A program made the position numbers and the translations under genes. A DNA stretch of 45,110 nt, taken from IMG/VR virus record IMGVR_UViG_3300035670_012729, positions 1-45,110 of that record; one strand, written 5' to 3'. This DNA is from a virus. How positions within the stretch are numbered: position 1 is the first letter of the stretch; every line of letters begins with the position of its first letter. This document shows, one piece after another, positions 1-45,110 of this stretch. Under the pieces are notes generated by a model. The model had not been told where the DNA came from and did no database searches. It saw only the letters and a program-made list of their open reading frames with translations.

Positions 1-1355
1 CCACAACGGCTATCGGCACAGAGGCAGGCAATATCTGGACAGCAATCAGCAGTAAAATCGGTGTCGACACCAAAATGACCAACGCCTATAACTGGGGTAC
101 AGGTCTGATGGGCGAACTCGGGAAAGGCGTAGCTTCCACCACAACGGCTATCGGCACAGAGGCAGGCAATATCTGGACAGCAATCAGCAGTAAAATCGGT
201 GTCGACACCAAAATGACCAACGCCTATAACTGGGGTACAGGTCTGATGGGCGAACTCGGGAAAGGAATCGCTTCCACCACAACGGCCATCGGCACAGAGG
301 CAGGTAATATCTGGACAGCAATCAGCAGCAAAATCGGTATCGACACCAAACTGACAAATGCCTATAACTGGGGCACTGGCCTGATGGGCGAACTGGGCAA
401 AGGAATCGCCTCCACCACAACGGCCATCGGCACAGAGGCAGGTAATATCTGGACAGCAATCAGCAGCAAAATCGGTGTCGCCACCAAAATGACCAACGCC
501 TACAACTGGGGTACAGGTCTGATGGGCGAACTCGGGAAAGGCGTAGCTTCCACCGTAACGGCTATCGGCACAGAGGCAGGTAATATCTGGACAGCAATCA
601 GCAGCAAAATCGGTATCGACACCAAACTGACAAATGCCTATAACTGGGGCACTGGCCTGATGGGCGAACTGGGCAAAGGAATCGCCTCCACCACAACGGC
701 CATCGGCACAGAGGCAGGTAATATCTGGACAGCAATCAGCAGCAAAATCGGTGTCGCCACCAAAATGACCAACGCCTACAACTGGGGTACAGGTCTGATG
801 GGCGAACTCGGGAAAGGCGTAGCTTCCACCGTAACGGCTATCGGCACAGAGGCAGGTAATATCTGGACAGCAATCAGCAATGTATTGGGGACAGCAAAAT
901 TCGAAGGAATCGGCTCAGGAATTCTGGCCGGTATCCAAACAGGAGTTGCCTCCAAAATCGTAGAATTGACAGGATATATCACTGGCGGTATGCAAGCTAT
1001 CGTCGATGCAGTAAAACGTATTTTCAATATCAGATCTCCATCCCGGGTCATGGCCGATATCGGTGCAAATCTCATGATCGGCATGGAGCGAGGCATGATC
1101 AATAATATTCCTGGCGTCATCAACGCGGCTCAATTGATGGCAGCTGGTGTGTTGGGTGTGGCCAACGGCATGTCGCTCAGCCCTTCGATGGCATTGTCTG
1201 CATCGGCGATGGGCTCTGCATCCACTGGCAATATCATCCGGCCCAGCGTCACCAACAACGCCACATACAATCTCAATTATCAGACAATGCAGTCGGCCGG
1301 CAGTGTGCAGCAGGATGTTGAGCTGCTCAACCTGCTCTATGGAGGAGCGGTGTAA
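1..1355 (+). CDS. Tail tape measure protein, C-terminal part (5' truncated by window edge)
   Basis: The reading frame is already open at base 3 and runs to the TAA at 1353-1355, so this is the 3' part of a gene cut by the window edge. It holds about six copies of a 46-residue Gly/Trp repeat (core NWGTGLMGELGKG). A non-repetitive tail of about 155 residues follows, containing RSPSRVM near base 1035, a motif common near the C-terminus of phage tape measure proteins. Tape measure proteins fill the tail tube and set tail length. The 5' part of such a gene runs off the other end of the window (41993-45110), so both are probably one gene. The stop overlaps the next ATG by one base (TAATG), as expected in a late tail operon. 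Confidence 0.85.
   Translation, partial: TTAIGTEAGNIWTAISSKIGVDTKMTNAYNWGTGLMGELGKGVASTTTAIGTEAGNIWTAISSKIGVDTKMTNAYNWGTGLMGELGKGIASTTTAIGTEAGNIWTAISSKIGIDTKLTNAYNWGTGLMGELGKGIASTTTAIGTEAGNIWTAISSKIGVATKMTNAYNWGTGLMGELGKGVASTVTAIGTEAGNIWTAISSKIGIDTKLTNAYNWGTGLMGELGKGIASTTTAIGTEAGNIWTAISSKIGVATKMTNAYNWGTGLMGELGKGVASTVTAIGTEAGNIWTAISNVLGTAKFEGIGSGILAGIQTGVASKIVELTGYITGGMQAIVDAVKRIFNIRSPSRVMADIGANLMIGMERGMINNIPGVINAAQLMAAGVLGVANGMSLSPSMALSASAMGSASTGNIIRPSVTNNATYNLNYQTMQSAGSVQQDVELLNLLYGGAV
75..890 (+). repeat. 138-bp tandem repeats in tape measure gene
   Basis: About six units of exactly 138 bp (46 codons) start at 75, 213, 351, 489, 627 and 765, with another partial unit at the window edge. 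Units 3 and 5 share one variant (GIASTTT, VATK) and units 4 and 6 another (GVASTVT). The last four units therefore look like a recently duplicated 276-bp dimer. The period is a multiple of three, so changes in copy number keep the frame. Confidence 0.93.
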
Positions 1356-3064
1356 TGGCACAGACATGGTCGGTGATTCGTGGCGATGTCGAGACGCAGA
1401 TTAGTGGTGGGACATTGTCCTACCGTGTTGCCGCCACAAATATCGGTGCTCCTCCAAAACGGACAATTGCAACGCGCGGCGTGTTTCAAAATGGTCAGAG
1501 TTTTTACGGCTTCCGCTACAGCAAACGTATTTTGTCGTTGGTATTTTTTGTTGACGCAGCGAGTCTGGCGCTGGCAGATGCCATGCGTGATGACATCTAC
1601 GAATTATGGCGTGGTATCGAAGGGGAGACAGTGACGCTCAAAGTCGTGCGAGACGACGGTTCTGTCAGATTGATTGATGGTGAAGTCGTCAATGTCATTG
1701 ATTTCCCAGATGCGGTGGGCGACCGGTATGGTGCTTCGCAACGATTCGCTGTGCAGCTGGAGTGTCATAATCCGTTCTGGCGTGGTCAGTCGCTGGTGGT
1801 AAAAAACATCACTGTCAATGGCACCAGCACGCTGACATATGATGGGCAATATCCGACCGAACCTATCATCAATATTGTCGGGCCGATTGCAAATCCCGTG
1901 TTGACGCAGGTGGCCACTGGTAAAAAAATTGACTTCACCGGAACAACTATTGCCGCTGGAGACAATTACCAAATTGATACTAGATATGGCTACAAAACCG
2001 TGCTCGATAGTTTTTTGACGAGTCGCATTGCTAACCTGACTAGCGACAGTAATCTGGCCGATTTCACTCATGAAGAATTTCCGGATACTTTGAATCAACA
2101 ATGGTCGGCTATTGCGGCAACTGAAGCCAATCTTTGGGCCTCGGTTAAATATGGCAATGGCGTTTGGGTAGCAGTAGCAATTACTGGTACAAATCGTGTC
2201 ATGCGCAGCACGGACGATGGTGCGACATGGTCGGCTGTAGCAGCGGCTGAAGCAAATGAATGGTACTCGGTCGCGTATGGTAACGGCGTTTGGGTGGCAG
2301 TTGCTGGGACTGGCACGAATCGTGTCATGCGCAGCACGAATGATGGCGTGACTTGGACGGCCGTGGTCGCTGCCGAGGCGAACACGTGGGTATCAGTCGC
2401 GTATGGTAATGGCGTTTGGGTGGCAGTTGCTGGGACCGGCACGAACCGGGTTATGCGCAGCACGGACGATGGTGCGACATGGTCGGCGGTAGCGGCAGCC
2501 GCTGCAAATGAATGGGAATCGGTGGCGTATGGGAATGGCGTATGGGTGGCAGTTGCACAGACTGGTACGAACCGTGTAATGCGCAGCACGGACGATGGTG
2601 CGACATGGTCGGCCGTGGTTACCACAGACACAAACGCATGGCAATCAATTGCATATGGCAATAATATTTGGGTAGCTGTAGCCAGTTTAGGTACAAACCG
2701 AGTAATGCGTAGCATAGATGACGGTATAACATGGACGGCAGTGCCCGCCGCTGATGATTTTGCGGCTTGGTGGTCAATTGCATATGCCGATAATATCTGG
2801 GTAGCAGTAGCAGCATTTTTAGGCGTAAAAAAATCAATGTATAGCTTGAATGATGGAATTTCATGGAAAGCTTTAACTGTTGCCGAAAATAATCAATGGA
2901 GATCGGTTGCTAGTGGGAATTATGTATGGATAGCGGTATCAACTAGTGGAACGAATCGTATTATGCGTAACGAAAACAAACTTGATTATACGTTTACTGG
3001 AACCGGAACAACTTCTGCTACAACAGTTACAATGACATACAACGATTTGTTTTTGGGTATCTAA
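1355..3064 (+). CDS. Distal tail protein with inserted seven-blade propeller, copy 1
   Basis: Residues 1-245 have the layout of a siphovirus distal tail (Dit) protein: an N-terminal ring-type domain followed by a galectin-like segment starting near ECHNPFW. Seven repeats of about 42 residues follow from base 2102, each with the pattern W-S-A-V, then V-A-Y-G-N-G-V-W-V-A-V, then T-N-R-V-M-R-S-T-D-D-G. These resemble BNR/sialidase-type beta-propeller blades, and seven is a usual number for a closed propeller. The C-terminus returns to a short strand-rich segment ending FLGI, shared with the next gene. Dit forms the baseplate hub at the tail tip; the propeller is probably a carbohydrate-binding adhesin. 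The start ATG overlaps the upstream stop. The 569-residue length far exceeds a plain Dit because of the insertion. Confidence 0.75.
   Translation: MAQTWSVIRGDVETQISGGTLSYRVAATNIGAPPKRTIATRGVFQNGQSFYGFRYSKRILSLVFFVDAASLALADAMRDDIYELWRGIEGETVTLKVVRDDGSVRLIDGEVVNVIDFPDAVGDRYGASQRFAVQLECHNPFWRGQSLVVKNITVNGTSTLTYDGQYPTEPIINIVGPIANPVLTQVATGKKIDFTGTTIAAGDNYQIDTRYGYKTVLDSFLTSRIANLTSDSNLADFTHEEFPDTLNQQWSAIAATEANLWASVKYGNGVWVAVAITGTNRVMRSTDDGATWSAVAAAEANEWYSVAYGNGVWVAVAGTGTNRVMRSTNDGVTWTAVVAAEANTWVSVAYGNGVWVAVAGTGTNRVMRSTDDGATWSAVAAAAANEWESVAYGNGVWVAVAQTGTNRVMRSTDDGATWSAVVTTDTNAWQSIAYGNNIWVAVASLGTNRVMRSIDDGITWTAVPAADDFAAWWSIAYADNIWVAVAAFLGVKKSMYSLNDGISWKALTVAENNQWRSVASGNYVWIAVSTSGTNRIMRNENKLDYTFTGTGTTSATTVTMTYNDLFLGI
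2102..2980 (+). repeat. Seven 126-bp propeller-blade repeats, copy 1
   Basis: Seven consecutive coding units of about 126 bp (42 codons; the sixth is one codon longer), each starting at a Trp codon. The last two or three units are the most diverged. Bases 2453-2553 (around blade 4) are identical to the equivalent bases 1712 bp downstream in the paralogue. Confidence 0.88.
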
Positions 3065-3066
3065 AT

Positions 3067-4773
3067 ATGGCCCAAGCATGGTCAATAATCCGTTGGGATT
3101 CAGAGATAAAAATTAGTGGTGGCACAATATCTTACCGTATATCTTCATCAAATATTGGTGCGCCATTAAAAAGGAACCTTTCCACATCTGGTCCATTTCA
3201 AGATGGAGAATTTTTTGTAGGTTTTCGTTATGACTCTCGGCTCATAACATTGGTATTTTTTGCTGATGCAGCGAGCCTGGCGCTGGCAGATGCCATGCGT
3301 GATGATATTTACGAATTGTGGCGTGGTATTGAGGGCCAGACGGTAACGCTCAAAGTCACGCGCGATGACGGTTCTGTGCGGCTGATTGATGGCGAGGTTG
3401 TCAATGTTGTGGATTTCCCAGATGCGGTCGGTGAGCGGTATGGTGCTTCGCAACGATTCGCTGTGCAACTGGAGTGCCACGATCCGTTCTGGCGTGGTCA
3501 GTCACTGGTGGTAAAAAACATCACTGTCAATGGCACCAGCACGCTGACATATGATGGGCAATATCCGACCGAACCTATCATCAATATTGTCGGGCCGATT
3601 GCAAATCCCGTGTTGACGCAGGTGGCCACTGGTAAAAAAATTGACTTCACCGGAACAACTATTGCCGCTGGAGACAATTACCAAATTGATACCAGATATG
3701 GTTATAAAACCGTGCTCGACGACACTTCAACTAATCGCATCGCCAACCTGACCAGTGACAGTGATTTGGCTGACTTTACGCATGAAACGTTTACCCCGAC
3801 ACTATCCCGACGCTGGTCGGCAGTGGCTGCGGCTGAGGCGAATACATGGCAATCGGTCGCATACGGCAATAGCGTCTGGGTGGCAGTAGCTAGTAGTGGC
3901 ACGAATCGTGTGATGCGCAGCACGGACGATGGTGCGACTTGGTCAGCGGTAGTGGCAGCTGAGGCGAATACCTGGAGGTCGGTTGCCTATGGCAATAGTG
4001 TTTGGGTGGCTGTATCCGGCAGCGGCACGAATCGTGTCATGCGTAGCACGAATGGTGGCGTGACATGGTCGGCTGTAGCAGCGGCTGAATCCAACGCATG
4101 GGAATCGGTCGCATACGGCAATAGTGTTTGGGTGGCAGTGGCCAGCACGGGCACGAATCGTGTCATGCGCAGCACGGACGATGGTGCGACATGGTCGGCG
4201 GTAGCGGCAGCCGCTGCAAATGAATGGGAATCGGTGGCGTATGGGAATGGCGTATGGGTGGCAGTAGCCACCACCGGCACGAACCGTGTCATGCGCAGCA
4301 CGGATGATGGTGCGACATGGTCGGCGGTAGCGGCAGCTGAAGCCAACGCATGGTACTCGGTCGCGTATGGCAACGATGTTTGGGTAGCAGTGGCATACAA
4401 TGGCACAAACCGGGTTATGCGCAGCACAAATGGTGGCTCGACCTGGACGGCTGTGGCAGCAGCTGATGCCAACGAATGGTATGCGGTTTCGTACGGCAAT
4501 GGAGTCTGGGTAGCTATAGCGGGGACTGGTACGAACCGCGTAATGCGCAGCGCGAATGGCGGCGTGACATGGTCGGCTGTGGCCGCAGCTGAGGCAAACA
4601 CGTGGTTGTCAGTCGCATACGGCAATAGTGTCTGGGTGGCGGTTGCACAGACTGGTACAAACCGGGCGATGCGCAGTACAGAGTTTGCTCAGCAATACAC
4701 GCTAACGGGTACGGGAACAACCGGTATTACAGCAGTTGAAATGAAATACAACGACATCTTCCTGGGGATATAA
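3067..4773 (+). CDS. Distal tail protein with inserted seven-blade propeller, copy 2
   Basis: A tandem paralogue of the gene at 1355, of almost equal length (568 residues), with the same order: Dit-like N-terminal half, seven 42-residue Trp-rich blades, and a short C-terminal segment ending FLGI. Conservation is uneven. The first 70 residues differ substantially between the copies, but 188 consecutive bases (3505-3692) are identical to 1793-1980. The blades here are more regular than in copy 1. Two Dit-type subunits could form a mixed hub or act as alternative receptor binders. It starts two bases after the upstream stop and lies in the same operon. Confidence 0.75.
   Translation: MAQAWSIIRWDSEIKISGGTISYRISSSNIGAPLKRNLSTSGPFQDGEFFVGFRYDSRLITLVFFADAASLALADAMRDDIYELWRGIEGQTVTLKVTRDDGSVRLIDGEVVNVVDFPDAVGERYGASQRFAVQLECHDPFWRGQSLVVKNITVNGTSTLTYDGQYPTEPIINIVGPIANPVLTQVATGKKIDFTGTTIAAGDNYQIDTRYGYKTVLDDTSTNRIANLTSDSDLADFTHETFTPTLSRRWSAVAAAEANTWQSVAYGNSVWVAVASSGTNRVMRSTDDGATWSAVVAAEANTWRSVAYGNSVWVAVSGSGTNRVMRSTNGGVTWSAVAAAESNAWESVAYGNSVWVAVASTGTNRVMRSTDDGATWSAVAAAAANEWESVAYGNGVWVAVATTGTNRVMRSTDDGATWSAVAAAEANAWYSVAYGNDVWVAVAYNGTNRVMRSTNGGSTWTAVAAADANEWYAVSYGNGVWVAIAGTGTNRVMRSANGGVTWSAVAAAEANTWLSVAYGNSVWVAVAQTGTNRAMRSTEFAQQYTLTGTGTTGITAVEMKYNDIFLGI
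3814..4683 (+). repeat. Seven 126-bp propeller-blade repeats, copy 2
   Basis: Seven in-frame units with Trp codons at a 126-bp period from 3814. Variation is concentrated at a few residues per blade: those just before the second Trp and those in the loop before T-N-R. The scaffold residues are almost fixed. Confidence 0.88.
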
Positions 4774-4775
4774 TC

Positions 4776-5894
4776 GTGGCTGAAGCGAAATACGTGCTGA
4801 ACGTTTCCAACGCAGCTGGCACACGTCAGTTCATCGTGACTGATTTCACCAGTTTGCAATATCAGCGTGTTGTCAACGATTCCGGGTTGCTCTCGTTTTC
4901 GATACCCGATACACATCCGATGGCACTGACGACGGTGGAGCGTGACTGGCAGGTTGAGGTTATTCGCAGCCGAGCGTCTGACCCTAACATCAGCAATGCA
5001 ATCACGGCCTACACCGATTTTGGTGGATTTCTGCGTGACGAGGAGCGCGTCACTGACCGGGACGGGAAGACGACGGTCACCTATTACGCTGTCGGCTGGA
5101 ATGACCTACTGCGTCGGTCGATTGTCGCGTACAAAGCTGGCGTTAGCAATCGGACCAGTTTCACTTCGGCAAAAGCAGAAACCATCATGAAAACGCTGGT
5201 CACACGCAATGCCACAACATCCGGTACGACGGCTGATGGACGAGATAGAAACGTGCCTACATGGGGTGGCTATGTAACGGTGCAGACTGATGGTGCGACC
5301 GGCACGACACTGGATGTGTTTTCGTCACGCACCAACCTGCTGGAGACATTGCAGCAGATTGCTGATATCGGTGGCGGCGACTTCGACATGGTCAAAACGG
5401 CGGCACGAACATGGCAATTCCGCTGGTACACTGGCCAGCTCGGGACTGACAGATCTGCATCGGTGGTTTTTGCGCTGCAGTATGGCAACATGATCAATCC
5501 AACACTAAGGTACCGGCGGATCGAAGAACGGACTGTTGCGATTGTCGCTGGGCAGGAGGCGGCTGGTGTGCGCGTGGTCGAAACGGTCACCGGCACAAAT
5601 TACAATGCATCGACCAACAGCTACGAAATTTTCGTCGATGGAAGCGATATCACCACCAGTGCCGGGTTGCAGGACCGCGGCGATGCCAGGCTGTATGATT
5701 TGCGTGCCAGAGACGAGCTTAATTTCGATGTCATTCAGACGCCAGGCAGCTTGTACGGGTTGCATTATTTCCTGGGTGACCGGGTTACGGGGTATTTCCA
5801 GGGCGTGTCGGCAACAAAAAAAATCGCAGCGGTATCAATCAGTTTCGACCAGTCCGGGCTAGAAATCGTCCGATTAGAATTGCAGGCAATCTAA
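4776..5894 (+). CDS. Tail protein, siphovirus ReqiPepy6 Gp37-like
   Basis: A 372-residue protein starting at GTG 4776, two bases after the upstream stop. Its N-terminus (FIVTDFTSLQYQRVVNDSG, then SFSIPDTHP) resembles the Gp37-like tail proteins that follow Dit in many siphoviruses and form the baseplate hub or tail-associated part. The remainder has the GDRVTGYF-like end seen in that family. The position directly after Dit and before the fibre supports this. I assign it from remembered sequence pattern and synteny; no enzymatic motif is visible. The stop TAA overlaps the next ATG. Confidence 0.65.
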   Translation: MAEAKYVLNVSNAAGTRQFIVTDFTSLQYQRVVNDSGLLSFSIPDTHPMALTTVERDWQVEVIRSRASDPNISNAITAYTDFGGFLRDEERVTDRDGKTTVTYYAVGWNDLLRRSIVAYKAGVSNRTSFTSAKAETIMKTLVTRNATTSGTTADGRDRNVPTWGGYVTVQTDGATGTTLDVFSSRTNLLETLQQIADIGGGDFDMVKTAARTWQFRWYTGQLGTDRSASVVFALQYGNMINPTLRYRRIEERTVAIVAGQEAAGVRVVETVTGTNYNASTNSYEIFVDGSDITTSAGLQDRGDARLYDLRARDELNFDVIQTPGSLYGLHYFLGDRVTGYFQGVSATKKIAAVSISFDQSGLEIVRLELQAI

Positions 5895-6832
5895 TGATAA
5901 GCCGAGACATCATCCAGCGTTTGCTGGCGATCATCAACGAGACGAGGAGTCGAGTCAACACGCTCGAGTCTAAGGAGAACGTGCTGCTGACGGCGACGCA
6001 GACGCTGACGAACAAAACGTTGACGACGCCCACCATCGGTAACTTCACGAACGCCCAGCACGCCCACACCGACGCAGCCAGTGGCGGCACGATTGCACAT
6101 TCGTCGCTGACTGGCCTGACGACCGGCGACCCACATACGCAATATGCACTGCTCGCAGGGCGCAGTGGTGGACAGAGCCTGAGCGGTGGCACGGCGGCGA
6201 ACGACGACCTGACGCTAGAGGGCACCACAAACGCAACGCGCACGACATCGTATGTCATCATGCAGCCAAATGGTGGCAATGTTGGAATTGGGATAACAGC
6301 TCCTGTAACAATTTTACATGCATATAAAGCAACTGGGTCATCGATTGTAAAGGTGCAAACCGCAGATACAACTTTCTATGCCGCACAAGATGTGCAAAGT
6401 TCATCGGGCGCTGCTGCGTTTTACCATTTTAGTTCATCGTATCCGACAAGCAATCAATATATTGCAAACACAGGTTTGTTAGAGTCAACAACAGGCTCGT
6501 TAAATCTCAGCGCAGCGAGCAACAATAGCATACAATTTTGGACAAACAATCAAGCTTCTCCACGAATGGTTATTCTCGGCGGCGGCAACGTCGGCATTGG
6601 GACGACAAGTCCACAGCGCAAACTGCATGTTGCTGGCACAATCATCGTGGACGGAGACGAAGGGGGATATGTCGGGACTGTCGGATTTACGGACGTCAGT
6701 GATCTGGCGACACGATCTACAGGAGTAGGGACAATCAAATTTGACGATGCAACCAACCGTGACAGTTCAGGATTCATCAAAATTTACATCAGCACAACAG
6801 CCTATTACGTGCCGGTATTTTCTGCAATTTAA
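5894..6832 (+). CDS. Tail fibre protein
   Basis: 312 residues. A predicted N-terminal coiled-coil region (residues 1-30) is followed by LTATQTLTNKTL and GDPHTQYALLAGRSGGQ, motifs typical of phage tail fibre shafts. Two NVGIG-type motifs (NVGIGITAPV and NVGIGTTSPQRKLHVAG) mark repeated fibre segments. The C-terminus (YYVPVFSAI) may be the tip. Bases 6280-6560 are AT-richer than their surroundings, which hints that the segment between the two NVGIG motifs was swapped in. Fibres bind the host surface; this is the last large gene of the tail cluster. Confidence 0.75.
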   Translation: MISRDIIQRLLAIINETRSRVNTLESKENVLLTATQTLTNKTLTTPTIGNFTNAQHAHTDAASGGTIAHSSLTGLTTGDPHTQYALLAGRSGGQSLSGGTAANDDLTLEGTTNATRTTSYVIMQPNGGNVGIGITAPVTILHAYKATGSSIVKVQTADTTFYAAQDVQSSSGAAAFYHFSSSYPTSNQYIANTGLLESTTGSLNLSAASNNSIQFWTNNQASPRMVILGGGNVGIGTTSPQRKLHVAGTIIVDGDEGGYVGTVGFTDVSDLATRSTGVGTIKFDDATNRDSSGFIKIYISTTAYYVPVFSAI

Positions 6833-6834
6833 TT

Positions 6835-7206
6835 ATGAACATCAAACGAAATCCACAGATTGGCGCAACTGATTACCTGCTCCGTTTCGACGACGGAACA
6901 GCAACTTCATTTGATACTGAGCTGGAGGCTCGACGAACAATGGCAAAAACAAACACAGCAAAAGCGGTAGTGAGTGCGGTTCAATCCCTGGCGCCGGCGA
7001 CGGACAGTGCAGCAGCGTTGGAGGCGGAGTATTTTGACATCGGCGGATGGACAAACGACGATGTTGCTGCACTGGGCATCACGGCCGACGACCTGGCGGC
7101 ATGCATCACGCTGCTGCAGCAGGTCAAAGCGCTGATGACCGGTAACGCAACCACCCCTTCTGTCTATCGCACCACTCTTAATCGGGTGCGGCGGGTGTCA
7201 GCATGA
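6835..7206 (+). CDS. Hypothetical protein downstream of tail fibre
   Basis: 123 residues, not recognised. It starts at ATG 6835, two bases after the fibre stop. The N-terminus (residues 1-30) looks beta-rich and the middle is rich in Ala and Asp, with no membrane segment. Its position immediately after the fibre suggests a fibre chaperone or a small virion protein, but the sequence does not show this. The stop overlaps the next start by four bases (ATGA). Confidence 0.6.
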   Translation: MNIKRNPQIGATDYLLRFDDGTATSFDTELEARRTMAKTNTAKAVVSAVQSLAPATDSAAALEAEYFDIGGWTNDDVAALGITADDLAACITLLQQVKALMTGNATTPSVYRTTLNRVRRVSA

Positions 7207-7394
7207 CGACGCTCATTGTGCCGGTGGATGCGATGCGCCGGCTTCTGGCGATGGAACAGGCTGTTGTTGACGCTGCTCGGCGACGAGACGAGTCGGTGCA
7301 ACTGGTGCTGGCTACGCTCGGTGCACCGATGGATTCGAAAATCAACCTGCTGCCCGATGGGACCGGGCAAATCGTCTCCAGCGGCACGCCATGA
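7203..7394 (+). CDS. Small hypothetical protein
   Basis: 63 residues, flanked on both sides by ATGA overlaps with its neighbours, which supports real translation. The N-terminal 35 residues look helical (RRLLAMEQAVVDAARRR). The end (NLLPDGTGQIV) resembles a short beta hairpin. Not recognised. Confidence 0.55.
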   Translation: MTTLIVPVDAMRRLLAMEQAVVDAARRRDESVQLVLATLGAPMDSKINLLPDGTGQIVSSGTP

Positions 7395-8236
7395 CCTATA
7401 CGCTGCATCGCCTCAACGACCTCGTGCTGCGCATCGAAGCGCGTGCACGGGCAGACTGGGAGCAATGGTTTCTCGTCGCGTCGGATGTGCATCTGGACAA
7501 TCCGCATTGTGACCGGGCGCTGTTGCGTGCCCATCTGGACGAGGCGATGCAGCGTGGCGCTGGCATCGTGCTGCTGGGCGATACGCTCGACTTGATGCAG
7601 GGGCGAGACGACTCACGGCGAGACGGCGGGTCGATGAAACCGCAATATCTGATTGACTATGTGGACCAGGTGCTGGCGGATGCCAGCACTTTTTTTGCTC
7701 CATATCGGGAGCGAATTGTCATGATCAGCGAGGGCAACCACGAGTCTTCGGTGCGAAAACGGCTGGGCACCAACCCGACCAAGCGGCTGGCCGAGTCACT
7801 GGGCGTCCAGTGCATGCCCTATTCTGGCTGGCTGATGTTCCGGGTCGTGCGCGACGAGCGAGGGCGCAGCACGCACAACACGATTCGCTGCTACTACCAT
7901 CATGGCTCAGGAGGTGGCGGGGCTGTCACTCGTGGCGTCATCCAGACCAACCGTCGTGCGGCGATGGTCGATGGCGCCCACATCATGCTGAGTGGGCATA
8001 TCCACGAATCGTGGGTGCTGTGGACGCCCAGGGCAGCGGTCAACACGCAGGGCACCCCGCACGTAATAGACCAGTTGCATGTATCAACTGGCACGTACAA
8101 AGACGAATTTTCTGTGGGTGAGGGCTACCACGTGGAGCGGGGGCGTCCACCAAAACCGCTGGGCGGCATGTGGCTACGGCTGTGGTTCGACGCGCGGACG
8201 CATGGCAGCATCCGCTATGATGCGACCCGGGCCTAG
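7391..8236 (+). CDS. Calcineurin-like metallophosphoesterase
   Basis: 281 residues with the ordered metal-binding motifs of the calcineurin-like phosphoesterase fold: DVHLD (about residue 32), GDTLD (about 59), GNHES (about 114) and GHIHE (about 200). The enzyme should be a two-metal phosphomonoesterase, phosphodiesterase or nuclease. The substrate cannot be read from the sequence. In phages such genes occur near replication or as host-takeover functions; here it is the last gene of the tail operon. It overlaps the convergent RHH gene by four bases at its end. Confidence 0.85.
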   Translation: MTYTLHRLNDLVLRIEARARADWEQWFLVASDVHLDNPHCDRALLRAHLDEAMQRGAGIVLLGDTLDLMQGRDDSRRDGGSMKPQYLIDYVDQVLADASTFFAPYRERIVMISEGNHESSVRKRLGTNPTKRLAESLGVQCMPYSGWLMFRVVRDERGRSTHNTIRCYYHHGSGGGGAVTRGVIQTNRRAAMVDGAHIMLSGHIHESWVLWTPRAAVNTQGTPHVIDQLHVSTGTYKDEFSVGEGYHVERGRPPKPLGGMWLRLWFDARTHGSIRYDATRA

Positions 8237-8376
8237 TACCCTCGGGCTGTCAGGTAGTCGTCCAGTGCTGCCAACCACACCTGCGTGATGGTGTAGCCGC
8301 TGGTGTCGATGTACTTCCGAAGCCGCTCCATCATTTCGATGGGCAGCCGTATGTTTTTTTGCTGTGCGTTTTGCAT
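8233..8376 (-). CDS. Small ribbon-helix-helix (RHH) DNA-binding protein
   Basis: 47 residues starting at ATG 8376, preceded by GGAG seven bases upstream; the longer open frame upstream lacks a ribosome site and crosses a terminator. The pattern (KNIRLPIEMMERLRKYIDTSG, then TQVWLAALDDYL) is a beta strand plus two helices of a CopG/Arc-type dimeric repressor. It lies just downstream of a terminator-like hairpin, so it may be expressed by read-through. It overlaps the convergent phosphoesterase gene by four bases. Confidence 0.7.
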   Translation of the reverse strand: MQNAQQKNIRLPIEMMERLRKYIDTSGYTITQVWLAALDDYLTARGY

Positions 8377-8390
8377 TTTTTTCTCCACAG

Positions 8391-8423
8391 AAAAGGCGGC
8401 CACCTTTCTCCAGATGGCCGCCT
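8391..8423 (-). terminator. Intrinsic terminator after Csx16-like gene
   Basis: A perfect 9-bp stem (AGGCGGCCA 8394-8402 with TGGCCGCCT 8415-8423) and 12-nt loop, followed on the minus strand by TTTT. It lies between the Csx16-like gene and the RHH gene. The short U-run suggests partial termination. Confidence 0.6.
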
Positions 8424-8431
8424 GACTAAAT

Positions 8432-8890
8432 TTACAGCCGCTCGACTCGGTACCGGGACAATGTTGCCCCGGCCTCCTCCATCTGCTCCGGGGTGAGGTC
8501 AATCCCCCGGAGCTCTGCCGGCAGTCGTGGCATATCCACCACGACTACCTCGTCTGCTTCCGCCGCCAGATGCAGCGGCAGGCTACCGTAGACAACGCGA
8601 CCAGCCACTTGGTCTGGGCTGGTCACGTGGGAGATAACCTCTCCTGTGACCCCTTGCGTTTCCAGCCATGCCACTAGTCCGGCATGGCGAGTGACAACGA
8701 TGGGGTCCACTGCCGCTTTTGGCAGCGGCCTTTTTTCTACATCCCACATTTTACAAATTTGCAGGATGTGGGACTTTTGTTCTGGAGAAATGATCTGAAA
8801 TTCCTGCATTCTCCAACCTACCGACTCCCAGTTCGGGAAGCGGTTTGGGTGCATTTGCACCCAATCTAAAATCAAATTTTCTTCCATCAT
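8432..8890 (-). CDS. Csx16-like protein (putative type III CRISPR ring nuclease family), with extra N-terminal region
   Basis: 152 residues from ATG 8890, with GGGAGGTG seven bases upstream. Residues about 62-152 match my memory of the Csx16 (Cas_VVA1548) family: a strand with VVTRHAGLVAWL, then VISHV, VVYGSLPLHLAAE, and the signature LPAELRGIDLTPEQM near the end. Csx16 occurs beside type III CRISPR loci and has been assigned to the extrinsic ring nucleases that degrade cyclic oligoadenylate. A phage copy would fit an anti-CRISPR role, by analogy with AcrIII-1. Residues 1-60 (with DWVQMHPNRFPNWE) are unrecognised. It is the third gene of the operon from the promoter at 9942-9970. Confidence 0.6.
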   Translation of the reverse strand: MMEENLILDWVQMHPNRFPNWESVGWRMQEFQIISPEQKSHILQICKMWDVEKRPLPKAAVDPIVVTRHAGLVAWLETQGVTGEVISHVTSPDQVAGRVVYGSLPLHLAAEADEVVVVDMPRLPAELRGIDLTPEQMEEAGATLSRYRVERL

Positions 8891-9008
8891 TAGTGCACCT
8901 CCCAGTGCTGGTCTCCCCTCTGCATTTGCCGGCTTGGGACGGTCAGCTGGACACCTGCCAGCTGGCTGCATTAGAGTGCCTGGTTTAGCCGCCAGGCTCG
9001 GCACTGGG
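8891..9008 (-). promoter_or_regulatory. Structured intergenic leader, copy A
   Basis: 118 bp between the stop of the 9009 gene and the Csx16-like start. On the minus strand it contains three pairings: CCCAGTGC (9001-9008) with GCACTGGG (8901-8908) beside the SD site, a GCCTGG/CCAGGC hairpin, and a 7-bp stem (8944-8950 with 8958-8964). It is closely related to copies B (9591-9706) and C (14829-14930). Confidence 0.65.
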
Positions 9009-9590
9009 TTATTCGTCAACCTCCTTGTCCAGAGTGGCCAGGAGTGCCCATGCCACTGCCTGGTCGTCTTCCGGTTCCGGTGCCGGCTGCCCGGCTACTG
9101 CCAGGCCACCGGCGTCCACTTCAAAGCGAAGTGGAACGGTCTGCCACCCCATATAGGATGGCTGGAAAACTTCCACCTCCCGAATTGTCATCTCCTCTTC
9201 AACCGGATGGTTGAGGAAGAGCGGCCAGCAGAGTGGGGCCAGGTCGCCCAGCCACACTCGAATCCCCTGGTTGAGCTTCCCGTACATGCTGACATGTATG
9301 GTCGCTCGGACTGGGAAGTCCCCAGTCACAACATCCCGGCATTCCCGGAGGCGGTAGTTTTCCGCCCCCGACATTCCCACCTTGCGTTCGGTGGCGTACG
9401 GATTGCGGCGGCTACCCGCCGCCGCGTTGGCGGCCTCCCGCATGGCTGGCCATGCCTCGATTGCCAGGGCCAAATGCCCGGGGCGGGGAGCCGGGCCCGA
9501 CAGGTGGCCCATCACGAACTGCGTGCCATCGATTGCGATGGCAAAACGACCATTGCTCTCCGTCACAAAGTGCTTGATGAAGTTTTCCAT
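9009..9590 (-). CDS. Hypothetical protein of accessory operon
   Basis: 193 residues starting at ATG 9590 with GGGAGGTG upstream. No membrane segment or known motif was recognised. The C-terminal end is acidic (EPEDDQAVAWALLATLDKE). It sits second in the three-gene operon that ends with the Csx16-like gene, so a counter-defence or host-takeover role is possible but not shown. It is flanked on both sides by copies of the structured leader, so each downstream gene carries its own translation-control region. Confidence 0.65.
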   Translation of the reverse strand: MENFIKHFVTESNGRFAIAIDGTQFVMGHLSGPAPRPGHLALAIEAWPAMREAANAAAGSRRNPYATERKVGMSGAENYRLRECRDVVTGDFPVRATIHVSMYGKLNQGIRVWLGDLAPLCWPLFLNHPVEEEMTIREVEVFQPSYMGWQTVPLRFEVDAGGLAVAGQPAPEPEDDQAVAWALLATLDKEVDE

Positions 9591-9706
9591 TTCACACCTC
9601 CCAGTGCGTTACTCCCCTCTGCATTTGCCGGCTTGGGACGGTCAGCTGGACACCTGCCAGCTGGCTGCATTAGAGGCCTGGATTAGCCGCCAGGCTCGGC
9701 ATTGGT
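9591..9706 (-). promoter_or_regulatory. Structured intergenic leader, copy B
   Basis: 116 bp filling the gap between two genes. Its core is identical to copy A, including the stem CAGCTGG/CCAGCTG, the GCCTGG/CCAGGC hairpin and the GGGAGGTG ribosome site. The outer stem has one A-C mismatch relative to copy A. Confidence 0.65.
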
Positions 9707-9883
9707 TTACTCTGCTGCATCCTCCTCGGGCTTCTCAGGCCCGAAAATGGATTCGATAATTCGAACTTTTTCTTCCACTGACATTTCTTCGAACTTTTCT
9801 TCTTCTACTACTGCGGCCGGGTCTACGTAGTCTGCCCAAGCCTGAAAATTGCTGGCCATTTCTTGTATTGTTGGCGTTTTCAT
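9707..9883 (-). CDS. Small acidic protein, first gene of operon
   Basis: 58 residues from ATG 9883, with GGGAGGTG five bases upstream. Strongly acidic (more than ten Glu), predicted helical, with EEKFEEMSVEEKVRIIESIF in the middle and no Cys. It is the first gene after the promoter at 9942-9970, so probably the most abundant product of that operon. Small acidic early phage proteins are often anti-defence proteins or DNA mimics; that is only a possibility here. Confidence 0.65.
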   Translation of the reverse strand: MKTPTIQEMASNFQAWADYVDPAAVVEEEKFEEMSVEEKVRIIESIFGPEKPEEDAAE

Positions 9884-9920
9884 GTTGCACCTCCCAGTGC
9901 GTGTGGGGGCGAACCCCCGT
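9884..9920 (-). promoter_or_regulatory. 5' UTR hairpins of the P1 transcript
   Basis: On the minus strand a GGGGG-UUCG-CCCCC hairpin (9905-9918) is followed by GCAC-UGGGAG-GUGC, which places the SD sequence in the loop of a small hairpin directly before the ATG at 9883. Confidence 0.6.
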
Positions 9921-9941
9921 TTGTTTTTGACTGATATACAT

Positions 9942-9970
9942 AGTATAGCAGGGTTCGCACCAAAAGTCAA
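9942..9970 (-). promoter_or_regulatory. Sigma70-like promoter P1
   Basis: On the minus strand TTGACT (9965-9970), a 17-bp spacer and TATACT (9942-9947). It lies in a gap between genes, reads into the 58-residue acidic protein, and is nearly identical in layout to P2 at 15489-15517. Confidence 0.8.
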
Positions 9971-9992
9971 CAGGTTTCCGAAAAACTCATCC

Positions 9993-10439
9993 TTAAATTT
10001 TCTGGCGATTCTCCAGCAAAAGCCTGGCGTCCGGCTCGGTGTAGTAGGCACCGTCGTCGTCCACCAGCACCCAGCCGTCGGCAGGATGCCACTCGATTGT
10101 GTGGTCAGGCATGCGCTGGCTGAGCGCTCGCAGTCTGGCTGGAGGGGTCAGCAGGATCTGCCTGGCCACGACGACGCCCATGCCCAGCACGCCGACGGCG
10201 GCCACGACTACCAGTCCGACCAACGCGTAGGTCAGTGCCAGCCTGGCGGTGGCTGCGCCTTCGGCTGCAACCCACATGCGTGCCTCGGCGTCGATGCGTG
10301 CACGCTCGGTCAGTGCGGTCTCGCGCAGCTGCACACGCTCGGTGCGCCCAGCTTCGATCATCTCGACGACGCTGGTCGCCGACGGCAACATGACGACTAC
10401 GATGCAGACGAGCGCTGCCAGCACGATCAGTTTTGTCAT
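9993..10439 (-). CDS. Membrane protein, hypothetical
   Basis: 148 residues starting at ATG 10439, with GGAGG eight bases upstream; the upstream extension of the frame lacks a ribosome site. It has an N-terminal hydrophobic segment (TKLIVLAALVCIVVVML), a charged helical region, a second membrane segment (LTYALVGLVVVAAVGVLGMG) and a soluble C-terminal domain with WHPADGWVLVDDDGAYY. It overlaps the upstream gene by ATGA. Function unknown; it is part of a cluster of small membrane proteins at the end of the long leftward operon. Confidence 0.65.
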   Translation of the reverse strand: MTKLIVLAALVCIVVVMLPSATSVVEMIEAGRTERVQLRETALTERARIDAEARMWVAAEGAATARLALTYALVGLVVVAAVGVLGMGVVVARQILLTPPARLRALSQRMPDHTIEWHPADGWVLVDDDGAYYTEPDARLLLENRQKI

Positions 10440-10702
10440 TTTCGCCTCCGGGCCCGACGAGGGGCAGGGAACAGTACGCGGCGCAACCATCGCCCGAAGT
10501 CGGGCAGCTCACCTGGCGGACATTTGACGACCACGATGACGGCACCGATGGGCGCCAGCACCAGCAGCGTCAGCGCCATTGCAGTGCCTGGCCCCTGGCC
10601 CAGCAGGGCAGTCAGGATGCCGGTCGCTTTGTCGTATTGTCCCAGCAGGATGCATCCTACTGCAATCACCCCTAGTAATCCTGCATATCCGATCCATGTC
10701 AT
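10436..10702 (-). CDS. Small membrane protein, hypothetical
   Basis: 88 residues with two hydrophobic segments (residues 4-22 and about 40-60) and a strongly basic C-terminus (RRVLFPAPRRARRRK) that should lie in the cytoplasm. The start ATG 10702 has GGAGGAGAGGG upstream, and its stop overlaps the next start (ATGA). Not recognised; a small inner-membrane protein. Confidence 0.6.
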   Translation of the reverse strand: MTWIGYAGLLGVIAVGCILLGQYDKATGILTALLGQGPGTAMALTLLVLAPIGAVIVVVKCPPGELPDFGRWLRRVLFPAPRRARRRK

Positions 10703-10749
10703 TTGCCCTCTCCTCCCCTCCCCTGCTGTCGTTGAATGCCTCTGTTTTT

Positions 10750-10823
10750 CAGTCTGACCTCTGGACTAGGTTAGTTAGTCAGTTGACTGACTAGACTTCT
10801 GACTATAGTCAGTCGGCCGACTA
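10750..10823. repeat. GACT/AGTC palindrome cluster
   Basis: Ten GACT or AGTC tetramers in 73 bp. They include the perfect palindromes GACTATAGTC (10801-10810) and AGTCGGCCGACT (10811-10822), and the stem TAGTCAG-TTGA-CTGACTA (10776-10793). The cluster lies in the 118-bp gap between two minus-strand genes. It could be an operator or a folded processing site; there is no U-run for a standard terminator. Confidence 0.6.
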
Positions 10824-11555
10824 ACCATCCTGCCCACAATATCGGGCCAGATGGCTCAGCGCTGCCGCCTGGTCGGTGACCGTCAACACCGTCGTGCGTC
10901 CCTCGGTGTGCCAGATACCGCTCTCGGTGACGAGCTCGTGCGCTGCCCGCCACTGCCCCTGGCTCCAGTCGTGCTCCCGAACCATAAAATCTTTGGCGAA
11001 TCGTTGGCCGGTGGTGGCCAGCCGCACCAGTTGCCGTGCATCCTCATACGTGTTGTCGCCCTCGAATTCCGTTGCTGGGCGTTCCGGCGCAACGTAGTTG
11101 GGCTGCACTGCATGCTGCGCACGATGCAGCAGCATGGTCGATTTCTGCTCAGCCTCCTGCGCTCTGGCCAACTGGGCGGTCAGCTGCGCAATCTGCATTT
11201 CTGCATCAGCCAGGGCAGCCTCGGCCGCTTCCGCCGCCTCGAGCAATTCCATTATTTCGCCGGCTTGCTCTCTCTCGTCCAGCGAGGTGCGCCACATCAT
11301 GAGTGCGCCAAACGCAACGCCGCCCAGTGCAACGCCCAGCACCACCCAGATCAGCATATCGCCCGGCCACGGCGATGCAACGACGTGCAGAAGGTATCCC
11401 AAGATTTGCGCTGCAACGCGCATGCCCAGGATGCCGACGGTCACCCCGATCCACATGCCGAAATTATCCCACCATGTTGCGTTGACCTGCGCACGCGTTT
11501 GCACCGACCGCTGGGGTACGGTCGGTGCAGTGGGCGGAATGTAATTACTCGCCAA
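10821..11555 (-). CDS. Membrane protein with coiled coil
   Basis: 244 residues. No ATG fits the N-terminus; the frame suggests TTG 11555, with a weak GGGCTCC site upstream, overlapping the 31-residue gene by 11 bp. After about 25 residues come two hydrophobic segments (around residues 30-57 and 66-87). A long Ala/Glu/Gln-rich coiled coil follows (residues 90-150, EAAEAAEAALADAEMQIAQL), then a soluble C-terminal domain (residues 160-244) that looks winged-helix-like but is not assignable. The cluster has several other membrane and coiled-coil proteins that may form one complex. Confidence 0.6.
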   Translation of the reverse strand: MASNYIPPTAPTVPQRSVQTRAQVNATWWDNFGMWIGVTVGILGMRVAAQILGYLLHVVASPWPGDMLIWVVLGVALGGVAFGALMMWRTSLDEREQAGEIMELLEAAEAAEAALADAEMQIAQLTAQLARAQEAEQKSTMLLHRAQHAVQPNYVAPERPATEFEGDNTYEDARQLVRLATTGQRFAKDFMVREHDWSQGQWRAAHELVTESGIWHTEGRTTVLTVTDQAAALSHLARYCGQDG

Positions 11556-11640
11556 TGGAGCCCAGCCACATCACTGCCACCATTGCAACAACAATGATGG
11601 TGCCGATGATGCCGACACCCAGCACAAGTGCATCAATCAT
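11545..11640 (-). CDS. 31-residue single-pass membrane peptide
   Basis: A short frame from ATG 11640, overlapping the upstream stop by ATGA; the overlap and position argue for translation. Almost the whole peptide is one hydrophobic helix (LVLGVGIIGTIIVVAMVAVMWL). Confidence 0.5.
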   Translation of the reverse strand: MIDALVLGVGIIGTIIVVAMVAVMWLGSIGE

Positions 11641-12305
11641 GCATGCACCTCCTGCGCACGACGCACCCAGCTGCGCACCGTCGACGACTTTGCGCCGAGC
11701 TGCTGCGTGATTTGCGCAACTGAGCATCCCTCTGCGTGCATCTGCAGCGCGTGCGCCTTCACGTCTATCACTGGGATGTCAGACTGAGCCGGCTTGGCAT
11801 GCACATGCACGCGTGCACGTTGCACCGGCTCTGCATGCACGACCTGGTCGATGGCGGGTGCAATCGAAGGCGCAACTGGTTGTTCAACTGGTTGTTCAAC
11901 TGGTTGCACCGACTCTTCGTGCGCTGCATCTACGAGTAGGTGGCTGTAGCGTGCCATTGCAACGGGCAACGCAACGCTGATTAGCCAGGCTGGTGCAGCT
12001 GCAACACTGGCCAGATTGACGCCATGCAGCGCGTAGTAGGCCAGATTGATGCAGATGGATGCCACGGCGAAAATGTAGCTCTCGACGTTGCGCCGTTGCA
12101 CGACGAAGAGCAGTACGGCCAGCTCCAGCGCAACAGCGTAGCTGTAGCTGTGCAGCGTTGCGCCCAGGCCGTGTCCTGCAACGGCCAGGCGGAATACGTC
12201 TGCGGCATGCGGCAGCTGCGCAACGAGTGCGGTCACCAGTACCGCCAGCGTTGCAACCGGCGTGCGCAGAAACGAGATTGCACGTGCACCTGCATTGTTA
12301 GTCAT
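11637..12305 (-). CDS. Polytopic membrane protein with C-terminal helix-turn-helix domain
   Basis: 222 residues from ATG 12305 with GGAGG eight bases upstream. About four hydrophobic segments occupy residues 12-130. A Pro/Val/Gln linker with a tandem VEQPVEQPV repeat follows. The last 45 residues form a helix-turn-helix (KAHALQMHAEGCSVAQITQQLG, then SSTVRSWVRRAQ). The layout recalls plasmid DUF2637-type membrane proteins with C-terminal HTH domains, from memory. It could tether phage DNA to the membrane or act as a membrane-bound regulator. It overlaps the coiled-coil gene upstream by eight bases. Confidence 0.65.
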   Translation of the reverse strand: MTNNAGARAISFLRTPVATLAVLVTALVAQLPHAADVFRLAVAGHGLGATLHSYSYAVALELAVLLFVVQRRNVESYIFAVASICINLAYYALHGVNLASVAAAPAWLISVALPVAMARYSHLLVDAAHEESVQPVEQPVEQPVAPSIAPAIDQVVHAEPVQRARVHVHAKPAQSDIPVIDVKAHALQMHAEGCSVAQITQQLGAKSSTVRSWVRRAQEVHA

Positions 12306-12747
12306 TGTTGTGCCTCCGGGTATTGAGCTGGCGATAGAGAAGCGCGCATCGCTCCTGCAATCCGGCGATGGTGCGCTGCGCCTGTGCGTTTTCGACCGCG
12401 AGTCGTGCAGCGCGGCGGCGCTCGACATCCGTGCGCTGCTGCTCAGCCTGGACCAGTGCGTGCAACTGATTGCGTTCCGCCAGTGCGTGCAACTGATTGC
12501 GTTCCACCTGGATTGCAGCGAGTTCGGCCTGGGCTGCCTCGAGTGCGTTGCGCAGCGCAGCGACCTCCAGTGCAGGGAGGTCAACGGTGGGTGGCGGTGT
12601 GGACGTGCGCATGTCCAGTTGCAACTGTAACTGTTGCGCAACTGTTTGGAAGTGCAACGCATCTCGCCGCGTTTCCCCCAACTGGTATTGCAGGTCGTCA
12701 ATTTGCGTCTGCATCGCATTGATGCGTTCGTGCAGGTCAATCGTCAT
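12298..12747 (-). CDS. Coiled-coil protein, hypothetical
   Basis: 149 residues from ATG 12747 with GGAGAG eight bases upstream. It is almost entirely predicted coiled coil, rich in Gln, Ala, Leu and Arg. An exact 27-bp tandem duplication (about 12463-12516) gives a doubled ERNQLHAL motif. No catalytic motif. It overlaps the membrane-HTH gene by eight bases, so the two are probably translated in a coupled way and may interact. Confidence 0.6.
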   Translation of the reverse strand: MTIDLHERINAMQTQIDDLQYQLGETRRDALHFQTVAQQLQLQLDMRTSTPPPTVDLPALEVAALRNALEAAQAELAAIQVERNQLHALAERNQLHALVQAEQQRTDVERRRAARLAVENAQAQRTIAGLQERCALLYRQLNTRRHNND

Positions 12748-12772
12748 GCGTTTCTCTCCTGATAGTACGGAT

Positions 12773-12804
12773 GCCCGGGAGTCTGTGCGCAACACCTCCC
12801 GGGC
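12773..12804 (-). promoter_or_regulatory. Leader hairpin upstream of coiled-coil gene
   Basis: A perfect 9-bp stem (GCCCGGGAG 12773-12781 with CTCCCGGGC 12796-12804) and 14-nt loop in the 135-bp gap 12748-12882. No U-run follows, so it is more likely an RNA-stability or processing hairpin than a terminator. Confidence 0.5.
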
Positions 12805-12882
12805 CTTGACCCGGTCCACTTTACGGCCGATCTTCAATTTGGAGGTGCGCCGTGCGCAACTGACACCGGGCTCCAGGGTTAT

Positions 12883-12972
12883 TTACGGTACCGACACCAT
12901 CGCCCCGGCAGCGGCCAGGACGATGATCACCACTGCGGCCGCCACGAGGGAAAAACAGCTGAATCTATCCAT
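12883..12972 (-). CDS. 29-residue single-pass membrane peptide
   Basis: A short frame from ATG 12972 with GAGGAA five bases upstream, overlapping the Cys-rich gene by eight bases. It has a short charged start (MDRF) and then one hydrophobic helix (VAAAVVIIVLAAAGAMV). Size, ribosome site and coupling match the other tiny membrane peptides of this operon. Confidence 0.5.
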   Translation of the reverse strand: MDRFSCFSLVAAAVVIIVLAAAGAMVSVP

Positions 12973-13153
12973 AGATTCCTCGCAGTGGCCGCCCCTCGTA
13001 GCGCTCCCGGCTGTGGCATGCACAGTCGGGCGAACTGCAGATGTGCAACGTGTGGCGCACATCTGCCCTGCACACGCACAGGTTCTGGCGTGGGCAGCGC
13101 GTCTGACAGCGCTCGCTCTCGCGTGTTGTTGGTGCTGGCAGTAGAGGTTTCAT
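12965..13153 (-). CDS. Cys-rich putative zinc-binding protein
   Basis: 62 residues from ATG 13153 with GGAGG six bases upstream. It contains seven Cys and several His in the order CQTRC, then CVC, then H-T-L-H-I-C, then DCACH, which could bind one or two zinc ions. Basic overall. Not recognised; perhaps a small nucleic-acid-binding or adaptor protein. Confidence 0.5.
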   Translation of the reverse strand: MKPLLPAPTTRESERCQTRCPRQNLCVCRADVRHTLHICSSPDCACHSRERYEGRPLRGIYG

Positions 13154-13202
13154 GCTGCCTCCGTCGGTGGCTTGATGCCTGACCCGCCATGTGTTGGCCG
13201 TC

Positions 13203-13313
13203 TCACAGTCCACCTCCTGCCGACATCGACATGGCCAGCATGCCGATCAAACCGAATATGCCCAAACCCATCATGATGTAGAACAACACTCCGTACCCTC
13301 GCTCCTCATCCAT
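13203..13313 (-). CDS. 36-residue single-pass membrane peptide
   Basis: A short frame from ATG 13313 with AGGAG seven bases upstream. It has an acidic start (MDEERG) followed by one hydrophobic helix (GVLFYIMMGLGIFGLIGMLAM) and a Gly-rich end. It follows the RecT-like gene by about 45 bp. Confidence 0.5.
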   Translation of the reverse strand: MDEERGYGVLFYIMMGLGIFGLIGMLAMSMSAGGGL

Positions 13314-13356
13314 TGCAATCTCCTGCGCGTGTACCATGCGCGCCCCGGTGTGAGAA

Positions 13357-14181
13357 TTAGTGAGCCACTTCAGGTTCGGTGGCCAGGTCGATGCTGGCCG
13401 CCGAGAGTTTTGCCATGCGGTCGGCGTGGAACGCAGCCAACGCCGCCGCCTGATTTTTTGGAGTCAAACGCCCATCGAACTGGGCGTCAACGATGCGCTT
13501 GAATGCTGCCCGTGCAGCGTGGACGTTCTCGGACGCCCCAATTCCGACCGCCCAGTCGTATGCATCCTGGGGCGTCGTCCAGAATGTAACCTCTGCAGGG
13601 AGGTCGACGGGCTCAGCCACCGGCGCTGCCAGCTGTGGACGCTGGGGCTGGTCGATGACGTTCCCCTCGCCATCGACGGTAGCGCCCAGTTCCTCCGGCA
13701 CATAGACGGCACTGCCCGCAAACAGGTCCGGGCAGTACCAGCGCGCACCATTGCTGATCGCACGAGCGAACAGCATGTTGCGCGCAAACTTCGCCATGTT
13801 TTGGGTCCCCGCTGCCCGGGCATCGGCAGCGGTGAAGGTCGAGACCCCGAGCGGCTCCAACCGCCCACTGACGCGCTCGAAGAACTCGAGCTCGCATGCC
13901 TCTGGGTCGAGGCGGCGAACCCGGTAGTCGTATTTGGGGCTCGACTTGATCGCTGAGGCGATCAGATTGGCGCTCAGGGCCGGCCTGCCTTGGATGACGT
14001 GGATGCCCTGCACGGCAGCGAACGGGCCAAGGCCCATCTCACGGCCGGCAAGAATTTTGGTTGCCAGCTGGGCCACTGCTTGTTCGGCAGTGCCCTTGGC
14101 GTCGAAATACCCCGACGCCGCCAGCAACTTGGCTATTCCGGTCAATTCAGCCAGATCGCTCTGGCGCACGACTTCAGTCAT
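13357..14181 (-). CDS. RecT-like single-strand annealing protein
   Basis: 274 residues with the pattern seen in phage RecT-type proteins: an N-terminal helical region, then AGREMGLGPFAAVQGIHVI and GRPALSANLIASAI (residues about 46-80), and a strand-rich centre. The C-terminal third (after about residue 185, rich in Ala and Pro) looks like a separate flexible tail. Such proteins anneal single strands during phage recombination. A VRR-NUC nuclease and a primase-helicase are encoded elsewhere in the window. It overlaps the upstream gene by ATGA. Assignment is by remembered motif. Confidence 0.6.
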   Translation of the reverse strand: MTEVVRQSDLAELTGIAKLLAASGYFDAKGTAEQAVAQLATKILAGREMGLGPFAAVQGIHVIQGRPALSANLIASAIKSSPKYDYRVRRLDPEACELEFFERVSGRLEPLGVSTFTAADARAAGTQNMAKFARNMLFARAISNGARWYCPDLFAGSAVYVPEELGATVDGEGNVIDQPQRPQLAAPVAEPVDLPAEVTFWTTPQDAYDWAVGIGASENVHAARAAFKRIVDAQFDGRLTPKNQAAALAAFHADRMAKLSAASIDLATEPEVAH

Positions 14182-14393
14182 TGTTCCTCCCGTACAATTT
14201 CAAATGCGACTGCCCGATCGCCGTTGCGTAGCACTGCGCGCTGGGCGTTGCGCACAGTCACCGTCCACCCGCTGGCCTGACGGCGTTTTACCGCCAGGTC
14301 CAGCGTGTACATGGCTGTGTCCAGCTGACGCTCCTGGACGACGGGGTATCGTCCAGTCTGCGTCAGAAGCCACAGCGTCCACGACTCAGCCAC
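14178..14393 (-). CDS. Hypothetical protein
   Basis: 71 residues, alpha/beta in appearance, with no Cys and no membrane segment. Its stop overlaps the RecT-like start by ATGA and its start overlaps the upstream gene by eight bases, which supports translation in the operon. A RecT accessory or single-strand-binding role is conceivable but not shown. Confidence 0.55.
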   Translation of the reverse strand: MAESWTLWLLTQTGRYPVVQERQLDTAMYTLDLAVKRRQASGWTVTVRNAQRAVLRNGDRAVAFEIVREEQ

Positions 14394-14631
14394 GCTTGCT
14401 CCGTCGGTACGTGGCCTCGTCCGTCTCGTCCCAACCGATCTGGTTGAGACGGTAGGCGTTGGCGGCTGCCTGTCGATACCCCTGCTGTTGGGCAGAGGTC
14501 CGGCAGTCGCTCATCCGGCAGCCGGCTTCGAAGAGCCGGGCCCCGATCTCCCCCTCTGGAATGGGGGAGATATAATTTTTCTGGATGGAGTTTGCGGCGA
14601 TTTGCCGCAGGGTCTCGGAGGTCACGACCAC
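14386..14631 (-). CDS. Hypothetical protein
   Basis: 81 residues, basic at the C-terminus (YRRSKRG), with helical segments and two Cys near residue 40. The start overlaps the upstream gene by ten bases. Not recognised. Confidence 0.5.
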   Translation of the reverse strand: MVVTSETLRQIAANSIQKNYISPIPEGEIGARLFEAGCRMSDCRTSAQQQGYRQAAANAYRLNQIGWDETDEATYRRSKRG

Positions 14632-14828
14632 ACCTCCGTTGGGGGGAAAGTGTTGCTGGCAACCGGCATTCCGTCGCCGATTTCCAGCAGTTCGATGATA
14701 CCGGCCAGCTCGTGCATAGCGGCACGAGCTTCGGCGAATCCTTCCTGCATGATGTCATGCAGTAAAGCTTTGACGCGATCGAAATCGTCATCTCGCCCAG
14801 CGTCTTCCAGCATAAGGTCAGCCATCAT
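14622..14828 (-). CDS. Small acidic helical protein
   Basis: 68 residues, acidic, predicted almost fully helical (DFDRVKALLHDIMQEGFAEA). Two ATGs compete at 14828 and 14825; the second has the better spacing to GGGAGG. It is preceded by leader copy C. Not recognised. Confidence 0.55.
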   Translation of the reverse strand: MMADLMLEDAGRDDDFDRVKALLHDIMQEGFAEARAAMHELAGIIELLEIGDGMPVASNTFPPTEVWS

Positions 14829-14930
14829 GCACCTCCCAGTGCTACTCCCCTCTGCATTTATCCGGCTTGGGACGGGCGGCTGGACATCTGCCAGCCGGCT
14901 GCATTAGAGAGGGGCCGAAGCCCCTATTTC
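14829..14930 (-). promoter_or_regulatory. Structured intergenic leader, copy C
   Basis: 102 bp related to copies A and B. Its central stem reads CGGCTGG/CCAGCCG instead of CAGCTGG/CCAGCTG, so both partners changed and the pairing is kept. The upstream hairpin is replaced by GGGGC-UUCG-GCCCC. The SD site is again GCACTGGGAGGTGC. Confidence 0.65.
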
Positions 14931-15437
14931 CTACAGCGAAAACGCGTCTTTTCCTGGTGGCACCCAGCCAGGTGCCCAAACCAGCATGCCGGCGAAAACC
15001 TTTTTCTGGGTCCCGTCGACGATTTGGAGCGGCGGGGGAGCCACATCCACTGGGCAGGCGACCCAGGTCTGGCAAATCTGCCAGGCTGAGTCGAAGCTGG
15101 AGTCCTCGTAGACCTCCACGGTGTAGACCCGGTGCCCCTTGGGGCAGGAGTCTACAGCCTCGCGGCCCTCGTTGGTGAGGGCGATTGTAATTTCATCATT
15201 GATGCGCCACGCCACTGGGCGTGGGCGGGAAGTGGAAGTGGTGGGGGTGCCCTCTGGGATGTACTTGGCTACTTTGGCAGGGTCAACCTGCCAGGATTTT
15301 GTGGCGGCGTCCCAGCGTCCGCCGAGTTCGGATTTGATGATATCCTTGATTGGGAACGTGTTCCCCTGGAGAAACTGGCCTCCAAGGAGTGTGACTGTTG
15401 TTCCGTTGATTGTTACGTTCATCATTTTCGCCATCAT
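14931..15437 (-). CDS. Hypothetical protein, first gene of long leftward operon
   Basis: 168 residues from ATG 15437 (or 15434), with GGAGGTG just upstream. Residues about 30-55 contain IIKSELGGRWDAATKSWQV, a short motif found in many phage and plasmid proteins. A Thr/Ser/Pro linker follows, then a C-terminal half with CPKGH and other scattered Cys. It is the first gene after promoter P2 and should be expressed strongly and early. Confidence 0.6.
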   Translation of the reverse strand: MMAKMMNVTINGTTVTLLGGQFLQGNTFPIKDIIKSELGGRWDAATKSWQVDPAKVAKYIPEGTPTTSTSRPRPVAWRINDEITIALTNEGREAVDSCPKGHRVYTVEVYEDSSFDSAWQICQTWVACPVDVAPPPLQIVDGTQKKVFAGMLVWAPGWVPPGKDAFSL

Positions 15438-15480
15438 TGCACCTCCGTGCGTGTGGGGGCGGGCCCCCTGAATCAAATTG
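15438..15480 (-). promoter_or_regulatory. 5' UTR hairpins of the P2 transcript
   Basis: On the minus strand a GGGGG-CCCG-CCCCC hairpin is followed by GCAC-GGAG-GUGC, so the SD sequence forms the loop of a small perfect stem. The layout is the same as in the P1 leader. Confidence 0.6.
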
Positions 15481-15488
15481 ATATACAT

Positions 15489-15517
15489 AGTATATCATGA
15501 TTGGCATCAAAAATCAA
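15489..15517 (-). promoter_or_regulatory. Sigma70-like promoter P2
   Basis: On the minus strand TTGATT (15512-15517), a 17-bp spacer and TATACT (15489-15494), followed by ATGTATATCA exactly as at P1. Confidence 0.8.
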
Positions 15518-15658
15518 CGGTTTTTGAAAAACTCAACCTTAAATTTTGCGTCTTTTCCCGCATGCGATACACTATGATTGTCGGCAGTCAATCAGTCCCT
15601 ATGGAATTTGCCCGCTGTAGGAATTGAACTGCTGGAGCACTCGAATACGCATCGCCGG

Positions 15659-15695
15659 ACAAAGGGGTTGATCTCGCCCAGATCAACCCCTTTGT
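15659..15695 (-). terminator. Strong hairpin terminator after primase-helicase gene
   Basis: A perfect 16-bp stem (ACAAAGGGGTTGATCT at 15659-15674 and its complement at 15680-15695) with a 5-nt loop, five bases past the stop of the helicase gene. It is symmetric enough to act on both strands. Confidence 0.8.
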
Positions 15696-15700
15696 TCGTG

Positions 15701-17059
15701 TCACGCCAGGCGGATGCCACGAACCACGTATCCCGAGGTCCCGCCACGCCCGCCGACCGTCGTGCGACGAACCGACAGGCCACGAACGTTGAGACGACGC
15801 ATCAGCTCCGCCTGGGGATGACGCTCCGCCTGGGGGATGCCCTCGTCGTCGCACCACATGGTGTATGCGGTGTGCAACTGCTTTGCCGTGCTCTCTGCAT
15901 CGGCTTCCATCACGCACGCATCTGTCAGCCAGCGGCCGAGCGAATCCGACAGGCTGCGCATCTGCTGCGTCGTCTCGGTGATGGTGGTCGGCACCGGGCC
16001 CAGACCGTGCCGGTACCACGCCATTGCACCTCGCACCAGCCAGGCGGCGATGCCACGTCGGTTCTCGTCGCTCAGCAACCTGTTTTTCAGCGTGCGATCC
16101 TCCGTGCCACTGTTGGAGTTGGGGAATGCGATGACCCTCATGCGTGTCTCCCAAAACGCCGTGTCGTCCGGCGGCGCTTTGGGCGGATAGTTGCTGGCCA
16201 GTACGATCAGCCAGACTGGGATAGCCGTGTACGGCGTTTTGTATTTCTGCTCCACCGACAGTGGGTCCCGGCCCGTCGCCGATTTGAGCATGCCAGTGTT
16301 GAGCATTTGTTCGGTGCGGGTCTCCTGCGCCTGGACAAGGCGTGCTTCGATCAGGCTGGCCAGCGCAAAATTGCGTCCACTGCGCCGGTCGATGAATGTG
16401 TCCATATCCGTGCTGGCCGCCAGTGGGCCCAACACGGCGTGGATGGTGTTGAGAAATGTCCCTTTGCCCGAACGGGGCGGACCGTAGATGTAAAGCAGGA
16501 CCTCTTCACTCGTCTCGCCCGTGGCGGCGTACCCCATCAGCCGATGCAGGTACTGGCGCAGGCTGATGTCGCCCCCGATCCACTGGGAGATGCACTGCTC
16601 CCACAGCTCACTTTCAGCGCCGGGGTCGTATTCGATGTCCAGGCAGTAGGTCTGGCGCTGCGCATGGTCGTGGGGAATTAGATCGCCAGTACGCATATCG
16701 ACCAGGCCATTGAGGAAATTCAAGTGGTGCACGACTTGGCGGAACTCAGCATCGTCCACCGCCACATATGCCTGGAGCAGAAACATTGCATCCCGAATAT
16801 GTTTCGTCGATGGGAACGAAGATTTGGTGAGACGGTCGTCCGACCGTTTCACGCCCTCGACCGCCCTGGCGCGCAACGATTCAGTCACATCCCGTTTCGC
16901 CTGGGCCTCGTCAGGATGCCAGTGCGTTCCGCACCAGACCATCCATCCTCGACCAGCGGTGTACAAAATTTTGCCCGCCGTCTGGGCCATCACCCATAGG
17001 CAGTTGCCATAGTCGTTTGCCTCGGCCAGTGATTTTATCAGGTCGTTTTGCTCAGACAT
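15701..17059 (-). CDS. Phage/plasmid primase-type SF3 helicase (D5/P4 family)
   Basis: 452 residues from ATG 17059, with GGAGAA upstream and an eight-base overlap with the prim-pol gene. The N-terminal ~170 residues match the D5/P4 N-terminal region (TAGRGWMVWCGTHW, then HHLNFLNGLVDMRTG). A Walker A motif GPPRSGKG lies near residue 195, and VWLIVLASNYPP lies farther on in the SF3 core. The C-terminal part (LGRWLTDACV onward) is a winged-helix-type tail. It should be the ring helicase that opens the origin and works with the adjacent prim-pol. Confidence 0.85.
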   Translation of the reverse strand: MSEQNDLIKSLAEANDYGNCLWVMAQTAGKILYTAGRGWMVWCGTHWHPDEAQAKRDVTESLRARAVEGVKRSDDRLTKSSFPSTKHIRDAMFLLQAYVAVDDAEFRQVVHHLNFLNGLVDMRTGDLIPHDHAQRQTYCLDIEYDPGAESELWEQCISQWIGGDISLRQYLHRLMGYAATGETSEEVLLYIYGPPRSGKGTFLNTIHAVLGPLAASTDMDTFIDRRSGRNFALASLIEARLVQAQETRTEQMLNTGMLKSATGRDPLSVEQKYKTPYTAIPVWLIVLASNYPPKAPPDDTAFWETRMRVIAFPNSNSGTEDRTLKNRLLSDENRRGIAAWLVRGAMAWYRHGLGPVPTTITETTQQMRSLSDSLGRWLTDACVMEADAESTAKQLHTAYTMWCDDEGIPQAERHPQAELMRRLNVRGLSVRRTTVGGRGGTSGYVVRGIRLA

Positions 17060-17894
17060 GCAATTTCTCCCTGTTGAGCAGCCATCGCCAGCCGCCCATG
17101 CGAGCCGCCTCCAGCACACGGCGACATCGCTCGTGCTGGCAACCGGCAGAGATGTGGCCGTCCCTGGCCACGATGATGTATGCCGCCCGATCCTGGGCAT
17201 GCAGGTCGTCGGCTGGACAAAATGGGCACGAACGGAAGATCCATTTCCGCCCGCCCCGGTCATACTCGCTCTCCGGATACGTCTGAATTCCGGTCGCTGC
17301 CAGCACAGCCAGGACGATATCCCTGGATGCAACGACCTCGCTGGAGTTCGGAGCGCCGACAACGCGGCGCTGGCCGCCAGACTGCTCGAGCAGCGTTTGC
17401 ATTGCTAGCGGCAGCTGCAGCAGGGCGATCTCGTGCGGTCCGTAGCCCAGCTCCCAGCGATACGGCGTACCGTTGGGATGCACCGACGGCGGCAAAACAA
17501 TGTACCCGCCCCAGCCCCGGATGTCCACCCCAGCCGGCATGCCGGTCGCCCGGTTGCTGTAGCGCTGGCCGTCGTCCACCCGGTACAGCAGATGAGTTCC
17601 GCCGCTACCGGTCAGGCTGGTCACTGTCTCTTGGTCGGCCGGGTCCAGAAGAGACTGGCCGGCATACACCTCTTTATACGCATCGTGGTCGATGGCCAGC
17701 AGGCCAGACCCACCACAATGCAACCCGATGTTGGCGTCGGGCCACCTGCGCCACCATGCTGCCACCTGGCCCAGGGCGGTCGTGGCCGAGTAAACGCCCA
17801 GCCCGCCGAACGGCTCTTTCGTGCCAGGTCGCAACGGAAACACCGCCCATCCGTGGCGCGCATACCACGTGGCGGATTTTGACAAGTTACTCAT
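17052..17894 (-). CDS. Bifunctional primase/polymerase (prim-pol)
   Basis: 280 residues if started at ATG 17894, just before YARHGWAVFPLRPGTKEP, the usual opening of prim-pol domains. The catalytic acidic pair is visible at LLAIDHD (about residue 68). GTHLLYRV and GVDIRGWGGYIVLPPSVH follow, as in the archaeo-eukaryotic primase-polymerase family. The C-terminus has a zinc-ribbon pattern (CPFC, then C-x-H-x-x-C). It should make primers for replication with the helicase encoded next. No strong SD site precedes 17894; a nine-codon frame with a strong site ends there (17891-17920). Confidence 0.8.
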   Translation of the reverse strand: MSNLSKSATWYARHGWAVFPLRPGTKEPFGGLGVYSATTALGQVAAWWRRWPDANIGLHCGGSGLLAIDHDAYKEVYAGQSLLDPADQETVTSLTGSGGTHLLYRVDDGQRYSNRATGMPAGVDIRGWGGYIVLPPSVHPNGTPYRWELGYGPHEIALLQLPLAMQTLLEQSGGQRRVVGAPNSSEVVASRDIVLAVLAATGIQTYPESEYDRGGRKWIFRSCPFCPADDLHAQDRAAYIIVARDGHISAGCQHERCRRVLEAARMGGWRWLLNREKLHV

Positions 17895-17920
17895 ACGGGT
17901 GTACCATAATGAAGCTTCAT
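17891..17920 (-). CDS. Nine-codon leader cistron coupled to prim-pol
   Basis: ATG 17920 is preceded by AGAAGGAG at ideal spacing, and the frame ends at a TGA overlapping the prim-pol ATG (ATGA). Prim-pol itself has no good SD site. The short frame may load ribosomes that reinitiate on prim-pol. It could instead be chance, with prim-pol starting upstream in its own frame. Confidence 0.35.
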   Translation of the reverse strand: MKLHYGTPV

Positions 17921-17941
17921 GCATCTCCTTCTGCGAACATG

Positions 17942-17970
17942 AAAACGCCGGGCTCATCCCCCGGCGTTTT
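17942..17970 (-). terminator. Terminator between RHH regulator and prim-pol
   Basis: A perfect 11-bp stem (AAAACGCCGGG 17942-17952 with its complement 17960-17970), starting at the RHH stop codon and ending in TTTT on the minus strand. It would make prim-pol expression depend on read-through. Confidence 0.7.
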
Positions 17971-18146
17971 CATTTTACAACGACCCCAGCTGCGGTGACC
18001 TCTACCCGACGGCTCTCGCTGGCCGCCCGGACAAGCTCACGCAGCACCCAGCCGGCTGAGCGGTCAGCGCGACGGGCCAGCTCTTCCAGTTGCTCTTTTT
18101 CCTCCGGCCGAAGCCGGAGTGACATGGTTTCTGATTTTTGCGACAT
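17970..18146 (-). CDS. RHH regulator (CopG/Arc type)
   Basis: 58 residues from ATG 18146 with GGAGG five bases upstream; the frame extends farther but without a ribosome site. The start SETMSLRLRPEEKEQLEELA, followed by RSAGWVLRELVRAA, fits the strand-helix-helix fold. It is the first gene after a promoter that carries two direct repeats, so it probably represses its own transcription and that of the replication genes. Confidence 0.75.
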   Translation of the reverse strand: MSQKSETMSLRLRPEEKEQLEELARRADRSAGWVLRELVRAASESRRVEVTAAGVVVK

Positions 18147-18189
18147 GGGACCTCCTATCCCGCGGGCTGAAGACAAACTACATGCACAC

Positions 18190-18217
18190 ATTGTATCACA
18201 GTGTCATACAGTGTCAA
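18190..18217 (-). promoter_or_regulatory. Promoter with tandem operator for the RHH/replication operon
   Basis: On the minus strand TTGACA (18212-18217), a 16-bp spacer and TACAAT (18190-18195). Overlapping it are two direct repeats of ACAGTGTCA (18198-18206 and 18208-18216, plus-strand reading), ten bases apart, which is one helical turn. That spacing suits cooperative RHH binding. Confidence 0.75.
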
Positions 18218-18233
18218 AAAGCAACGGCGACGG

Positions 18234-18262
18234 TTGCGACAACACGGCCGACGTGATATGCT
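18234..18262 (+). promoter_or_regulatory. Promoter for small RNA
   Basis: TTGCGA (18234-18239), a 17-bp spacer and TATGCT (18257-18262), facing away from the RHH promoter. A start near 18269 would give a transcript of about 130 nt ending at the terminator at 18366-18401. Confidence 0.5.
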
Positions 18263-18268
18263 ACCAGT

Positions 18269-18401
18269 GTAGACAGACAAGCCCCACCCAGGGGCGAACA
18301 TGACGCCACGACCTCCCGATACGCGTCATGGTGGTGCACCGCCCAGGTGCGACGAACTTGGTGGTGGGGCTGAGCAGCCGACGGCTCAGCCCCTTTTTTT
18401 T
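18269..18401 (+). ncRNA. Candidate structured small RNA
   Basis: Between a promoter and a strong terminator lie four stem-loops and no convincing gene. They are GCCCC/GGGGC (18281-18295, loop ACCCA), CATGACGC/GCGTCATG (18299-18330), GCACC/GGTGC (18336-18350, loop GCCCA), and the terminator stem GGGGCTGAGC/GCTCAGCCCC (18366-18393) with eight Ts. Loops 1 and 3 share the sequence CCCA. A 60-codon frame runs through it but has no SD site and continues through the terminator. Possible roles: antisense regulator, replication control RNA, or anti-defence RNA. Confidence 0.5.
18366..18401 (+). terminator. Strong intrinsic terminator
   Basis: A perfect 10-bp GC-rich stem (18366-18375 with 18384-18393), 8-nt loop, then eight Ts at 18394-18401. 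Confidence 0.85.
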
Positions 18402-18429
18402 GGGATTTTCACAGCCCGTAAAAGCCGCC

Positions 18430-18760
18430 CAGCCACACCCGTATGCACCTCGGTATGCATACCGTATGCACACCAACAGTAGCTACCTGCCACCTGTATA
18501 CGCAAAACAGTAGATAGCCGGGGGCAAACTACAATGTATGCGCGGTATGTCGGTATGCAGTACTAACTTTTCGTATACACGCGTATATGAAAAAGTTACT
18601 GCTGCATACCGACATACGCTGCATACCGGCATACGCGCTCAGCCAGAATAGCATATGGCGTGTCGCTGTATACTGAATTCAGCATATGGTGTGCAGCAGC
18701 ATACTGTTTTGCGTATGCATACCGGCTGCATACCGGTGCAGCGCCACCCTGCATACGTAA
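18430..18760. repeat. GTATGC iteron and palindrome region, candidate replication origin
   Basis: About 330 bp without a gene, holding at least a dozen GTATGC/GCATAC hexamers plus GTATAC and CATATG variants in both orientations. The centre (about 18542-18620) is a long inverted repeat. One arm reads GTATGTCGGTATGCA, then AACTTTTC; the other reads GAAAAAGTT, then TGCATACCGACATAC, around a TATACACGCGTATA core. The same element recurs at 37212-37320. The position between the replication operon and the rightward early operon suits an origin. Confidence 0.6.
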
Positions 18761-18813
18761 TTTGTCCGTCTTCCAAGGACATTCTGCACATTCGTGAGCA
18801 CGTGTTTGCGAAT

Positions 18814-18842
18814 TTGACGTAAATATTTTGATGTAGTAGTAT
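18814..18842 (+). promoter_or_regulatory. Early rightward promoter
   Basis: TTGACG (18814-18819), a 17-bp spacer and TAGTAT (18837-18842), in AT-rich sequence 34 bp before the GIY-YIG start. No other promoter was seen before the Trp-rich gene array, so this one may drive the whole region. Confidence 0.6.
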
Positions 18843-18875
18843 AAAAGCTGTCTGCAAAACAATACGGGAATCAGG

Positions 18876-19352
18876 ATGATGCGAATGGTCTACATTATTC
18901 GGCGGGAAGGCTCAGATGAATACAAAATCGGATACACTGCCAACAGTGACGTCAATGTCCGTTTGCAGGAGCTGCAGACAGGTAATGCTCGTCGCCTTAT
19001 TGTTGTAACAACCATTGAAGGAGGTACAGATGTAGAGACTGATTTTCATCGACGGTTTTGGCAATACAAAACCGATGGCGGCACAGAGTGGTTTGATATT
19101 CCAGAAAAAATAATTTCAAAGGAGATTCATGAGTATGCAAAAACAGAAGACGATTTCAGTTCGGTTGGAGGGGCTTCGCCCTTTGATGTTCGACAGGTAT
19201 GCTGGGGACAACAATACCCAGCTCCCAACAGCAGAGAAAATGTACCTGACTCCAGATATGGGGCTGGTAATTCCAGCCATCAATATCCTATCCTTACTGG
19301 CCGCAGAGAATACGAAATCAGTGTGCCGTCAGTTCTTCGGGAAGAACGGTAA
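18876..19352 (+). CDS. GIY-YIG family protein (T5orf172/MUG113 type)
   Basis: 158 residues. Residues 5-23 contain VYIIRREGSDEYKIGYTAN, the GIY-YIG-like opening. RLQELQTGN and ETDFHRRFWQYKTDGGTEWF (ending about residue 76) complete the small T5orf172/MUG113 domain found in many phages. The remaining ~75 residues have no recognisable pattern and overlap the next gene, in another frame, by 224 bp. The original stop may therefore have been lost by a frameshift or point change. It starts at one of three close ATGs (18876, 18879, 18885) with only a weak CAGG site. The likely role is nucleic-acid cleavage or binding. Confidence 0.65.
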   Translation: MMRMVYIIRREGSDEYKIGYTANSDVNVRLQELQTGNARRLIVVTTIEGGTDVETDFHRRFWQYKTDGGTEWFDIPEKIISKEIHEYAKTEDDFSSVGGASPFDVRQVCWGQQYPAPNSRENVPDSRYGAGNSSHQYPILTGRREYEISVPSVLREER

Positions 19353-19686
19353 AACCGTTGCTTTGGGTATCAGCAGTTATTCCACTATCAATGCTATCAA
19401 TATTCCTCTCTGTGATGACAACGGAAGAATTGTCTTCACCGGATGGAATGAGCAGCTCCATATTCACAAGGCAGTCGCTCGCGTGAAAAACGGCATTCCA
19501 AATCCCAAGGAGCGGCCAGTGTTGGAGCTGCCTTGGTCTCTGACGTTTGATGTCGGCTATGTGGAAAACAAATTTTGCACGATTGAGAATCTGCGTCAGG
19601 CGTTTGATATGGGAGGTACTCTGGGTTTGGGCACATTCCGGCCCATATTTGGCAGATATCAATTGTCTCAGTGGGATATTGCATAA
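19129..19686 (+). CDS. Unrecognised phage protein with Gly-rich C-terminal motif
   Basis: 185 residues from ATG 19129, with AAAGGAG five bases upstream. The N-terminus (VRLEGLRPLMFDRYAG) and the C-terminal motif GLGTFRPIFGRYQL resemble a phage protein family I recall only as hypothetical. The end recalls the Gly-rich loop of RAMP/Cas7-like folds, but that is speculative. The fold seems alpha/beta without membrane segments. The GGCNN arrays begin four bases after its stop codon. Confidence 0.65.
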   Translation: MSMQKQKTISVRLEGLRPLMFDRYAGDNNTQLPTAEKMYLTPDMGLVIPAINILSLLAAENTKSVCRQFFGKNGKTVALGISSYSTINAINIPLCDDNGRIVFTGWNEQLHIHKAVARVKNGIPNPKERPVLELPWSLTFDVGYVENKFCTIENLRQAFDMGGTLGLGTFRPIFGRYQLSQWDIA

Positions 19687-19689
19687 CAC

Positions 19690-19794
19690 GGCGCGGCCCG
19701 GCGCGGCCCGGCGCGGCTAGGCGTGGCAGGGCCTGGCGGGGCTCGGCAAGGCGTGGCGTGGCGTGGCAAGGCAAGGCAAGGCGTGGCGAGGGAA
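19690..19794 (+). repeat. GGCNN pentamer array 1 (20 units)
   Basis: Twenty consecutive pentamers GGCNN without a break, closed by GGGAA. The two variable bases differ from unit to unit (GC, CC, TA, GT, AG, CT, GG, TC, AA, GA). The five-base period is incompatible with a simple codon repeat. The plus strand is G-rich and could form two-layer G-quadruplexes or R-loops. Confidence 0.95.
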
Positions 19795-19850
19795 GTATTC
19801 GTGACATCGGCAAGCAGGGGCGTTCGAGCCGCCCCGTCACGATTGCCCAC
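19795..19850 (+). ncRNA. T-arm-like structured unit 1
   Basis: A 56-nt spacer between arrays 1 and 2. A 7-bp stem TCGTGAC/GTCACGA encloses an 11-nt single strand, then a 6-bp stem GGGGCG/CGCCCC with the loop TTCGAGC. The two stems abut on the 3' side as in a tRNA acceptor/T-arm stack. Confidence 0.55.
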
Positions 19851-19970
19851 GGCTAGGCCGGGCGAGGCTAGGCCCGGCAGGGCTGGGCGCGGCGGGGCGC
19901 GGCGAGGCACGGCTGGGCTCGGCGCGGCTCGGCTAGGCGTGGCATGGCAAGGCAAGGCGAGGCGAGGGAA
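19851..19970 (+). repeat. GGCNN pentamer array 2 (23 units)
   Basis: Twenty-three uninterrupted GGCNN pentamers closed by GGGAA at 19966-19970. It is the longest array. The last units, GGCAA GGCAA GGCGA GGCGA, echo the end of array 1, so array ends are more conserved than array bodies. Confidence 0.95.
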
Positions 19971-20025
19971 GTATTCGTGATATCGGCAGCAGGGGCGTTC
20001 GAGCCGCCCCGTCACGATTGCCCAC
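19971..20025 (+). ncRNA. T-arm-like structured unit 2
   Basis: A 55-nt unit that differs from unit 1 at two places: TCGTGAT instead of TCGTGAC, giving a T-G wobble with the 3' strand, and GGCAGC instead of GGCAAGC. The TTCGAGC loop and GGGGCG/CGCCCC stem are unchanged. Confidence 0.55.
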
Positions 20026-20125
20026 GGTGCGGCAGGGCTAGGCGCGGCAGGGCTAGGCTGGGCGAGGCAGGGCTAGGCGTGGCCTGGCGCGGCGCGGCAC
20101 GGCCTGGCAAGGCATGGCGAGGGAA
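20026..20125 (+). repeat. GGCNN pentamer array 3 (19 units)
   Basis: Nineteen pentamers closed by GGGAA at 20121-20125. The first unit is GGTGC, the only interior deviation from GGC seen in any array. Confidence 0.93.
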
Positions 20126-20181
20126 GTGTTCGTGACATCGGCAAGCAGGGGCGTTCGAGCCGTCCCATCACGATTGCCCAC
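20126..20181 (+). ncRNA. T-arm-like structured unit 3
   Basis: A 56-nt unit of the same type as unit 1 (GACATCGGCAAGC). The inner stem carries CGTCCC (a G-T wobble) and the outer stem has one C-A mismatch. Loop TTCGAGC is unchanged. Confidence 0.55.
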
Positions 20182-20276
20182 GGCGCGGCCGGGCTCGGCG
20201 GGGCGCGGCTAGGCGGGGCATGGCGGGGCATGGCGGGGCATGGCGCGGCCGGGCAAGGCAAGGCATGGCGAGGGAA
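20182..20276 (+). repeat. GGCNN pentamer array 4 (18 units)
   Basis: Eighteen GGCNN pentamers closed by GGGAA at 20272-20276. Three GGCGG-GGCAT pairs in a row show local dimer amplification. Confidence 0.94.
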
Positions 20277-20331
20277 GTATTCGTGATATCGGCAGCAGGG
20301 GCGTTCGAGCCGCCCCATCACGATTGCCCAG
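20277..20331 (+). ncRNA. T-arm-like structured unit 4
   Basis: A 55-nt unit of the unit 2 type. The outer stem is TCGTGAT/ATCACGA, a full T-A replacement of the C-G pair in unit 1, which is compensatory. Loop and inner stem are unchanged. Confidence 0.55.
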
Positions 20332-20381
20332 GGCTGGGCGCGGCGCGGCGTGGCTGGGCGCGGCGAGGCCAGGCCAGGGAA
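20332..20381 (+). repeat. GGCNN pentamer array 5 (9 units)
   Basis: Nine GGCNN pentamers closed by GGGAA at 20377-20381. No structured unit follows; instead a short leader with AGAAGGAGG leads into the first Trp-rich gene at 20409. Confidence 0.93.
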
Positions 20382-20408
20382 GTTCAACGACAGCAGAAGG
20401 AGGAACGC

Positions 20409-20756
20409 ATGACAGAACCTGACTGGAAGAAAGCGCCTTCGTGGGCACAGTGGTTTGCCATCGACGGCGCTGGCCGGGCTTGGTGGTATGAAATCGAGCC
20501 AACGCCGAAGTGGACTTCTTGGCGTGGGATGATATCTCACGCCGGCGAATATCTAGCCTCGGCAGCCAGAGTCCCTTCATGGGCACAATGGTTCGCTGTC
20601 GACGGCGACGGCGAAGGTTGGTGGTATGAAGTCGAGCCTACGTCGGTATGGGATTCCTCGCGTGGGATGGTATGTCGCGCTAGTGACACAACTGTCAACT
20701 GGAAAAAATCACTTCACCAGCGGCCGACAGAAGGAGAAGAACGTGACAGAGCCTGA
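20409..20756 (+). CDS. Trp-rich array protein 1 (two-domain fusion)
   Basis: 115 residues from ATG 20409, preceded by AGAAGGAGG. It contains two copies of the array domain (APSWAQWFAIDGAGRAWWYE near the start and VPSWAQWFAVDGDGEGWWYE in the middle), with DWxxSLxxRP-like NWKKSLHQRP at the end. It looks like two array genes fused by loss of the intervening stop and start. The function of the domain is unknown. It resembles small Trp-rich proteins common in phages and annotated as hypothetical. Its stop overlaps the start of the next gene by 14 bp. Confidence 0.75.
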   Translation: MTEPDWKKAPSWAQWFAIDGAGRAWWYEIEPTPKWTSWRGMISHAGEYLASAARVPSWAQWFAVDGDGEGWWYEVEPTSVWDSSRGMVCRASDTTVNWKKSLHQRPTEGEERDRA

Positions 20757-20970
20757 CTGGTCAATAGCCCCTTCGTGGGCGATGTGGTTTGCCATCAACG
20801 TCGACGGGCGAGCTTGGTGGTATGGAACAGAGCCGAAACTCAGCCAGTGGTTTGGCTGCTGGGTACCAAAACTCTGGGAAGAAAAATTTTCGTGCGAATA
20901 TGAATTTGTTGGACTACTCTATTGTGACGACTGGGAGCAGTCACTCAGGCAGCGGCCAACAGGAGAATAA
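20743..20970 (+). CDS. Trp-rich array protein 2
   Basis: 75 residues from GTG 20743, after GAAGGAG. Array pattern: EPDWSIAPSWAMWFAI, then DGRAWWY, then DDWEQSLRQRP. Over about 160 bp it is nearly identical to array protein 6 (21682), differing at only a few bases, which marks a recent block duplication. It is the only array member with a GTG start. Confidence 0.72.
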   Translation: MTEPDWSIAPSWAMWFAINVDGRAWWYGTEPKLSQWFGCWVPKLWEEKFSCEYEFVGLLYCDDWEQSLRQRPTGE

Positions 20971-21231
20971 ATGGAACCTGACTGGACGGAAGCCCCTTCG
21001 TGGGCGCAATGGCTTGCCGTCAACCGAAGCGGCTCGGCGTGGTGGTGGGATGCCAAGCCAGTGGCCAACCAAAAAACAGGCTGCTGGAGAATCACCGACG
21101 AGAATTACATGCGGTATCACGCCGGCAGATACCCCGCGGGCGATGACTGGCGGCGGGCTCTCAGGCAGCGGCCAGAGTTGGGCGCTGCGGAACAATTGTA
21201 TTTGTTTGCAGGAGTAACGCATGCAACCTGA
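20971..21231 (+). CDS. Trp-rich array protein 3
   Basis: 86 residues from ATG 20971, immediately after the previous stop, with AGGAG upstream. Array core EPDWTEAPSWAQWLAV and AWWWDAKP, ending DDWRRALRQRP. A 14-residue C-terminal tail (ELGAAEQLYLF and on) is unlike the other members and overlaps the next start by 11 bp. Confidence 0.72.
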   Translation: MEPDWTEAPSWAQWLAVNRSGSAWWWDAKPVANQKTGCWRITDENYMRYHAGRYPAGDDWRRALRQRPELGAAEQLYLFAGVTHAT

Positions 21232-21463
21232 CTGGACGACAGCGCCCTGGTGGGCGCGGTGGTTCACCGTCGACGATGACGGTGGAGGTTGGTGGTGGAA
21301 AACAAAACCGAAACCCAGAAAAAAAAGTGGCCGATGGCTCGGGCCAGATACCAGAGAATGGTATTACGCTCAGCCAGCCGGCGTCTACCCCGAATCTGCC
21401 ACCGACTGGCAGAACTCACTTTGTCAGCGTCCAACAGAAGGAGGAGAACATGACAGAACCTGA
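21221..21463 (+). CDS. Trp-rich array protein 4
   Basis: 80 residues from ATG 21221, with AGGAG upstream. Core QPDWTTAPWWARWFTVDDDGG, followed by a basic stretch KPKPRKKSGRW unusual for the otherwise acidic array, then TDWQNSLCQRP. The last codons lie over the ribosome site of the next gene. Confidence 0.72.
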   Translation: MQPDWTTAPWWARWFTVDDDGGGWWWKTKPKPRKKSGRWLGPDTREWYYAQPAGVYPESATDWQNSLCQRPTEGGEHDRT

Positions 21464-21695
21464 CTGGACGACAGCCCCTTCGTGGGCACAGTGGTTCACC
21501 ATCGACGACGACGGATACGGTTGCTGGTGGGACACCCAGCCAGTGGCCAACAAAATGATCGGTTGCTGGCAGGTGGACATGTCCAGCGACTGGTACGACA
21601 CGCAGCCAGCTGGCATATACCCTGACGCTGCAGACGACTGGGAGCACTCGCTCAGGCAGCGGCCAGTAGGAGGAGGAGAGCATGACAGAGCCTGA
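21450..21695 (+). CDS. Trp-rich array protein 5
   Basis: 81 residues from ATG 21450, after AGAAGGAGGAG. Core EPDWTTAPSWAQWFTIDDDG, a middle segment with MIGCWQVDMSSDWYD, and the end DDWEHSLRQRP. It shares PVANK-type wording with protein 3, suggesting exchange between members. Confidence 0.72.
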   Translation: MTEPDWTTAPSWAQWFTIDDDGYGCWWDTQPVANKMIGCWQVDMSSDWYDTQPAGIYPDAADDWEHSLRQRPVGGGEHDRA

Positions 21696-21927
21696 CTGGT
21701 CAACAGCCCCTTCGTGGGCGATGTGGTTTGCCATCAACGTCGACGGGCGAGCTTGGTGGTATGAAACAGAGCCGGAACTCAGCCAGTGGTTTGGCTGCTG
21801 GGTACCAAAATTCTGGGAAGAAAAATTTTCGTGCGAATACGAATTTGCTGGACTACGCTATTGTGACGACTGGGAGCACTCGCTCAGGCAGCGACCAACA
21901 GAAGGAGGAGAGCATGACAGAGCCTGA
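21682..21927 (+). CDS. Trp-rich array protein 6
   Basis: 81 residues from ATG 21682, with GGAGGAGAG upstream. It is the near-identical sister of protein 2 (APSWAMWFAINVDGRAWWYE, FGCWVPKFWEEKFSC). Here the GTG start is ATG and the C-terminus is longer (TEGGEHDRA). Confidence 0.72.
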   Translation: MTEPDWSTAPSWAMWFAINVDGRAWWYETEPELSQWFGCWVPKFWEEKFSCEYEFAGLRYCDDWEHSLRQRPTEGGEHDRA

Positions 21928-22168
21928 CTGGTTACTCGCCCCCAAATGGGCAGAGTGGTTCGCCGTCGATGATGACGGCGAAGCATGGTGGTATGAAACA
22001 AAGCCATATATTAAAACAAAATACGGTGTATGGCGACACGAGTTTCATCCAGAACCAAACATCTATTGGAGCTGTGAATATGCCGGTAATTACCCCGACG
22101 CTGTAGACGACTGGGAGCACTCGCTCAGGCAGCGGCCAGTAGGAGGAGAAGAGCATGACAGAGCCTGA
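21914..22168 (+). CDS. Trp-rich array protein 7
   Basis: 84 residues from ATG 21914, with GGAGGAGAG upstream. Core EPDWLLAPKWAEWFAVDDDG and AWWYETKPY, then an aromatic middle (NIYWSCEYAGNYP), then DDWEHSLRQRP. Strongly acidic. Confidence 0.72.
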   Translation: MTEPDWLLAPKWAEWFAVDDDGEAWWYETKPYIKTKYGVWRHEFHPEPNIYWSCEYAGNYPDAVDDWEHSLRQRPVGGEEHDRA

Positions 22169-22376
22169 CTGGAATCAATCCCCTTCGTGGGCAGAGTGGT
22201 TCGCCATTGATGACGACGGCGAAGCATGGTGGTACGAGACAAAGCCCCACGCCAAAACGAACGATGGTATGTGGCGGCAAGAATTTCCCGGGAACATTTA
22301 TCGGAGTTCCGAGCATGCCGGTGTTTACCCCGAAGCCGCCGCCGACTGGCAGGACTCGCTCAGGCAGCGCCCATGA
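22155..22376 (+). CDS. Trp-rich array protein 8 (last)
   Basis: 73 residues from ATG 22155, after GGAGGAGAAGAG. Core EPDWNQSPSWAEWFAIDDDG, then AWWYETKP, ending exactly at ADWQDSLRQRP. It lacks the GGEHDRA tail because no array gene follows. Its stop overlaps the next, unrelated gene by ATGA. Confidence 0.72.
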   Translation: MTEPDWNQSPSWAEWFAIDDDGEAWWYETKPHAKTNDGMWRQEFPGNIYRSSEHAGVYPEAAADWQDSLRQRP

Positions 22377-22789
22377 GCACACTGATCACACTCACCGCCG
22401 ACCGGCGCGCCATGTGCGTGCGCGCTGCGTACAAACACCGGGACATCATGCTCGACCTGCCAGCCAACATGCGACGAGGCGTGCGTGACGAGACCGGATT
22501 CTGGTGGCGCGTGGCGCTGGCAGCGTACGACATTGTCGTGTTCGCTTTGCCGGATGCCAGCGTCGACTACGACGTGCTGGTTGCCCTGGACGGCGTTGAC
22601 ACGCGGACGCCGGCGGCCAGGCACTACCACGCCAAAAACACCACCGCCCCCAAACACACCCAACCGGACACCATTCTCGTGACGCCGATGGCGTCCGACG
22701 ACGTGGACAAAATGTTGGCATTCAGCCGGTTTGCCGCCCAGCACTCGGCAGCCTGGCAGCGCGCTGAGCAGAAGAAACGACGACAATGA
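22373..22789 (+). CDS. Hypothetical protein after Trp-rich array
   Basis: 138 residues from ATG 22373, overlapping the last array gene by ATGA. The N-terminal half has a helical region (RRAMCVRAAYKHRDIMLDLP) and hydrophobic strands. The middle is a Thr/Pro/His-rich linker and the C-terminus is a basic helix (AEQKKRRQ). Not recognised. A strong terminator follows its stop, so it is the last gene of the array transcript. Confidence 0.6.
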   Translation: MSTLITLTADRRAMCVRAAYKHRDIMLDLPANMRRGVRDETGFWWRVALAAYDIVVFALPDASVDYDVLVALDGVDTRTPAARHYHAKNTTAPKHTQPDTILVTPMASDDVDKMLAFSRFAAQHSAAWQRAEQKKRRQ

Positions 22790-22790
22790 C

Positions 22791-22827
22791 TTATGTTGAC
22801 GAAATTGACTTCGTCAACATAATTTTT
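22791..22827 (+). terminator. Intrinsic terminator after array operon
   Basis: A perfect 13-bp stem (TTATGTTGACGAA 22791-22803 with TTCGTCAACATAA 22810-22822), 6-nt loop, then TTTTT. Confidence 0.85.
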
Positions 22828-22848
22828 CGTTCAAAGAAGGAGGAGAAA

Positions 22849-23040
22849 ATGAGTGCCACAACAATTGCTTTGGCTCAGCAGAAGGCGCTGGAGCATGCCA
22901 ACCAGCAGGCCGCCGAGCGACGGCTGGCCACCGAGCAGGAAGAAAACCGGCGGCAGCTGGCCGAGCTGCTGGAGCGGGTGCGCCACATGGAGGTACTGGT
23001 ACACCAACTGATCAATGAGTTGCAGGGCGACGGCCGATGA
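22849..23040 (+). CDS. Small coiled-coil protein
   Basis: 63 residues from ATG 22849, preceded by GAAGGAGGAG. A longer frame from 22786 would be encoded across the terminator hairpin and is less likely. Nearly all of the protein is an amphipathic helix rich in Gln, Glu and Arg (EQEENRRQLAELLERVRHME), probably a coiled-coil oligomer. It overlaps the VRR-NUC start by ATGA, so the two may be partners. Confidence 0.6.
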   Translation: MSATTIALAQQKALEHANQQAAERRLATEQEENRRQLAELLERVRHMEVLVHQLINELQGDGR

Positions 23041-23411
23041 AAGACACCATCGCACCGCCCGAGGATCATGAGCAGGTCACGCTGTTCGCCTGGATTGACA
23101 TCCACAGCAACCAGTACCCAGAGCTGTCTCTGGCGTTTCACGTGCCCAACGGCGGCCACCGTAACCCGCATGTTGGCGCCCACATGAAACGGATGGGCGT
23201 CCGGGCTGGCGTGCCGGACATCCTACTGCCAGTGGCTAAGGCAGGACACAACGGGCTGGCCATCGAGTTGAAACGCTCCATCGGTGGCAGGGTATCGGTG
23301 GAGCAGCGGATGTGGTTGAGCCGGCTGACTCAGCAGGGATGGCAGGCGGTCGTGTGCAACGGGGCCGACGAGGCCATCCAAACAATCAAAAAATACATGG
23401 GGGTAAAATGA
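23037..23411 (+). CDS. VRR-NUC domain nuclease
   Basis: 124 residues. PEDHEQVTLFAWID at the start, HVPNGGHR, GVPDILLPVA (catalytic Asp), AIELKRSIGG (Glu and Lys) and the closing GWQAVVCNGADEAI are the ordered motifs of the stand-alone phage VRR-NUC family in the PD-(D/E)XK superfamily. These enzymes cut branched DNA such as Holliday junctions, which suits a phage with a RecT-like protein. ATGA overlaps on both sides show operon coupling. Confidence 0.85.
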   Translation: MKDTIAPPEDHEQVTLFAWIDIHSNQYPELSLAFHVPNGGHRNPHVGAHMKRMGVRAGVPDILLPVAKAGHNGLAIELKRSIGGRVSVEQRMWLSRLTQQGWQAVVCNGADEAIQTIKKYMGVK

Positions 23412-24385
23412 TCGCAGCTACGTTTGCGTCCAGTGTCAATCAGATGGTGGGCGGCGACGCTGTCTGCCTGTTGTCAACACCTGTCTATGTGACACAACAA
23501 CAGGCCATCGCCGAGTTGGCAGGACGCATCTGCTACCGAAGCACCTCCAAATTTGGTCACTCGGCGGGTTTCCTAAATGCCCGTATGGCCGAAGGACACC
23601 AGGACATCTTCGAACATGTCTGGATCACGGCGTCTCTGACTGACGAGGATGCCGCAGTCAACTGGATGGAAGAGAACCGGTACGTTTGGGTGAGCCGCGC
23701 CGATGGCGGCCAGTGGTGCTACGTGTCGGCGAACATGCGGGTTTGGATGGAAATGGCCCAGCATAACCTGGTCGCTCGAGATGTGGTGTACCAGTATCTG
23801 CCTGGCCTGATTCGTGGCAATGCATATTCAGCCGTGACGGATACACCGACGCCGACAGTCAACGTTCAGCAGCGTGTTGTCGGCGATGGAGCCAACGGCG
23901 CGATGGTCAATCTGGTCGCATGCCATCGGCCGAACATCCAGGTCGGATACGACATGGAGATGCATCAGGCGGCCACATTTCTTCTGCAGAATGTGAGCCG
24001 GGCTCTCACGCACCAGCTGGTCAGGCACCGTTTGCTATCATTCAGCCAGGAGTCGCAGCGATATGTCAGCCTGGAGAAGGGTGGCTGGTATCCCATCATG
24101 CCGCCATCCATCGCCGAGGATGCTCGAGCCATCCAGGTTCTGAACCGGGTATGGATGGAAATTGAAGCCGGATACGAGAAACTGCGTGAGATCGGCATCC
24201 GCAAGGAAGATGCACGCTACCTGCTGCCCAACGCAACCAGCACGACAATCATGGTGTCCGGCTCAATTGCTGCATGGCGTGGCATGCTGCGCCAGCGCTG
24301 CGCCAGCGACGCACAGTGGGAAATCCGCAATGTGGCGCTGGCAATCCGAGACATGCTGAGCGAACTGGGGATGTATCATGACTGA
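23408..24385 (+). CDS. thyX: Flavin-dependent thymidylate synthase
   Basis: 325 residues from ATG 23408, overlapping the nuclease gene by ATGA. The ThyX signature RHRLLSFSQESQRYV is present at about residues 208-222. QAATFLLQNVSRALTHQLV precedes it and RYLLPNATST follows near the C-terminus. The enzyme makes dTMP from dUMP using folate, NADPH and FAD. It is longer than the common 220-260 residues; the extra length lies in the first 190 residues. Supplying dTMP independently of host ThyA is common in phages. Confidence 0.92.
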   Translation: MIAATFASSVNQMVGGDAVCLLSTPVYVTQQQAIAELAGRICYRSTSKFGHSAGFLNARMAEGHQDIFEHVWITASLTDEDAAVNWMEENRYVWVSRADGGQWCYVSANMRVWMEMAQHNLVARDVVYQYLPGLIRGNAYSAVTDTPTPTVNVQQRVVGDGANGAMVNLVACHRPNIQVGYDMEMHQAATFLLQNVSRALTHQLVRHRLLSFSQESQRYVSLEKGGWYPIMPPSIAEDARAIQVLNRVWMEIEAGYEKLREIGIRKEDARYLLPNATSTTIMVSGSIAAWRGMLRQRCASDAQWEIRNVALAIRDMLSELGMYHD

Positions 24386-24623
24386 CATGCAGACGGTCTT
24401 CGACGCCATCCGCCTGGAGCGCGAGTATCAGGACAAAAAATATGGGACGCCCGAAGAGCGCGGGCTCGGTATCGGCGACTATGTCGTGATCGCCGAGGCG
24501 GAACTGGCCGAGGTGCGGTACGACATCATCCACAATTCGCCCCAGCACGCGATACTGGAGCTGGTGCAGGTCGCTGCGGTTGTCGTCGCTGCGCTGGAGC
24601 GGCACGGGGTGCGTAACCGGTGA
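24378..24623 (+). CDS. MazG-like phage protein
   Basis: 81 residues. RLEREYQDKKYGTPE near the start, IAEAELAEVRYDII in the middle and ALEELVQVAA-like LELVQVAAVVVAALE at the end follow the pattern of small phage MazG-like proteins related to nucleoside triphosphate pyrophosphohydrolases. The family's helical acidic motif (E-x-x-E) is visible at EAELAE. The position next to thyX suggests a nucleotide-pool function. Assignment is by pattern only. Confidence 0.55.
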   Translation: MTDMQTVFDAIRLEREYQDKKYGTPEERGLGIGDYVVIAEAELAEVRYDIIHNSPQHAILELVQVAAVVVAALERHGVRNR

Positions 24624-25624
24624 CGACGCAACAGCCACGAGTGTGCACGAAATGTGAAAGGCTGCAGACCCGCATCACTACATCGGGAGTATGCGAGTAT
24701 TGCAGACGCCGGGAAAAAACTGGGGCATGCGTGCAATGTGGCCAGGTCAAATGGATTCGGGCACGAGGGCTCTGCACTTCGTGCTATGATGCAGCGAAAA
24801 AGCGAGGAGTGTGCACAAAATGCAATAAAGAAAAAGCCCGCGTCACTACATCGGGGGTATGTGAGTATTGCAGCCGGCGGGACAAATCTGGCCCCTGCGT
24901 TCAATGTGGCCAGGTCAAATGGATTAGGGCGCATGGGCTCTGCACTTCGTGCTATGACGCAGAATTTCCCCCGAAAAGCTGCGGCAATTGTGGGGCATCT
25001 ACAAACCACCTGGCGAAAAATCTATGCGGCGCATGCTACATGTACACCCACCGGTATGGTGTTCCTCGCCCGGTCGATGCGGACGTGCGGCACGAATTGC
25101 ATGGCCTACGCATATCTGTGGCCAGCCATGAAAAATTCAAGAGCCGCACATTCCAGGCTTGCCGTCGATGTCATGAGGCACCAGTCTACGTCAAAAAATC
25201 TGGCCTGTGCCAGGCGTGCTACGCGTACCAGCGGCGTCGCCAAAAATCCCGCCCCAAATATTTGTTCCGCCAAACGTGCACCAACTGTGAAGCGCCGGTC
25301 GGCGAACGCGTATCATCCGGTTTGTGCTACCGGTGTTTTTCGTACAAACGTTCGTACAACAAGCCGCGCCCGGAACGCGTGTGGAAAACAGTTGACCCGT
25401 GGCTGGGCTGGTGCGAGTGCGGCACGCGCCAGAAACCTGTTCCGGCTACGCATGTTGTCAAAATTCAGCTCGGTGCACTCAACAGCCTCGTCGATCCGAC
25501 GCAGAGGCTAAAAAATGATACACTGATACTGTGCGAAAACTGCTACGCCGAGCACGAACGAATGCGGCGTGAAGGGCTCCACTTCGACAACCGGCCCCGC
25601 AGCGCCATCCGGAATGAGCAATGA
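24620..25624 (+). CDS. Multiple zinc-ribbon protein
   Basis: 334 residues from GTG 24620 (GTGA overlap). It is built from about seven CxxC pairs, many in the form V-C-T-K-C, then S-G-V-C-E-Y-C, then C-V-Q-C-G-Q, then G-L-C-T-S-C-Y. Residues about 8-58 and 64-113 are direct duplicates at DNA level as well. Farther modules are diverged (CGNCGA, CRRCHE, CTNCEA, CECGT). Basic overall, with Lys/Arg between fingers, so it probably binds nucleic acid. I do not recognise a named family. Confidence 0.7.
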   Translation: MTTQQPRVCTKCERLQTRITTSGVCEYCRRREKTGACVQCGQVKWIRARGLCTSCYDAAKKRGVCTKCNKEKARVTTSGVCEYCSRRDKSGPCVQCGQVKWIRAHGLCTSCYDAEFPPKSCGNCGASTNHLAKNLCGACYMYTHRYGVPRPVDADVRHELHGLRISVASHEKFKSRTFQACRRCHEAPVYVKKSGLCQACYAYQRRRQKSRPKYLFRQTCTNCEAPVGERVSSGLCYRCFSYKRSYNKPRPERVWKTVDPWLGWCECGTRQKPVPATHVVKIQLGALNSLVDPTQRLKNDTLILCENCYAEHERMRREGLHFDNRPRSAIRNEQ

Positions 25625-25839
25625 AAAAACGAATCCGGCACCATCGGGACTCCATCACAACTGAGCGTGTAGCCATCGTCGTGATGGAGCTGGCATGCCA
25701 TCGAGGGCGTGTATACACTACAGCCGAGATTGCCAGGTTGGCCCAAATGACAACCGGTGGTGCCTGGATGATGATGACCAAAATCAGCCGGGTTGCTCCC
25801 ATCGGACAGACATCCGATGGATGGGTCATGATGGACTGA
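25621..25839 (+). CDS. Putative winged-helix DNA-binding protein
   Basis: 72 residues, overlapping the zinc-ribbon gene by ATGA. The layout (TERVAIVVMELACHRGRVYTTA, then EIARLAQMTTGGAWMMMTKISR, then a short wing with IGQTSDGWVMM) fits a small winged helix. It is the last gene of the early operon, followed by a strong terminator, and may regulate the late switch. Confidence 0.55.
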   Translation: MKKRIRHHRDSITTERVAIVVMELACHRGRVYTTAEIARLAQMTTGGAWMMMTKISRVAPIGQTSDGWVMMD

Positions 25840-25858
25840 TCGACAGTCTGTAGACGAG

Positions 25859-25891
25859 GGTGCACTACAATCCATGTAGTGCACCTTTTTT
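25859..25891 (+). terminator. Terminator ending the early rightward operon
   Basis: A perfect 11-bp stem (GGTGCACTACA 25859-25869 with TGTAGTGCACC 25875-25885), 5-nt loop, then six Ts. Confidence 0.88.
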
Positions 25892-25896
25892 GTTGG

Positions 25897-25913
25897 TCAG
25901 ACGGGAGGTCTGA
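25897..25913 (+). promoter_or_regulatory. SD-in-loop hairpin before holin-like gene
   Basis: TCAGAC (25897-25902) and GTCTGA (25908-25913) pair perfectly around the loop GGGAG, which is the SD sequence of the gene starting at 25914. Confidence 0.55.
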
Positions 25914-26234
25914 ATGTTAGACGGATTTGCAGGCATGGACGCGATTATTGTCGGCACACTTCTCTTGGCGATTGCGTTGGCCACATGGAAGTTCTGGCTG
26001 GATCGCCCGCAGAATATCCAGGATGTATCTGCCACCATCATCGAGGCGGCGGAGACGGCGGAAATTCTGGTAGCTGCCGCAGAGCAGTTGTGGCTCACCG
26101 GCCGGCTGCCAAAAACCGAGCGGTTCAATTACGTGATGGAGCAGTTGCGCGAACGGTTCCCCACCGTCGACCTCGACCAGCTCGAAGCGACGGTTGAATC
26201 AGCCGTGTACTGGCTGAAACTCTCGCAACGATAA
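25914..26234 (+). CDS. Holin-like protein (LL-H / holin 6 type)
   Basis: 106 residues from ATG 25914. An N-terminal membrane segment (IIVGTLLLAIALATWKFWL) is followed by a conserved helical region (IIEAAETAEILVAAAEQLW, then RFNYVMEQLRERFP, then LEATVESAVYWLK) typical of phage holin family LL-H. Holins form lesions in the inner membrane and time lysis. It is the first gene of the late block. No endolysin lies nearby, which is unusual. Confidence 0.65.
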   Translation: MLDGFAGMDAIIVGTLLLAIALATWKFWLDRPQNIQDVSATIIEAAETAEILVAAAEQLWLTGRLPKTERFNYVMEQLRERFPTVDLDQLEATVESAVYWLKLSQR

Positions 26235-26235
26235 T

Positions 26236-26943
26236 ATGGCGACGCTGATCTACACTGCCCAGTTCACGCACGCCAAATATGGCGTGACCGGTTTGACGTC
26301 TACGGTCAACGTCGACCGCATCACGCTGTCGTCGGGCGCACGTACAGCGTTAGCGACCGGCGCCGCCGCGACCGAAGCGCGCAACGGCATCTACTATTAC
26401 CGGCTCACGGATGCAGACCCGGTTCTGTACGAATATGTCGTCGTGTTTTCTGGCACTGGCAGTAGTGTCGATCAGCATGAGGTGCCGGGGGTTCTTCAGC
26501 CGGGTCCAGCGGCCAGAATCACGGACAATTTGTTGGCGGCGGCGGTCCCAGCGGCATACACGTCCGGCTCGGTAGGCGTGGCGCTGGGACGAATCGGCAC
26601 TGCGCAGGTTACCGTGACGTCGCCGGTCACCGAGGATGGAGCAATCACGCTCGTCTACGGCGACGACTATCGCACCGGCGACGGCCGAGCGTTGACATTT
26701 GTCGGCACCAACTGGCCGACGCTGACCGGCGGAACCGTGTCGCTGCGCGTGCAGGCGGCGAGTGTGGTCGCTATCTCAGGCACGGTAACCGGTGCGGCAT
26801 CGTGCCGGGTCGAAGTGACATCTGCACAAACCATCAGCCTGGGGCTAGGCGTCTGGCTGTATGACCTCGAGGCAACACTGACCTCGGGCTACGTTGCCAC
26901 TCTGCAGCAGGGGACAATCACTATCCGGAGGGATGTCAGGTGA
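26236..26943 (+). CDS. Putative virion or tail-associated protein
   Basis: 235 residues, rich in Thr, Val, Ala and Gly with alternating hydrophobic pattern, so beta-rich. Two apparent modules: residues 1-90 (YTAQFTHAKYGVTGLTSTV, then NGIYYYRLTDADP) and a C-terminal immunoglobulin-like half. Such proteins are often baseplate or receptor-binding components, but this position between lysis-type genes is unusual. Not recognised with certainty. Its stop overlaps the following GTG start. Confidence 0.5.
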   Translation: MATLIYTAQFTHAKYGVTGLTSTVNVDRITLSSGARTALATGAAATEARNGIYYYRLTDADPVLYEYVVVFSGTGSSVDQHEVPGVLQPGPAARITDNLLAAAVPAAYTSGSVGVALGRIGTAQVTVTSPVTEDGAITLVYGDDYRTGDGRALTFVGTNWPTLTGGTVSLRVQAASVVAISGTVTGAASCRVEVTSAQTISLGLGVWLYDLEATLTSGYVATLQQGTITIRRDVR

Positions 26944-27269
26944 CACGCGACGAAATGCTGCTGGACACGGTGGGACGGCTGGACGAAGCCGTCAAAAAAC
27001 TGGAGACAATTGTAGGCGGAGATCCAGACCTCGGCTATCGTGGGCTCAGCCAGCGCGTCGAACGGCTGGAGACAGATGTCAAACGCATCACCAGCCAGCG
27101 GTCGTCGATTGTCCAGTGGACCATCGGCTACACCCTTCTGGGCTCGTTTGTTGCCGTACTGGCAACAGGCAATCCCATCGACATGATGCTCGCTGGCATC
27201 ATCATCGGCCTGTTTATTCTGGCAGGTGTTTTTCTGGCATCTGGCCTGGGCATGCTCAAATGGCCATGA
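26940..27269 (+). CDS. Membrane protein with coiled coil (XhlA-like layout)
   Basis: 109 residues from GTG 26940. The N-terminal 60 residues are a coiled coil (DTVGRLDEAVKKLETIV, then SQRVERLETDVKRI). Two hydrophobic segments follow (residues about 62-80 and 84-104). This layout resembles the haemolysin XhlA or spanin-like accessory proteins that sit beside holins. It overlaps both neighbours by a few bases. Confidence 0.55.
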   Translation: MTRDEMLLDTVGRLDEAVKKLETIVGGDPDLGYRGLSQRVERLETDVKRITSQRSSIVQWTIGYTLLGSFVAVLATGNPIDMMLAGIIIGLFILAGVFLASGLGMLKWP

Positions 27270-27514
27270 TATGGTCTGTGGCCAAGCTGGCCGAGCTTTA
27301 TCGCAGACTGGATCTGGCAATCGACGAGTATGAGGCATACTGTCATCATGCTGCGTCGGTGGTCGCTCCTCGCAGCACAGCCTGGGAAGACGAGGCACTG
27401 TGGGCGTCGAAAACAAAACAGCGGATTATCGCTCGGACTACCGACATGCTAGAGTATGCGGTCACTCGGTCCGACGCTGCGCTGAGAAAATATGCTGGAG
27501 ATACCGATGAATGA
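27266..27514 (+). CDS. Hypothetical helical protein
   Basis: 82 residues from ATG 27266, overlapping the upstream stop by ATGA. Predicted all-helical with charged residues throughout (AELYRRLDLAIDEYEAYCHH, then KTKQRIIARTTDMLEYAV). No known motif. The end overlaps the ParB-like gene by eight bases. Confidence 0.55.
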   Translation: MIWSVAKLAELYRRLDLAIDEYEAYCHHAASVVAPRSTAWEDEALWASKTKQRIIARTTDMLEYAVTRSDAALRKYAGDTDE

Positions 27515-28136
27515 GATGAAACCTGAGAACCAGCGGGTAAAGCTGGACAAAATCAAACCGCATCACCGCAATTACAACCGACACTCCGAACACCAGGTCG
27601 CTCGAATCGCGCTAAGCCTAAAAAAGTTCGGGCAAGTCCGGTCGATTGTGGTCTGGAAAAACACGATCTTGGCGGGACATGGTGTGGTAGAGGCTGCCAG
27701 GTCACTAGGCTGGCGAGATATTGCCGCCGATGTGTTGCCCGAAGATTATCCGGAACATCTAGCGCTGGCCTATGTGGCTGCTGATAATGAGCTCAGCCGG
27801 TTGTCCGATCCCGATCAGGCGGCTTTGGCAGCAATTCTCGAAGAGAGCATGATTACCGATGACGAATTGTTGCAGGCGATTGGCTACAACGAAGCGGAAC
27901 TCGAGAGGTTGCTGGAGGAACTGGACCAGAGCACACTGGAAGAAACGTCTGGATCCAAAACAAATTATGTAGTAGGCAAAAAAACGGAGAAGCAAATCCG
28001 GGTGGTGATTTCCATGTCGTCTGTTTCGACGTTAGAATCCGCAATTTTAGCGACCGGACAACGAGAGCGTGGGGTTGCGATTATGGATATCTGTCAATTC
28101 TATCTGGAAAATAAACCCACCGATGAAAAAAGATAA
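27507..28136 (+). CDS. ParB-like nuclease domain protein
   Basis: 209 residues from ATG 27507 with GGAG upstream. The ParB/sulfiredoxin-type domain is visible in the first 90 residues: VKLDKIKPHHRNYNRH, SLKKFGQVRSIVVW and the nucleotide-binding motif GHGVVEAARSLGW. LALAYVAADNELSRLS follows. A helical region (TDDELLQAIGYNEAELERLL) comes next, as in phage ParB proteins found beside DNA methyltransferases and terminases. Here the partner may be the methyltransferase-fold gene that overlaps by 14 bp. Confidence 0.75.
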   Translation: MNEMKPENQRVKLDKIKPHHRNYNRHSEHQVARIALSLKKFGQVRSIVVWKNTILAGHGVVEAARSLGWRDIAADVLPEDYPEHLALAYVAADNELSRLSDPDQAALAAILEESMITDDELLQAIGYNEAELERLLEELDQSTLEETSGSKTNYVVGKKTEKQIRVVISMSSVSTLESAILATGQRERGVAIMDICQFYLENKPTDEKR

Positions 28137-28731
28137 CACGACGTTTCGTCAGAAGATGGCGCTTCGCCAAAACCTATTGCGTGAAATCGATAATCCGGTC
28201 GTTTTGGAGACGCATGGCGGTTTTGGCCATATTTACGACCATTGTTATCGAGGTGTCTTTGACGGAGTTGTGTTTGAAAAAGACGCAAAAAAAGCTGAGT
28301 TTTTGGCTCGCCAGCGCAAAACCTGGGCTGTGTATGAATGCGATTGTGTAGATGCGTTGCAGGTCGGTGTTGGGAGTCATTTGGCCATCAATGTGGTTGA
28401 TGTTGATCCATATGGTGCACCGTGGCCTGTAATCGATGCGCTTTTGTCCGGTTACAGCAACAAACTCCCCGACCGTTGGGGGCTAGCAGTCAATGACGGT
28501 TTGCGTCAGAGAGTAGGAGTTAACGGCGGATGGGACATCGCATGCCTGAGCGAAGCGGTCTCAAACTGGGGAGCAACAGCGATGCATCGAAATTATCTGG
28601 ATGTGTGTCGCTGGATGTTAGAAAAAAAAGTTGCCACCGTAGGTTTTACGGTGGCAAAATGGGCAGGCTACTATTGCGGCAGGCTACAAGCGATGACTCA
28701 CTACGCAGCGCTGCTGAAGAAAAATCAATGA
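28123..28731 (+). CDS. Class I methyltransferase-fold protein (Trm1-like)
   Basis: 202 residues from ATG 28123. VVLETHGGFGHIYDHCY resembles a motif I strand and glycine loop. VFEKDAKKAEFLARQR contains the acidic residue after strand 2. VVDVDPYGAPWP carries the D-x-D-P-Y-G motif reminiscent of Trm1-type RNA methyltransferases. I recall similar phage proteins annotated only as hypothetical, so activity is uncertain. The last 100 bp also encode, on the other strand, a terminator for the radical-SAM gene. The stop overlaps that gene's 3' end by seven bases. Confidence 0.6.
   Translation: MKKDNTTFRQKMALRQNLLREIDNPVVLETHGGFGHIYDHCYRGVFDGVVFEKDAKKAEFLARQRKTWAVYECDCVDALQVGVGSHLAINVVDVDPYGAPWPVIDALLSGYSNKLPDRWGLAVNDGLRQRVGVNGGWDIACLSEAVSNWGATAMHRNYLDVCRWMLEKKVATVGFTVAKWAGYYCGRLQAMTHYAALLKKNQ
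28622..28657 (-). terminator. Antisense-encoded terminator for radical-SAM gene
   Basis: A perfect 11-bp stem (TTGCCACCGTA 28631-28641 with TACGGTGGCAA 28647-28657) and 5-nt loop, followed on the minus strand by eight Ts. It lies inside the coding sequence of the methyltransferase-fold gene, 68 bp past the radical-SAM stop. Confidence 0.8.
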
Positions 28732-29528
28732 TGCTGCTCAATGTATCTCGGGTTATGGTACCCCGGGGGGAGATACTTTTGCAAATCTTCTTTGATGTAG
28801 TGCCGCACGCCCAGTCTTTCGACCAGGTCGAGAATGCGCAGGGTGTAATCCTGCCAGTCCGTCGTTTTGGTCATGGGCAAATAGTTTGCTCGACCTATTT
28901 TGTACAGGTCGACAAACTGGTGGGTGTGCTCGATGATGGACAGGCTGGACGCCGTGTCCAACGTGGGCTCGAGACTTACCCACGTGAATATACCAGCGTC
29001 ATGAAACGCTTTCAGCGTGGCGATGCGGTCGCCAGGGAGCTGAGCTCCTCGTTCCCACTTTCGGCTGAAGCCGTCGTCCAAGCTGGTGAGCGTGGATGCA
29101 AACGCGTCTTGGCTTGGGCGGAACATGCCGAGAAACGGCAGCGCCCGGCTGCCGCCTTTCGTCAGCGTGCAGACGCCCAGTCCGTGAGCCTGGAGAGTTT
29201 CAATGGTGGGCCCCGTCAGAGACATGTCGTGTGGATTGAACGGGTCGGTTGTAAAACTGAGCATCACCTGCTCGGTGATTCCAGCCGATTTGTACTTGGC
29301 TGCGTCTTTGCGCAGCCCTTCGAGGAATCCGGGGCGAGGGGTTGCCGCCGCATCAAATTCAGGCCGCTCCATCCTGAGCACTTTGGGTACGTAACAGTAG
29401 GCACATGCGTGCCCACATCCTCGGTAGGGATTCGTGGCGAGTTTGGCGTATTCACCAGCTTGCCCCCTCGGCGCGTAGATGTGAGAGCACCCAGCGACGC
29501 TCCATCCGTTAGAATTGATAGTGTACAT
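28725..29528 (-). CDS. Radical SAM protein, spore-photoproduct-lyase-like / Rv2578c family
   Basis: 267 residues from ATG 29528, with AAGGAGG six bases upstream. The iron-sulfur motif C38-x3-C42-x2-C45 lies in YRGCGHACAYCYVP. FTTDPFNPHD, TLTKGGSRAL and WVSLEPTLD follow as in the SPL-like radical SAM family. The enzyme should cleave S-adenosylmethionine to a radical; the substrate is unknown, with DNA photolesion repair as one family example. It is the only minus-strand gene in the late region and has its own promoter and terminator, so it looks like an inserted cargo gene. Confidence 0.85.
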   Translation of the reverse strand: MYTINSNGWSVAGCSHIYAPRGQAGEYAKLATNPYRGCGHACAYCYVPKVLRMERPEFDAAATPRPGFLEGLRKDAAKYKSAGITEQVMLSFTTDPFNPHDMSLTGPTIETLQAHGLGVCTLTKGGSRALPFLGMFRPSQDAFASTLTSLDDGFSRKWERGAQLPGDRIATLKAFHDAGIFTWVSLEPTLDTASSLSIIEHTHQFVDLYKIGRANYLPMTKTTDWQDYTLRILDLVERLGVRHYIKEDLQKYLPPGYHNPRYIEQHH

Positions 29529-29579
29529 CAAAACCTCCTTGGATTTACATGAAAAATGTATCAATCGATACTGTATTAC

Positions 29580-29608
29580 ATTGTAGCACACAACTAATTG
29601 TTTTCCAA
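29580..29608 (-). promoter_or_regulatory. Promoter of radical-SAM gene
   Basis: On the minus strand TTGGAA (29603-29608), a 17-bp spacer and TACAAT (29580-29585), in the 93-bp gap between the divergent radical-SAM and small terminase genes. Confidence 0.65.
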
Positions 29609-29621
29609 ATGGAGCAAAACC

Positions 29622-30044
29622 ATGAATCGGCCACGTGGTAGACCCACCAAATTGACGCCAGAACTGCAAAAAAAAATAATCGCCACGCTATCTGCTGGCA
29701 ATCATGTTTCCGTCACGTGTGACTTTGTTGGGATCACCGAACACACATTTTATGGGTGGTTGCATCGTGGCGAGCGTAATGCTCCATCCGACCAGGCTGC
29801 GGGCTACCCAGAATTTTATCAGGAGGTCAAAAGAGCACGAGCCTCAGCCGAAGTTCAAAGTGTTGCGCGTATCCGTCAAGCTGGCGGCGATGGCCAGTGG
29901 CAGGCAGACGCGTGGTTTCTGGAGCGGTCGAATCCCAAACGATGGGGGAGGCGGAATCTGGAGTTGACTGGTGCAGATGGCGGCGAACTAGTGATCCGTT
30001 TGACGCTGGACGACAATGCCGACAGTAACACTGGTCCTACCTAA
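29622..30044 (+). CDS. terS: Terminase small subunit
   Basis: 140 residues from ATG 29622, with GGAG seven bases upstream. The N-terminus (NRPRGRPTKLTPELQKKIIATL, then VGITEHTFYGWLHRG) is the helix-turn-helix DNA-binding region. The middle (FYQEVKRARASAEVQ) is the oligomerisation helix and the C-terminal NPKRWGRR matches small terminases of this class. It recognises the packaging site and recruits the large subunit. The last 29 bp overlap the large subunit gene. Confidence 0.85.
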   Translation: MNRPRGRPTKLTPELQKKIIATLSAGNHVSVTCDFVGITEHTFYGWLHRGERNAPSDQAAGYPEFYQEVKRARASAEVQSVARIRQAGGDGQWQADAWFLERSNPKRWGRRNLELTGADGGELVIRLTLDDNADSNTGPT

Positions 30045-31215
30045 ATTGCATGCGGGTCAGATGCAGGTGTGGGAGCACCCTGCTCGATTCCAGGTCATGG
30101 CATGCGGGAGGCGGTTTGGCAAATCACGGCTCGGTGCCACGATGTGCATTTCCTCGGCGATTCGTGGCAAACGGGCATGGTGGGTAGCGCCGTCGTATCC
30201 GATGGCGGCCATCGGATGGAGGATGCTCAAAAAGCTGGCCATACAGATTCCAGGCGTCGCTATCCGGGAGATGGATCGCCTGATTACCATGCCGGGCGGC
30301 GGAACGGTGCAGGTGCGCAGCGCCGACCATCCGGACTCGCTGCGTGGCGACGGTCTAGATTTTGTCGTGCTGGACGAGTGCGCGTTTGTGAAAGAGGACG
30401 CCTGGACCGAAGCACTTCGACCGGCGCTGGCCGACCGAAAAGGGCGGGCGCTTTTCATCAGCACACCGAAGGGGAGGAACTGGTTTTGGCGTCTGTGGCA
30501 ACAGACCGAAAGCGCCGAATGGAAGTCGTGGCGGTTCACCAGCTACGACAACCCGCACATCCAGGCCAGTGAAATTGACGCTGCCCGCGACGGATTGCCT
30601 GAGCGTGTGTTTCGTCAGGAGTTCATGGCTGAGTTTCTGGACGACGCCGGTGGCGTCTTCCGCCGTGTGCTGGATGCCGTGACTGCGGCTCAGCAGGATT
30701 CCGCACAGCCCGGGCACGATTACGTGATGGGTGTGGACTGGGGGAAGACAAGTGACTTCACCGTGCTCACGGTTCTGGATGCCACCACAAACGAAGCATG
30801 CTTTGTGGACCGGTTCAATCAGATTGACTACTCGGTGCAGGTCGGTCGATTGCAGGCGCTGGCGGCACGATTCAACCCGTACAATATTGTGGTGGAGCGC
30901 AACAGTATCGGCGAGCCACTAATCGAGCAGTTGGCAAGACTCAATTTGCCAGTCCAGCCATTTACGACGACCAACGCCACCAAAGCCCAGGCAATTGACG
31001 CGCTCAGCTTGGCGTTCGAACGTAGCGAGATACGAATCATCAATGACCCTGTGCTTATCAATGAGTTGCAGGCATATGAGATGCAGAGGCTGCCCAGTGG
31101 CCTACTCAAATATTCTGCTCCGGATGGCCTACACGACGACTGCGTAATGTCGCTCGCTCTGGCATGGCATGGGCTCAGTCGCGGCGGCAAACTAATGTTG
31201 TTCGGTGGGAGGTAG
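30016..31215 (+). CDS. terL: Terminase large subunit
   Basis: 399 residues. ATPase Walker A at CGRRFGKSRLG (about residue 30), Walker B at FVVLDECAFV (about 113-122) and the coupling motif FISTPKGRNWFW. The RNase-H-like nuclease starts at MGVDWGKTSDF (about 237) and continues to GLHDDCVMS (about 371), which contains the last acidic residues. It is the motor and nuclease that packages DNA into the prohead. The start at 30016 lies within terS; no better start with a ribosome site is visible. Confidence 0.93.
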   Translation: MPTVTLVLPKLHAGQMQVWEHPARFQVMACGRRFGKSRLGATMCISSAIRGKRAWWVAPSYPMAAIGWRMLKKLAIQIPGVAIREMDRLITMPGGGTVQVRSADHPDSLRGDGLDFVVLDECAFVKEDAWTEALRPALADRKGRALFISTPKGRNWFWRLWQQTESAEWKSWRFTSYDNPHIQASEIDAARDGLPERVFRQEFMAEFLDDAGGVFRRVLDAVTAAQQDSAQPGHDYVMGVDWGKTSDFTVLTVLDATTNEACFVDRFNQIDYSVQVGRLQALAARFNPYNIVVERNSIGEPLIEQLARLNLPVQPFTTTNATKAQAIDALSLAFERSEIRIINDPVLINELQAYEMQRLPSGLLKYSAPDGLHDDCVMSLALAWHGLSRGGKLMLFGGR

Positions 31216-31216
31216 T

Positions 31217-33442
31217 ATGGCTCAACAGCGCCATGTAATGACGAACGGAAAATCGACATTTTTCCTGGACCAGTACCCAGAGCAGGCCTGGACGCAGCTG
31301 GCCCCGAGTGCAGCGCAGATGGCGGACAGCCGGCAGGCGACAACTGCGGCTGGCAACTATTATCAGGCGGTTGCTTATCTGTACCGATGCGTCAATATCC
31401 GGGCGACGGCAATCACTCGTGTGCCCTGGGCAATCATGCAGGGTGAAAACGAGGTCTGGTTGTCAATGGTTCCGTCCCCACCGCCGGCGCTGGCCTACCT
31501 GCAAAATTTCAAACGGTTGCTCAGCCTGACCGAAGCGGCTCTGTGCTTGGCTCCCGAAGCGTTCTGGTTCATCGAGCGCAACCGAGCTAAAATTTTGTCG
31601 CTACGCTGGCATGCGCCAAACAGTGTCGTGCCCCAGTTCAGCGAACAGACTGGCCTGACCGGATTCAAACGGATCCTGGATCGAGGGAGGGCACAGTCAT
31701 TTGAGCCGACCGATTACGTGTATTTCCCGCTGCCCAACCCGCTGCACGAGACGATACCTGGACGTCCACCGGCTCAGGCGGCGATGTCGTCTGCAGGAGT
31801 GCTGTACAATATCGACCAGTTTGCCAGCAATTTTTTCGAGCGTGGCGCTATCAAAGCGACTTTGTTGACGGTCGATGGCAATCCCATGCCGGCTGAGATG
31901 GAGCGGTTGGAGGCGTGGTGGAAGCGGTTTTTTTCTGGCTCCAAATCAGCATGGGAGACCGCTGCCGTGCGAGCTGGCGTGACACCGGTCGTGGTCGGCG
32001 AGGGCATGGAGAATTTGGCGACGGCGGATTTGTCCGAAGAGCGCAGGCAGGATATTGCAACTGCACTGGGCGTGCCGCACTCAATTGTGATGTCAAATGC
32101 GGCCAACTATGCTACAGCCCAGCAGGACGCACTGTCGTTCTACGACATGACCATCATCCCATCGCTGAGCCATATCGTCGAGATCGTCAACGAATCGCTG
32201 CTGGGTCCATCCGGATATCGCATGGAATTGCGACCGGAGGAAATGTCGATTTATCAGGCGGATGAAGAGCGTCGCTCAAATAGTCTGCTCAATTATGTGC
32301 AGGCCGGCGTCAAACTATCCGTCGCTGCTGAGATTCTGGGCGTGTCGTTGCCATATGGTATCGAGTACACGGATCTGGATCCTGCTGCGGTAACAGCTCC
32401 ACCACCACCACCACCACCAGAGCCGGCGCCAGAACCAGAACCCGACATGGCAAAAACCGCCGAGACACGTCGGTTTCTTCGCTGGGCCAAAAAGCGAAAA
32501 CATCCAGATCCCGAACAGTTTTCCAGCGACATCCTGACGCTGGCAGATAAAACTGCGTTGCTGGAGGCTGCCGATGGCAACGGTTTTTTTACGTCAGCCG
32601 GGGAAACCTGGCAGACATCACAGAGCAGTACCCGTGACAAAGCCATCGGACTGACGACGGAACCAGACGAGCCGGATGAAGACGTCGAGCTGCGACCGCT
32701 CGACGTGCCTGAACCTCGCAAACGAGATCGCCTGGAGCGGCAGGCGGCAAACGATATCCAGACGGCGCTTACCAAACAACAGCGTGCGATTTTGGATGCT
32801 GCTCGTCGCATGTCGGCTGAGGAGTTCATCGGCAATGTCGAGGCGGAGTTGGAAGCGCAGGTCGCAGAAATCCAGGAGGAAACTGCACTTTATGACCGGT
32901 TGCGTCGTGCCTTGCTGGAGAGCGTTGACCTCGGTGTGTTTGTGGCCGTGGAGCAGTTGGAGTCAATCGGGCTCGGGCTGGACTGGACGCTGGTCAACGA
33001 GGATGCTCGAGCCTGGGCACAGAACCATGTCGGTACGCTAATTGGGGGCATCGATGAAACAACGCTGGCACGTACTCGCTCTGCGATTGCGCAATGGGTA
33101 CAGAATGGTGAGCCATTGTCTATGCTCATCGAGGATCTGGCACCGATATTTGGTACACAGCGCGCTCAACTGATTGCATCAACCGAGGTAACCCGCGCGT
33201 ATGCCGAGGCGAATCAGCGTATTTATCGGGAGGCTGGCATCCGATACATGGAGTGGCGGGCGGCGGCCGATGAATTGATGTGCCCTATTTGCGGCTCGCT
33301 CAACGGACAAATCGTGGGGATTGACGACAAATTTGATGCGGCGCTGGACGATGATATCCGCACCCAGTTCCGCGTCAACTTTGCAATTCCTCCGGCTCAC
33401 CCACGATGTCGCTGCTGGATTGTGCCTGTGGTGGAGGGATAA
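31217..33442 (+). CDS. Portal protein fused to MuF-type head morphogenesis domain
   Basis: 741 residues from ATG 31217, after GGGAGG. The first ~390 residues are an HK97-type portal (YLYRCVNIRATAITRVPW near the start, then KRFFSGSKSAW and ALGVPHSIVMSNAANY). A Pro/Glu-rich linker (APPPPPPPEPAPEPEPD) follows at about residue 390-410. Residues about 600-741 are a MuF/SPP1 gp7-like domain, with TEVTRAYAEANQRIYREAG, the Cys motif DELMCPICGSLNGQ and PPAHPRCRC. The fusion joins the DNA entry ring with a head-assembly or injected protein usually encoded separately. The segment between looks helical and unassigned. Confidence 0.88.
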   Translation: MAQQRHVMTNGKSTFFLDQYPEQAWTQLAPSAAQMADSRQATTAAGNYYQAVAYLYRCVNIRATAITRVPWAIMQGENEVWLSMVPSPPPALAYLQNFKRLLSLTEAALCLAPEAFWFIERNRAKILSLRWHAPNSVVPQFSEQTGLTGFKRILDRGRAQSFEPTDYVYFPLPNPLHETIPGRPPAQAAMSSAGVLYNIDQFASNFFERGAIKATLLTVDGNPMPAEMERLEAWWKRFFSGSKSAWETAAVRAGVTPVVVGEGMENLATADLSEERRQDIATALGVPHSIVMSNAANYATAQQDALSFYDMTIIPSLSHIVEIVNESLLGPSGYRMELRPEEMSIYQADEERRSNSLLNYVQAGVKLSVAAEILGVSLPYGIEYTDLDPAAVTAPPPPPPPEPAPEPEPDMAKTAETRRFLRWAKKRKHPDPEQFSSDILTLADKTALLEAADGNGFFTSAGETWQTSQSSTRDKAIGLTTEPDEPDEDVELRPLDVPEPRKRDRLERQAANDIQTALTKQQRAILDAARRMSAEEFIGNVEAELEAQVAEIQEETALYDRLRRALLESVDLGVFVAVEQLESIGLGLDWTLVNEDARAWAQNHVGTLIGGIDETTLARTRSAIAQWVQNGEPLSMLIEDLAPIFGTQRAQLIASTEVTRAYAEANQRIYREAGIRYMEWRAAADELMCPICGSLNGQIVGIDDKFDAALDDDIRTQFRVNFAIPPAHPRCRCWIVPVVEG

Positions 33443-33831
33443 TGGCATCCATAGAGATTCGAGGCATTGAAAAACTCAAACGAAAATTTTCGAGAATGCA
33501 AATCAATGACATTTTGCGACCGCCCATGCAGCGCAGCGTCATGATATTGCAGGCGGCTCTGGCCAAATATCCGACTCAGCGACCCGGCTCAACATACAGA
33601 CGGACCGGCACTTTGGGTCGAGCCTGGACAACCAGCGTCAATAATCAGAGCGGTAAACTGGTCGGTCGGGTTGGCAACAATGTGGTATATGTTCCGTTCG
33701 TGCAGTCGTCGAAATTCCAGCGGCCATACAATCGACGGCGCTGGCAGACCGACGAGCAGGTCGTCGAGCAGAACCGCAGCAGAATCATCAAACAATTTGA
33801 CGACGCTATCGCTCGTGCACTGGAGGACTAA
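33442..33831 (+). CDS. Gp10-like head-tail / minor structural protein
   Basis: 129 residues from ATG 33442 (TAATG overlap with portal). IEIRGIEKLKRKF at the start and the basic centre (RPGSTYRRTGTLGRAWTTS) resemble HK97 gp10-like proteins that join head and tail. Its location before the protease is earlier than usual for that family. Assignment is by pattern. Confidence 0.55.
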   Translation: MASIEIRGIEKLKRKFSRMQINDILRPPMQRSVMILQAALAKYPTQRPGSTYRRTGTLGRAWTTSVNNQSGKLVGRVGNNVVYVPFVQSSKFQRPYNRRRWQTDEQVVEQNRSRIIKQFDDAIARALED

Positions 33832-35384
33832 TGCCCTGGCACATCGAATCCAACACATCTGATTGCGCCGGCTACGCTGTCATCAAAACGGACGATGGCT
33901 CAATGGCCGGCTGCCACGAAACACGGGCTGATGCTGAGGCCCAGGTTGCAGCGCTGTATGCCAGCGAAGCGGATAAAGCCGATACACCGCCGGATGTCCA
34001 GTACCCAAAATTGTGGGAGCGGGCTCGGGAGTCGGCTCGTCGCAAATACCGGGTGTATCCGTCGGCATATGCCAACGGCTGGCTGGTGCAGGAGTATGGC
34101 CGGCTGGTGCGGGAGCGCTACGGCGAGAATGAGACTGGGTACACCAGCGGCAAGTCGGTGGACGCAGAAACGCTGATCGAACTGATTGATGGGGACGATG
34201 CCGCCGAGGCCAGCTATAAAAATTTGACGGAATGGTTTGCCGAGCAGTGGGTAGATATCAGCCGACCGACCGAAGATGGCGGCTATGAACCATGTGGCCG
34301 GCCAACCGAAGGGATGTCAGAGGAGGATTACCTGTCTACATACCCAAAATGTCTGCCCAAAAGCCGGGCAGAAAATTTATCTGAGGCTGAGCGTCAGCGT
34401 CTCATTCGACGCAAACGACGGACCGGATTGCCAGAGGATGGGAAACCAACCATGACCAGCAGTGACAAAAAAGCCCTTCGGCGCTACACGTACAATGGCG
34501 TGACGGTGCAGGCGTCGCCTCGTCGGCCATCGACCAGAGACGACAAAAAATACATGCGCACTGTGCTGCGTGACGACCGTGAATATCTGGTGCACTACGG
34601 CGATCCCAACCTGCCCATGCAACGTGACATCCCAGAGAGGCGGCAAAATTTCTTGGCCCGGCATAGTTGCAGCGAAAAACGGGATCCGCTGGCACCAGGT
34701 TTCTGGGCATGTTATGACTGGTACGACATTGAGGAGGGGAAGAACACCGTCAAAGCGCTGGGCATGACCGACGACGAGCTGCGCATCGGCAACTACATGG
34801 TGCTGTGGGGCGGTCGTGATCTGGAAGGATTGGCGTCCCATCGGCGGAATCCGGATGGGTCAATCGGCGAGTTTTTCACCACCAAAACAATTTTTGAATC
34901 GCCATATACTCAGGCGGACATTATCGCCGTGGACTGGGAGCATGGTTATGCCCCGGCCGGCGAGCCTGGAGCAGATGATGTGCTGGGCCGGGTAGACTGG
35001 AAAACGGCAGTGGCCGACGAGAAAGGACTTTTCGTCGAGCGCGTACTCAACCGGCGCAACAAATACGTTCAGTTTTTGGAGGCGCTCATCCGGGCTGGTC
35101 TGATTGGTAGCAGTACAGAGGCTATCCCGGATGGTGTTGTCAAAGCTGCCGATGGAGAGATTGTCGCCTGGCCGCTGCGCCGAGACACGCTCACGGTCCA
35201 GCCGATGGACCCGCGCATGATTGACGACAATGTCGTGGCGGCGGTCAAATCGCTGGGCATCGACAATCTGTTGATCATGCCATGCAATAATGATGCAGAG
35301 GCGGCTCCAGAGGCAGACCGTAAATCTGCGGCAGCTGCAATAATGGCCGAGTTGGACCGGATGGAGCAGGAGTATACACAATGA
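33831..35384 (+). CDS. Prohead serine protease with N-terminal accessory domains
   Basis: 517 residues. Residues 5-45 (SDCAGYAVIKTDDGSMAGCH) form a small N-terminal domain also seen fused to other phage head proteins. YPKLWERARESARRKYRVYP (about 60-90) is a DUF5872-like helical domain. The protease occupies the C-terminal third: catalytic His in AVDWEHGYAP (about residue 369) and Ser in GSSTEAIP (about 426), with IVAWPLRRDTLTVQPMDP as the family's closing motif. It cleaves scaffold and capsid during head maturation. It is much longer than a plain prohead protease. Confidence 0.8.
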   Translation: MPWHIESNTSDCAGYAVIKTDDGSMAGCHETRADAEAQVAALYASEADKADTPPDVQYPKLWERARESARRKYRVYPSAYANGWLVQEYGRLVRERYGENETGYTSGKSVDAETLIELIDGDDAAEASYKNLTEWFAEQWVDISRPTEDGGYEPCGRPTEGMSEEDYLSTYPKCLPKSRAENLSEAERQRLIRRKRRTGLPEDGKPTMTSSDKKALRRYTYNGVTVQASPRRPSTRDDKKYMRTVLRDDREYLVHYGDPNLPMQRDIPERRQNFLARHSCSEKRDPLAPGFWACYDWYDIEEGKNTVKALGMTDDELRIGNYMVLWGGRDLEGLASHRRNPDGSIGEFFTTKTIFESPYTQADIIAVDWEHGYAPAGEPGADDVLGRVDWKTAVADEKGLFVERVLNRRNKYVQFLEALIRAGLIGSSTEAIPDGVVKAADGEIVAWPLRRDTLTVQPMDPRMIDDNVVAAVKSLGIDNLLIMPCNNDAEAAPEADRKSAAAAIMAELDRMEQEYTQ

Positions 35385-36730
35385 CATGGATGGAATGTAT
35401 CAACCTGGCCCGGGCTGCCGTCATGGAGGGAGATCTGGATCTAGCGCAGAGTTACAAACAGCGCGCTCAGATGCTGCACGAACTGGACATGATGGCGTCG
35501 GGCGCAAACGTCGAAACGGAAATGGAAGACAAAAAAATGAACTACGATGAAATGAAGACGCTGCGCGAGGAGATTGACGCACTCAAGGCGTTCCGCACCA
35601 AGATCGAGAGCGAACCTGCCAGCAAAACTGCGCCCCGGCTGGTCGTCACTCAGGACGAAACTGACAAGCTGGCCGACTGGCCATTCAAGAGCCTCGGCGA
35701 ACAGCTCCTAGCCATCGCCGAGGCTGTTATGCGGCCAAACCGTGCGGATGCCAGACTGGATGCCCAGGCCAAGCGTGCCAAGGCGCTCGGTTTGTCTGAG
35801 GGTGCCGGGTCCGACGGCGGATTTCTGCTGCAGCCTGATTTCTCTGCAGAGATTCTGCGTCTCATGAATGAGATGGGCTCGGTGATGAATCGAACCCGTC
35901 GCATCCAGATTAGCCCCAACTCCAACGGGCTCGTTATGAATTCCATCGACGAGACCAGCCGTGCCACCGGCTCACGTTGGGGTGGAATCCAGGGCTACTG
36001 GCTGGCCGAAGCTGGCACCAAACAGTCCAGCAAGCCAAAGTTCCGCCAAATGTCGCTTCAGCTGAAGAAGGTGGCCGGCGTTGGTTATGCAACCGACGAG
36101 CTTCTGGCTGACACAACTGCGCTGGGCAACATCATGACGCAGGGTTTTTCGGAGGAGCTCACGTTCCTCGTCGAAGATTCCATCATCAATGGCACTGGCG
36201 CTGGCCAGCCGCTCGGTGTGCTCGCCAGTAACGCACTGGTGACTGTCGCCAAGGAGACTGGGCAGGCAGCGGCTACACTGGTGACGGCCAACATTTTCAA
36301 GATGTGGTCTCGGATGTGGTCTCGCTCCCGCGCCAACGCGGTTTGGTTTGTCAATCAGGACATCGAACCGCAACTGCTGTCGCTCGACATGCCGGTCGGT
36401 ACTGGCGGCATGCCAGTCTACCTGCCAGCCAACGGTATCAGCGGTGCGCCATTCGGCACGCTGCTGGGCCGCCCGATTGTGCCGATTGAGTATTGCGCTA
36501 CGCTCGGCACCGTTGGAGATGTGATTCTGGCCGATCTGAGCCAGTACGTCATGATCGAAAAAGGCGGCTTGCAGGCAGAGACGAGCATCCACGTCCAGTT
36601 TCTGACGGACGAGACAGCGTATCGGTTTGTGTACCGTGTCGATGGTCAGCCGGCATGGCACGATGTTCTGACGCCATTCAAAGGCAGCGCCACCCAGTCG
36701 CCGTTTGTTGCTCTGGCCAGCCGGGCCTAG
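35381..36730 (+). CDS. Major capsid protein, HK97 fold
   Basis: 449 residues, overlapping the protease by ATGA. Residues 1-130 are a helical, charged scaffold (delta) region with MKTLREEIDALKAFRTKIE. The mature shell begins near GSDGGFLLQPDFSAEIL (about 143). Strands such as KPKFRQMSLQLKKVAGVGYATDELLAD and SIINGTGAGQPLGVL are typical of HK97-type phage capsids. The delta domain is probably removed by the neighbouring protease. Confidence 0.92.
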   Translation: MTWMECINLARAAVMEGDLDLAQSYKQRAQMLHELDMMASGANVETEMEDKKMNYDEMKTLREEIDALKAFRTKIESEPASKTAPRLVVTQDETDKLADWPFKSLGEQLLAIAEAVMRPNRADARLDAQAKRAKALGLSEGAGSDGGFLLQPDFSAEILRLMNEMGSVMNRTRRIQISPNSNGLVMNSIDETSRATGSRWGGIQGYWLAEAGTKQSSKPKFRQMSLQLKKVAGVGYATDELLADTTALGNIMTQGFSEELTFLVEDSIINGTGAGQPLGVLASNALVTVAKETGQAAATLVTANIFKMWSRMWSRSRANAVWFVNQDIEPQLLSLDMPVGTGGMPVYLPANGISGAPFGTLLGRPIVPIEYCATLGTVGDVILADLSQYVMIEKGGLQAETSIHVQFLTDETAYRFVYRVDGQPAWHDVLTPFKGSATQSPFVALASRA

Positions 36731-36740
36731 GAGGTAAATT

Positions 36741-37208
36741 ATGCATGTTTCTCAGACCCATAAAATCGTTCAGTTGTATCAGGGGGCGGCCAACGCAGTG
36801 GCGTGCGACGTCGTGTCGATGAAAAATTTTCATCGTGGCGCTATCGTCGTAACTCATACCGGCAGCTCCGACACCGATCTGGTACTCACCGTGCAGGAGG
36901 CCACGAACGTTGCGGGTGGCTCTGCTCAGACGGTTGCTAACAATGTCGATATCTACGCCGATGTGGATGCAGGCACCAGCAGCGACGTGTTGCTGCGGTT
37001 GACATCCGCCAAAACGTACACCATCGACACTGGCCTGGCACCCAACCAGGTCGTGGTTTTCGAGATCGATCCGGATGCGCTCAGCGCTGGTTTCGATTGC
37101 GTGACGCTGGGGGACAGTGGCGGCAATGCCAGCAACACCGTCAATATCACGTTCATCGGCGTGCCTCGCTACCCCGGCTATCCGTTGGCAGCGGCCATCA
37201 CGGACTAA
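36741..37208 (+). CDS. Putative head decoration protein
   Basis: 155 residues from ATG 36741 with GGAGG six bases upstream. Beta-rich, one module (HRGAIVVTHTGSSDTDLVLTVQEATN, DLVL strands). The position directly after the capsid gene and the probable immunoglobulin-like or jelly-roll pattern suggest a capsid-surface or spike protein. Not recognised as a named family. Confidence 0.55.
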   Translation: MHVSQTHKIVQLYQGAANAVACDVVSMKNFHRGAIVVTHTGSSDTDLVLTVQEATNVAGGSAQTVANNVDIYADVDAGTSSDVLLRLTSAKTYTIDTGLAPNQVVVFEIDPDALSAGFDCVTLGDSGGNASNTVNITFIGVPRYPGYPLAAAITD

Positions 37209-37211
37209 CCC

Positions 37212-37320
37212 GTATGCACGTATGCAGCGTATGTCGGTATGCAGTAACAACTTTTTATATACACGCGTATATGAAAAAGTTACTCGTGCATACCGACATA
37301 CCATGCATACGCGCATACAT
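37212..37320. repeat. Second copy of the GTATGC palindromic element
   Basis: Closely related to 18533-18640: GTATGTCGGTATGCA, AACTTTTT, the core ATATACACGCGTATAT, GAAAAAGTTACT and TGCATACCGACATAC, in the same order. Arms of about 35 nt can fold into one long hairpin. A further small hairpin TGGCGG/CCGCCA (37321-37337) follows. It fills the 153-bp gap 37209-37361 between two head genes. Confidence 0.85.
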
Positions 37321-37361
37321 TGGCGGAACCACCGCCATTAACCTGAGAGGATGGAGACGAA

Positions 37362-38195
37362 ATGACTGTAGCTAATGTGAAGTCGAACTGGTCTGCTGGA
37401 AATCTGGTGTTTGGCCAGAAACACAGCAACGGCACAGCGAAAATCCAGTTTGACGGTGTGCCGCTGGAACTGACTGGCGACTACACTGTGACCGGGCTCA
37501 ATGGGTTGTCCAGCCGCTACGAATTGTCGTGGCAGGCGGGGCAGCGTGGGAAGCCAGGCATCAATGCCGATATCCAAAATGCCACCGAGTCGGTTCGCAT
37601 GATTGCCGACCCCGACTTTGAGGTGCTTGGCACCAACGGTACGTCGGCACTGTCGACGTTCTACGCCGAAGGCGGAATTACGTTCACGACCGCCGGCGCC
37701 GACAATGACCAGATGATTCTCGTTCCGCACCTGGATGCCAACCAGTCGGCATGGGAGCAGGTCACGTGGGGAACTGACCAGTCCACGATCTGGGAGTGTG
37801 CGCTGCGCACCACCGCCACGATCACATCGATGACCATTTGGGCTGGGCTCAAACTGACGAATACGTCGGTCACGGCGACAGACAATGACCAGGCGTTCTT
37901 CCGCTACGCAGCGGCAACCAACTCCGGCAAATGGCAGGCCATCCATAGCATCGGTGGCACGGACACAGCCACCGATACTGGGATCACTGTCGCTGCCAGC
38001 ACCGTGTATCGTCTGCGGGTTGCCATCGATTCGAGCCGCATCGCTCGATTCTACATCAACGGCACGCTGGTCAGCACGTCGACGGCTCTGACCGATGCGA
38101 CGGACCTGAAACCGTACATCGGCGTGCAGGCCAACACTGGTGCGGCTCGAGCAATCTACATCATCGGCCAGGCAATCAGCCGCCAGGTGGCATAA
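37362..38195 (+). CDS. Virion protein, LamG-like or fibre-type
   Basis: 277 residues from ATG 37362, with GGATGGAG upstream. Beta-rich. The middle and C-terminal part (MILVPHLDANQSAWEQVTWG, then IARFYINGTLVSTSTAL) resembles a concanavalin/LamG-like sandwich that binds carbohydrate or decorates capsids. The N-terminal 80 residues may anchor to the head. It is not a standard connector, and its neighbours are decoration and connector genes. Confidence 0.55.
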   Translation: MTVANVKSNWSAGNLVFGQKHSNGTAKIQFDGVPLELTGDYTVTGLNGLSSRYELSWQAGQRGKPGINADIQNATESVRMIADPDFEVLGTNGTSALSTFYAEGGITFTTAGADNDQMILVPHLDANQSAWEQVTWGTDQSTIWECALRTTATITSMTIWAGLKLTNTSVTATDNDQAFFRYAAATNSGKWQAIHSIGGTDTATDTGITVAASTVYRLRVAIDSSRIARFYINGTLVSTSTALTDATDLKPYIGVQANTGAARAIYIIGQAISRQVA

Positions 38196-38536
38196 TGGGT
38201 GTCCCGTTGGTGCGACTGGCCAGCGGCCAGATTCGGGAGGAGCCCGGCACATTTGCTACCATCAAAACCGGCGAGCTGGCAGGTTCTGCCACGGCTGTGC
38301 AGATGCCGGACATCACCTGCTATCAGGTCAAATTCAAAGCGCTGGCCGACAATGCTGGCAATGTCTACATCGGCGGGGCTGGCGTGACTGTAGCAAATGG
38401 CACGACCGACACGACCAGTGGCTGGGAGCTGGATGCAGGGCAGGAGACCGAGTGGTTGCGGGTCGACAATCTCAATGTGTTCTATCGCATCTGCACTAAT
38501 GCAGGCGACGATCTGGTCTACATGGCGATGATTTGA
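38195..38536 (+). CDS. Small structural protein
   Basis: 113 residues from ATG 38195 (overlap with the upstream stop). Beta-rich (YQVKFKALADNAGNVYIGGAGV, then LDAGQETEWLRVDNLNVFYR), a pattern common for small phage head-surface or neck proteins. Not recognised further. Confidence 0.55.
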   Translation: MGVPLVRLASGQIREEPGTFATIKTGELAGSATAVQMPDITCYQVKFKALADNAGNVYIGGAGVTVANGTTDTTSGWELDAGQETEWLRVDNLNVFYRICTNAGDDLVYMAMI

Positions 38537-39123
38537 TGGCGTATGCAACTGTCGCTCAGCTGAGAGCGTATCTGGGACTAGACCTCAACAGCGACGATCC
38601 ATTGCTGGAGTCGCTGTTGGGGCGAGGCCAGGCTGCCATCGAACATTACACCCACCGTCTCTTCGAGGCGGCGTCAGACACGACCAAACTGTTTGACGCC
38701 CAGCTCGACACATCCGATCACTACATGGTGCTGGACTGGACGCCATATGGTCTGGATCTATGCCAGATCACGACAGTGACCAACGGCGATGGCACGACGG
38801 TTGCCGCCAGCGCGTATGTGACCAACCCGCGCAACGAAACGCCGTGGTATGGGTTGCGCTTCAAACTCAATTCGGGCCTGTACTGGACATTCGATGCAGA
38901 CCCCGAAAACGCAATCAGCATCGCTGGTCGCTGGGCATACAGTGTGACTGCACCATCGGATATCGTGCAGGCGACGGTGCGCATGGCAGCATATCTGTAT
39001 CGGCAAAAAGATACTGGGACATTTGATGTGACAGCTATTCCAGGCGCTGGGGTAATCGAGGTTCCGCAGGGTATGCCGCGCGATGTGGCCAAAATGCTCG
39101 AACCGTATCGGAGACTTCGATGA
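38536..39123 (+). CDS. Head-tail connector (gp6-like adaptor)
   Basis: 195 residues from ATG 38536 (TTG 38533 is possible). AYATVAQLRAYLGLD at the start, a helical first domain and TVRMAAYLYRQKDTG with KMLEPYRRL at the end follow the HK97 gp6/SPP1 gp15-type adaptor pattern. The middle carries an inserted beta region (ITTVTNGDGTTVAASAY). It should form the ring below the portal. Confidence 0.75.
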   Translation: MAYATVAQLRAYLGLDLNSDDPLLESLLGRGQAAIEHYTHRLFEAASDTTKLFDAQLDTSDHYMVLDWTPYGLDLCQITTVTNGDGTTVAASAYVTNPRNETPWYGLRFKLNSGLYWTFDADPENAISIAGRWAYSVTAPSDIVQATVRMAAYLYRQKDTGTFDVTAIPGAGVIEVPQGMPRDVAKMLEPYRRLR

Positions 39124-39590
39124 CAGCCGGTACGGTCGATACCATCGCCAAGCTGCAGACATTAGCCGCCGGAGTGACTGGCATCGTGACTGCACCAACA
39201 ACCAAATATCCAGTGGCGCTGGACACAGCATCGCTACCTGCGGTGTTGACGTACGCAGGCTCGGCAACCACCAGAGCAATCACTCTGTCTCCTGTGCATC
39301 GGCGGATGGATCGAACCTACTACATGGCATGCTACATCGAAGCGCTCGGCCAAAACACCAGCAATCAGCGTATCCAAAATAGTCTGGCGTTGCTACAGAG
39401 GTTTTTGGACATGCTGATCACCAACCGCAATTTGGCGGATGGCGTACGTGTTGTCGGCGAGGTGCGAGATACCGGGATTATCTCGGGAGCGGATTTGGTT
39501 ATTAGCAATGCGGGGTATCTGGTTTACAACAGCCAAGCATACACTGGGTTCGTTTTGGAGATTTCCGTAGTCGAGGTCAACAGAGCCTGA
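39120..39590 (+). CDS. Tail terminator / neck protein
   Basis: 156 residues, ATGA overlap with the adaptor. The pattern (DTIAKLQTLAAGVTGI, then RRMDRTYYMACYIEALG, then VGEVRDTGIIS) resembles phage proteins between the adaptor and tail tube that close the top of the tail. Assigned mainly by gene order. Confidence 0.6.
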   Translation: MTAGTVDTIAKLQTLAAGVTGIVTAPTTKYPVALDTASLPAVLTYAGSATTRAITLSPVHRRMDRTYYMACYIEALGQNTSNQRIQNSLALLQRFLDMLITNRNLADGVRVVGEVRDTGIISGADLVISNAGYLVYNSQAYTGFVLEISVVEVNRA

Positions 39591-40081
39591 TGCATGCGGA
39601 ATCGTACGCTCTCATGGATGAAATGCTGCGACGCACCAGCCGCACATCTGCGGATGTGCTGGATGTTGGCAGCTACAATGTCAACGGTACGTTTCGTCCA
39701 CTGGTCGAGCAGCGGGGGTGGAACTACACTGGACTGGATACTGTTGCTGGACCGAACGTGGATGTAGTTGCACAGGATCCGTTCGGGTTCCCCTTCGATG
39801 ACGACACATTCGATGTCGTGCTCAGCGGCAGCACGATGGAGCATGTGACCGCAATCTGGCGCTGGGTGCCGGAACTGGTGCGTGTGCTGAAACCTGGTGG
39901 ATTGCTGGCCATACACACGCACTGGAAATTTCCAGAGCATCGGTATCCGGTCGATTGTTGGCGCATCATGCCAGACGGTATGCGGTACCTGTTCGACATG
40001 ACGAATTCGCTCCATGATTACGATATCCGCATCGCAAATGACATGGATATTATCGGCACGGCCTGGAAGAGAAGCTCATGA
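39590..40081 (+). CDS. SAM-dependent methyltransferase (Methyltransf_11-like)
   Basis: 163 residues. Motif I is DVLDVGSYNVNGT (residues about 22-34), the acidic residue after strand 2 is YTGLD, then the family's FDVVLSGSTMEHV and RVLKPGGLLAIHTH. It is a small class I methyltransferase, typical of those modifying glycans or small molecules. It is embedded between neck and tail-tube genes with the glycosyltransferase overlapping by ATGA, so the pair probably acts on the same sugar or virion substrate. Confidence 0.82.
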   Translation: MHAESYALMDEMLRRTSRTSADVLDVGSYNVNGTFRPLVEQRGWNYTGLDTVAGPNVDVVAQDPFGFPFDDDTFDVVLSGSTMEHVTAIWRWVPELVRVLKPGGLLAIHTHWKFPEHRYPVDCWRIMPDGMRYLFDMTNSLHDYDIRIANDMDIIGTAWKRSS

Positions 40082-40980
40082 AAATTTTCCTGCTCTGCCC
40101 TTTGCATCCATTGCTCGGCGTGTGCGAAGAAACTCGTCGCTCCATCGAGGATCTGGATACCACCGGATTCGATGTGGTGGTGCACTACGACAATACCGAG
40201 ACGCAGACCGGAGACATTGATCGCAATCAATCCATCCTGGATAAATTCCAAAGCGGACGCAATCTCTTCTTGGCCGGTGATTACGATGCGATGCTGACAA
40301 TCGAATATGACAACATCGTGCCGGCGGATGCACTTCAGCGGCTAGCCAAAGTAGACGCCGACATCGCATACGGGCTGTATTGTGGTCGTCAGAATCATCA
40401 ATGGTTGGCGTTTTGGCGGCTGTTCGACAACAGCGGAATCACGTACAGCAAAGACGCTCCAACCGTGCAGGCTGCCTGGGGCAACATCATCGAGACGTGT
40501 GGCGTTGGGTTTGGATGCACTCTGATCCGACGGCACGTGCTGGAGGCGATACCATTCAGGATTGTGAATGGCCATCCGTGTGCCAACGACTGGCACTTCG
40601 CTCTAGATTGTATCAACGCTGGGTTTGTACAGAAACACGATTGCGCTGTTATCGTTGGCCACATCGTTTCCAGGACTCCATTGTCCATCGTGTGGCCCAC
40701 ATCAGAATATCCGTTTCATCGAATCGAAACTGTAGAACAGAGAGGAGGAGTTTTGGAAACACCAGCAGGAATTGAAACCTACATCTGCCTGGACAACATC
40801 TATCATCCACATCATGGGCACTACTATTGCCCCGGCGACGAGATTACGCTGGATGATGCTGTGGCAAAATTGATGCTGGACCTCGGCAAGGTTGTTCGCA
40901 AAGCGCCGCTGCCCGCAGCGGTAGAAACCAGTCAGTCGAAACGCTCGGCTAAAACAGTAGTTGTTACAGGAGAGAACTAA
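40078..40980 (+). CDS. Glycosyltransferase (GT-A fold)
   Basis: 300 residues, ATGA overlap with the methyltransferase. The N-terminal strand KIFLLCPLHPLLGVCEETRRS and the sequence YDAMLTIEYDNIVPADAL (an E-x-D in place of the usual DxD, near residue 84) suggest a GT-A enzyme. HPCANDWHFALDCINAGF follows with the late acceptor-site residues. The last 65 residues (YHPHHGHYYCPGDEITLDD) form a short extra module seen on head-neck proteins. Together with the methyltransferase it may glycosylate and methylate a virion protein or host envelope sugar. Confidence 0.72.
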   Translation: MKIFLLCPLHPLLGVCEETRRSIEDLDTTGFDVVVHYDNTETQTGDIDRNQSILDKFQSGRNLFLAGDYDAMLTIEYDNIVPADALQRLAKVDADIAYGLYCGRQNHQWLAFWRLFDNSGITYSKDAPTVQAAWGNIIETCGVGFGCTLIRRHVLEAIPFRIVNGHPCANDWHFALDCINAGFVQKHDCAVIVGHIVSRTPLSIVWPTSEYPFHRIETVEQRGGVLETPAGIETYICLDNIYHPHHGHYYCPGDEITLDDAVAKLMLDLGKVVRKAPLPAAVETSQSKRSAKTVVVTGEN

Positions 40981-40981
40981 A

Positions 40982-41482
40982 ATGGCACAAACAACGGGAG
41001 CAATTGTCGGGTCTGGTGCGAAGATTGAGTACAGTCTCAATGCATCAGGCACAACGGGGACATGGACGGACATCAGCGGCTACGCTGCCAGTGTCGAGGT
41101 CAGTGGCGGCGAACAAATCACTGGCTCTCAGATGACGTTGGATGGCGACGCGGGTATCGTCCGGGGGGCCAACAAAACCGAACCGTTCACCGTGACGGTC
41201 TCGGTCGTCTACACCGAGACGGATAGCCAGCCGTTCGATGCATTGTGGGATCGATTCAAGACGGCGAGCACCAAAACTGTGGCGCTGCGCTGGTCTCCGT
41301 CGGGTGGAGCTGGTGGGTCGGTGCAGTATGCAACAACTGATACTGCCAAAACGGCACCGGTTCTGTGCCCGATTGTTAGCTGCACGCCGCCGACGAGCGA
41401 GGCCGATTCCGGCGATCCGCTCATGTTCGAGCTGGTTGTTGAGTGTTCCGACATCCTGAAGACGACCGTGGCAACGGCATAA
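40982..41482 (+). CDS. Major tail (tube) protein
   Basis: 166 residues from ATG 40982 with GGAGAG nine bases upstream. A beta-sandwich pattern (GAKIEYSLNASGTTGTW, VEVSGGEQITGSQ, then FELVVECSDILK) typical of siphovirus tail tube subunits. It comes directly before the frameshifted chaperone pair and tape measure gene, the usual order. Confidence 0.75.
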   Translation: MAQTTGAIVGSGAKIEYSLNASGTTGTWTDISGYAASVEVSGGEQITGSQMTLDGDAGIVRGANKTEPFTVTVSVVYTETDSQPFDALWDRFKTASTKTVALRWSPSGGAGGSVQYATTDTAKTAPVLCPIVSCTPPTSEADSGDPLMFELVVECSDILKTTVATA

Positions 41483-41484
41483 CA

Positions 41485-41751
41485 ATGACTGAGAAAACAA
41501 TCTCTATCCAAGTCGATGACGAGAAATTCACGACCGGCATGATGCTCGAGTTGATGGGTTTGCAATCGCAGTTATCTGGCAGCGAGCCACATGCAGCGCT
41601 CGGCAAAATGATTGCGCTGCTGCAGAATGTCGTGACCAGTATCCAGTACGGTGATGACCATCTGGACAATTTGACCCAGTTGCCGTTTCGCCATCTGAAA
41701 ACGACGATGAGTCAAATCATGGAATCGGTGACCAAAACCGACCCAAACTGA
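41485..41751 (+). CDS. Tail assembly chaperone, shorter frame (G-like)
   Basis: 88 residues from ATG 41485. Helical and small (KFTTGMMLELMGLQ, then ALGKMIALLQNVV), in the position of lambda gpG. A CCCAAAC slip site lies right before the TGA stop, allowing a fusion with the next frame. Confidence 0.7.
   Translation: MTEKTISIQVDDEKFTTGMMLELMGLQSQLSGSEPHAALGKMIALLQNVVTSIQYGDDHLDNLTQLPFRHLKTTMSQIMESVTKTDPN
41742..41748 (+). other. Programmed -1 frameshift site
   Basis: CCCAAAC matches the X-XXY-YYZ slippery heptamer read as C-CCA-AAC in the zero frame, immediately followed by TGA. A -1 slip reads CCC-AAA-CTG and continues in the frame of the following ORF (41754-41957), which has no ATG near its start. 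Confidence 0.7.
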
Positions 41752-41753
41752 AG

Positions 41754-41957
41754 TTGCGGCTAACTGCCGCAATCTGGAGCAATGCAGGTGGAATGCCACC
41801 CGCTCTGTTGCGATACAGGCTCGCCAAGGAATTTGGATGGACGGTCGAGGAAATCGACCGAACACCGTGGTCAGCGCTGAACGAGATCCTGACTGCAATG
41901 GAGATAGAGGGGAAAGCCGCACGGAAACGTCAGGCGTCACACAGAAAGCGGCGATAG
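41754..41957 (+). CDS. Tail assembly chaperone extension (T-like), read by frameshift
   Basis: 67 residues in the -1 frame of the upstream chaperone. The sequence (AIWSNAGGMPPALLRYRLAKEFGWT, then ALNEILTAME) is helical, and the C-terminus is strongly basic (KAARKRQASHRKRR). There is no ribosome site and only a TTG at 41754, so translation as a fusion is likely. The 3' end of the frame lies inside a terminator hairpin. Confidence 0.68.
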   Translation: MRLTAAIWSNAGGMPPALLRYRLAKEFGWTVEEIDRTPWSALNEILTAMEIEGKAARKRQASHRKRR

Positions 41958-41980
41958 CACAAAACTATCGCCGCTTTTTT
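41946..41980 (+). terminator. Terminator between chaperones and tape measure gene
   Basis: A perfect 12-bp stem (AAGCGGCGATAG 41946-41957 with CTATCGCCGCTT 41965-41976), 7-nt loop, and the T-run through 41980. It lies 13 bp before the tape measure ATG. Confidence 0.85.
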
Positions 41981-41992
41981 CAGGAGAATTAG

Positions 41993-44900
41993 ATGTCCAC
42001 AGTAGAAATACTCATCAATGCGCAGGACAATGCATCGTCCAAACTGGATAATGTGGGCAACTCGCTCGAGCGTCTGGGCTCCAAAACTGGCGGCATAGAA
42101 TCGTCGTTTGCCAATCTGCAAAAAACCATCTCGGTAGGTGTGGTCGGTGCTGTTGCTGCGCTGGGCGCATCGCTGGCCGGCCTGACAGCTGTCGTCACCG
42201 ATGGCGTCGGCAAGGCGGCCGATCTAGAACAGGGCGTCGCCGACATCGCTGCGGTCATGGGCGTCGCATCCGACGAGGTCGCTCCTCTCAAAAAACTCAT
42301 CGGCGACCTGGGCATGGATCCGACGCTGAAGGTCAACTCGACCGAAGCCGCCGATGCCATCATGCAACTGGCACAATCCGGTATCAGCATGTCGGAAATC
42401 ATGGATGGCGCTGCCAAAAATGTGGTGCTGCTCAGCAATGCGACTGGCGGTGACATGGCGCTCAGCGCTGCCATTGCATCGGATGCGATGGCGTTGTTTG
42501 GCATCTCGGCTCAGGACATGGCCGTAGCCGTCAATCAAATTACCGGCGTGACAGTAGCCAGCAAATTTGGCATCGAGGATTATCAGTACGCGTTGGCCGC
42601 CGTGGGTGGAGTTGCCTCGACGTTAGGTGTTTCATTTACCGACCTCAACACTACCATCGCGGCAATTTCCCCTTCGTTTGCGAGCGGTTCGGATGCTGGT
42701 ACGTCGCTAAAAACAATGTTGTCGAGAATGATTCCTGCGTCGGAAGATGCAGCTGAGGCCATGCGGCAAATCGGCTTGTTTTCTGGCATGACATCTGGTG
42801 AGATGGAAAGTGCCCAGAAACAAGCCAAAAAACTTCAGGATAAAATCGCTGCGTTAGATCCTACATCGGCAGAGTACACTGAAAAATCTGCATTGCTCAA
42901 TCAACAATTGCAAAATGTCAATGCGTCAATGGTTTCCGGACAGAATGCATTTTTCAATACTGATGGTTCAATGAAGAGCATGGCGGAAATTTCAGGGATT
43001 CTACAAAATGCATTGTCAGGATTGTCAGACGAACAAAAAGCTGCCACACTAAACACCATTTTCGGATCTGATGCTATTCGAGCAGCGTCGGCATTAGCCG
43101 GCTTAGGTTCTGCAGAATTTGACAAATTAGCTGCCAGCATCGGTCAGGTGGATGCTGGCCAGTCTGCAGCCACACGCATGGATACATTTGGCGGCACGAT
43201 GGAGGTTCTGGCGGGCATCGTTGACAGCCTGTCGATACAAATCGGCGATGCGTTTCTGCCAGTGCTGCGCAATCTGGCGCAATGGGCCATAAACTTCACG
43301 ACCCAAAATGGCCAGGCGCTTATCGGACTATTCCAACAACTGGCTGGTGTGCTGGATTTTGTCTTGGGATACTTCACAGCGACCATCGAGCGCGGCACGC
43401 TCATGAATGAGCAGTTCGAAAAATTGCCTAGAGCCATCCAGCCGATTGTGGAATTTGTGTCGTCACTCGCTACGGCGGTGAGTAGGCTACTGATTCAGCA
43501 AGAATACTGGAAAGATCTTCTCATCGCAGTAGGTATCGTACTGACAACCATATTAGCTCCGGCTATCGCTGGTTTCCTGGCAGCGTTTGCACCTGTCGCC
43601 GCTCTGCTGGGCGGAATAATTGTAGTCGTGCGCAAACTGCGGAAGACATTTGCAGTTCAGTTCGGTGCCATTTTTGACAATTTATCCCATATGATTCAGC
43701 TCGTACTTGCATGGACATCCGGTATGCTCACCGGTTGGGTGTCTGTCGAAAAAGGACTGAAAAATGTGGGCGATGCATTCAAAATCCACTTGGGCCGAGC
43801 GTATGATCAATTCCTAATCATATTCAACGCGATACTGGTGTGGGTGGTCAACAGTTTACCTCTCTGGATTAGCAATCTGCAATCGTGGGCCGCCGCATCC
43901 TGGCAATGGCTGGTCGATGTGGTACCTGTTGTGCTGGAAAAAATAGGCGCATGGGGTGCAGCGCTCATCGGCTGGGTAATCGAAAATTTGCCAGCGTGGG
44001 TGGCAACATTCCAAGATTGGGCTGCCGCAATATGGCAATGGCTGGTCGATGTGGTACCTATTGTGCTGGAAAAAATAGGTGCATGGGGTGCAGCGCTCAT
44101 CGGCTGGGTAATCGAAAATTTGCCAGCGTGGGTGGCAACATTCCAAGATTGGGCAGTGGCAATATGGCAATGGCTCGTCGATGTGGTACCTGTTGTGCTG
44201 GAAAAAATAGGCGCATGGGGTGCAGCGCTCATCGGCTGGGTGACCGAAAATTTGCCAGCGTGGGTGGCAACATTCCAAGATTGGGCAGTGGCAATATGGC
44301 AATGGCTCGTCGATGTAACACCAATAGCTGTCGAAAAAATAGGCGCATGGGGTGCAGCACTCATTGGTTGGGTGACTGAGAATCATCCTGCCTGGGCCGC
44401 ATCATTCAGCGACTGGTCTGCTGCTACATGGCAATGGATTGTCGATGCGACTCCCACCGGCACAGAAAAATTGGTTGAATGGGCCGAGACATACTACACG
44501 TGGCTGGGCGAAAATTTGCCTGACTGGATCGAGGCATTCCTCGACTGGTCACTGGCTATGGTCGAATGGATAGGCGAAGCTCTTCCAGAGGCGATCCGGG
44601 CAATCGGTAATTTTGTGCAGGGTATATCGGATACCGGCGATGAAGAAGGAAAGTCTCAGTTTCCAGGACTGGTTTCTGGCTGGGCAGGCGCGCTAATCAA
44701 CTGGATCACAAATGATTTGATTCCGCAGGTCGGCCCAAAATTTTTACTACTCATGCAGAAATATGCCCAAGCCATGTTGAATATAGCTGTTGAACTGGGA
44801 AAATTAGCGATTATTTTAGCGGTGAAATTGTGGGAATGGATTGTTGAAGTTACCCCGATTGCGGTTGAAAAGTTGAAGGAATGGGGCGGCGCATTGCGTG

Positions 44901-45110
44901 ACTGGATAACCGAAAATCTTCCAGCTTGGATTGAAAAACTCCGAGAATGGGGTGCAGCTATTTGGGAATGGCTCGTTGAAGTCACCCCGATTGCGGTTGA
45001 AAAGTTGAAGGAATGGGGCGGCGCATTGCGTGACTGGATAACCGAAAATCTTCCAGCTTGGATTGAAAAACTCCGAGAATGGGGTGCAGCTATTTGGGAA
45101 TGGCTCGTTG
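41993..45110 (+). CDS. Tail tape measure protein, N-terminal part (runs off window)
   Basis: ATG 41993 with AGGAG seven bases upstream; the frame stays open to the window edge (more than 1030 codons). Residues about 70-270 match the TP901 tape measure core (GVADIAAVMGVASDEVAPLKKLI, then AADAIMQLAQSGISMSEIM and GSDAGTSLKTMLSRM). A Gln/Lys coiled region and a long hydrophobic stretch (GIVLTTILAPAIAGFLAAFAPVAALLGGIIVVV, about residues 513-546) follow. From about 43859 come Trp-rich 44-residue repeats. The product sets tail length and may aid DNA passage. The gene continues, probably into base 1 of this window. Confidence 0.9.
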   Translation, partial: MSTVEILINAQDNASSKLDNVGNSLERLGSKTGGIESSFANLQKTISVGVVGAVAALGASLAGLTAVVTDGVGKAADLEQGVADIAAVMGVASDEVAPLKKLIGDLGMDPTLKVNSTEAADAIMQLAQSGISMSEIMDGAAKNVVLLSNATGGDMALSAAIASDAMALFGISAQDMAVAVNQITGVTVASKFGIEDYQYALAAVGGVASTLGVSFTDLNTTIAAISPSFASGSDAGTSLKTMLSRMIPASEDAAEAMRQIGLFSGMTSGEMESAQKQAKKLQDKIAALDPTSAEYTEKSALLNQQLQNVNASMVSGQNAFFNTDGSMKSMAEISGILQNALSGLSDEQKAATLNTIFGSDAIRAASALAGLGSAEFDKLAASIGQVDAGQSAATRMDTFGGTMEVLAGIVDSLSIQIGDAFLPVLRNLAQWAINFTTQNGQALIGLFQQLAGVLDFVLGYFTATIERGTLMNEQFEKLPRAIQPIVEFVSSLATAVSRLLIQQEYWKDLLIAVGIVLTTILAPAIAGFLAAFAPVAALLGGIIVVVRKLRKTFAVQFGAIFDNLSHMIQLVLAWTSGMLTGWVSVEKGLKNVGDAFKIHLGRAYDQFLIIFNAILVWVVNSLPLWISNLQSWAAASWQWLVDVVPVVLEKIGAWGAALIGWVIENLPAWVATFQDWAAAIWQWLVDVVPIVLEKIGAWGAALIGWVIENLPAWVATFQDWAVAIWQWLVDVVPVVLEKIGAWGAALIGWVTENLPAWVATFQDWAVAIWQWLVDVTPIAVEKIGAWGAALIGWVTENHPAWAASFSDWSAATWQWIVDATPTGTEKLVEWAETYYTWLGENLPDWIEAFLDWSLAMVEWIGEALPEAIRAIGNFVQGISDTGDEEGKSQFPGLVSGWAGALINWITNDLIPQVGPKFLLLMQKYAQAMLNIAVELGKLAIILAVKLWEWIVEVTPIAVEKLKEWGGALRDWITENLPAWIEKLREWGAAIWEWLVEVTPIAVEKLKEWGGALRDWITENLPAWIEKLREWGAAIWEWLV
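43859..44500 (+). repeat. 132-bp tandem repeats in tape measure gene, group 1
   Basis: About five in-frame units of 132 bp (44 codons) with the pattern W-Q-W-L-V-D-V-V-P, E-K-I-G-A-W-G-A-A-L-I-G-W-V, ENLPAWVATF. Three consecutive units keep exactly 132-bp spacing (43981, 44113, 44245); later units diverge. Regularly spaced Trp and Phe are known in tape measure repeats. Confidence 0.92.
44843..45110 (+). repeat. 132-bp tandem repeats, group 2, cut by window edge
   Basis: Two units of 132 bp (44843-44974 and 44975-45106) that differ at one base, and the window ends as a third begins. Near-identity makes assembly collapse likely. Confidence 0.93.

Follow-up and report, generated by a model that had tools for sequence, protein, structure and literature searches.

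Csx16 was first predicted and then shown experimentally to be a ring nuclease that is specific for cA4 and leaves cA6 untouched; the cellular enzyme cleaves cA4 fully at 100-fold substrate excess (PMC12409355). Hoikkala and colleagues counted Csx16 in 2 of 28,114 phage genomes without describing the context (PMC12409355), so that a phage-encoded Csx16 is not new in itself. We found no solved Csx16 structure and, in the literature searched, no biochemistry on any viral Csx16. AcrIII-1 (the viral Crn2, DUF1874) is likewise virus-encoded and is a cA4 ring nuclease acting as an anti-CRISPR, but represents a different family, whereas Crn4b of phages and plasmids has a fold unrelated to that of the phage Csx16. 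Among anti-CRISPRs directed at type I-E systems, the two-headed AcrIE4-F7 depends on E19, Y20 and D22 for binding Cas8e (PMC8887544). Twister ribozymes, for their part, are enriched near phage genes for an unknown reason (PMC10085705, PMC4604425). Here we describe a phage in which an AcrIE4 homolog, an orphan protein and an N-terminally extended Csx16 are combined in a single operon, with predicted ribozymes at the gene junctions. As a layout, this combination is new; cleavage by the ribozymes is inferred.

The window, that is, the whole stretch of DNA analyzed, comprises 45,110 nt of IMG/VR record IMGVR_UViG_3300035670_012729. The tape-measure ORF runs off both ends of the window (1-1355 and 41993-45110) in frames that fit together; the record could therefore represent a complete, circularly permuted genome of 45.1 kb. 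The host remains unidentified because a megablast search of the right half of the window against phages produced no match. Elsewhere in the genome, small paralogous ORFs that start with MTEPDW..APSWAQWFAIDDDG.AWW stand in tandem in at least five or six copies (20220-22376), and a large intergenic inverted repeat of AGTCAGT units (TTAGTCAGTTGACTGACTA; 10768-10831), which might be an operator or a recombination site, lies upstream of ORF 10436-10702.

Three genes, of which csx16 is the last, make up a unit that a promoter and a terminator of its own enclose (Table 1), a layout that is read from the sequence. Three promoter-like sites were found in the 2.8-kb region, compared with 0.6 expected in shuffled sequences. 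The second gene, ORF-B, had no match in Pfam, NCBIfam, PHROGs, PADLOC, the INPHARED phages or the IMG/VR scan and none that was significant in PDB, and its AF2 model, built from the single sequence, was uninformative (pLDDT 33). The 47-aa ORF that follows the terminator could encode a regulator, which is an inference only.

Table 1. Features of the csx16 operon and its surroundings (positions in the window)
Feature	Position	Strand	Description	Evidence
csx16	8432..8890	minus	152 aa; residues 63-152 form the Csx16 (Cas_VVA1548) domain; start codon ATG at 8890	PF09652 77 bits; PADLOC Csx16 70 bits
N-terminal extension of Csx16	8705..8890	minus	residues 1-62, helical, no known relative	G+C contrast; AF2 pLDDT 53-67
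csx16 Shine-Dalgarno GGGAGGTG	8896..8903	minus	part of the GCACTGGGAGGTG module common to all three operon genes	sequence
Twister-P1 copy 1	8912..8977	minus	between ORF-B and csx16	RF03160 52.7 bits, E 4.3e-9, positions 1-68 of 68
Predicted cleavage, copy 1	between 8973 and 8972	minus	U|A	
Hairpin GCCTGG-CGGCTAAA-CCAGGC	8978..8997	minus	directly 5' of copy 1	sequence; repeat of the 9676-9695 copy
ORF-B	9009..9590	minus	193 aa, orphan, second operon gene	no relatives in libraries searched
Twister-P1 copy 2	9611..9676	minus	between ORF-A and ORF-B	RF03160 51.1 bits, E 1.3e-8, positions 1-68 of 68
Predicted cleavage, copy 2	between 9672 and 9671	minus	U|A	
Hairpin GCCTGG-CGGCTAAT-CCAGGC	9676..9695	minus	directly 5' of copy 2, ends about 4 nt before the predicted cleavage site	folding
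ORF-A	9707..9883	minus	58 aa, AcrIE4 homolog (type I-E anti-CRISPR domain)	PDB 7vzm; PF25703
Operon promoter TTGACT - 17 nt - TATACT	9942..9970	minus	TG before -10; directly upstream of ORF-A	10/12 consensus positions
Intrinsic terminator of operon	8394..8423	minus	12-bp stem, T-rich tail	
Ribbon-helix-helix-like ORF	8233..8376	minus	47 aa, start ATG 8376; directly after terminator	weak Arc match below cut-off
Twister-P1 copy 3	14844..14910	minus	outside the operon	RF03160 58.2 bits, E 1.1e-10

The earlier note, made from the sequence alone, held that the C-terminal 90 residues of the third protein carry the Csx16/Cas_VVA1548 pattern including the LPAELRG signature, and it named PF09652 and TIGR02620 as the profiles to search. 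The assignment held. In the Pfam search, residues 65-149 matched PF09652 (Cas_VVA1548/Csx16) with E 1.3e-21 and 77 bits, above the curated cut-off of 25, and the match covers the full domain (profile positions 2-90 of 91); several Csx16 models of PADLOC also matched far above chance (best E 4e-20). The NCBI model TIGR02620 matched with E 6e-10, but its 39.2 bits do not reach the curated cut-off of 46.35, for which reason we classify the phage protein as a divergent member of Csx16 that falls outside the equivalog-level definition of TIGR02620. The LPAELRG signature occupies residues 123-129, the motifs RHxGxxxW, GxLP and RG are present, and all residues invariant across 23 aligned homologs (R68, H69, G71, W75, G102, P105 and R128) are kept. 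Of the two observations that would have refuted the assignment according to the note, a lack of HMM similarity and a loss of pocket residues, the first is excluded by the significant HMM match; as to residues, none that is family-invariant is lost. The only significant Pfam family is Cas_VVA1548, with no match to DUF1874 (AcrIII-1).

Structural comparison, which bears on the CARF-like or derived Rossmann fold expected of a cA4 ring nuclease, gave weaker signals. VIA-align placed cOA-binding CRISPR proteins at ranks 1-6 for the predicted fold, with Z of only 3.9-4.4 (8y7g, 9jxx, 6scf, 9jxw, 9c68 and 7z55); these are Csx1-Crn2 with cA4 (8y7g), SiRe_0806 twice, AcrIII-1 (6scf), Cad1-CARF and Sis0455. 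These values are similar to the Z of 4.8 that the authors of PMC12409355 obtained for Csx16 against a viral Crn2 homolog, and the comparison with 6scf (Z 4.1) suggests relatedness of the core to AcrIII-1. The first aligned residues pair model residue 61 with 487 in 8y7g and with 39 in 6scf; as inferred from the printed alignment ranges, H69 would fall, if there is no gap, on residue 47 of 6scf and, in 8y7g, on H495, which is replaced by alanine (H495A) in that entry. A Foldseek search of the predicted Csx16 against PDB and BFVD retrieved nothing significant.

The claim that about 60 N-terminal residues lie outside the usual family was likewise borne out. This extension of about 62 residues is real because the annotated start has the GCACTGGGAGGTG module that also precedes both upstream genes, whereas the later in-frame ATG codons (28 and 48) lack a comparable Shine-Dalgarno sequence. 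Sequence searches detected no homolog of it among phages or in PDB. AF2 modeled the core with pLDDT of about 97 and the extension with only 53-67. The G+C content is 45% in the extension vs 63% in the core, and since a step that large occurs in only 3 of 580 window pairs within the phage's genes, csx16 appears to be a recent fusion. A plus-strand terminator-like hairpin (GCCGCTTTTGGCAGCGGCCTTTTTT; 8710-8729) is located at the junction of extension and core, where it might serve as the terminator of the structural operon or mark where the two parts were fused. Extensions of other kinds occur in two further viral Csx16s, of about 80 aa in L011 and of about 65 aa with a CxxC pair in L016, and Crn4 proteins of phages and plasmids carry extensions of 60-80 aa of unknown function (PMC12830947). 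Regulation or binding had been suggested as the role of the extension; a second activity, oligomerization and binding of a defense protein are all possible.

The first gene of the operon, ORF-A, is a homolog of AcrIE4 with a conserved binding face. It matches the N-terminal domain of AcrIE4-F7 (PDB 7vzm; phmmer E 1.2e-7, 19/49 identical, 39%) and Pfam PF25703 (33.2 bits, cut-off 27), and D18, Y19 and D21 correspond to E19, Y20 and D22 of AcrIE4-F7, so that the essential binding residues of the AcrIE4 domain, common to AcrIE4, AcrIE4-F7 and ORF-A, are kept in kind. Unlike AcrIE4-F7, ORF-A is a stand-alone protein, in which a short acidic tail replaces the AcrIF7 domain; its pI is 4.1. Binding to Cas8e and inhibition of type I-E systems are inferred. 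A scan of IMG/VR with an AcrIE4 alignment retrieved known AcrIE4-F7 only. Pfam gives PF25703 the name AcrF31, which may be misleading as to the target type, given that the solved protein matched by ORF-A is AcrIE4-F7, in its AcrIE4 domain; no paper using either AcrIF31 or AcrF31 was found in the literature searched.

Searches of IMG/VR with the full Csx16 protein, ORF-B or ORF-A as single sequences yielded no relatives. An alignment-based scan of IMG/VR retrieved ten loci with Csx16; further viral carriers are one more locus (L078), Methanobacterium virus Drs3 and a contig of a MAG that resembles a phage (L018). The INPHARED search produced only two records, both of Drs3, which might be the two phage genomes of Hoikkala and colleagues. 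The Csx16 of Drs3 is likewise virus-encoded and outside any CRISPR locus, but it lacks an extension, comes from an archaeal virus, has other neighbors and is 43.5% identical to the phage protein. Cellular Csx16s of type III systems, in whose family cleavage of cA4 has been proven by assay (PMC12409355), share with the phage protein the domain, the invariant residues and the predicted fold; compared with the CRISPR-linked ones (roughly 30-44% identity), the phage protein belongs to a viral branch, carries the extension and has no cas neighbors. Indeed, none of the viral Csx16s examined is next to cas genes, whereas CRISPR-linked Csx16s adjoin them. Cas10 is absent from all 13 virus and plasmid records with Csx16 and was matched in 12 of the 16 cellular genomes with Csx16, the weakest of these matches being near the cut-off. 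A phage-borne type III CRISPR system was rejected, as no Cas10 was found.

Phylogenetic analysis placed the phage protein in the viral branch. In a tree of 30 sequences, CRISPR-linked Csx16s and three others form one group (support 99/99) that leaves the viral ones outside; in a tree of 53 sequences (support 92/87), one side holds 37 cellular Csx16s and the other 13 viral ones, including the phage protein of the window, together with one from an archaeal plasmid and two methanogen sequences. Because the sampling leans to Pseudomonadota and retrieval was motif-based, we regard the split between viral and CRISPR-linked Csx16s as probable, a strong hint and not a census. Several unusual forms of the domain were observed among the sequences collected. 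On plasmid pMESIL02 of Allomeiothermus silvanus (L003:4992-5777), a gene that adjoins a conjugation gene and is not in a CRISPR locus specifies a protein of 261 aa, in which two degenerate Csx16-like units follow each other in tandem. In seven cellular loci (L051, L052, L057, L068, L069, L070, L075), the Csx16 domain is C-terminal in long open frames that contain a HEPN-like RNDxEH motif and match the CARF_HEPN_CSX16 fusion class of PADLOC. One viral Csx16 of only 63 aa (L015:6833-7024) lacks the middle of the domain, with the first motif joined to the LRG motif, which could be either a natural deletion or an assembly error.

The spaces between the operon genes are occupied by near-identical repeats of about 130 nt that match Rfam twister-P1 over its full length. 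The third copy, outside the operon, sits between ORF 14931-15437 and a 67-aa ORF (14622-14825), preceded by a UUCG hairpin and followed by the same SD module as in the operon genes. The core blocks UAA, GUCCCAAGCC and GAGGG are intact in the three copies, and copy 3 differs from copies 1 and 2 by a compensatory change in one stem, where G-C takes the place of an A-U pair. The matches are significant, but their scores are under the Rfam gathering threshold; that the repeats are self-cleaving ribozymes is likely, with cleavage inferred. In the twister class, the scissile bond is the U|A of the UAA. In front of each of the three copies is a hairpin, whose end lies a few nucleotides from the predicted cleavage site, and the hairpins before copies 1 and 2 are conserved. 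Across phages, hairpins directly upstream of the point of twister cleavage have a mean z of -1.3 (n=36) and an energy of -8 or lower in 69% of sites vs 50% of shuffles, an excess that is no more than suggestive. The same core pattern was found in 41 stretches of other phages, usually between same-strand genes; 2 of the 17 scanned phage loci pass the twister-P1 gathering score, and 3 carry a Twister-P5, Pistol or Twister-sister ribozyme. In L105, L109 and L091, more than one ribozyme class occurs close together (the twister-P1 pattern with Twister-sister, Pistol or Twister-P5). The association of RF03160 with phage genes is already known, but in the present phage two copies stand between the genes of a proposed anti-CRISPR operon, a setting for which, to our knowledge, there is no previous report.

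No match to Csx16, AcrIE4 or twister-P1 was detected in 30 IMG/VR records with a related terminase (49-99% identical to that of the phage), and the cassette accordingly appears to be accessory, which would fit an anti-defense role. Many of these records are fragments, the three closest relatives are short, and the run had no positive control; the same searches do detect the window's own copies.

Taken as a whole, the locus most likely encodes a virus-branch Csx16 ring nuclease in a ribozyme-punctuated anti-CRISPR operon directed against type I-E and type III systems; the catalysis, the dimer, the cA4 substrate, ribozyme cleavage in vivo and the benefit to the phage are inferred, and the host is unknown. 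Under this model, host type III Cas10 would make cA4 upon infection, and a Csx16 dimer would bind it and cut it to linear products via the conserved R-H motif, leaving CARF effectors inactive. ORF-A would act as an AcrIE4-like DNA mimic blocking Cas8e of type I-E Cascade, and ORF-B would be an unknown factor of the same transcription unit. One strong promoter would yield a polycistronic RNA, cut by twister-P1 at U|A in both gene junctions. A hairpin would then close the upstream message, and every downstream one would have a folded ribozyme at its 5' end, ahead of a strong ribosome-binding site of its own. A counter-defense role against type III CRISPR, as proposed in the earlier note, is supported independently by context, because csx16 shares a short operon with an AcrIE4 homolog in a phage without Cas10; ring-nuclease activity of the phage protein has not been shown. 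Of the two substrates suggested there for assay, cA4 and cA6, the tested Csx16 cleaves only the former, and the AcrIE4-like neighbor and the two twister ribozymes were not listed in that note. Overall, the domain claim was right and the claim of role is probably right, with catalysis inferred.

Four alternatives to this interpretation were considered. First, the viral Csx16 could be a sponge that binds cA4 without useful degradation, with the extension stabilizing an oligomer. Phage cOA sponges exist, Csx15 has been proposed as one (PMC12409355), and the extension is new and helical; however, the family-invariant residues are all kept, R68 and H69 among them, and the cellular Csx16 cleaves a 100-fold excess of cA4 fully, so this appears unlikely. 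Also unlikely, but the least so of the four, is the possibility that the twister-like repeats have decayed, or serve only as spacers, and do not cleave: their scores (51-58 bits) are below the gathering score of RF03160 (67.2), but the matches are full-length (E 1e-8 to 1e-10), the three core blocks are intact in all copies and one stem change is compensatory. Another cyclic-nucleotide defense, such as CBASS, is an improbable target. The signals of CBASS are attacked by phage phosphodiesterases, Acb1 among them (cited in PMC12830947), and the host and its defenses are unknown, but the tested Csx16 is cA4-specific, cellular homologs reside in type III loci and csx16 shares an operon with an AcrIE4 homolog. 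Finally, CRISPR loci are where Csx16 is best known, but the idea that the phage gene strayed in from a host or belongs to a phage-borne type III system, without a counter-defense role, is very hard to reconcile with the absence of Cas10 from the phage and its viral relatives, the grouping with viral and not CRISPR-linked Csx16s, and a unit that has its own promoter, SDs and terminator.

Returning to the anti-CRISPR operon, a bolder and more speculative reading is that it is modular, with self-cleaving ribozymes as gene junctions. The repeated hairpin-twister-SD cassettes might produce separate, end-protected messages, direct repeats might let anti-CRISPR genes swap in and out, and Csx16 might represent a virus-specific ring-nuclease branch in which the added N-terminal domain provides a second function, as in AcrIE4-F7.

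The split between viral and CRISPR-linked members of the Csx16 family recalls the story of AcrIII-1 and Crn2, and the sharing of an operon with a homolog of a proven anti-CRISPR is good in silico support for viral Csx16 as an anti-CRISPR. The arrangement predicts that a single phage would disarm type I-E and type III defenses together, and the putative ribozymes between the anti-CRISPR genes offer a concrete and cheap route to the function of phage twisters.

What the first reader, a model, noticed from the sequence alone, without database searches (positions are those of the whole stretch)
19690..20381. Five arrays of the pentamer GGCNN with almost unconstrained NN
89 pentamers in five arrays (20, 23, 19, 18 and 9 units) keep GGC at a strict five-base period, apart from one GGTGC. 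The other two positions use 15 of the 16 possible dinucleotides (only TT is missing). Ordinary slippage gives identical repeats; here spacing and GGC are kept while the other two bases are free. That implies selection for a physical property or a templated process. Possible roles: two-layer G-quadruplex or R-loop DNA, phased protein binding at half a helical turn, or a barcode-like diversifying tract. Every array ends with GGGAA.
Basis: seen in the sequence. Interest (0 to 1): 0.92.

Follow-up and report, generated by a model that had tools for sequence, protein, structure and literature searches.

The report
VIPR guide-RNA arrays in a phage
The odd five-letter repeats are the guide-RNA genes of a recently described phage system (VIPR) that stores a DNA address two letters per repeat; here each full array ends in a small transfer-RNA-like fold that the published main text does not mention.

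Summary
There are 89 pentamers in five arrays (20, 23, 19, 18, 9), 88 GGC and one GGT, with 15 of 16 NN pairs used. They are VIPR guide-RNA (vrRNA) genes. The gene ending 3 nt before the first array (19129-19686) encodes Vipr, a Cas7-like RAMP protein. Its family profile hits the solved SUSP1 Vipr (PDB 36pp, E=8e-52), and its AlphaFold model (pLDDT 95) matches Csm3. VIPR was reported in a 2026 preprint (PMC13142463): GGY holds the protein, and the NN pairs read DNA with one base skipped between pairs. So the kind is known. Two features may be new. (1) Each of the four complete arrays is followed by a tRNA-like fold: a 7-bp stem, a GG-containing linker and a T-arm with a TTCRANY loop. It covaries strongly across relatives. 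A covariance model finds it in VIPR loci including LittleE and Trine, and never in 819 kb of other phage DNA. (2) A GIY-YIG nuclease-like gene sits directly upstream of vipr in 35 loci and overlaps it out of frame in 21 of 21 distinct sequences. I found no target for this phage's guides. NN composition in 202 VIPR loci resembles codon positions 1+2, as the published code predicts.

The parts
18876..19352 (+). GIY-YIG (MUG113/T5orf172) nuclease-like ORF, 158 aa; candidate accessory (vap) gene; its 3' part overlaps vipr out of frame
   Evidence: Pfam PF13455 E=4e-12, PF10544 E=1e-7; directly upstream of vipr in 35 loci; same +1 overlap in 21/21 distinct sequences
19129..19686 (+). vipr gene, 185 aa (start possibly 19135), Cas7/RAMP-like protein; stop codon 3 nt before array 1
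   Evidence: phrog_4652 E=1.7e-11; family profile hits PDB 36pp 'SUSP1 Vipr protein' E=7.9e-52; AlphaFold pLDDT 95.1, Foldseek to Csm3/Cas7 E about 6e-7, prob 1.00
19690..19789 (+). vrRNA 1 repeat tract, 20 GGC-NN units
19790..19850 (+). vrRNA 1 constant tail; tRNA-like fold at 19799-19842
   Evidence: covariance model R1 52.8 bits; folds as MFE; covariation
19851..19965 (+). vrRNA 2 repeat tract, 23 units
19966..20025 (+). vrRNA 2 constant tail; tRNA-like fold at 19975-20017
   Evidence: R1 49.8 bits
20026..20120 (+). vrRNA 3 repeat tract, 19 units (first is GGTGC)
20121..20181 (+). vrRNA 3 constant tail; tRNA-like fold at 20130-20173 (one mismatch in the outer stem; its lone-sequence MFE is a different fold)
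   Evidence: R1 50.3 bits
20182..20271 (+). vrRNA 4 repeat tract, 18 units
20272..20331 (+). vrRNA 4 constant tail; tRNA-like fold at 20281-20323 (compensatory U-A pair next to the T-arm)
   Evidence: R1 51.3 bits
20332..20376 (+). array 5, 9 units without a tail; probably a truncated vrRNA
   Evidence: GGGAAG is followed by the leader of the next ORF, no tail; no R1 hit

Best explanation
This is a phage VIPR (Viral Interference Programmable Repeat) locus. The Vipr protein (19129-19686), a small Cas7-like RAMP, assembles along vrRNAs transcribed from the arrays, presumably one GGY-NN pentamer per protein contact. GGY anchors the RNA, while the NN pairs jointly base-pair with double-stranded DNA under a one-base-skip rule and so direct the complex to other phages or mobile elements. 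In this lineage each complete vrRNA ends in a tRNA-like 3' handle (7-bp stem + GG linker + T-arm). A GIY-YIG nuclease-like protein encoded in an overlapping upstream frame is the likely accessory factor, and might cut the target rather than only silence it. Shown here: the arrays, the Vipr family and fold, the phage-wide linkage, co-orientation with genes, NN variability, covariation of the tail, and GIY-YIG linkage. Taken from the preprint: guide function, the one-base skip, repression. Inferred: this locus is active, its targets, the GIY-YIG role, and how the array is processed.
For: Protein: profile of 54 family members hits PDB 36pp SUSP1 Vipr, E=7.9e-52; 53/54 members match phrog_4652; AlphaFold model matches Csm3/Cas7. 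Linkage: Vipr is the immediate neighbour of 180 of 308 array clusters, and 202 of 264 loci carry Vipr although most are fragments. Of 21 loci fetched by protein alone, 18 have runs of 7 or more GGY-NN units, at most 3 on the opposite strand. Position: 307 of 322 clusters intergenic, genes on both sides co-oriented 221 times against 9 reversed. Code: NN composition fits codon positions 1+2 better than 2+3 or 3+1 in 300/300 bootstraps and in 118 of 168 loci. Tail: covariation score 0.954 against 0.216 in shuffles, 12 of 13 pairs changed on both sides; R1 gives 34 hits in VIPR loci and none in 819 kb of control phage DNA.
Against: No target found: seeds of 7-8 NN from arrays 1-3 under the one-base-skip rule gave only chance-level matches in IMG/VR. 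Whole-guide scans of fetched loci showed no excess for skip 1, and two guides of another VIPR locus found nothing in 116 genomes of its family. Tracts here are longer (18-23 units) than the 9-16 published for two clades. No expression data. The published function rests on one preprint, and its type definitions are in supplements I could not open, so the type is not assigned.
Confidence: 0.95

Rival explanations
1. The arrays are DNA or RNA structural elements (two-layer G-quadruplex or R-loop formers, or phased protein sites at half a helical turn), not guides.
For: GG at a strict 5-nt period with 3-nt loops fits a two-layer quadruplex; arrays lie on the coding strand.
Against: A quadruplex needs neither the invariant C/T after GG nor a Cas7-like RNA-binding protein next door. 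NN composition mirrors codon positions 1+2. The tail is a covarying RNA fold. Relatives are experimentally shown guides (PMC13142463).
Confidence: 0.02
2. The arrays are multivalent RNA binding sites for autoregulation or mRNA handling: Vipr binds GGYNN repeats in its own operon transcript, in the way TRAP binds NAGNN repeats, and NN is merely neutral.
For: Arrays often directly follow vipr stop codons on the same strand; pentamer spacing resembles TRAP sites (from memory).
Against: NN is not neutral: TA is depleted (0.62 of expectation) and codon-like composition is seen; arrays are split into units each with its own structured tail; relatives target DNA (PMC13142463).
Confidence: 0.02
3. It is a VIPR locus, but a decayed or inactive one in this phage.
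For: Array 5 has no tail; the outer stem of tail 3 has a mismatch; no target found.
Against: Vipr ORF intact with the family's invariant residues and a confident fold; four arrays with conserved tails; one tail varies by a compensatory pair.
Confidence: 0.12

Closest known systems
VIPR systems (Vipr + vrRNA), Escherichia phage SUSP1 and the Pseudomonas fulva prophage, PMC13142463 / PDB 36pp
   Same: Vipr RAMP protein, alternating GGY/NN repeat tracts with free NN, structured 3' tail, phage-encoded, small locus
   Different: GGC almost throughout; 18-23 units instead of 9-16; tail is a tRNA-like T-arm fold rather than the SUSP1 pseudoknot; the upstream neighbour is a GIY-YIG domain overlapping vipr
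Class 1 CRISPR Cas7/Csm3 (type III-A Csm complexes)
   Same: RAMP fold with a C-terminal glycine-rich motif; AlphaFold model matches Csm3 at TM about 0.5-0.66
   Different: No CRISPR array and no other cas genes seen next to it; 5-nt unit with 2 guide letters instead of 6-nt segments of a contiguous guide
tRNA T-arm/D-loop elbow (tmRNA tRNA-like domain, polycistronic tRNA-guide arrays)
   Same: 7-bp acceptor-like stem next to a 5-7-bp T-arm with TTCRANY loop closed by G-C; GG in the linker as in D-loops
   Different: No anticodon or D stem, no CCA; not found by ARAGORN or Rfam

Membership tests
VIPR | Vipr-family RAMP protein encoded at the locus | tested here: met
   Profile that includes the window protein hits 36pp E=7.9e-52; fold match to Csm3
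VIPR | Adjacent noncoding RNA with alternating GGY and hypervariable NN | tested here: met
   89 units, 15 of 16 NN; NN differ between arrays and from relatives L286/L287
VIPR | Structured constant 3' tail | tested here: met
   ~60-nt tail repeated four times; covariation 0.954 vs 0.216; fold differs from the SUSP1 pseudoknot
VIPR | One accessory (vap) gene acting on DNA | tested here: inconclusive
   GIY-YIG gene upstream in 35 loci; whether it is one of vap1-6 cannot be read from the main text
VIPR | One-base-skip recognition of dsDNA | tested here: inconclusive
   No targets found; NN composition fits codon positions 1+2
VIPR | vrRNAs expressed and bound by Vipr | not testable with these tools
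   Needs sRNA-seq and pull-down
CRISPR-Cas class 1 | Direct repeats with unique contiguous spacers and multiple cas genes | tested here: not met
   No CRISPR-like tandem structure around the locus; the neighbours scanned are not cas genes
tRNA / tmRNA | Full cloverleaf or tmRNA detected | tested here: not met
   ARAGORN and Rfam negative for the window

The most novel reading that the evidence does not exclude
In several phage lineages the vrRNA tail is a tRNA elbow mimic that the host tRNA-maturation enzymes (RNase P and/or RNase Z) use to cut a multi-guide precursor into single vrRNAs, a natural tRNA-punctuated guide array; and the overlapping GIY-YIG protein turns this phage-borne VIPR into a target-cutting weapon.
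Probability: 0.25. Interest if true: 0.8.

Novelty: new variant of a known kind. Interest (0 to 1): 0.62.

Why it matters
VIPR is a newly described RNA-guided system with a gapped code and is proposed as an ancestor of CRISPR. This window adds a deep Vipr branch. A tRNA-like tail recurs in separate Vipr lineages, including cultured Mycobacterium and Gordonia phages, so guide processing can be tested in laboratory strains. The conserved overlapping GIY-YIG gene suggests a phage-carried version that cuts DNA, whereas the preprint links nuclease-bearing types to host defence islands. The codon-position signal in NN supports the published code in a data set far wider than the two clades studied.

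Tried and rejected
Exact match to the spacer start in IMG/VR: none. BLAST of the arrays: only Mycobacterium phages, of which the one examined (Mattes) proved to carry Vipr; no plasmids. Microsatellite slippage: rejected, only 4 of ~120 viral hits are pure repeats. Coding repeats: rejected by gene calls. Rfam and ARAGORN: no known RNA in the window, and no hammerhead in 14 related loci. Single-sequence fold energies of the tails are not clearly below shuffles (z -1.2 to +0.6), so the structure claim rests on covariation. Family-wide search for related loci failed for lack of conserved blocks. Target searches were negative. L153 and L154, genome hits of the GGC pattern, are plain minisatellites without Vipr. 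In the tree the row L166 used guessed coordinates and should be ignored.

Full report
What is in the sequence. The five arrays are exactly as described: 20, 23, 19, 18 and 9 pentamers, 88 GGC and one GGT, with 15 of the 16 dinucleotides in the free positions. The period-5 GGC pattern never occurs on the other strand or in 100 shuffles. Each array is followed by GGGAAG. After arrays 1-4 that is the start of a constant ~60-nt tail; array 5 has no tail. The last three or four units of arrays 1-4 are nearly constant, so the variable part is about 14-19 units.

How common it is. The window is a 45,110-bp IMG/VR virus record; terminase, portal, major head and tail genes confirm a tailed phage. A stricter pattern that excludes microsatellites again reached 120 in IMG/VR but gave only 15 in all GTDB genome contigs, some of which are plain minisatellites. 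With a home-made phased gene caller, 307 of 322 array clusters are intergenic. They start a median 19 nt after a stop codon, and genes on both sides run with the GGC strand 221 times against 9 reversed. The element is therefore most likely read as RNA.

The partner protein. One family is the immediate neighbour of 180 of 308 clusters. In the window it is the 185-aa ORF 19129-19686, ending 3 nt before array 1. It is PHROG 4652, 'unknown function', and has no Pfam family. A profile of 54 members matches one PDB chain, 36pp_D 'SUSP1 Vipr protein', at E=7.9e-52. An AlphaFold model of the window protein (pLDDT 95.1) matches Csm3 and other Cas7-like RAMPs. Loci fetched by protein alone also carry arrays: 18 of 21 have runs of at least 7 GGY-NN units on the gene strand.

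What it is. The preprint PMC13142463 (bioRxiv 2026.04.26.720920) describes VIPR: a Vipr RAMP and vrRNAs of 9-16 YNNGG repeats with a structured 3' tail. The NN pairs recognise dsDNA with one skipped base between pairs, usually at the codon wobble position, while GGY does not pair with the target; the complex silences competing phages. The window locus meets every feature that sequence can settle. The finding is therefore a VIPR locus, a kind first reported in April 2026.

Independent support for the code. If guides copy coding targets with the skip at the wobble base, NN should look like codon positions 1+2. Over 202 loci the NN frequencies fit a sense/antisense mixture of positions 1+2 (KL 0.039) better than 2+3 (0.085) or 3+1 (0.195), in all 300 bootstraps and in 118 of 168 loci taken singly. 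TA is depleted to 0.62 of expectation. This is indirect: biased third positions could make 1+2 the best fit for other reasons, although 1+2 also beats overall gene composition (KL 0.089). Direct target searches for the window guides failed. The best case, array 1 against L350, matched 26 of 34 letters, no better than the best permuted controls.

A tRNA-like tail. The tail of arrays 1-4 forms a 7-bp stem, a linker containing GG, and a 6-bp hairpin whose loop UUCGAGC, closed by G-C, fits the tRNA T-loop consensus; the hairpin abuts the 3' strand of the stem as a T-arm abuts the acceptor. T-loop hairpins occur in 21 of 536 distinct post-array stretches against 0.76 expected. Swapping 3' strands between tails lowers acceptor pairing from 6.1 to 4.8 of 7. 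On 15 sequences the structure pairs in 93% of cells, with a change on both sides in 12 of 13 pairs and a covariation score of 0.954 against 0.216 in shuffles. The sequences were chosen for having a T-loop hairpin, so the acceptor stem is the more independent part. A covariance model gives 34 hits in VIPR loci, including ones not used to build it (L104, the Mycobacterium abscessus prophage prophiBWHA-1, more tails in MakoManhole, three in Trine), and none in 819 kb of other phage contigs. On the Vipr tree the tail marks one well-supported clade that holds the Mycobacterium and Gordonia phages and, separately, the window with L286; starred branches force at least three changes. The SUSP1-like phage wV8 has a different tail. 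The preprint's main text has no 'tRNA' or 'T-loop'; its supplements could not be read.

A nuclease-like neighbour in an overlapping frame. A GIY-YIG domain gene lies directly before vipr in 35 loci of the window's clade. In all 21 distinct sequences its frame runs 51-86 codons into vipr, always at offset +1. Synonymous shuffling of vipr keeps that frame open with probability 0.001-0.16 each, product 10^-26.7; the sequences are related, so the product overstates the case, but the conservation is clear. The preprint ties nuclease-bearing VIPR types to host defence islands; here such loci sit on viral contigs.

Mechanism, step by step. Shown here: arrays, protein family and fold, linkage, strand, variability, tail covariation, GIY-YIG linkage. 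From the preprint for relatives: vrRNA-Vipr complexes, one-base skip, repression. Inferred: the window locus works the same way; the tRNA-like tail is the 3' handle (most likely) or a processing signal for RNase P/Z (about one in four); the GIY-YIG protein helps or cuts at the target.

Noticed in passing
18876-19352 against 19129-19686: GIY-YIG ORF overlaps vipr out of frame by about 220 nt; the same arrangement in all 21 distinct relatives, which is unusual for a phage gene pair. PADLOC gives a weak hit to candidate PDC-S57 (E=1.3e-5).
   Followed up: partly
18430-18760: Clustered GCATACCGG-type repeats and palindromes just upstream of the VIPR operon, where gene direction changes; could be a replication or control region.
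   Followed up: no
20410-22170: Tandem run of small paralogous ORFs with EPDW..APSWA.WFAVD..G..WWYE..P-like sequence (one matches phrog_1972, unknown function) directly after the arrays.
   Followed up: no
1-879, 2150-2714, 3814-4676, 43901-45110: Long tandem repeats of 126-138 bp (multiples of 3) in ORFs at both ends of the window, near tail genes.
   Followed up: no
L151 (Mycobacterium phage Mattes) 2959-3187 and gp52: gp52, annotated hypothetical, is a Vipr, with tail-less runs joined as GGCAGGCGC just upstream, which looks like the 'staggered' vrRNA arrays of the preprint; such phages are an easy laboratory system.
   Followed up: partly
L276 (prophiBWHA-1) 2874-2917 and gp43: A Mycobacterium abscessus prophage carries Vipr plus a tRNA-like tail although its GGY-NN runs are short and imperfect (longest 4 units).
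   Followed up: partly
L042, L231, L241 tails: Another tail class: GCAAAC/GTTTGC changes to GCTAAC/GTTAGC between relatives, pairing the last GGCNN unit with the tail end.
   Followed up: partly
L033 8568-9059 and L242 13035-13520: Two further families without a significant Pfam hit mostly follow vipr directly (44 and 37 members); likely accessory proteins of other VIPR types.
   Followed up: no

Follow-up and report, generated by a model that had tools for sequence, protein, structure and literature searches.

Two Iteron-Flanked Palindromes in a 45-kb Phage Genome as Probable Sites of a D5-Family SF3 Helicase

The window analyzed here, the whole 45,110-bp IMG/VR virus record IMGVR_UViG_3300035670_012729 (positions 1 to 45,110), contains two similar palindromes of about 100 bp, one beside replication genes (site 1) and the other between head genes (site 2). 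Both are probably origin-type iteron sites bound by the phage's own D5-family SF3 helicase. This reading, in which we infer helicase binding, origin activity, and the role of each copy, draws on what was observed of the anatomy of the sites, their conservation, the concerted change of their iterons, the association of such palindromes with D5_N helicases, a core shared with phage BIP-1, and the co-variation of helicase and iterons in the sister records G057 and G058.

Site 2 is a 107-bp palindrome with no assigned strand (37212 to 37318), whose 45-nt arms are 84% complementary and enclose a 33-bp core, AACTTTTTATATACACGCGTATATGAAAAAGTT (37249 to 37281). Site 1, likewise without strand, is a 99-bp palindrome (18536 to 18634) in the divergent region beside the prim-pol and helicase genes, with 36-nt arms that are 86% complementary (18536 to 18626) and the core AACTTTTCGTATACACGCGTATATGAAAAAGTT (18565 to 18597). 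The two are 87% identical and lie 18,684 bp apart in register, confirming the claim of the first-pass annotation that one palindromic element of ~100 bp occurs twice in the same arrangement, 18.7 kb apart, with arms that stay complementary in both copies; the difference between copies that it quoted (AACTTTTC/CGTATAC against AACTTTTT/ATATAC) is also correct. At both sites, the arms consist of tandem GTATG(C/T) iterons, spaced by 8 or 9 bp and inverted around a shared palindromic core, AACTTT..TATACxCGCGTATA..AAAGTT, of which the window's two versions are not perfect palindromes. Each arm of site 2 has four iterons (37212, 37220, 37229, and 37237 on the plus strand; 37288, 37296, 37305, and 37313 on the minus strand; spacing 8/9/8), and the arms of site 1 have three and four, with extra clusters of GTATGC iterons to the left (18441 to 18469) and right (18699 to 18756) of the palindrome.

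These two places stand apart from the rest of the window by several measures. A 20-mer of arm sequence, allowed up to 3 mismatches, has four matches, in both arms of both copies, where shuffles would give 0.04; GTATGC is present 48 times, the expectation being 22.7, and is clustered at sites 1 and 2. By gapped palindrome score the sites rank first and second (28.5 and 24.0), the next score being 14.5. A model built from the wider class of core-bearing palindromes described below (R1, which is a sequence model only, as RNAalifold gave no common pairs and no structural RNA or DNA model resulted) likewise matches the window at sites 1 and 2 and nowhere else. Rfam and ARAGORN scans found nothing.

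The surroundings of the two sites differ. Site 1 lies between divergent genes, about 0.6 kb upstream of the prim-pol gene. To its left, on the minus strand, are genes for an adjoining ribbon-helix-helix (RHH; Arc/CopG-like) protein (17970 to 18191; PF01402, 1.2e-5; phrog_3431), an archaeo-eukaryotic primase of the Prim-Pol type (17052 to 17957; PF09250, 7.6e-39), and a D5_N/DUF5906 SF3 helicase of 452 aa (15701 to 17059; PF08706, 4.9e-15; PHROG primase/helicase families), which is the putative initiator, with a RecT-like gene farther on; to its right is a GIY-YIG-like gene. Promoter-like matches fall about 320 and 180 bp from site 1, outside the palindrome. The major capsid gene is followed by one further gene, and site 2 occupies the 153-bp gap behind that gene, about 20 kb from the replication genes; no promoter- or terminator-like match was seen in its palindrome. 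Among the window proteins scanned, there was no match to a DnaB-type helicase or to a ParA-type protein. Back-translated patterns of the helicase protein retrieved no viral relatives, a prim-pol search retrieved one weak relative with no site in its fetched segment, and the AlphaFold model of the window helicase, at a pLDDT of 36, was unusable.

Other features of the window were recorded alongside. Beside site 1, a short region (18250 to 18400) that ends in a strong terminator-like hairpin (GGGGCTGAGCAGCCGACGGCTCAGCCCC TTTTTTTT) is largely conserved in the related contig L020 and is possibly a small RNA gene. A palindrome of the TGATATACATAGTATATCA type is repeated near minus-strand genes, at 9932 to 9984 and 15479 to 15531 in the window and at about 3104 and 5145 in L124, and is present in the relative G015 too; it is likely a shared promoter or operator. 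The product of a minus-strand gene at 8432 to 9019 has a C-terminal Cas_VVA1548 (Csx16-like) domain (PF09652, 2.4e-21), and this may be a phage-borne, CRISPR-associated gene for counter-defence. At 19684 to 22380, diverged modules arranged in tandem, each of about 230 bp, encode a run of small similar proteins, with similar proteins in L020, L108, and G015. Both contig ends (1 to 990 and 43754 to 45079) carry repeats in tandem, 138 and 132 bp long (46 and 44 codons), and since G015 is continuous across the region matching these ends, the record probably broke in the repeats and is near complete.

Comparison with relatives shows that both copies are kept, which the first-pass annotation had expected of a pair of sites. 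The site 2 palindrome is found in the same gap in 12 of the 12 relatives that cover this head-gene gap, namely, ten viral contigs (about 73 to 78% identity around the gap), L117, and G015, the 12 being at about 75 to 80% identity; site 1 is found on L020, at 96% identity. Because these contigs are independent of the window, a chimeric assembly, raised earlier as a possible source of one copy, is unlikely. The more distant relative L085, with a capsid 54% identical, has a gap of about 61 bp that lacks the element, and no target duplication was seen there. Among the near relatives that cover the gap, none has an empty site.

In most of the relatives the outer GTATGC has become GTATCC, both in the direct repeats within an arm and across the arms. 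The arms meet directly, with the spacer absent, in L106 (which is one contig with L081). That repeats within one arm change together points to a sequence-reading protein rather than to RNA pairing. The head genes of L020 belong by similarity to the GTATCC group, and its site 1 region has a GTATCC palindrome with its own GTATCC cluster, so that both places carry the iteron type of the lineage. Next to this palindrome, in the stretch that is 96% identical to the window, is one of the GTATGC type; the two stand side by side at 12845 to 12955 (GTATCC) and 13108 to 13207 (GTATGC), each with its own iteron cluster. Judged by its sequence, L020 resembles a recombinant carrying both types of origin. 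No RHH gene is evident at the matching place in this contig.

Scans of a viral collection with patterns of the core yielded a class whose members are otherwise unrelated to the window. The core is palindromic in these unrelated contigs as well, and it is flanked by other inverted iterons: TCTGAGAWTCTCAGA in L131, L159, and L164; AGGTGAG in L177, L181, G053, G054, and G055; GGGTGTG in G056; TTGGTGAA in G057; and AGTGAAG in G058, with G021 as a weaker case of the core palindrome. Of about 16 records with the core palindrome, nine (the window, G018, G019, G021, G053, G054, G056, G057, and G058) have a D5_N helicase gene, most of the others being fragments, compared to 1 of 41 controls, which were random records or chance-match records without the palindrome; Fisher's test gives a P value of about 1e-5 for 9/16, with related records counted as separate. 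Seven of the nine helicases are 53 to 100% identical to one another, while those of the window and G021 are only 27 to 32% identical to them.

The arrangement of sites varies within the class. The related phages G053 and G054, both close to 45 kb in length, carry a pair of sites apiece; within each pair the iteron type is the same, the sites are separated by 23.6 kb (G053) or 17.9 kb (G054), and one of them lies 1 to 3 kb past the helicase gene. G054 has in addition a third core-bearing palindrome with other iterons and arms (ATAGCTTGTAAGCTATTA), at 15638 to 15727 of L204 (about 35682 in G054). Four core palindromes are present on each of the short contigs L131 (9.5 kb; at 3753, 6374, 6482, and 7694) and L164 (4.1 kb), which is more than a pair of origins needs, and sites of the class lie in divergent, convergent, and same-direction gaps. 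Beyond the class, genome contigs searched for exact copies of an 18-mer, taken from the AT-rich side of the core, gave only chance matches, and a scan of the class to which G068 belongs (391 genomes) produced five weak matches, none palindromic, a result that proves little with 11 candidates scored per genome. NZ_CP050099, MK318083, and PQ867842, which match over 17 to 28 bp around the core centre and lack the palindrome, were rejected as chance matches. ON453893, in which iterons and one half of the core lie beside a helicase of the VapE type, is possibly a distant case of the class.

Which protein reads the iterons is a question on which one sister pair, G057 and G058, outside the window's own family, is informative. 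The helicases of the two are identical over 473 residues, with nine differences that all fall in the last 20, and the iterons, which lie a few bases past the stop codon, are AGGTGAAG in G057 and AGTGAAG in G058. In a model of the G058 protein with a mean pLDDT of only 51, although about 74 to 89 at residues 421 to 493, the differing residues are predicted to lie in the beta-hairpin wing of a C-terminal winged helix. Such co-variation at the sequence level is what reading by the helicase would predict, and the C-terminal domain of SCCmec Cch2, a helicase of the D5_N type, binds its iterons (PMC7581432). As the 3' end of the helicase gene adjoins the iterons in both records, however, the two could have been transferred together in a single recombination tract. 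The GTATCC lineage yielded no helicase sequence.

The sites could instead be operators or centromere-like sites whose iterons are coated by the RHH protein, or by another regulator, for gene repression or for the pairing or partition of genomes, and we consider this unlikely. RHH proteins bind short repeated half-sites, and the gene adjoining site 1 could encode the iteron reader, a point against the origin reading, as are the positions of site 1, upstream of the prim-pol gene instead of directly 3' of a replication gene, and of site 2, about 20 kb away; the several sites in different intergenic gaps of L131 would also suit a regulator. Yet the promoter-like matches lie outside the palindromes, sites occupy divergent, convergent, and same-direction gaps alike, L020 shows no RHH gene at the matching place, and no ParA-type protein was matched among those scanned. 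Moreover, a local repressor gives no explanation for the helicase family and the long core that the class has in common.

The palindromes would also form a long hairpin in RNA, and the position of site 2 inside the head operon is one where such a transcript hairpin might end transcription or set mRNA processing between head genes. We find a role at the RNA level quite improbable, as site 2 has no terminator-like match and no Rfam match, site 1 is in a divergent gap with extra iterons, and direct repeats within an arm change together, which pairing does not require; the abutting arms of L106, where the spacer is absent, count against an RNA hairpin as well.

Several class members carry a 14-bp sequence, TATACGCGCGTATA, that is identical to the centre of the N15 telomere site telRL (NC_001901.1, 24775 to 24830; L224, 1276 to 1331), a match due to chance or to common descent. 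Cutting and rejoining of the sites by a protelomerase or a tyrosine recombinase, corresponding to the resolution site of the first-pass annotation, is nonetheless very improbable. A protelomerase (PF16684) was absent from the window and the class members searched, including G053 and G054, whereas that of N15 was detected as a positive control, and a tyrosine recombinase was absent from the window, G053, and G054. The flanks of the 14-bp match are unrelated, the window's own cores are imperfect palindromes, and class genomes often have more than one site. Finally, a mobile palindromic element of the MITE or REP type, suggested by two similar copies in one genome and by the lack of the element in L085, is extremely improbable given its presence at the same place in 12 relatives with no empty site among them, only two copies in the window, and no target duplication.

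Among the alternatives listed by the first-pass annotation, a second origin fits best because the copies are conserved, their iterons change in concert, and the class is tied to D5_N helicases and to the BIP-1 stem-loop; the fit is to an origin in which binding and activity are what we infer. As we envision it, the C-terminal winged-helix domain of the D5_N helicase would recognize the GTATGC iterons, two hexamers facing in opposite directions would form on the inverted repeats and open the palindromic core between them, and synthesis would then be primed by the Prim-Pol of the neighbouring gene. Site 1, beside the prim-pol and helicase genes and flanked by extra iterons, is likely the main origin. 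Site 2 would be a second site for the same initiator in the late genes, by analogy to SPP1 oriR; it could serve as a late origin, or the bound initiator could form a block at which forks stall, as proposed for oriR, and such a block may help to switch replication from circle-to-circle to concatemer.

A broader and more speculative possibility, which we put forward tentatively, is a widespread modular origin in which one core is used by distantly related D5-family helicases with exchangeable iteron arms that vary together with the wing in the last ~20 residues of the helicase, the origin having been duplicated in some phages into the late genes, where the bound initiator would be a barrier to forks and start the concatemer switch. 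If so, the 14-bp match to N15 would be a hint that a core of this kind gave rise to hairpin telomeres. Most tailed-phage origins are unmapped, and with a core and iteron arms that can be searched for, sequence would reveal origins in many phages and satellites that have D5 helicases. The G057 and G058 pair makes the DNA-reading code of D5 initiators directly testable, and the head-gene copy offers a new place for studying the theta-to-concatemer switch, for which SPP1 is, to our knowledge, the model.

In SPP1, gp38 binds both oriL and oriR; the latter is inside late genes and has been proposed to stall replication forks, triggering concatemer replication (PMC3485210, PMC6316719). SPP1 is a siphovirus of 44 kb with one site in a replication gene and one in the late region, about 12 to 13 kb apart, and the window fits this early and late anatomy; G053 and G054 have two sites too. 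Unlike the window, with its D5_N protein, SPP1 uses gp38, gp39, and the DnaB-type gp40 rather than an SF3 helicase, and its origins consist of direct repeats and an AT-rich region.

Phage P4 ori1/crr is an iteron origin of a self-loading SF3-type (P4-alpha) helicase, and the helicase of G054 matches a solved DNA primase structure, 7ola (3.4e-12), which we take to be the SaPI5 primase-helicase. SaPI Rep and Cch2 are self-loading SF3-type helicases with iterons read by a C-terminal domain and two hexamers proposed (PMC7581432), and the window's SF3 helicase would resemble them in these respects. Unlike the SaPI Rep, Cch2, and P4 systems, the window's class has a long core common to phages whose iterons differ, and the arrangement and number of sites are different; the origins of SaPI and pRN1, moreover, are directly 3' of the replication gene, in contrast to site 1.

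The study of pRN1 proposed that prim-pol/SF3-helicase replicons, including phage BIP-1, start at a stem-loop of ~100 nt, which in pRN1 is essential and can be moved (PMC4234260); the passages of this 2014 paper considered here describe the stem-loop, but neither these iterons nor the shared core. In the BIP-1 stem-loop (TTGCCTCGTTTGCCTCG ... AACTTTCTCATGTACAC/GTATGAGAAACTT ... CGAGGCAAACGAGGCAA), which is single copy, we find two inverted tandem iterons (TTGCCTCG) around AACTTTCTCATGTACAC/GTATGAGAAACTT. The window and pRN1/BIP-1 thus share a prim-pol and an SF3 helicase (in the window, PF09250 at 7.6e-39 and PF08706 at 4.9e-15) and a palindrome of about 100 bp near the replication genes (here, site 1), and the window shares with BIP-1 inverted iterons around an AACTTT-type palindromic core. 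BIP-1 differs in having its one copy 3' of the replication gene, whereas the window has two, one upstream and one in the head operon. The elements of the window are most likely SF3-helicase origins of the BIP-1 kind.
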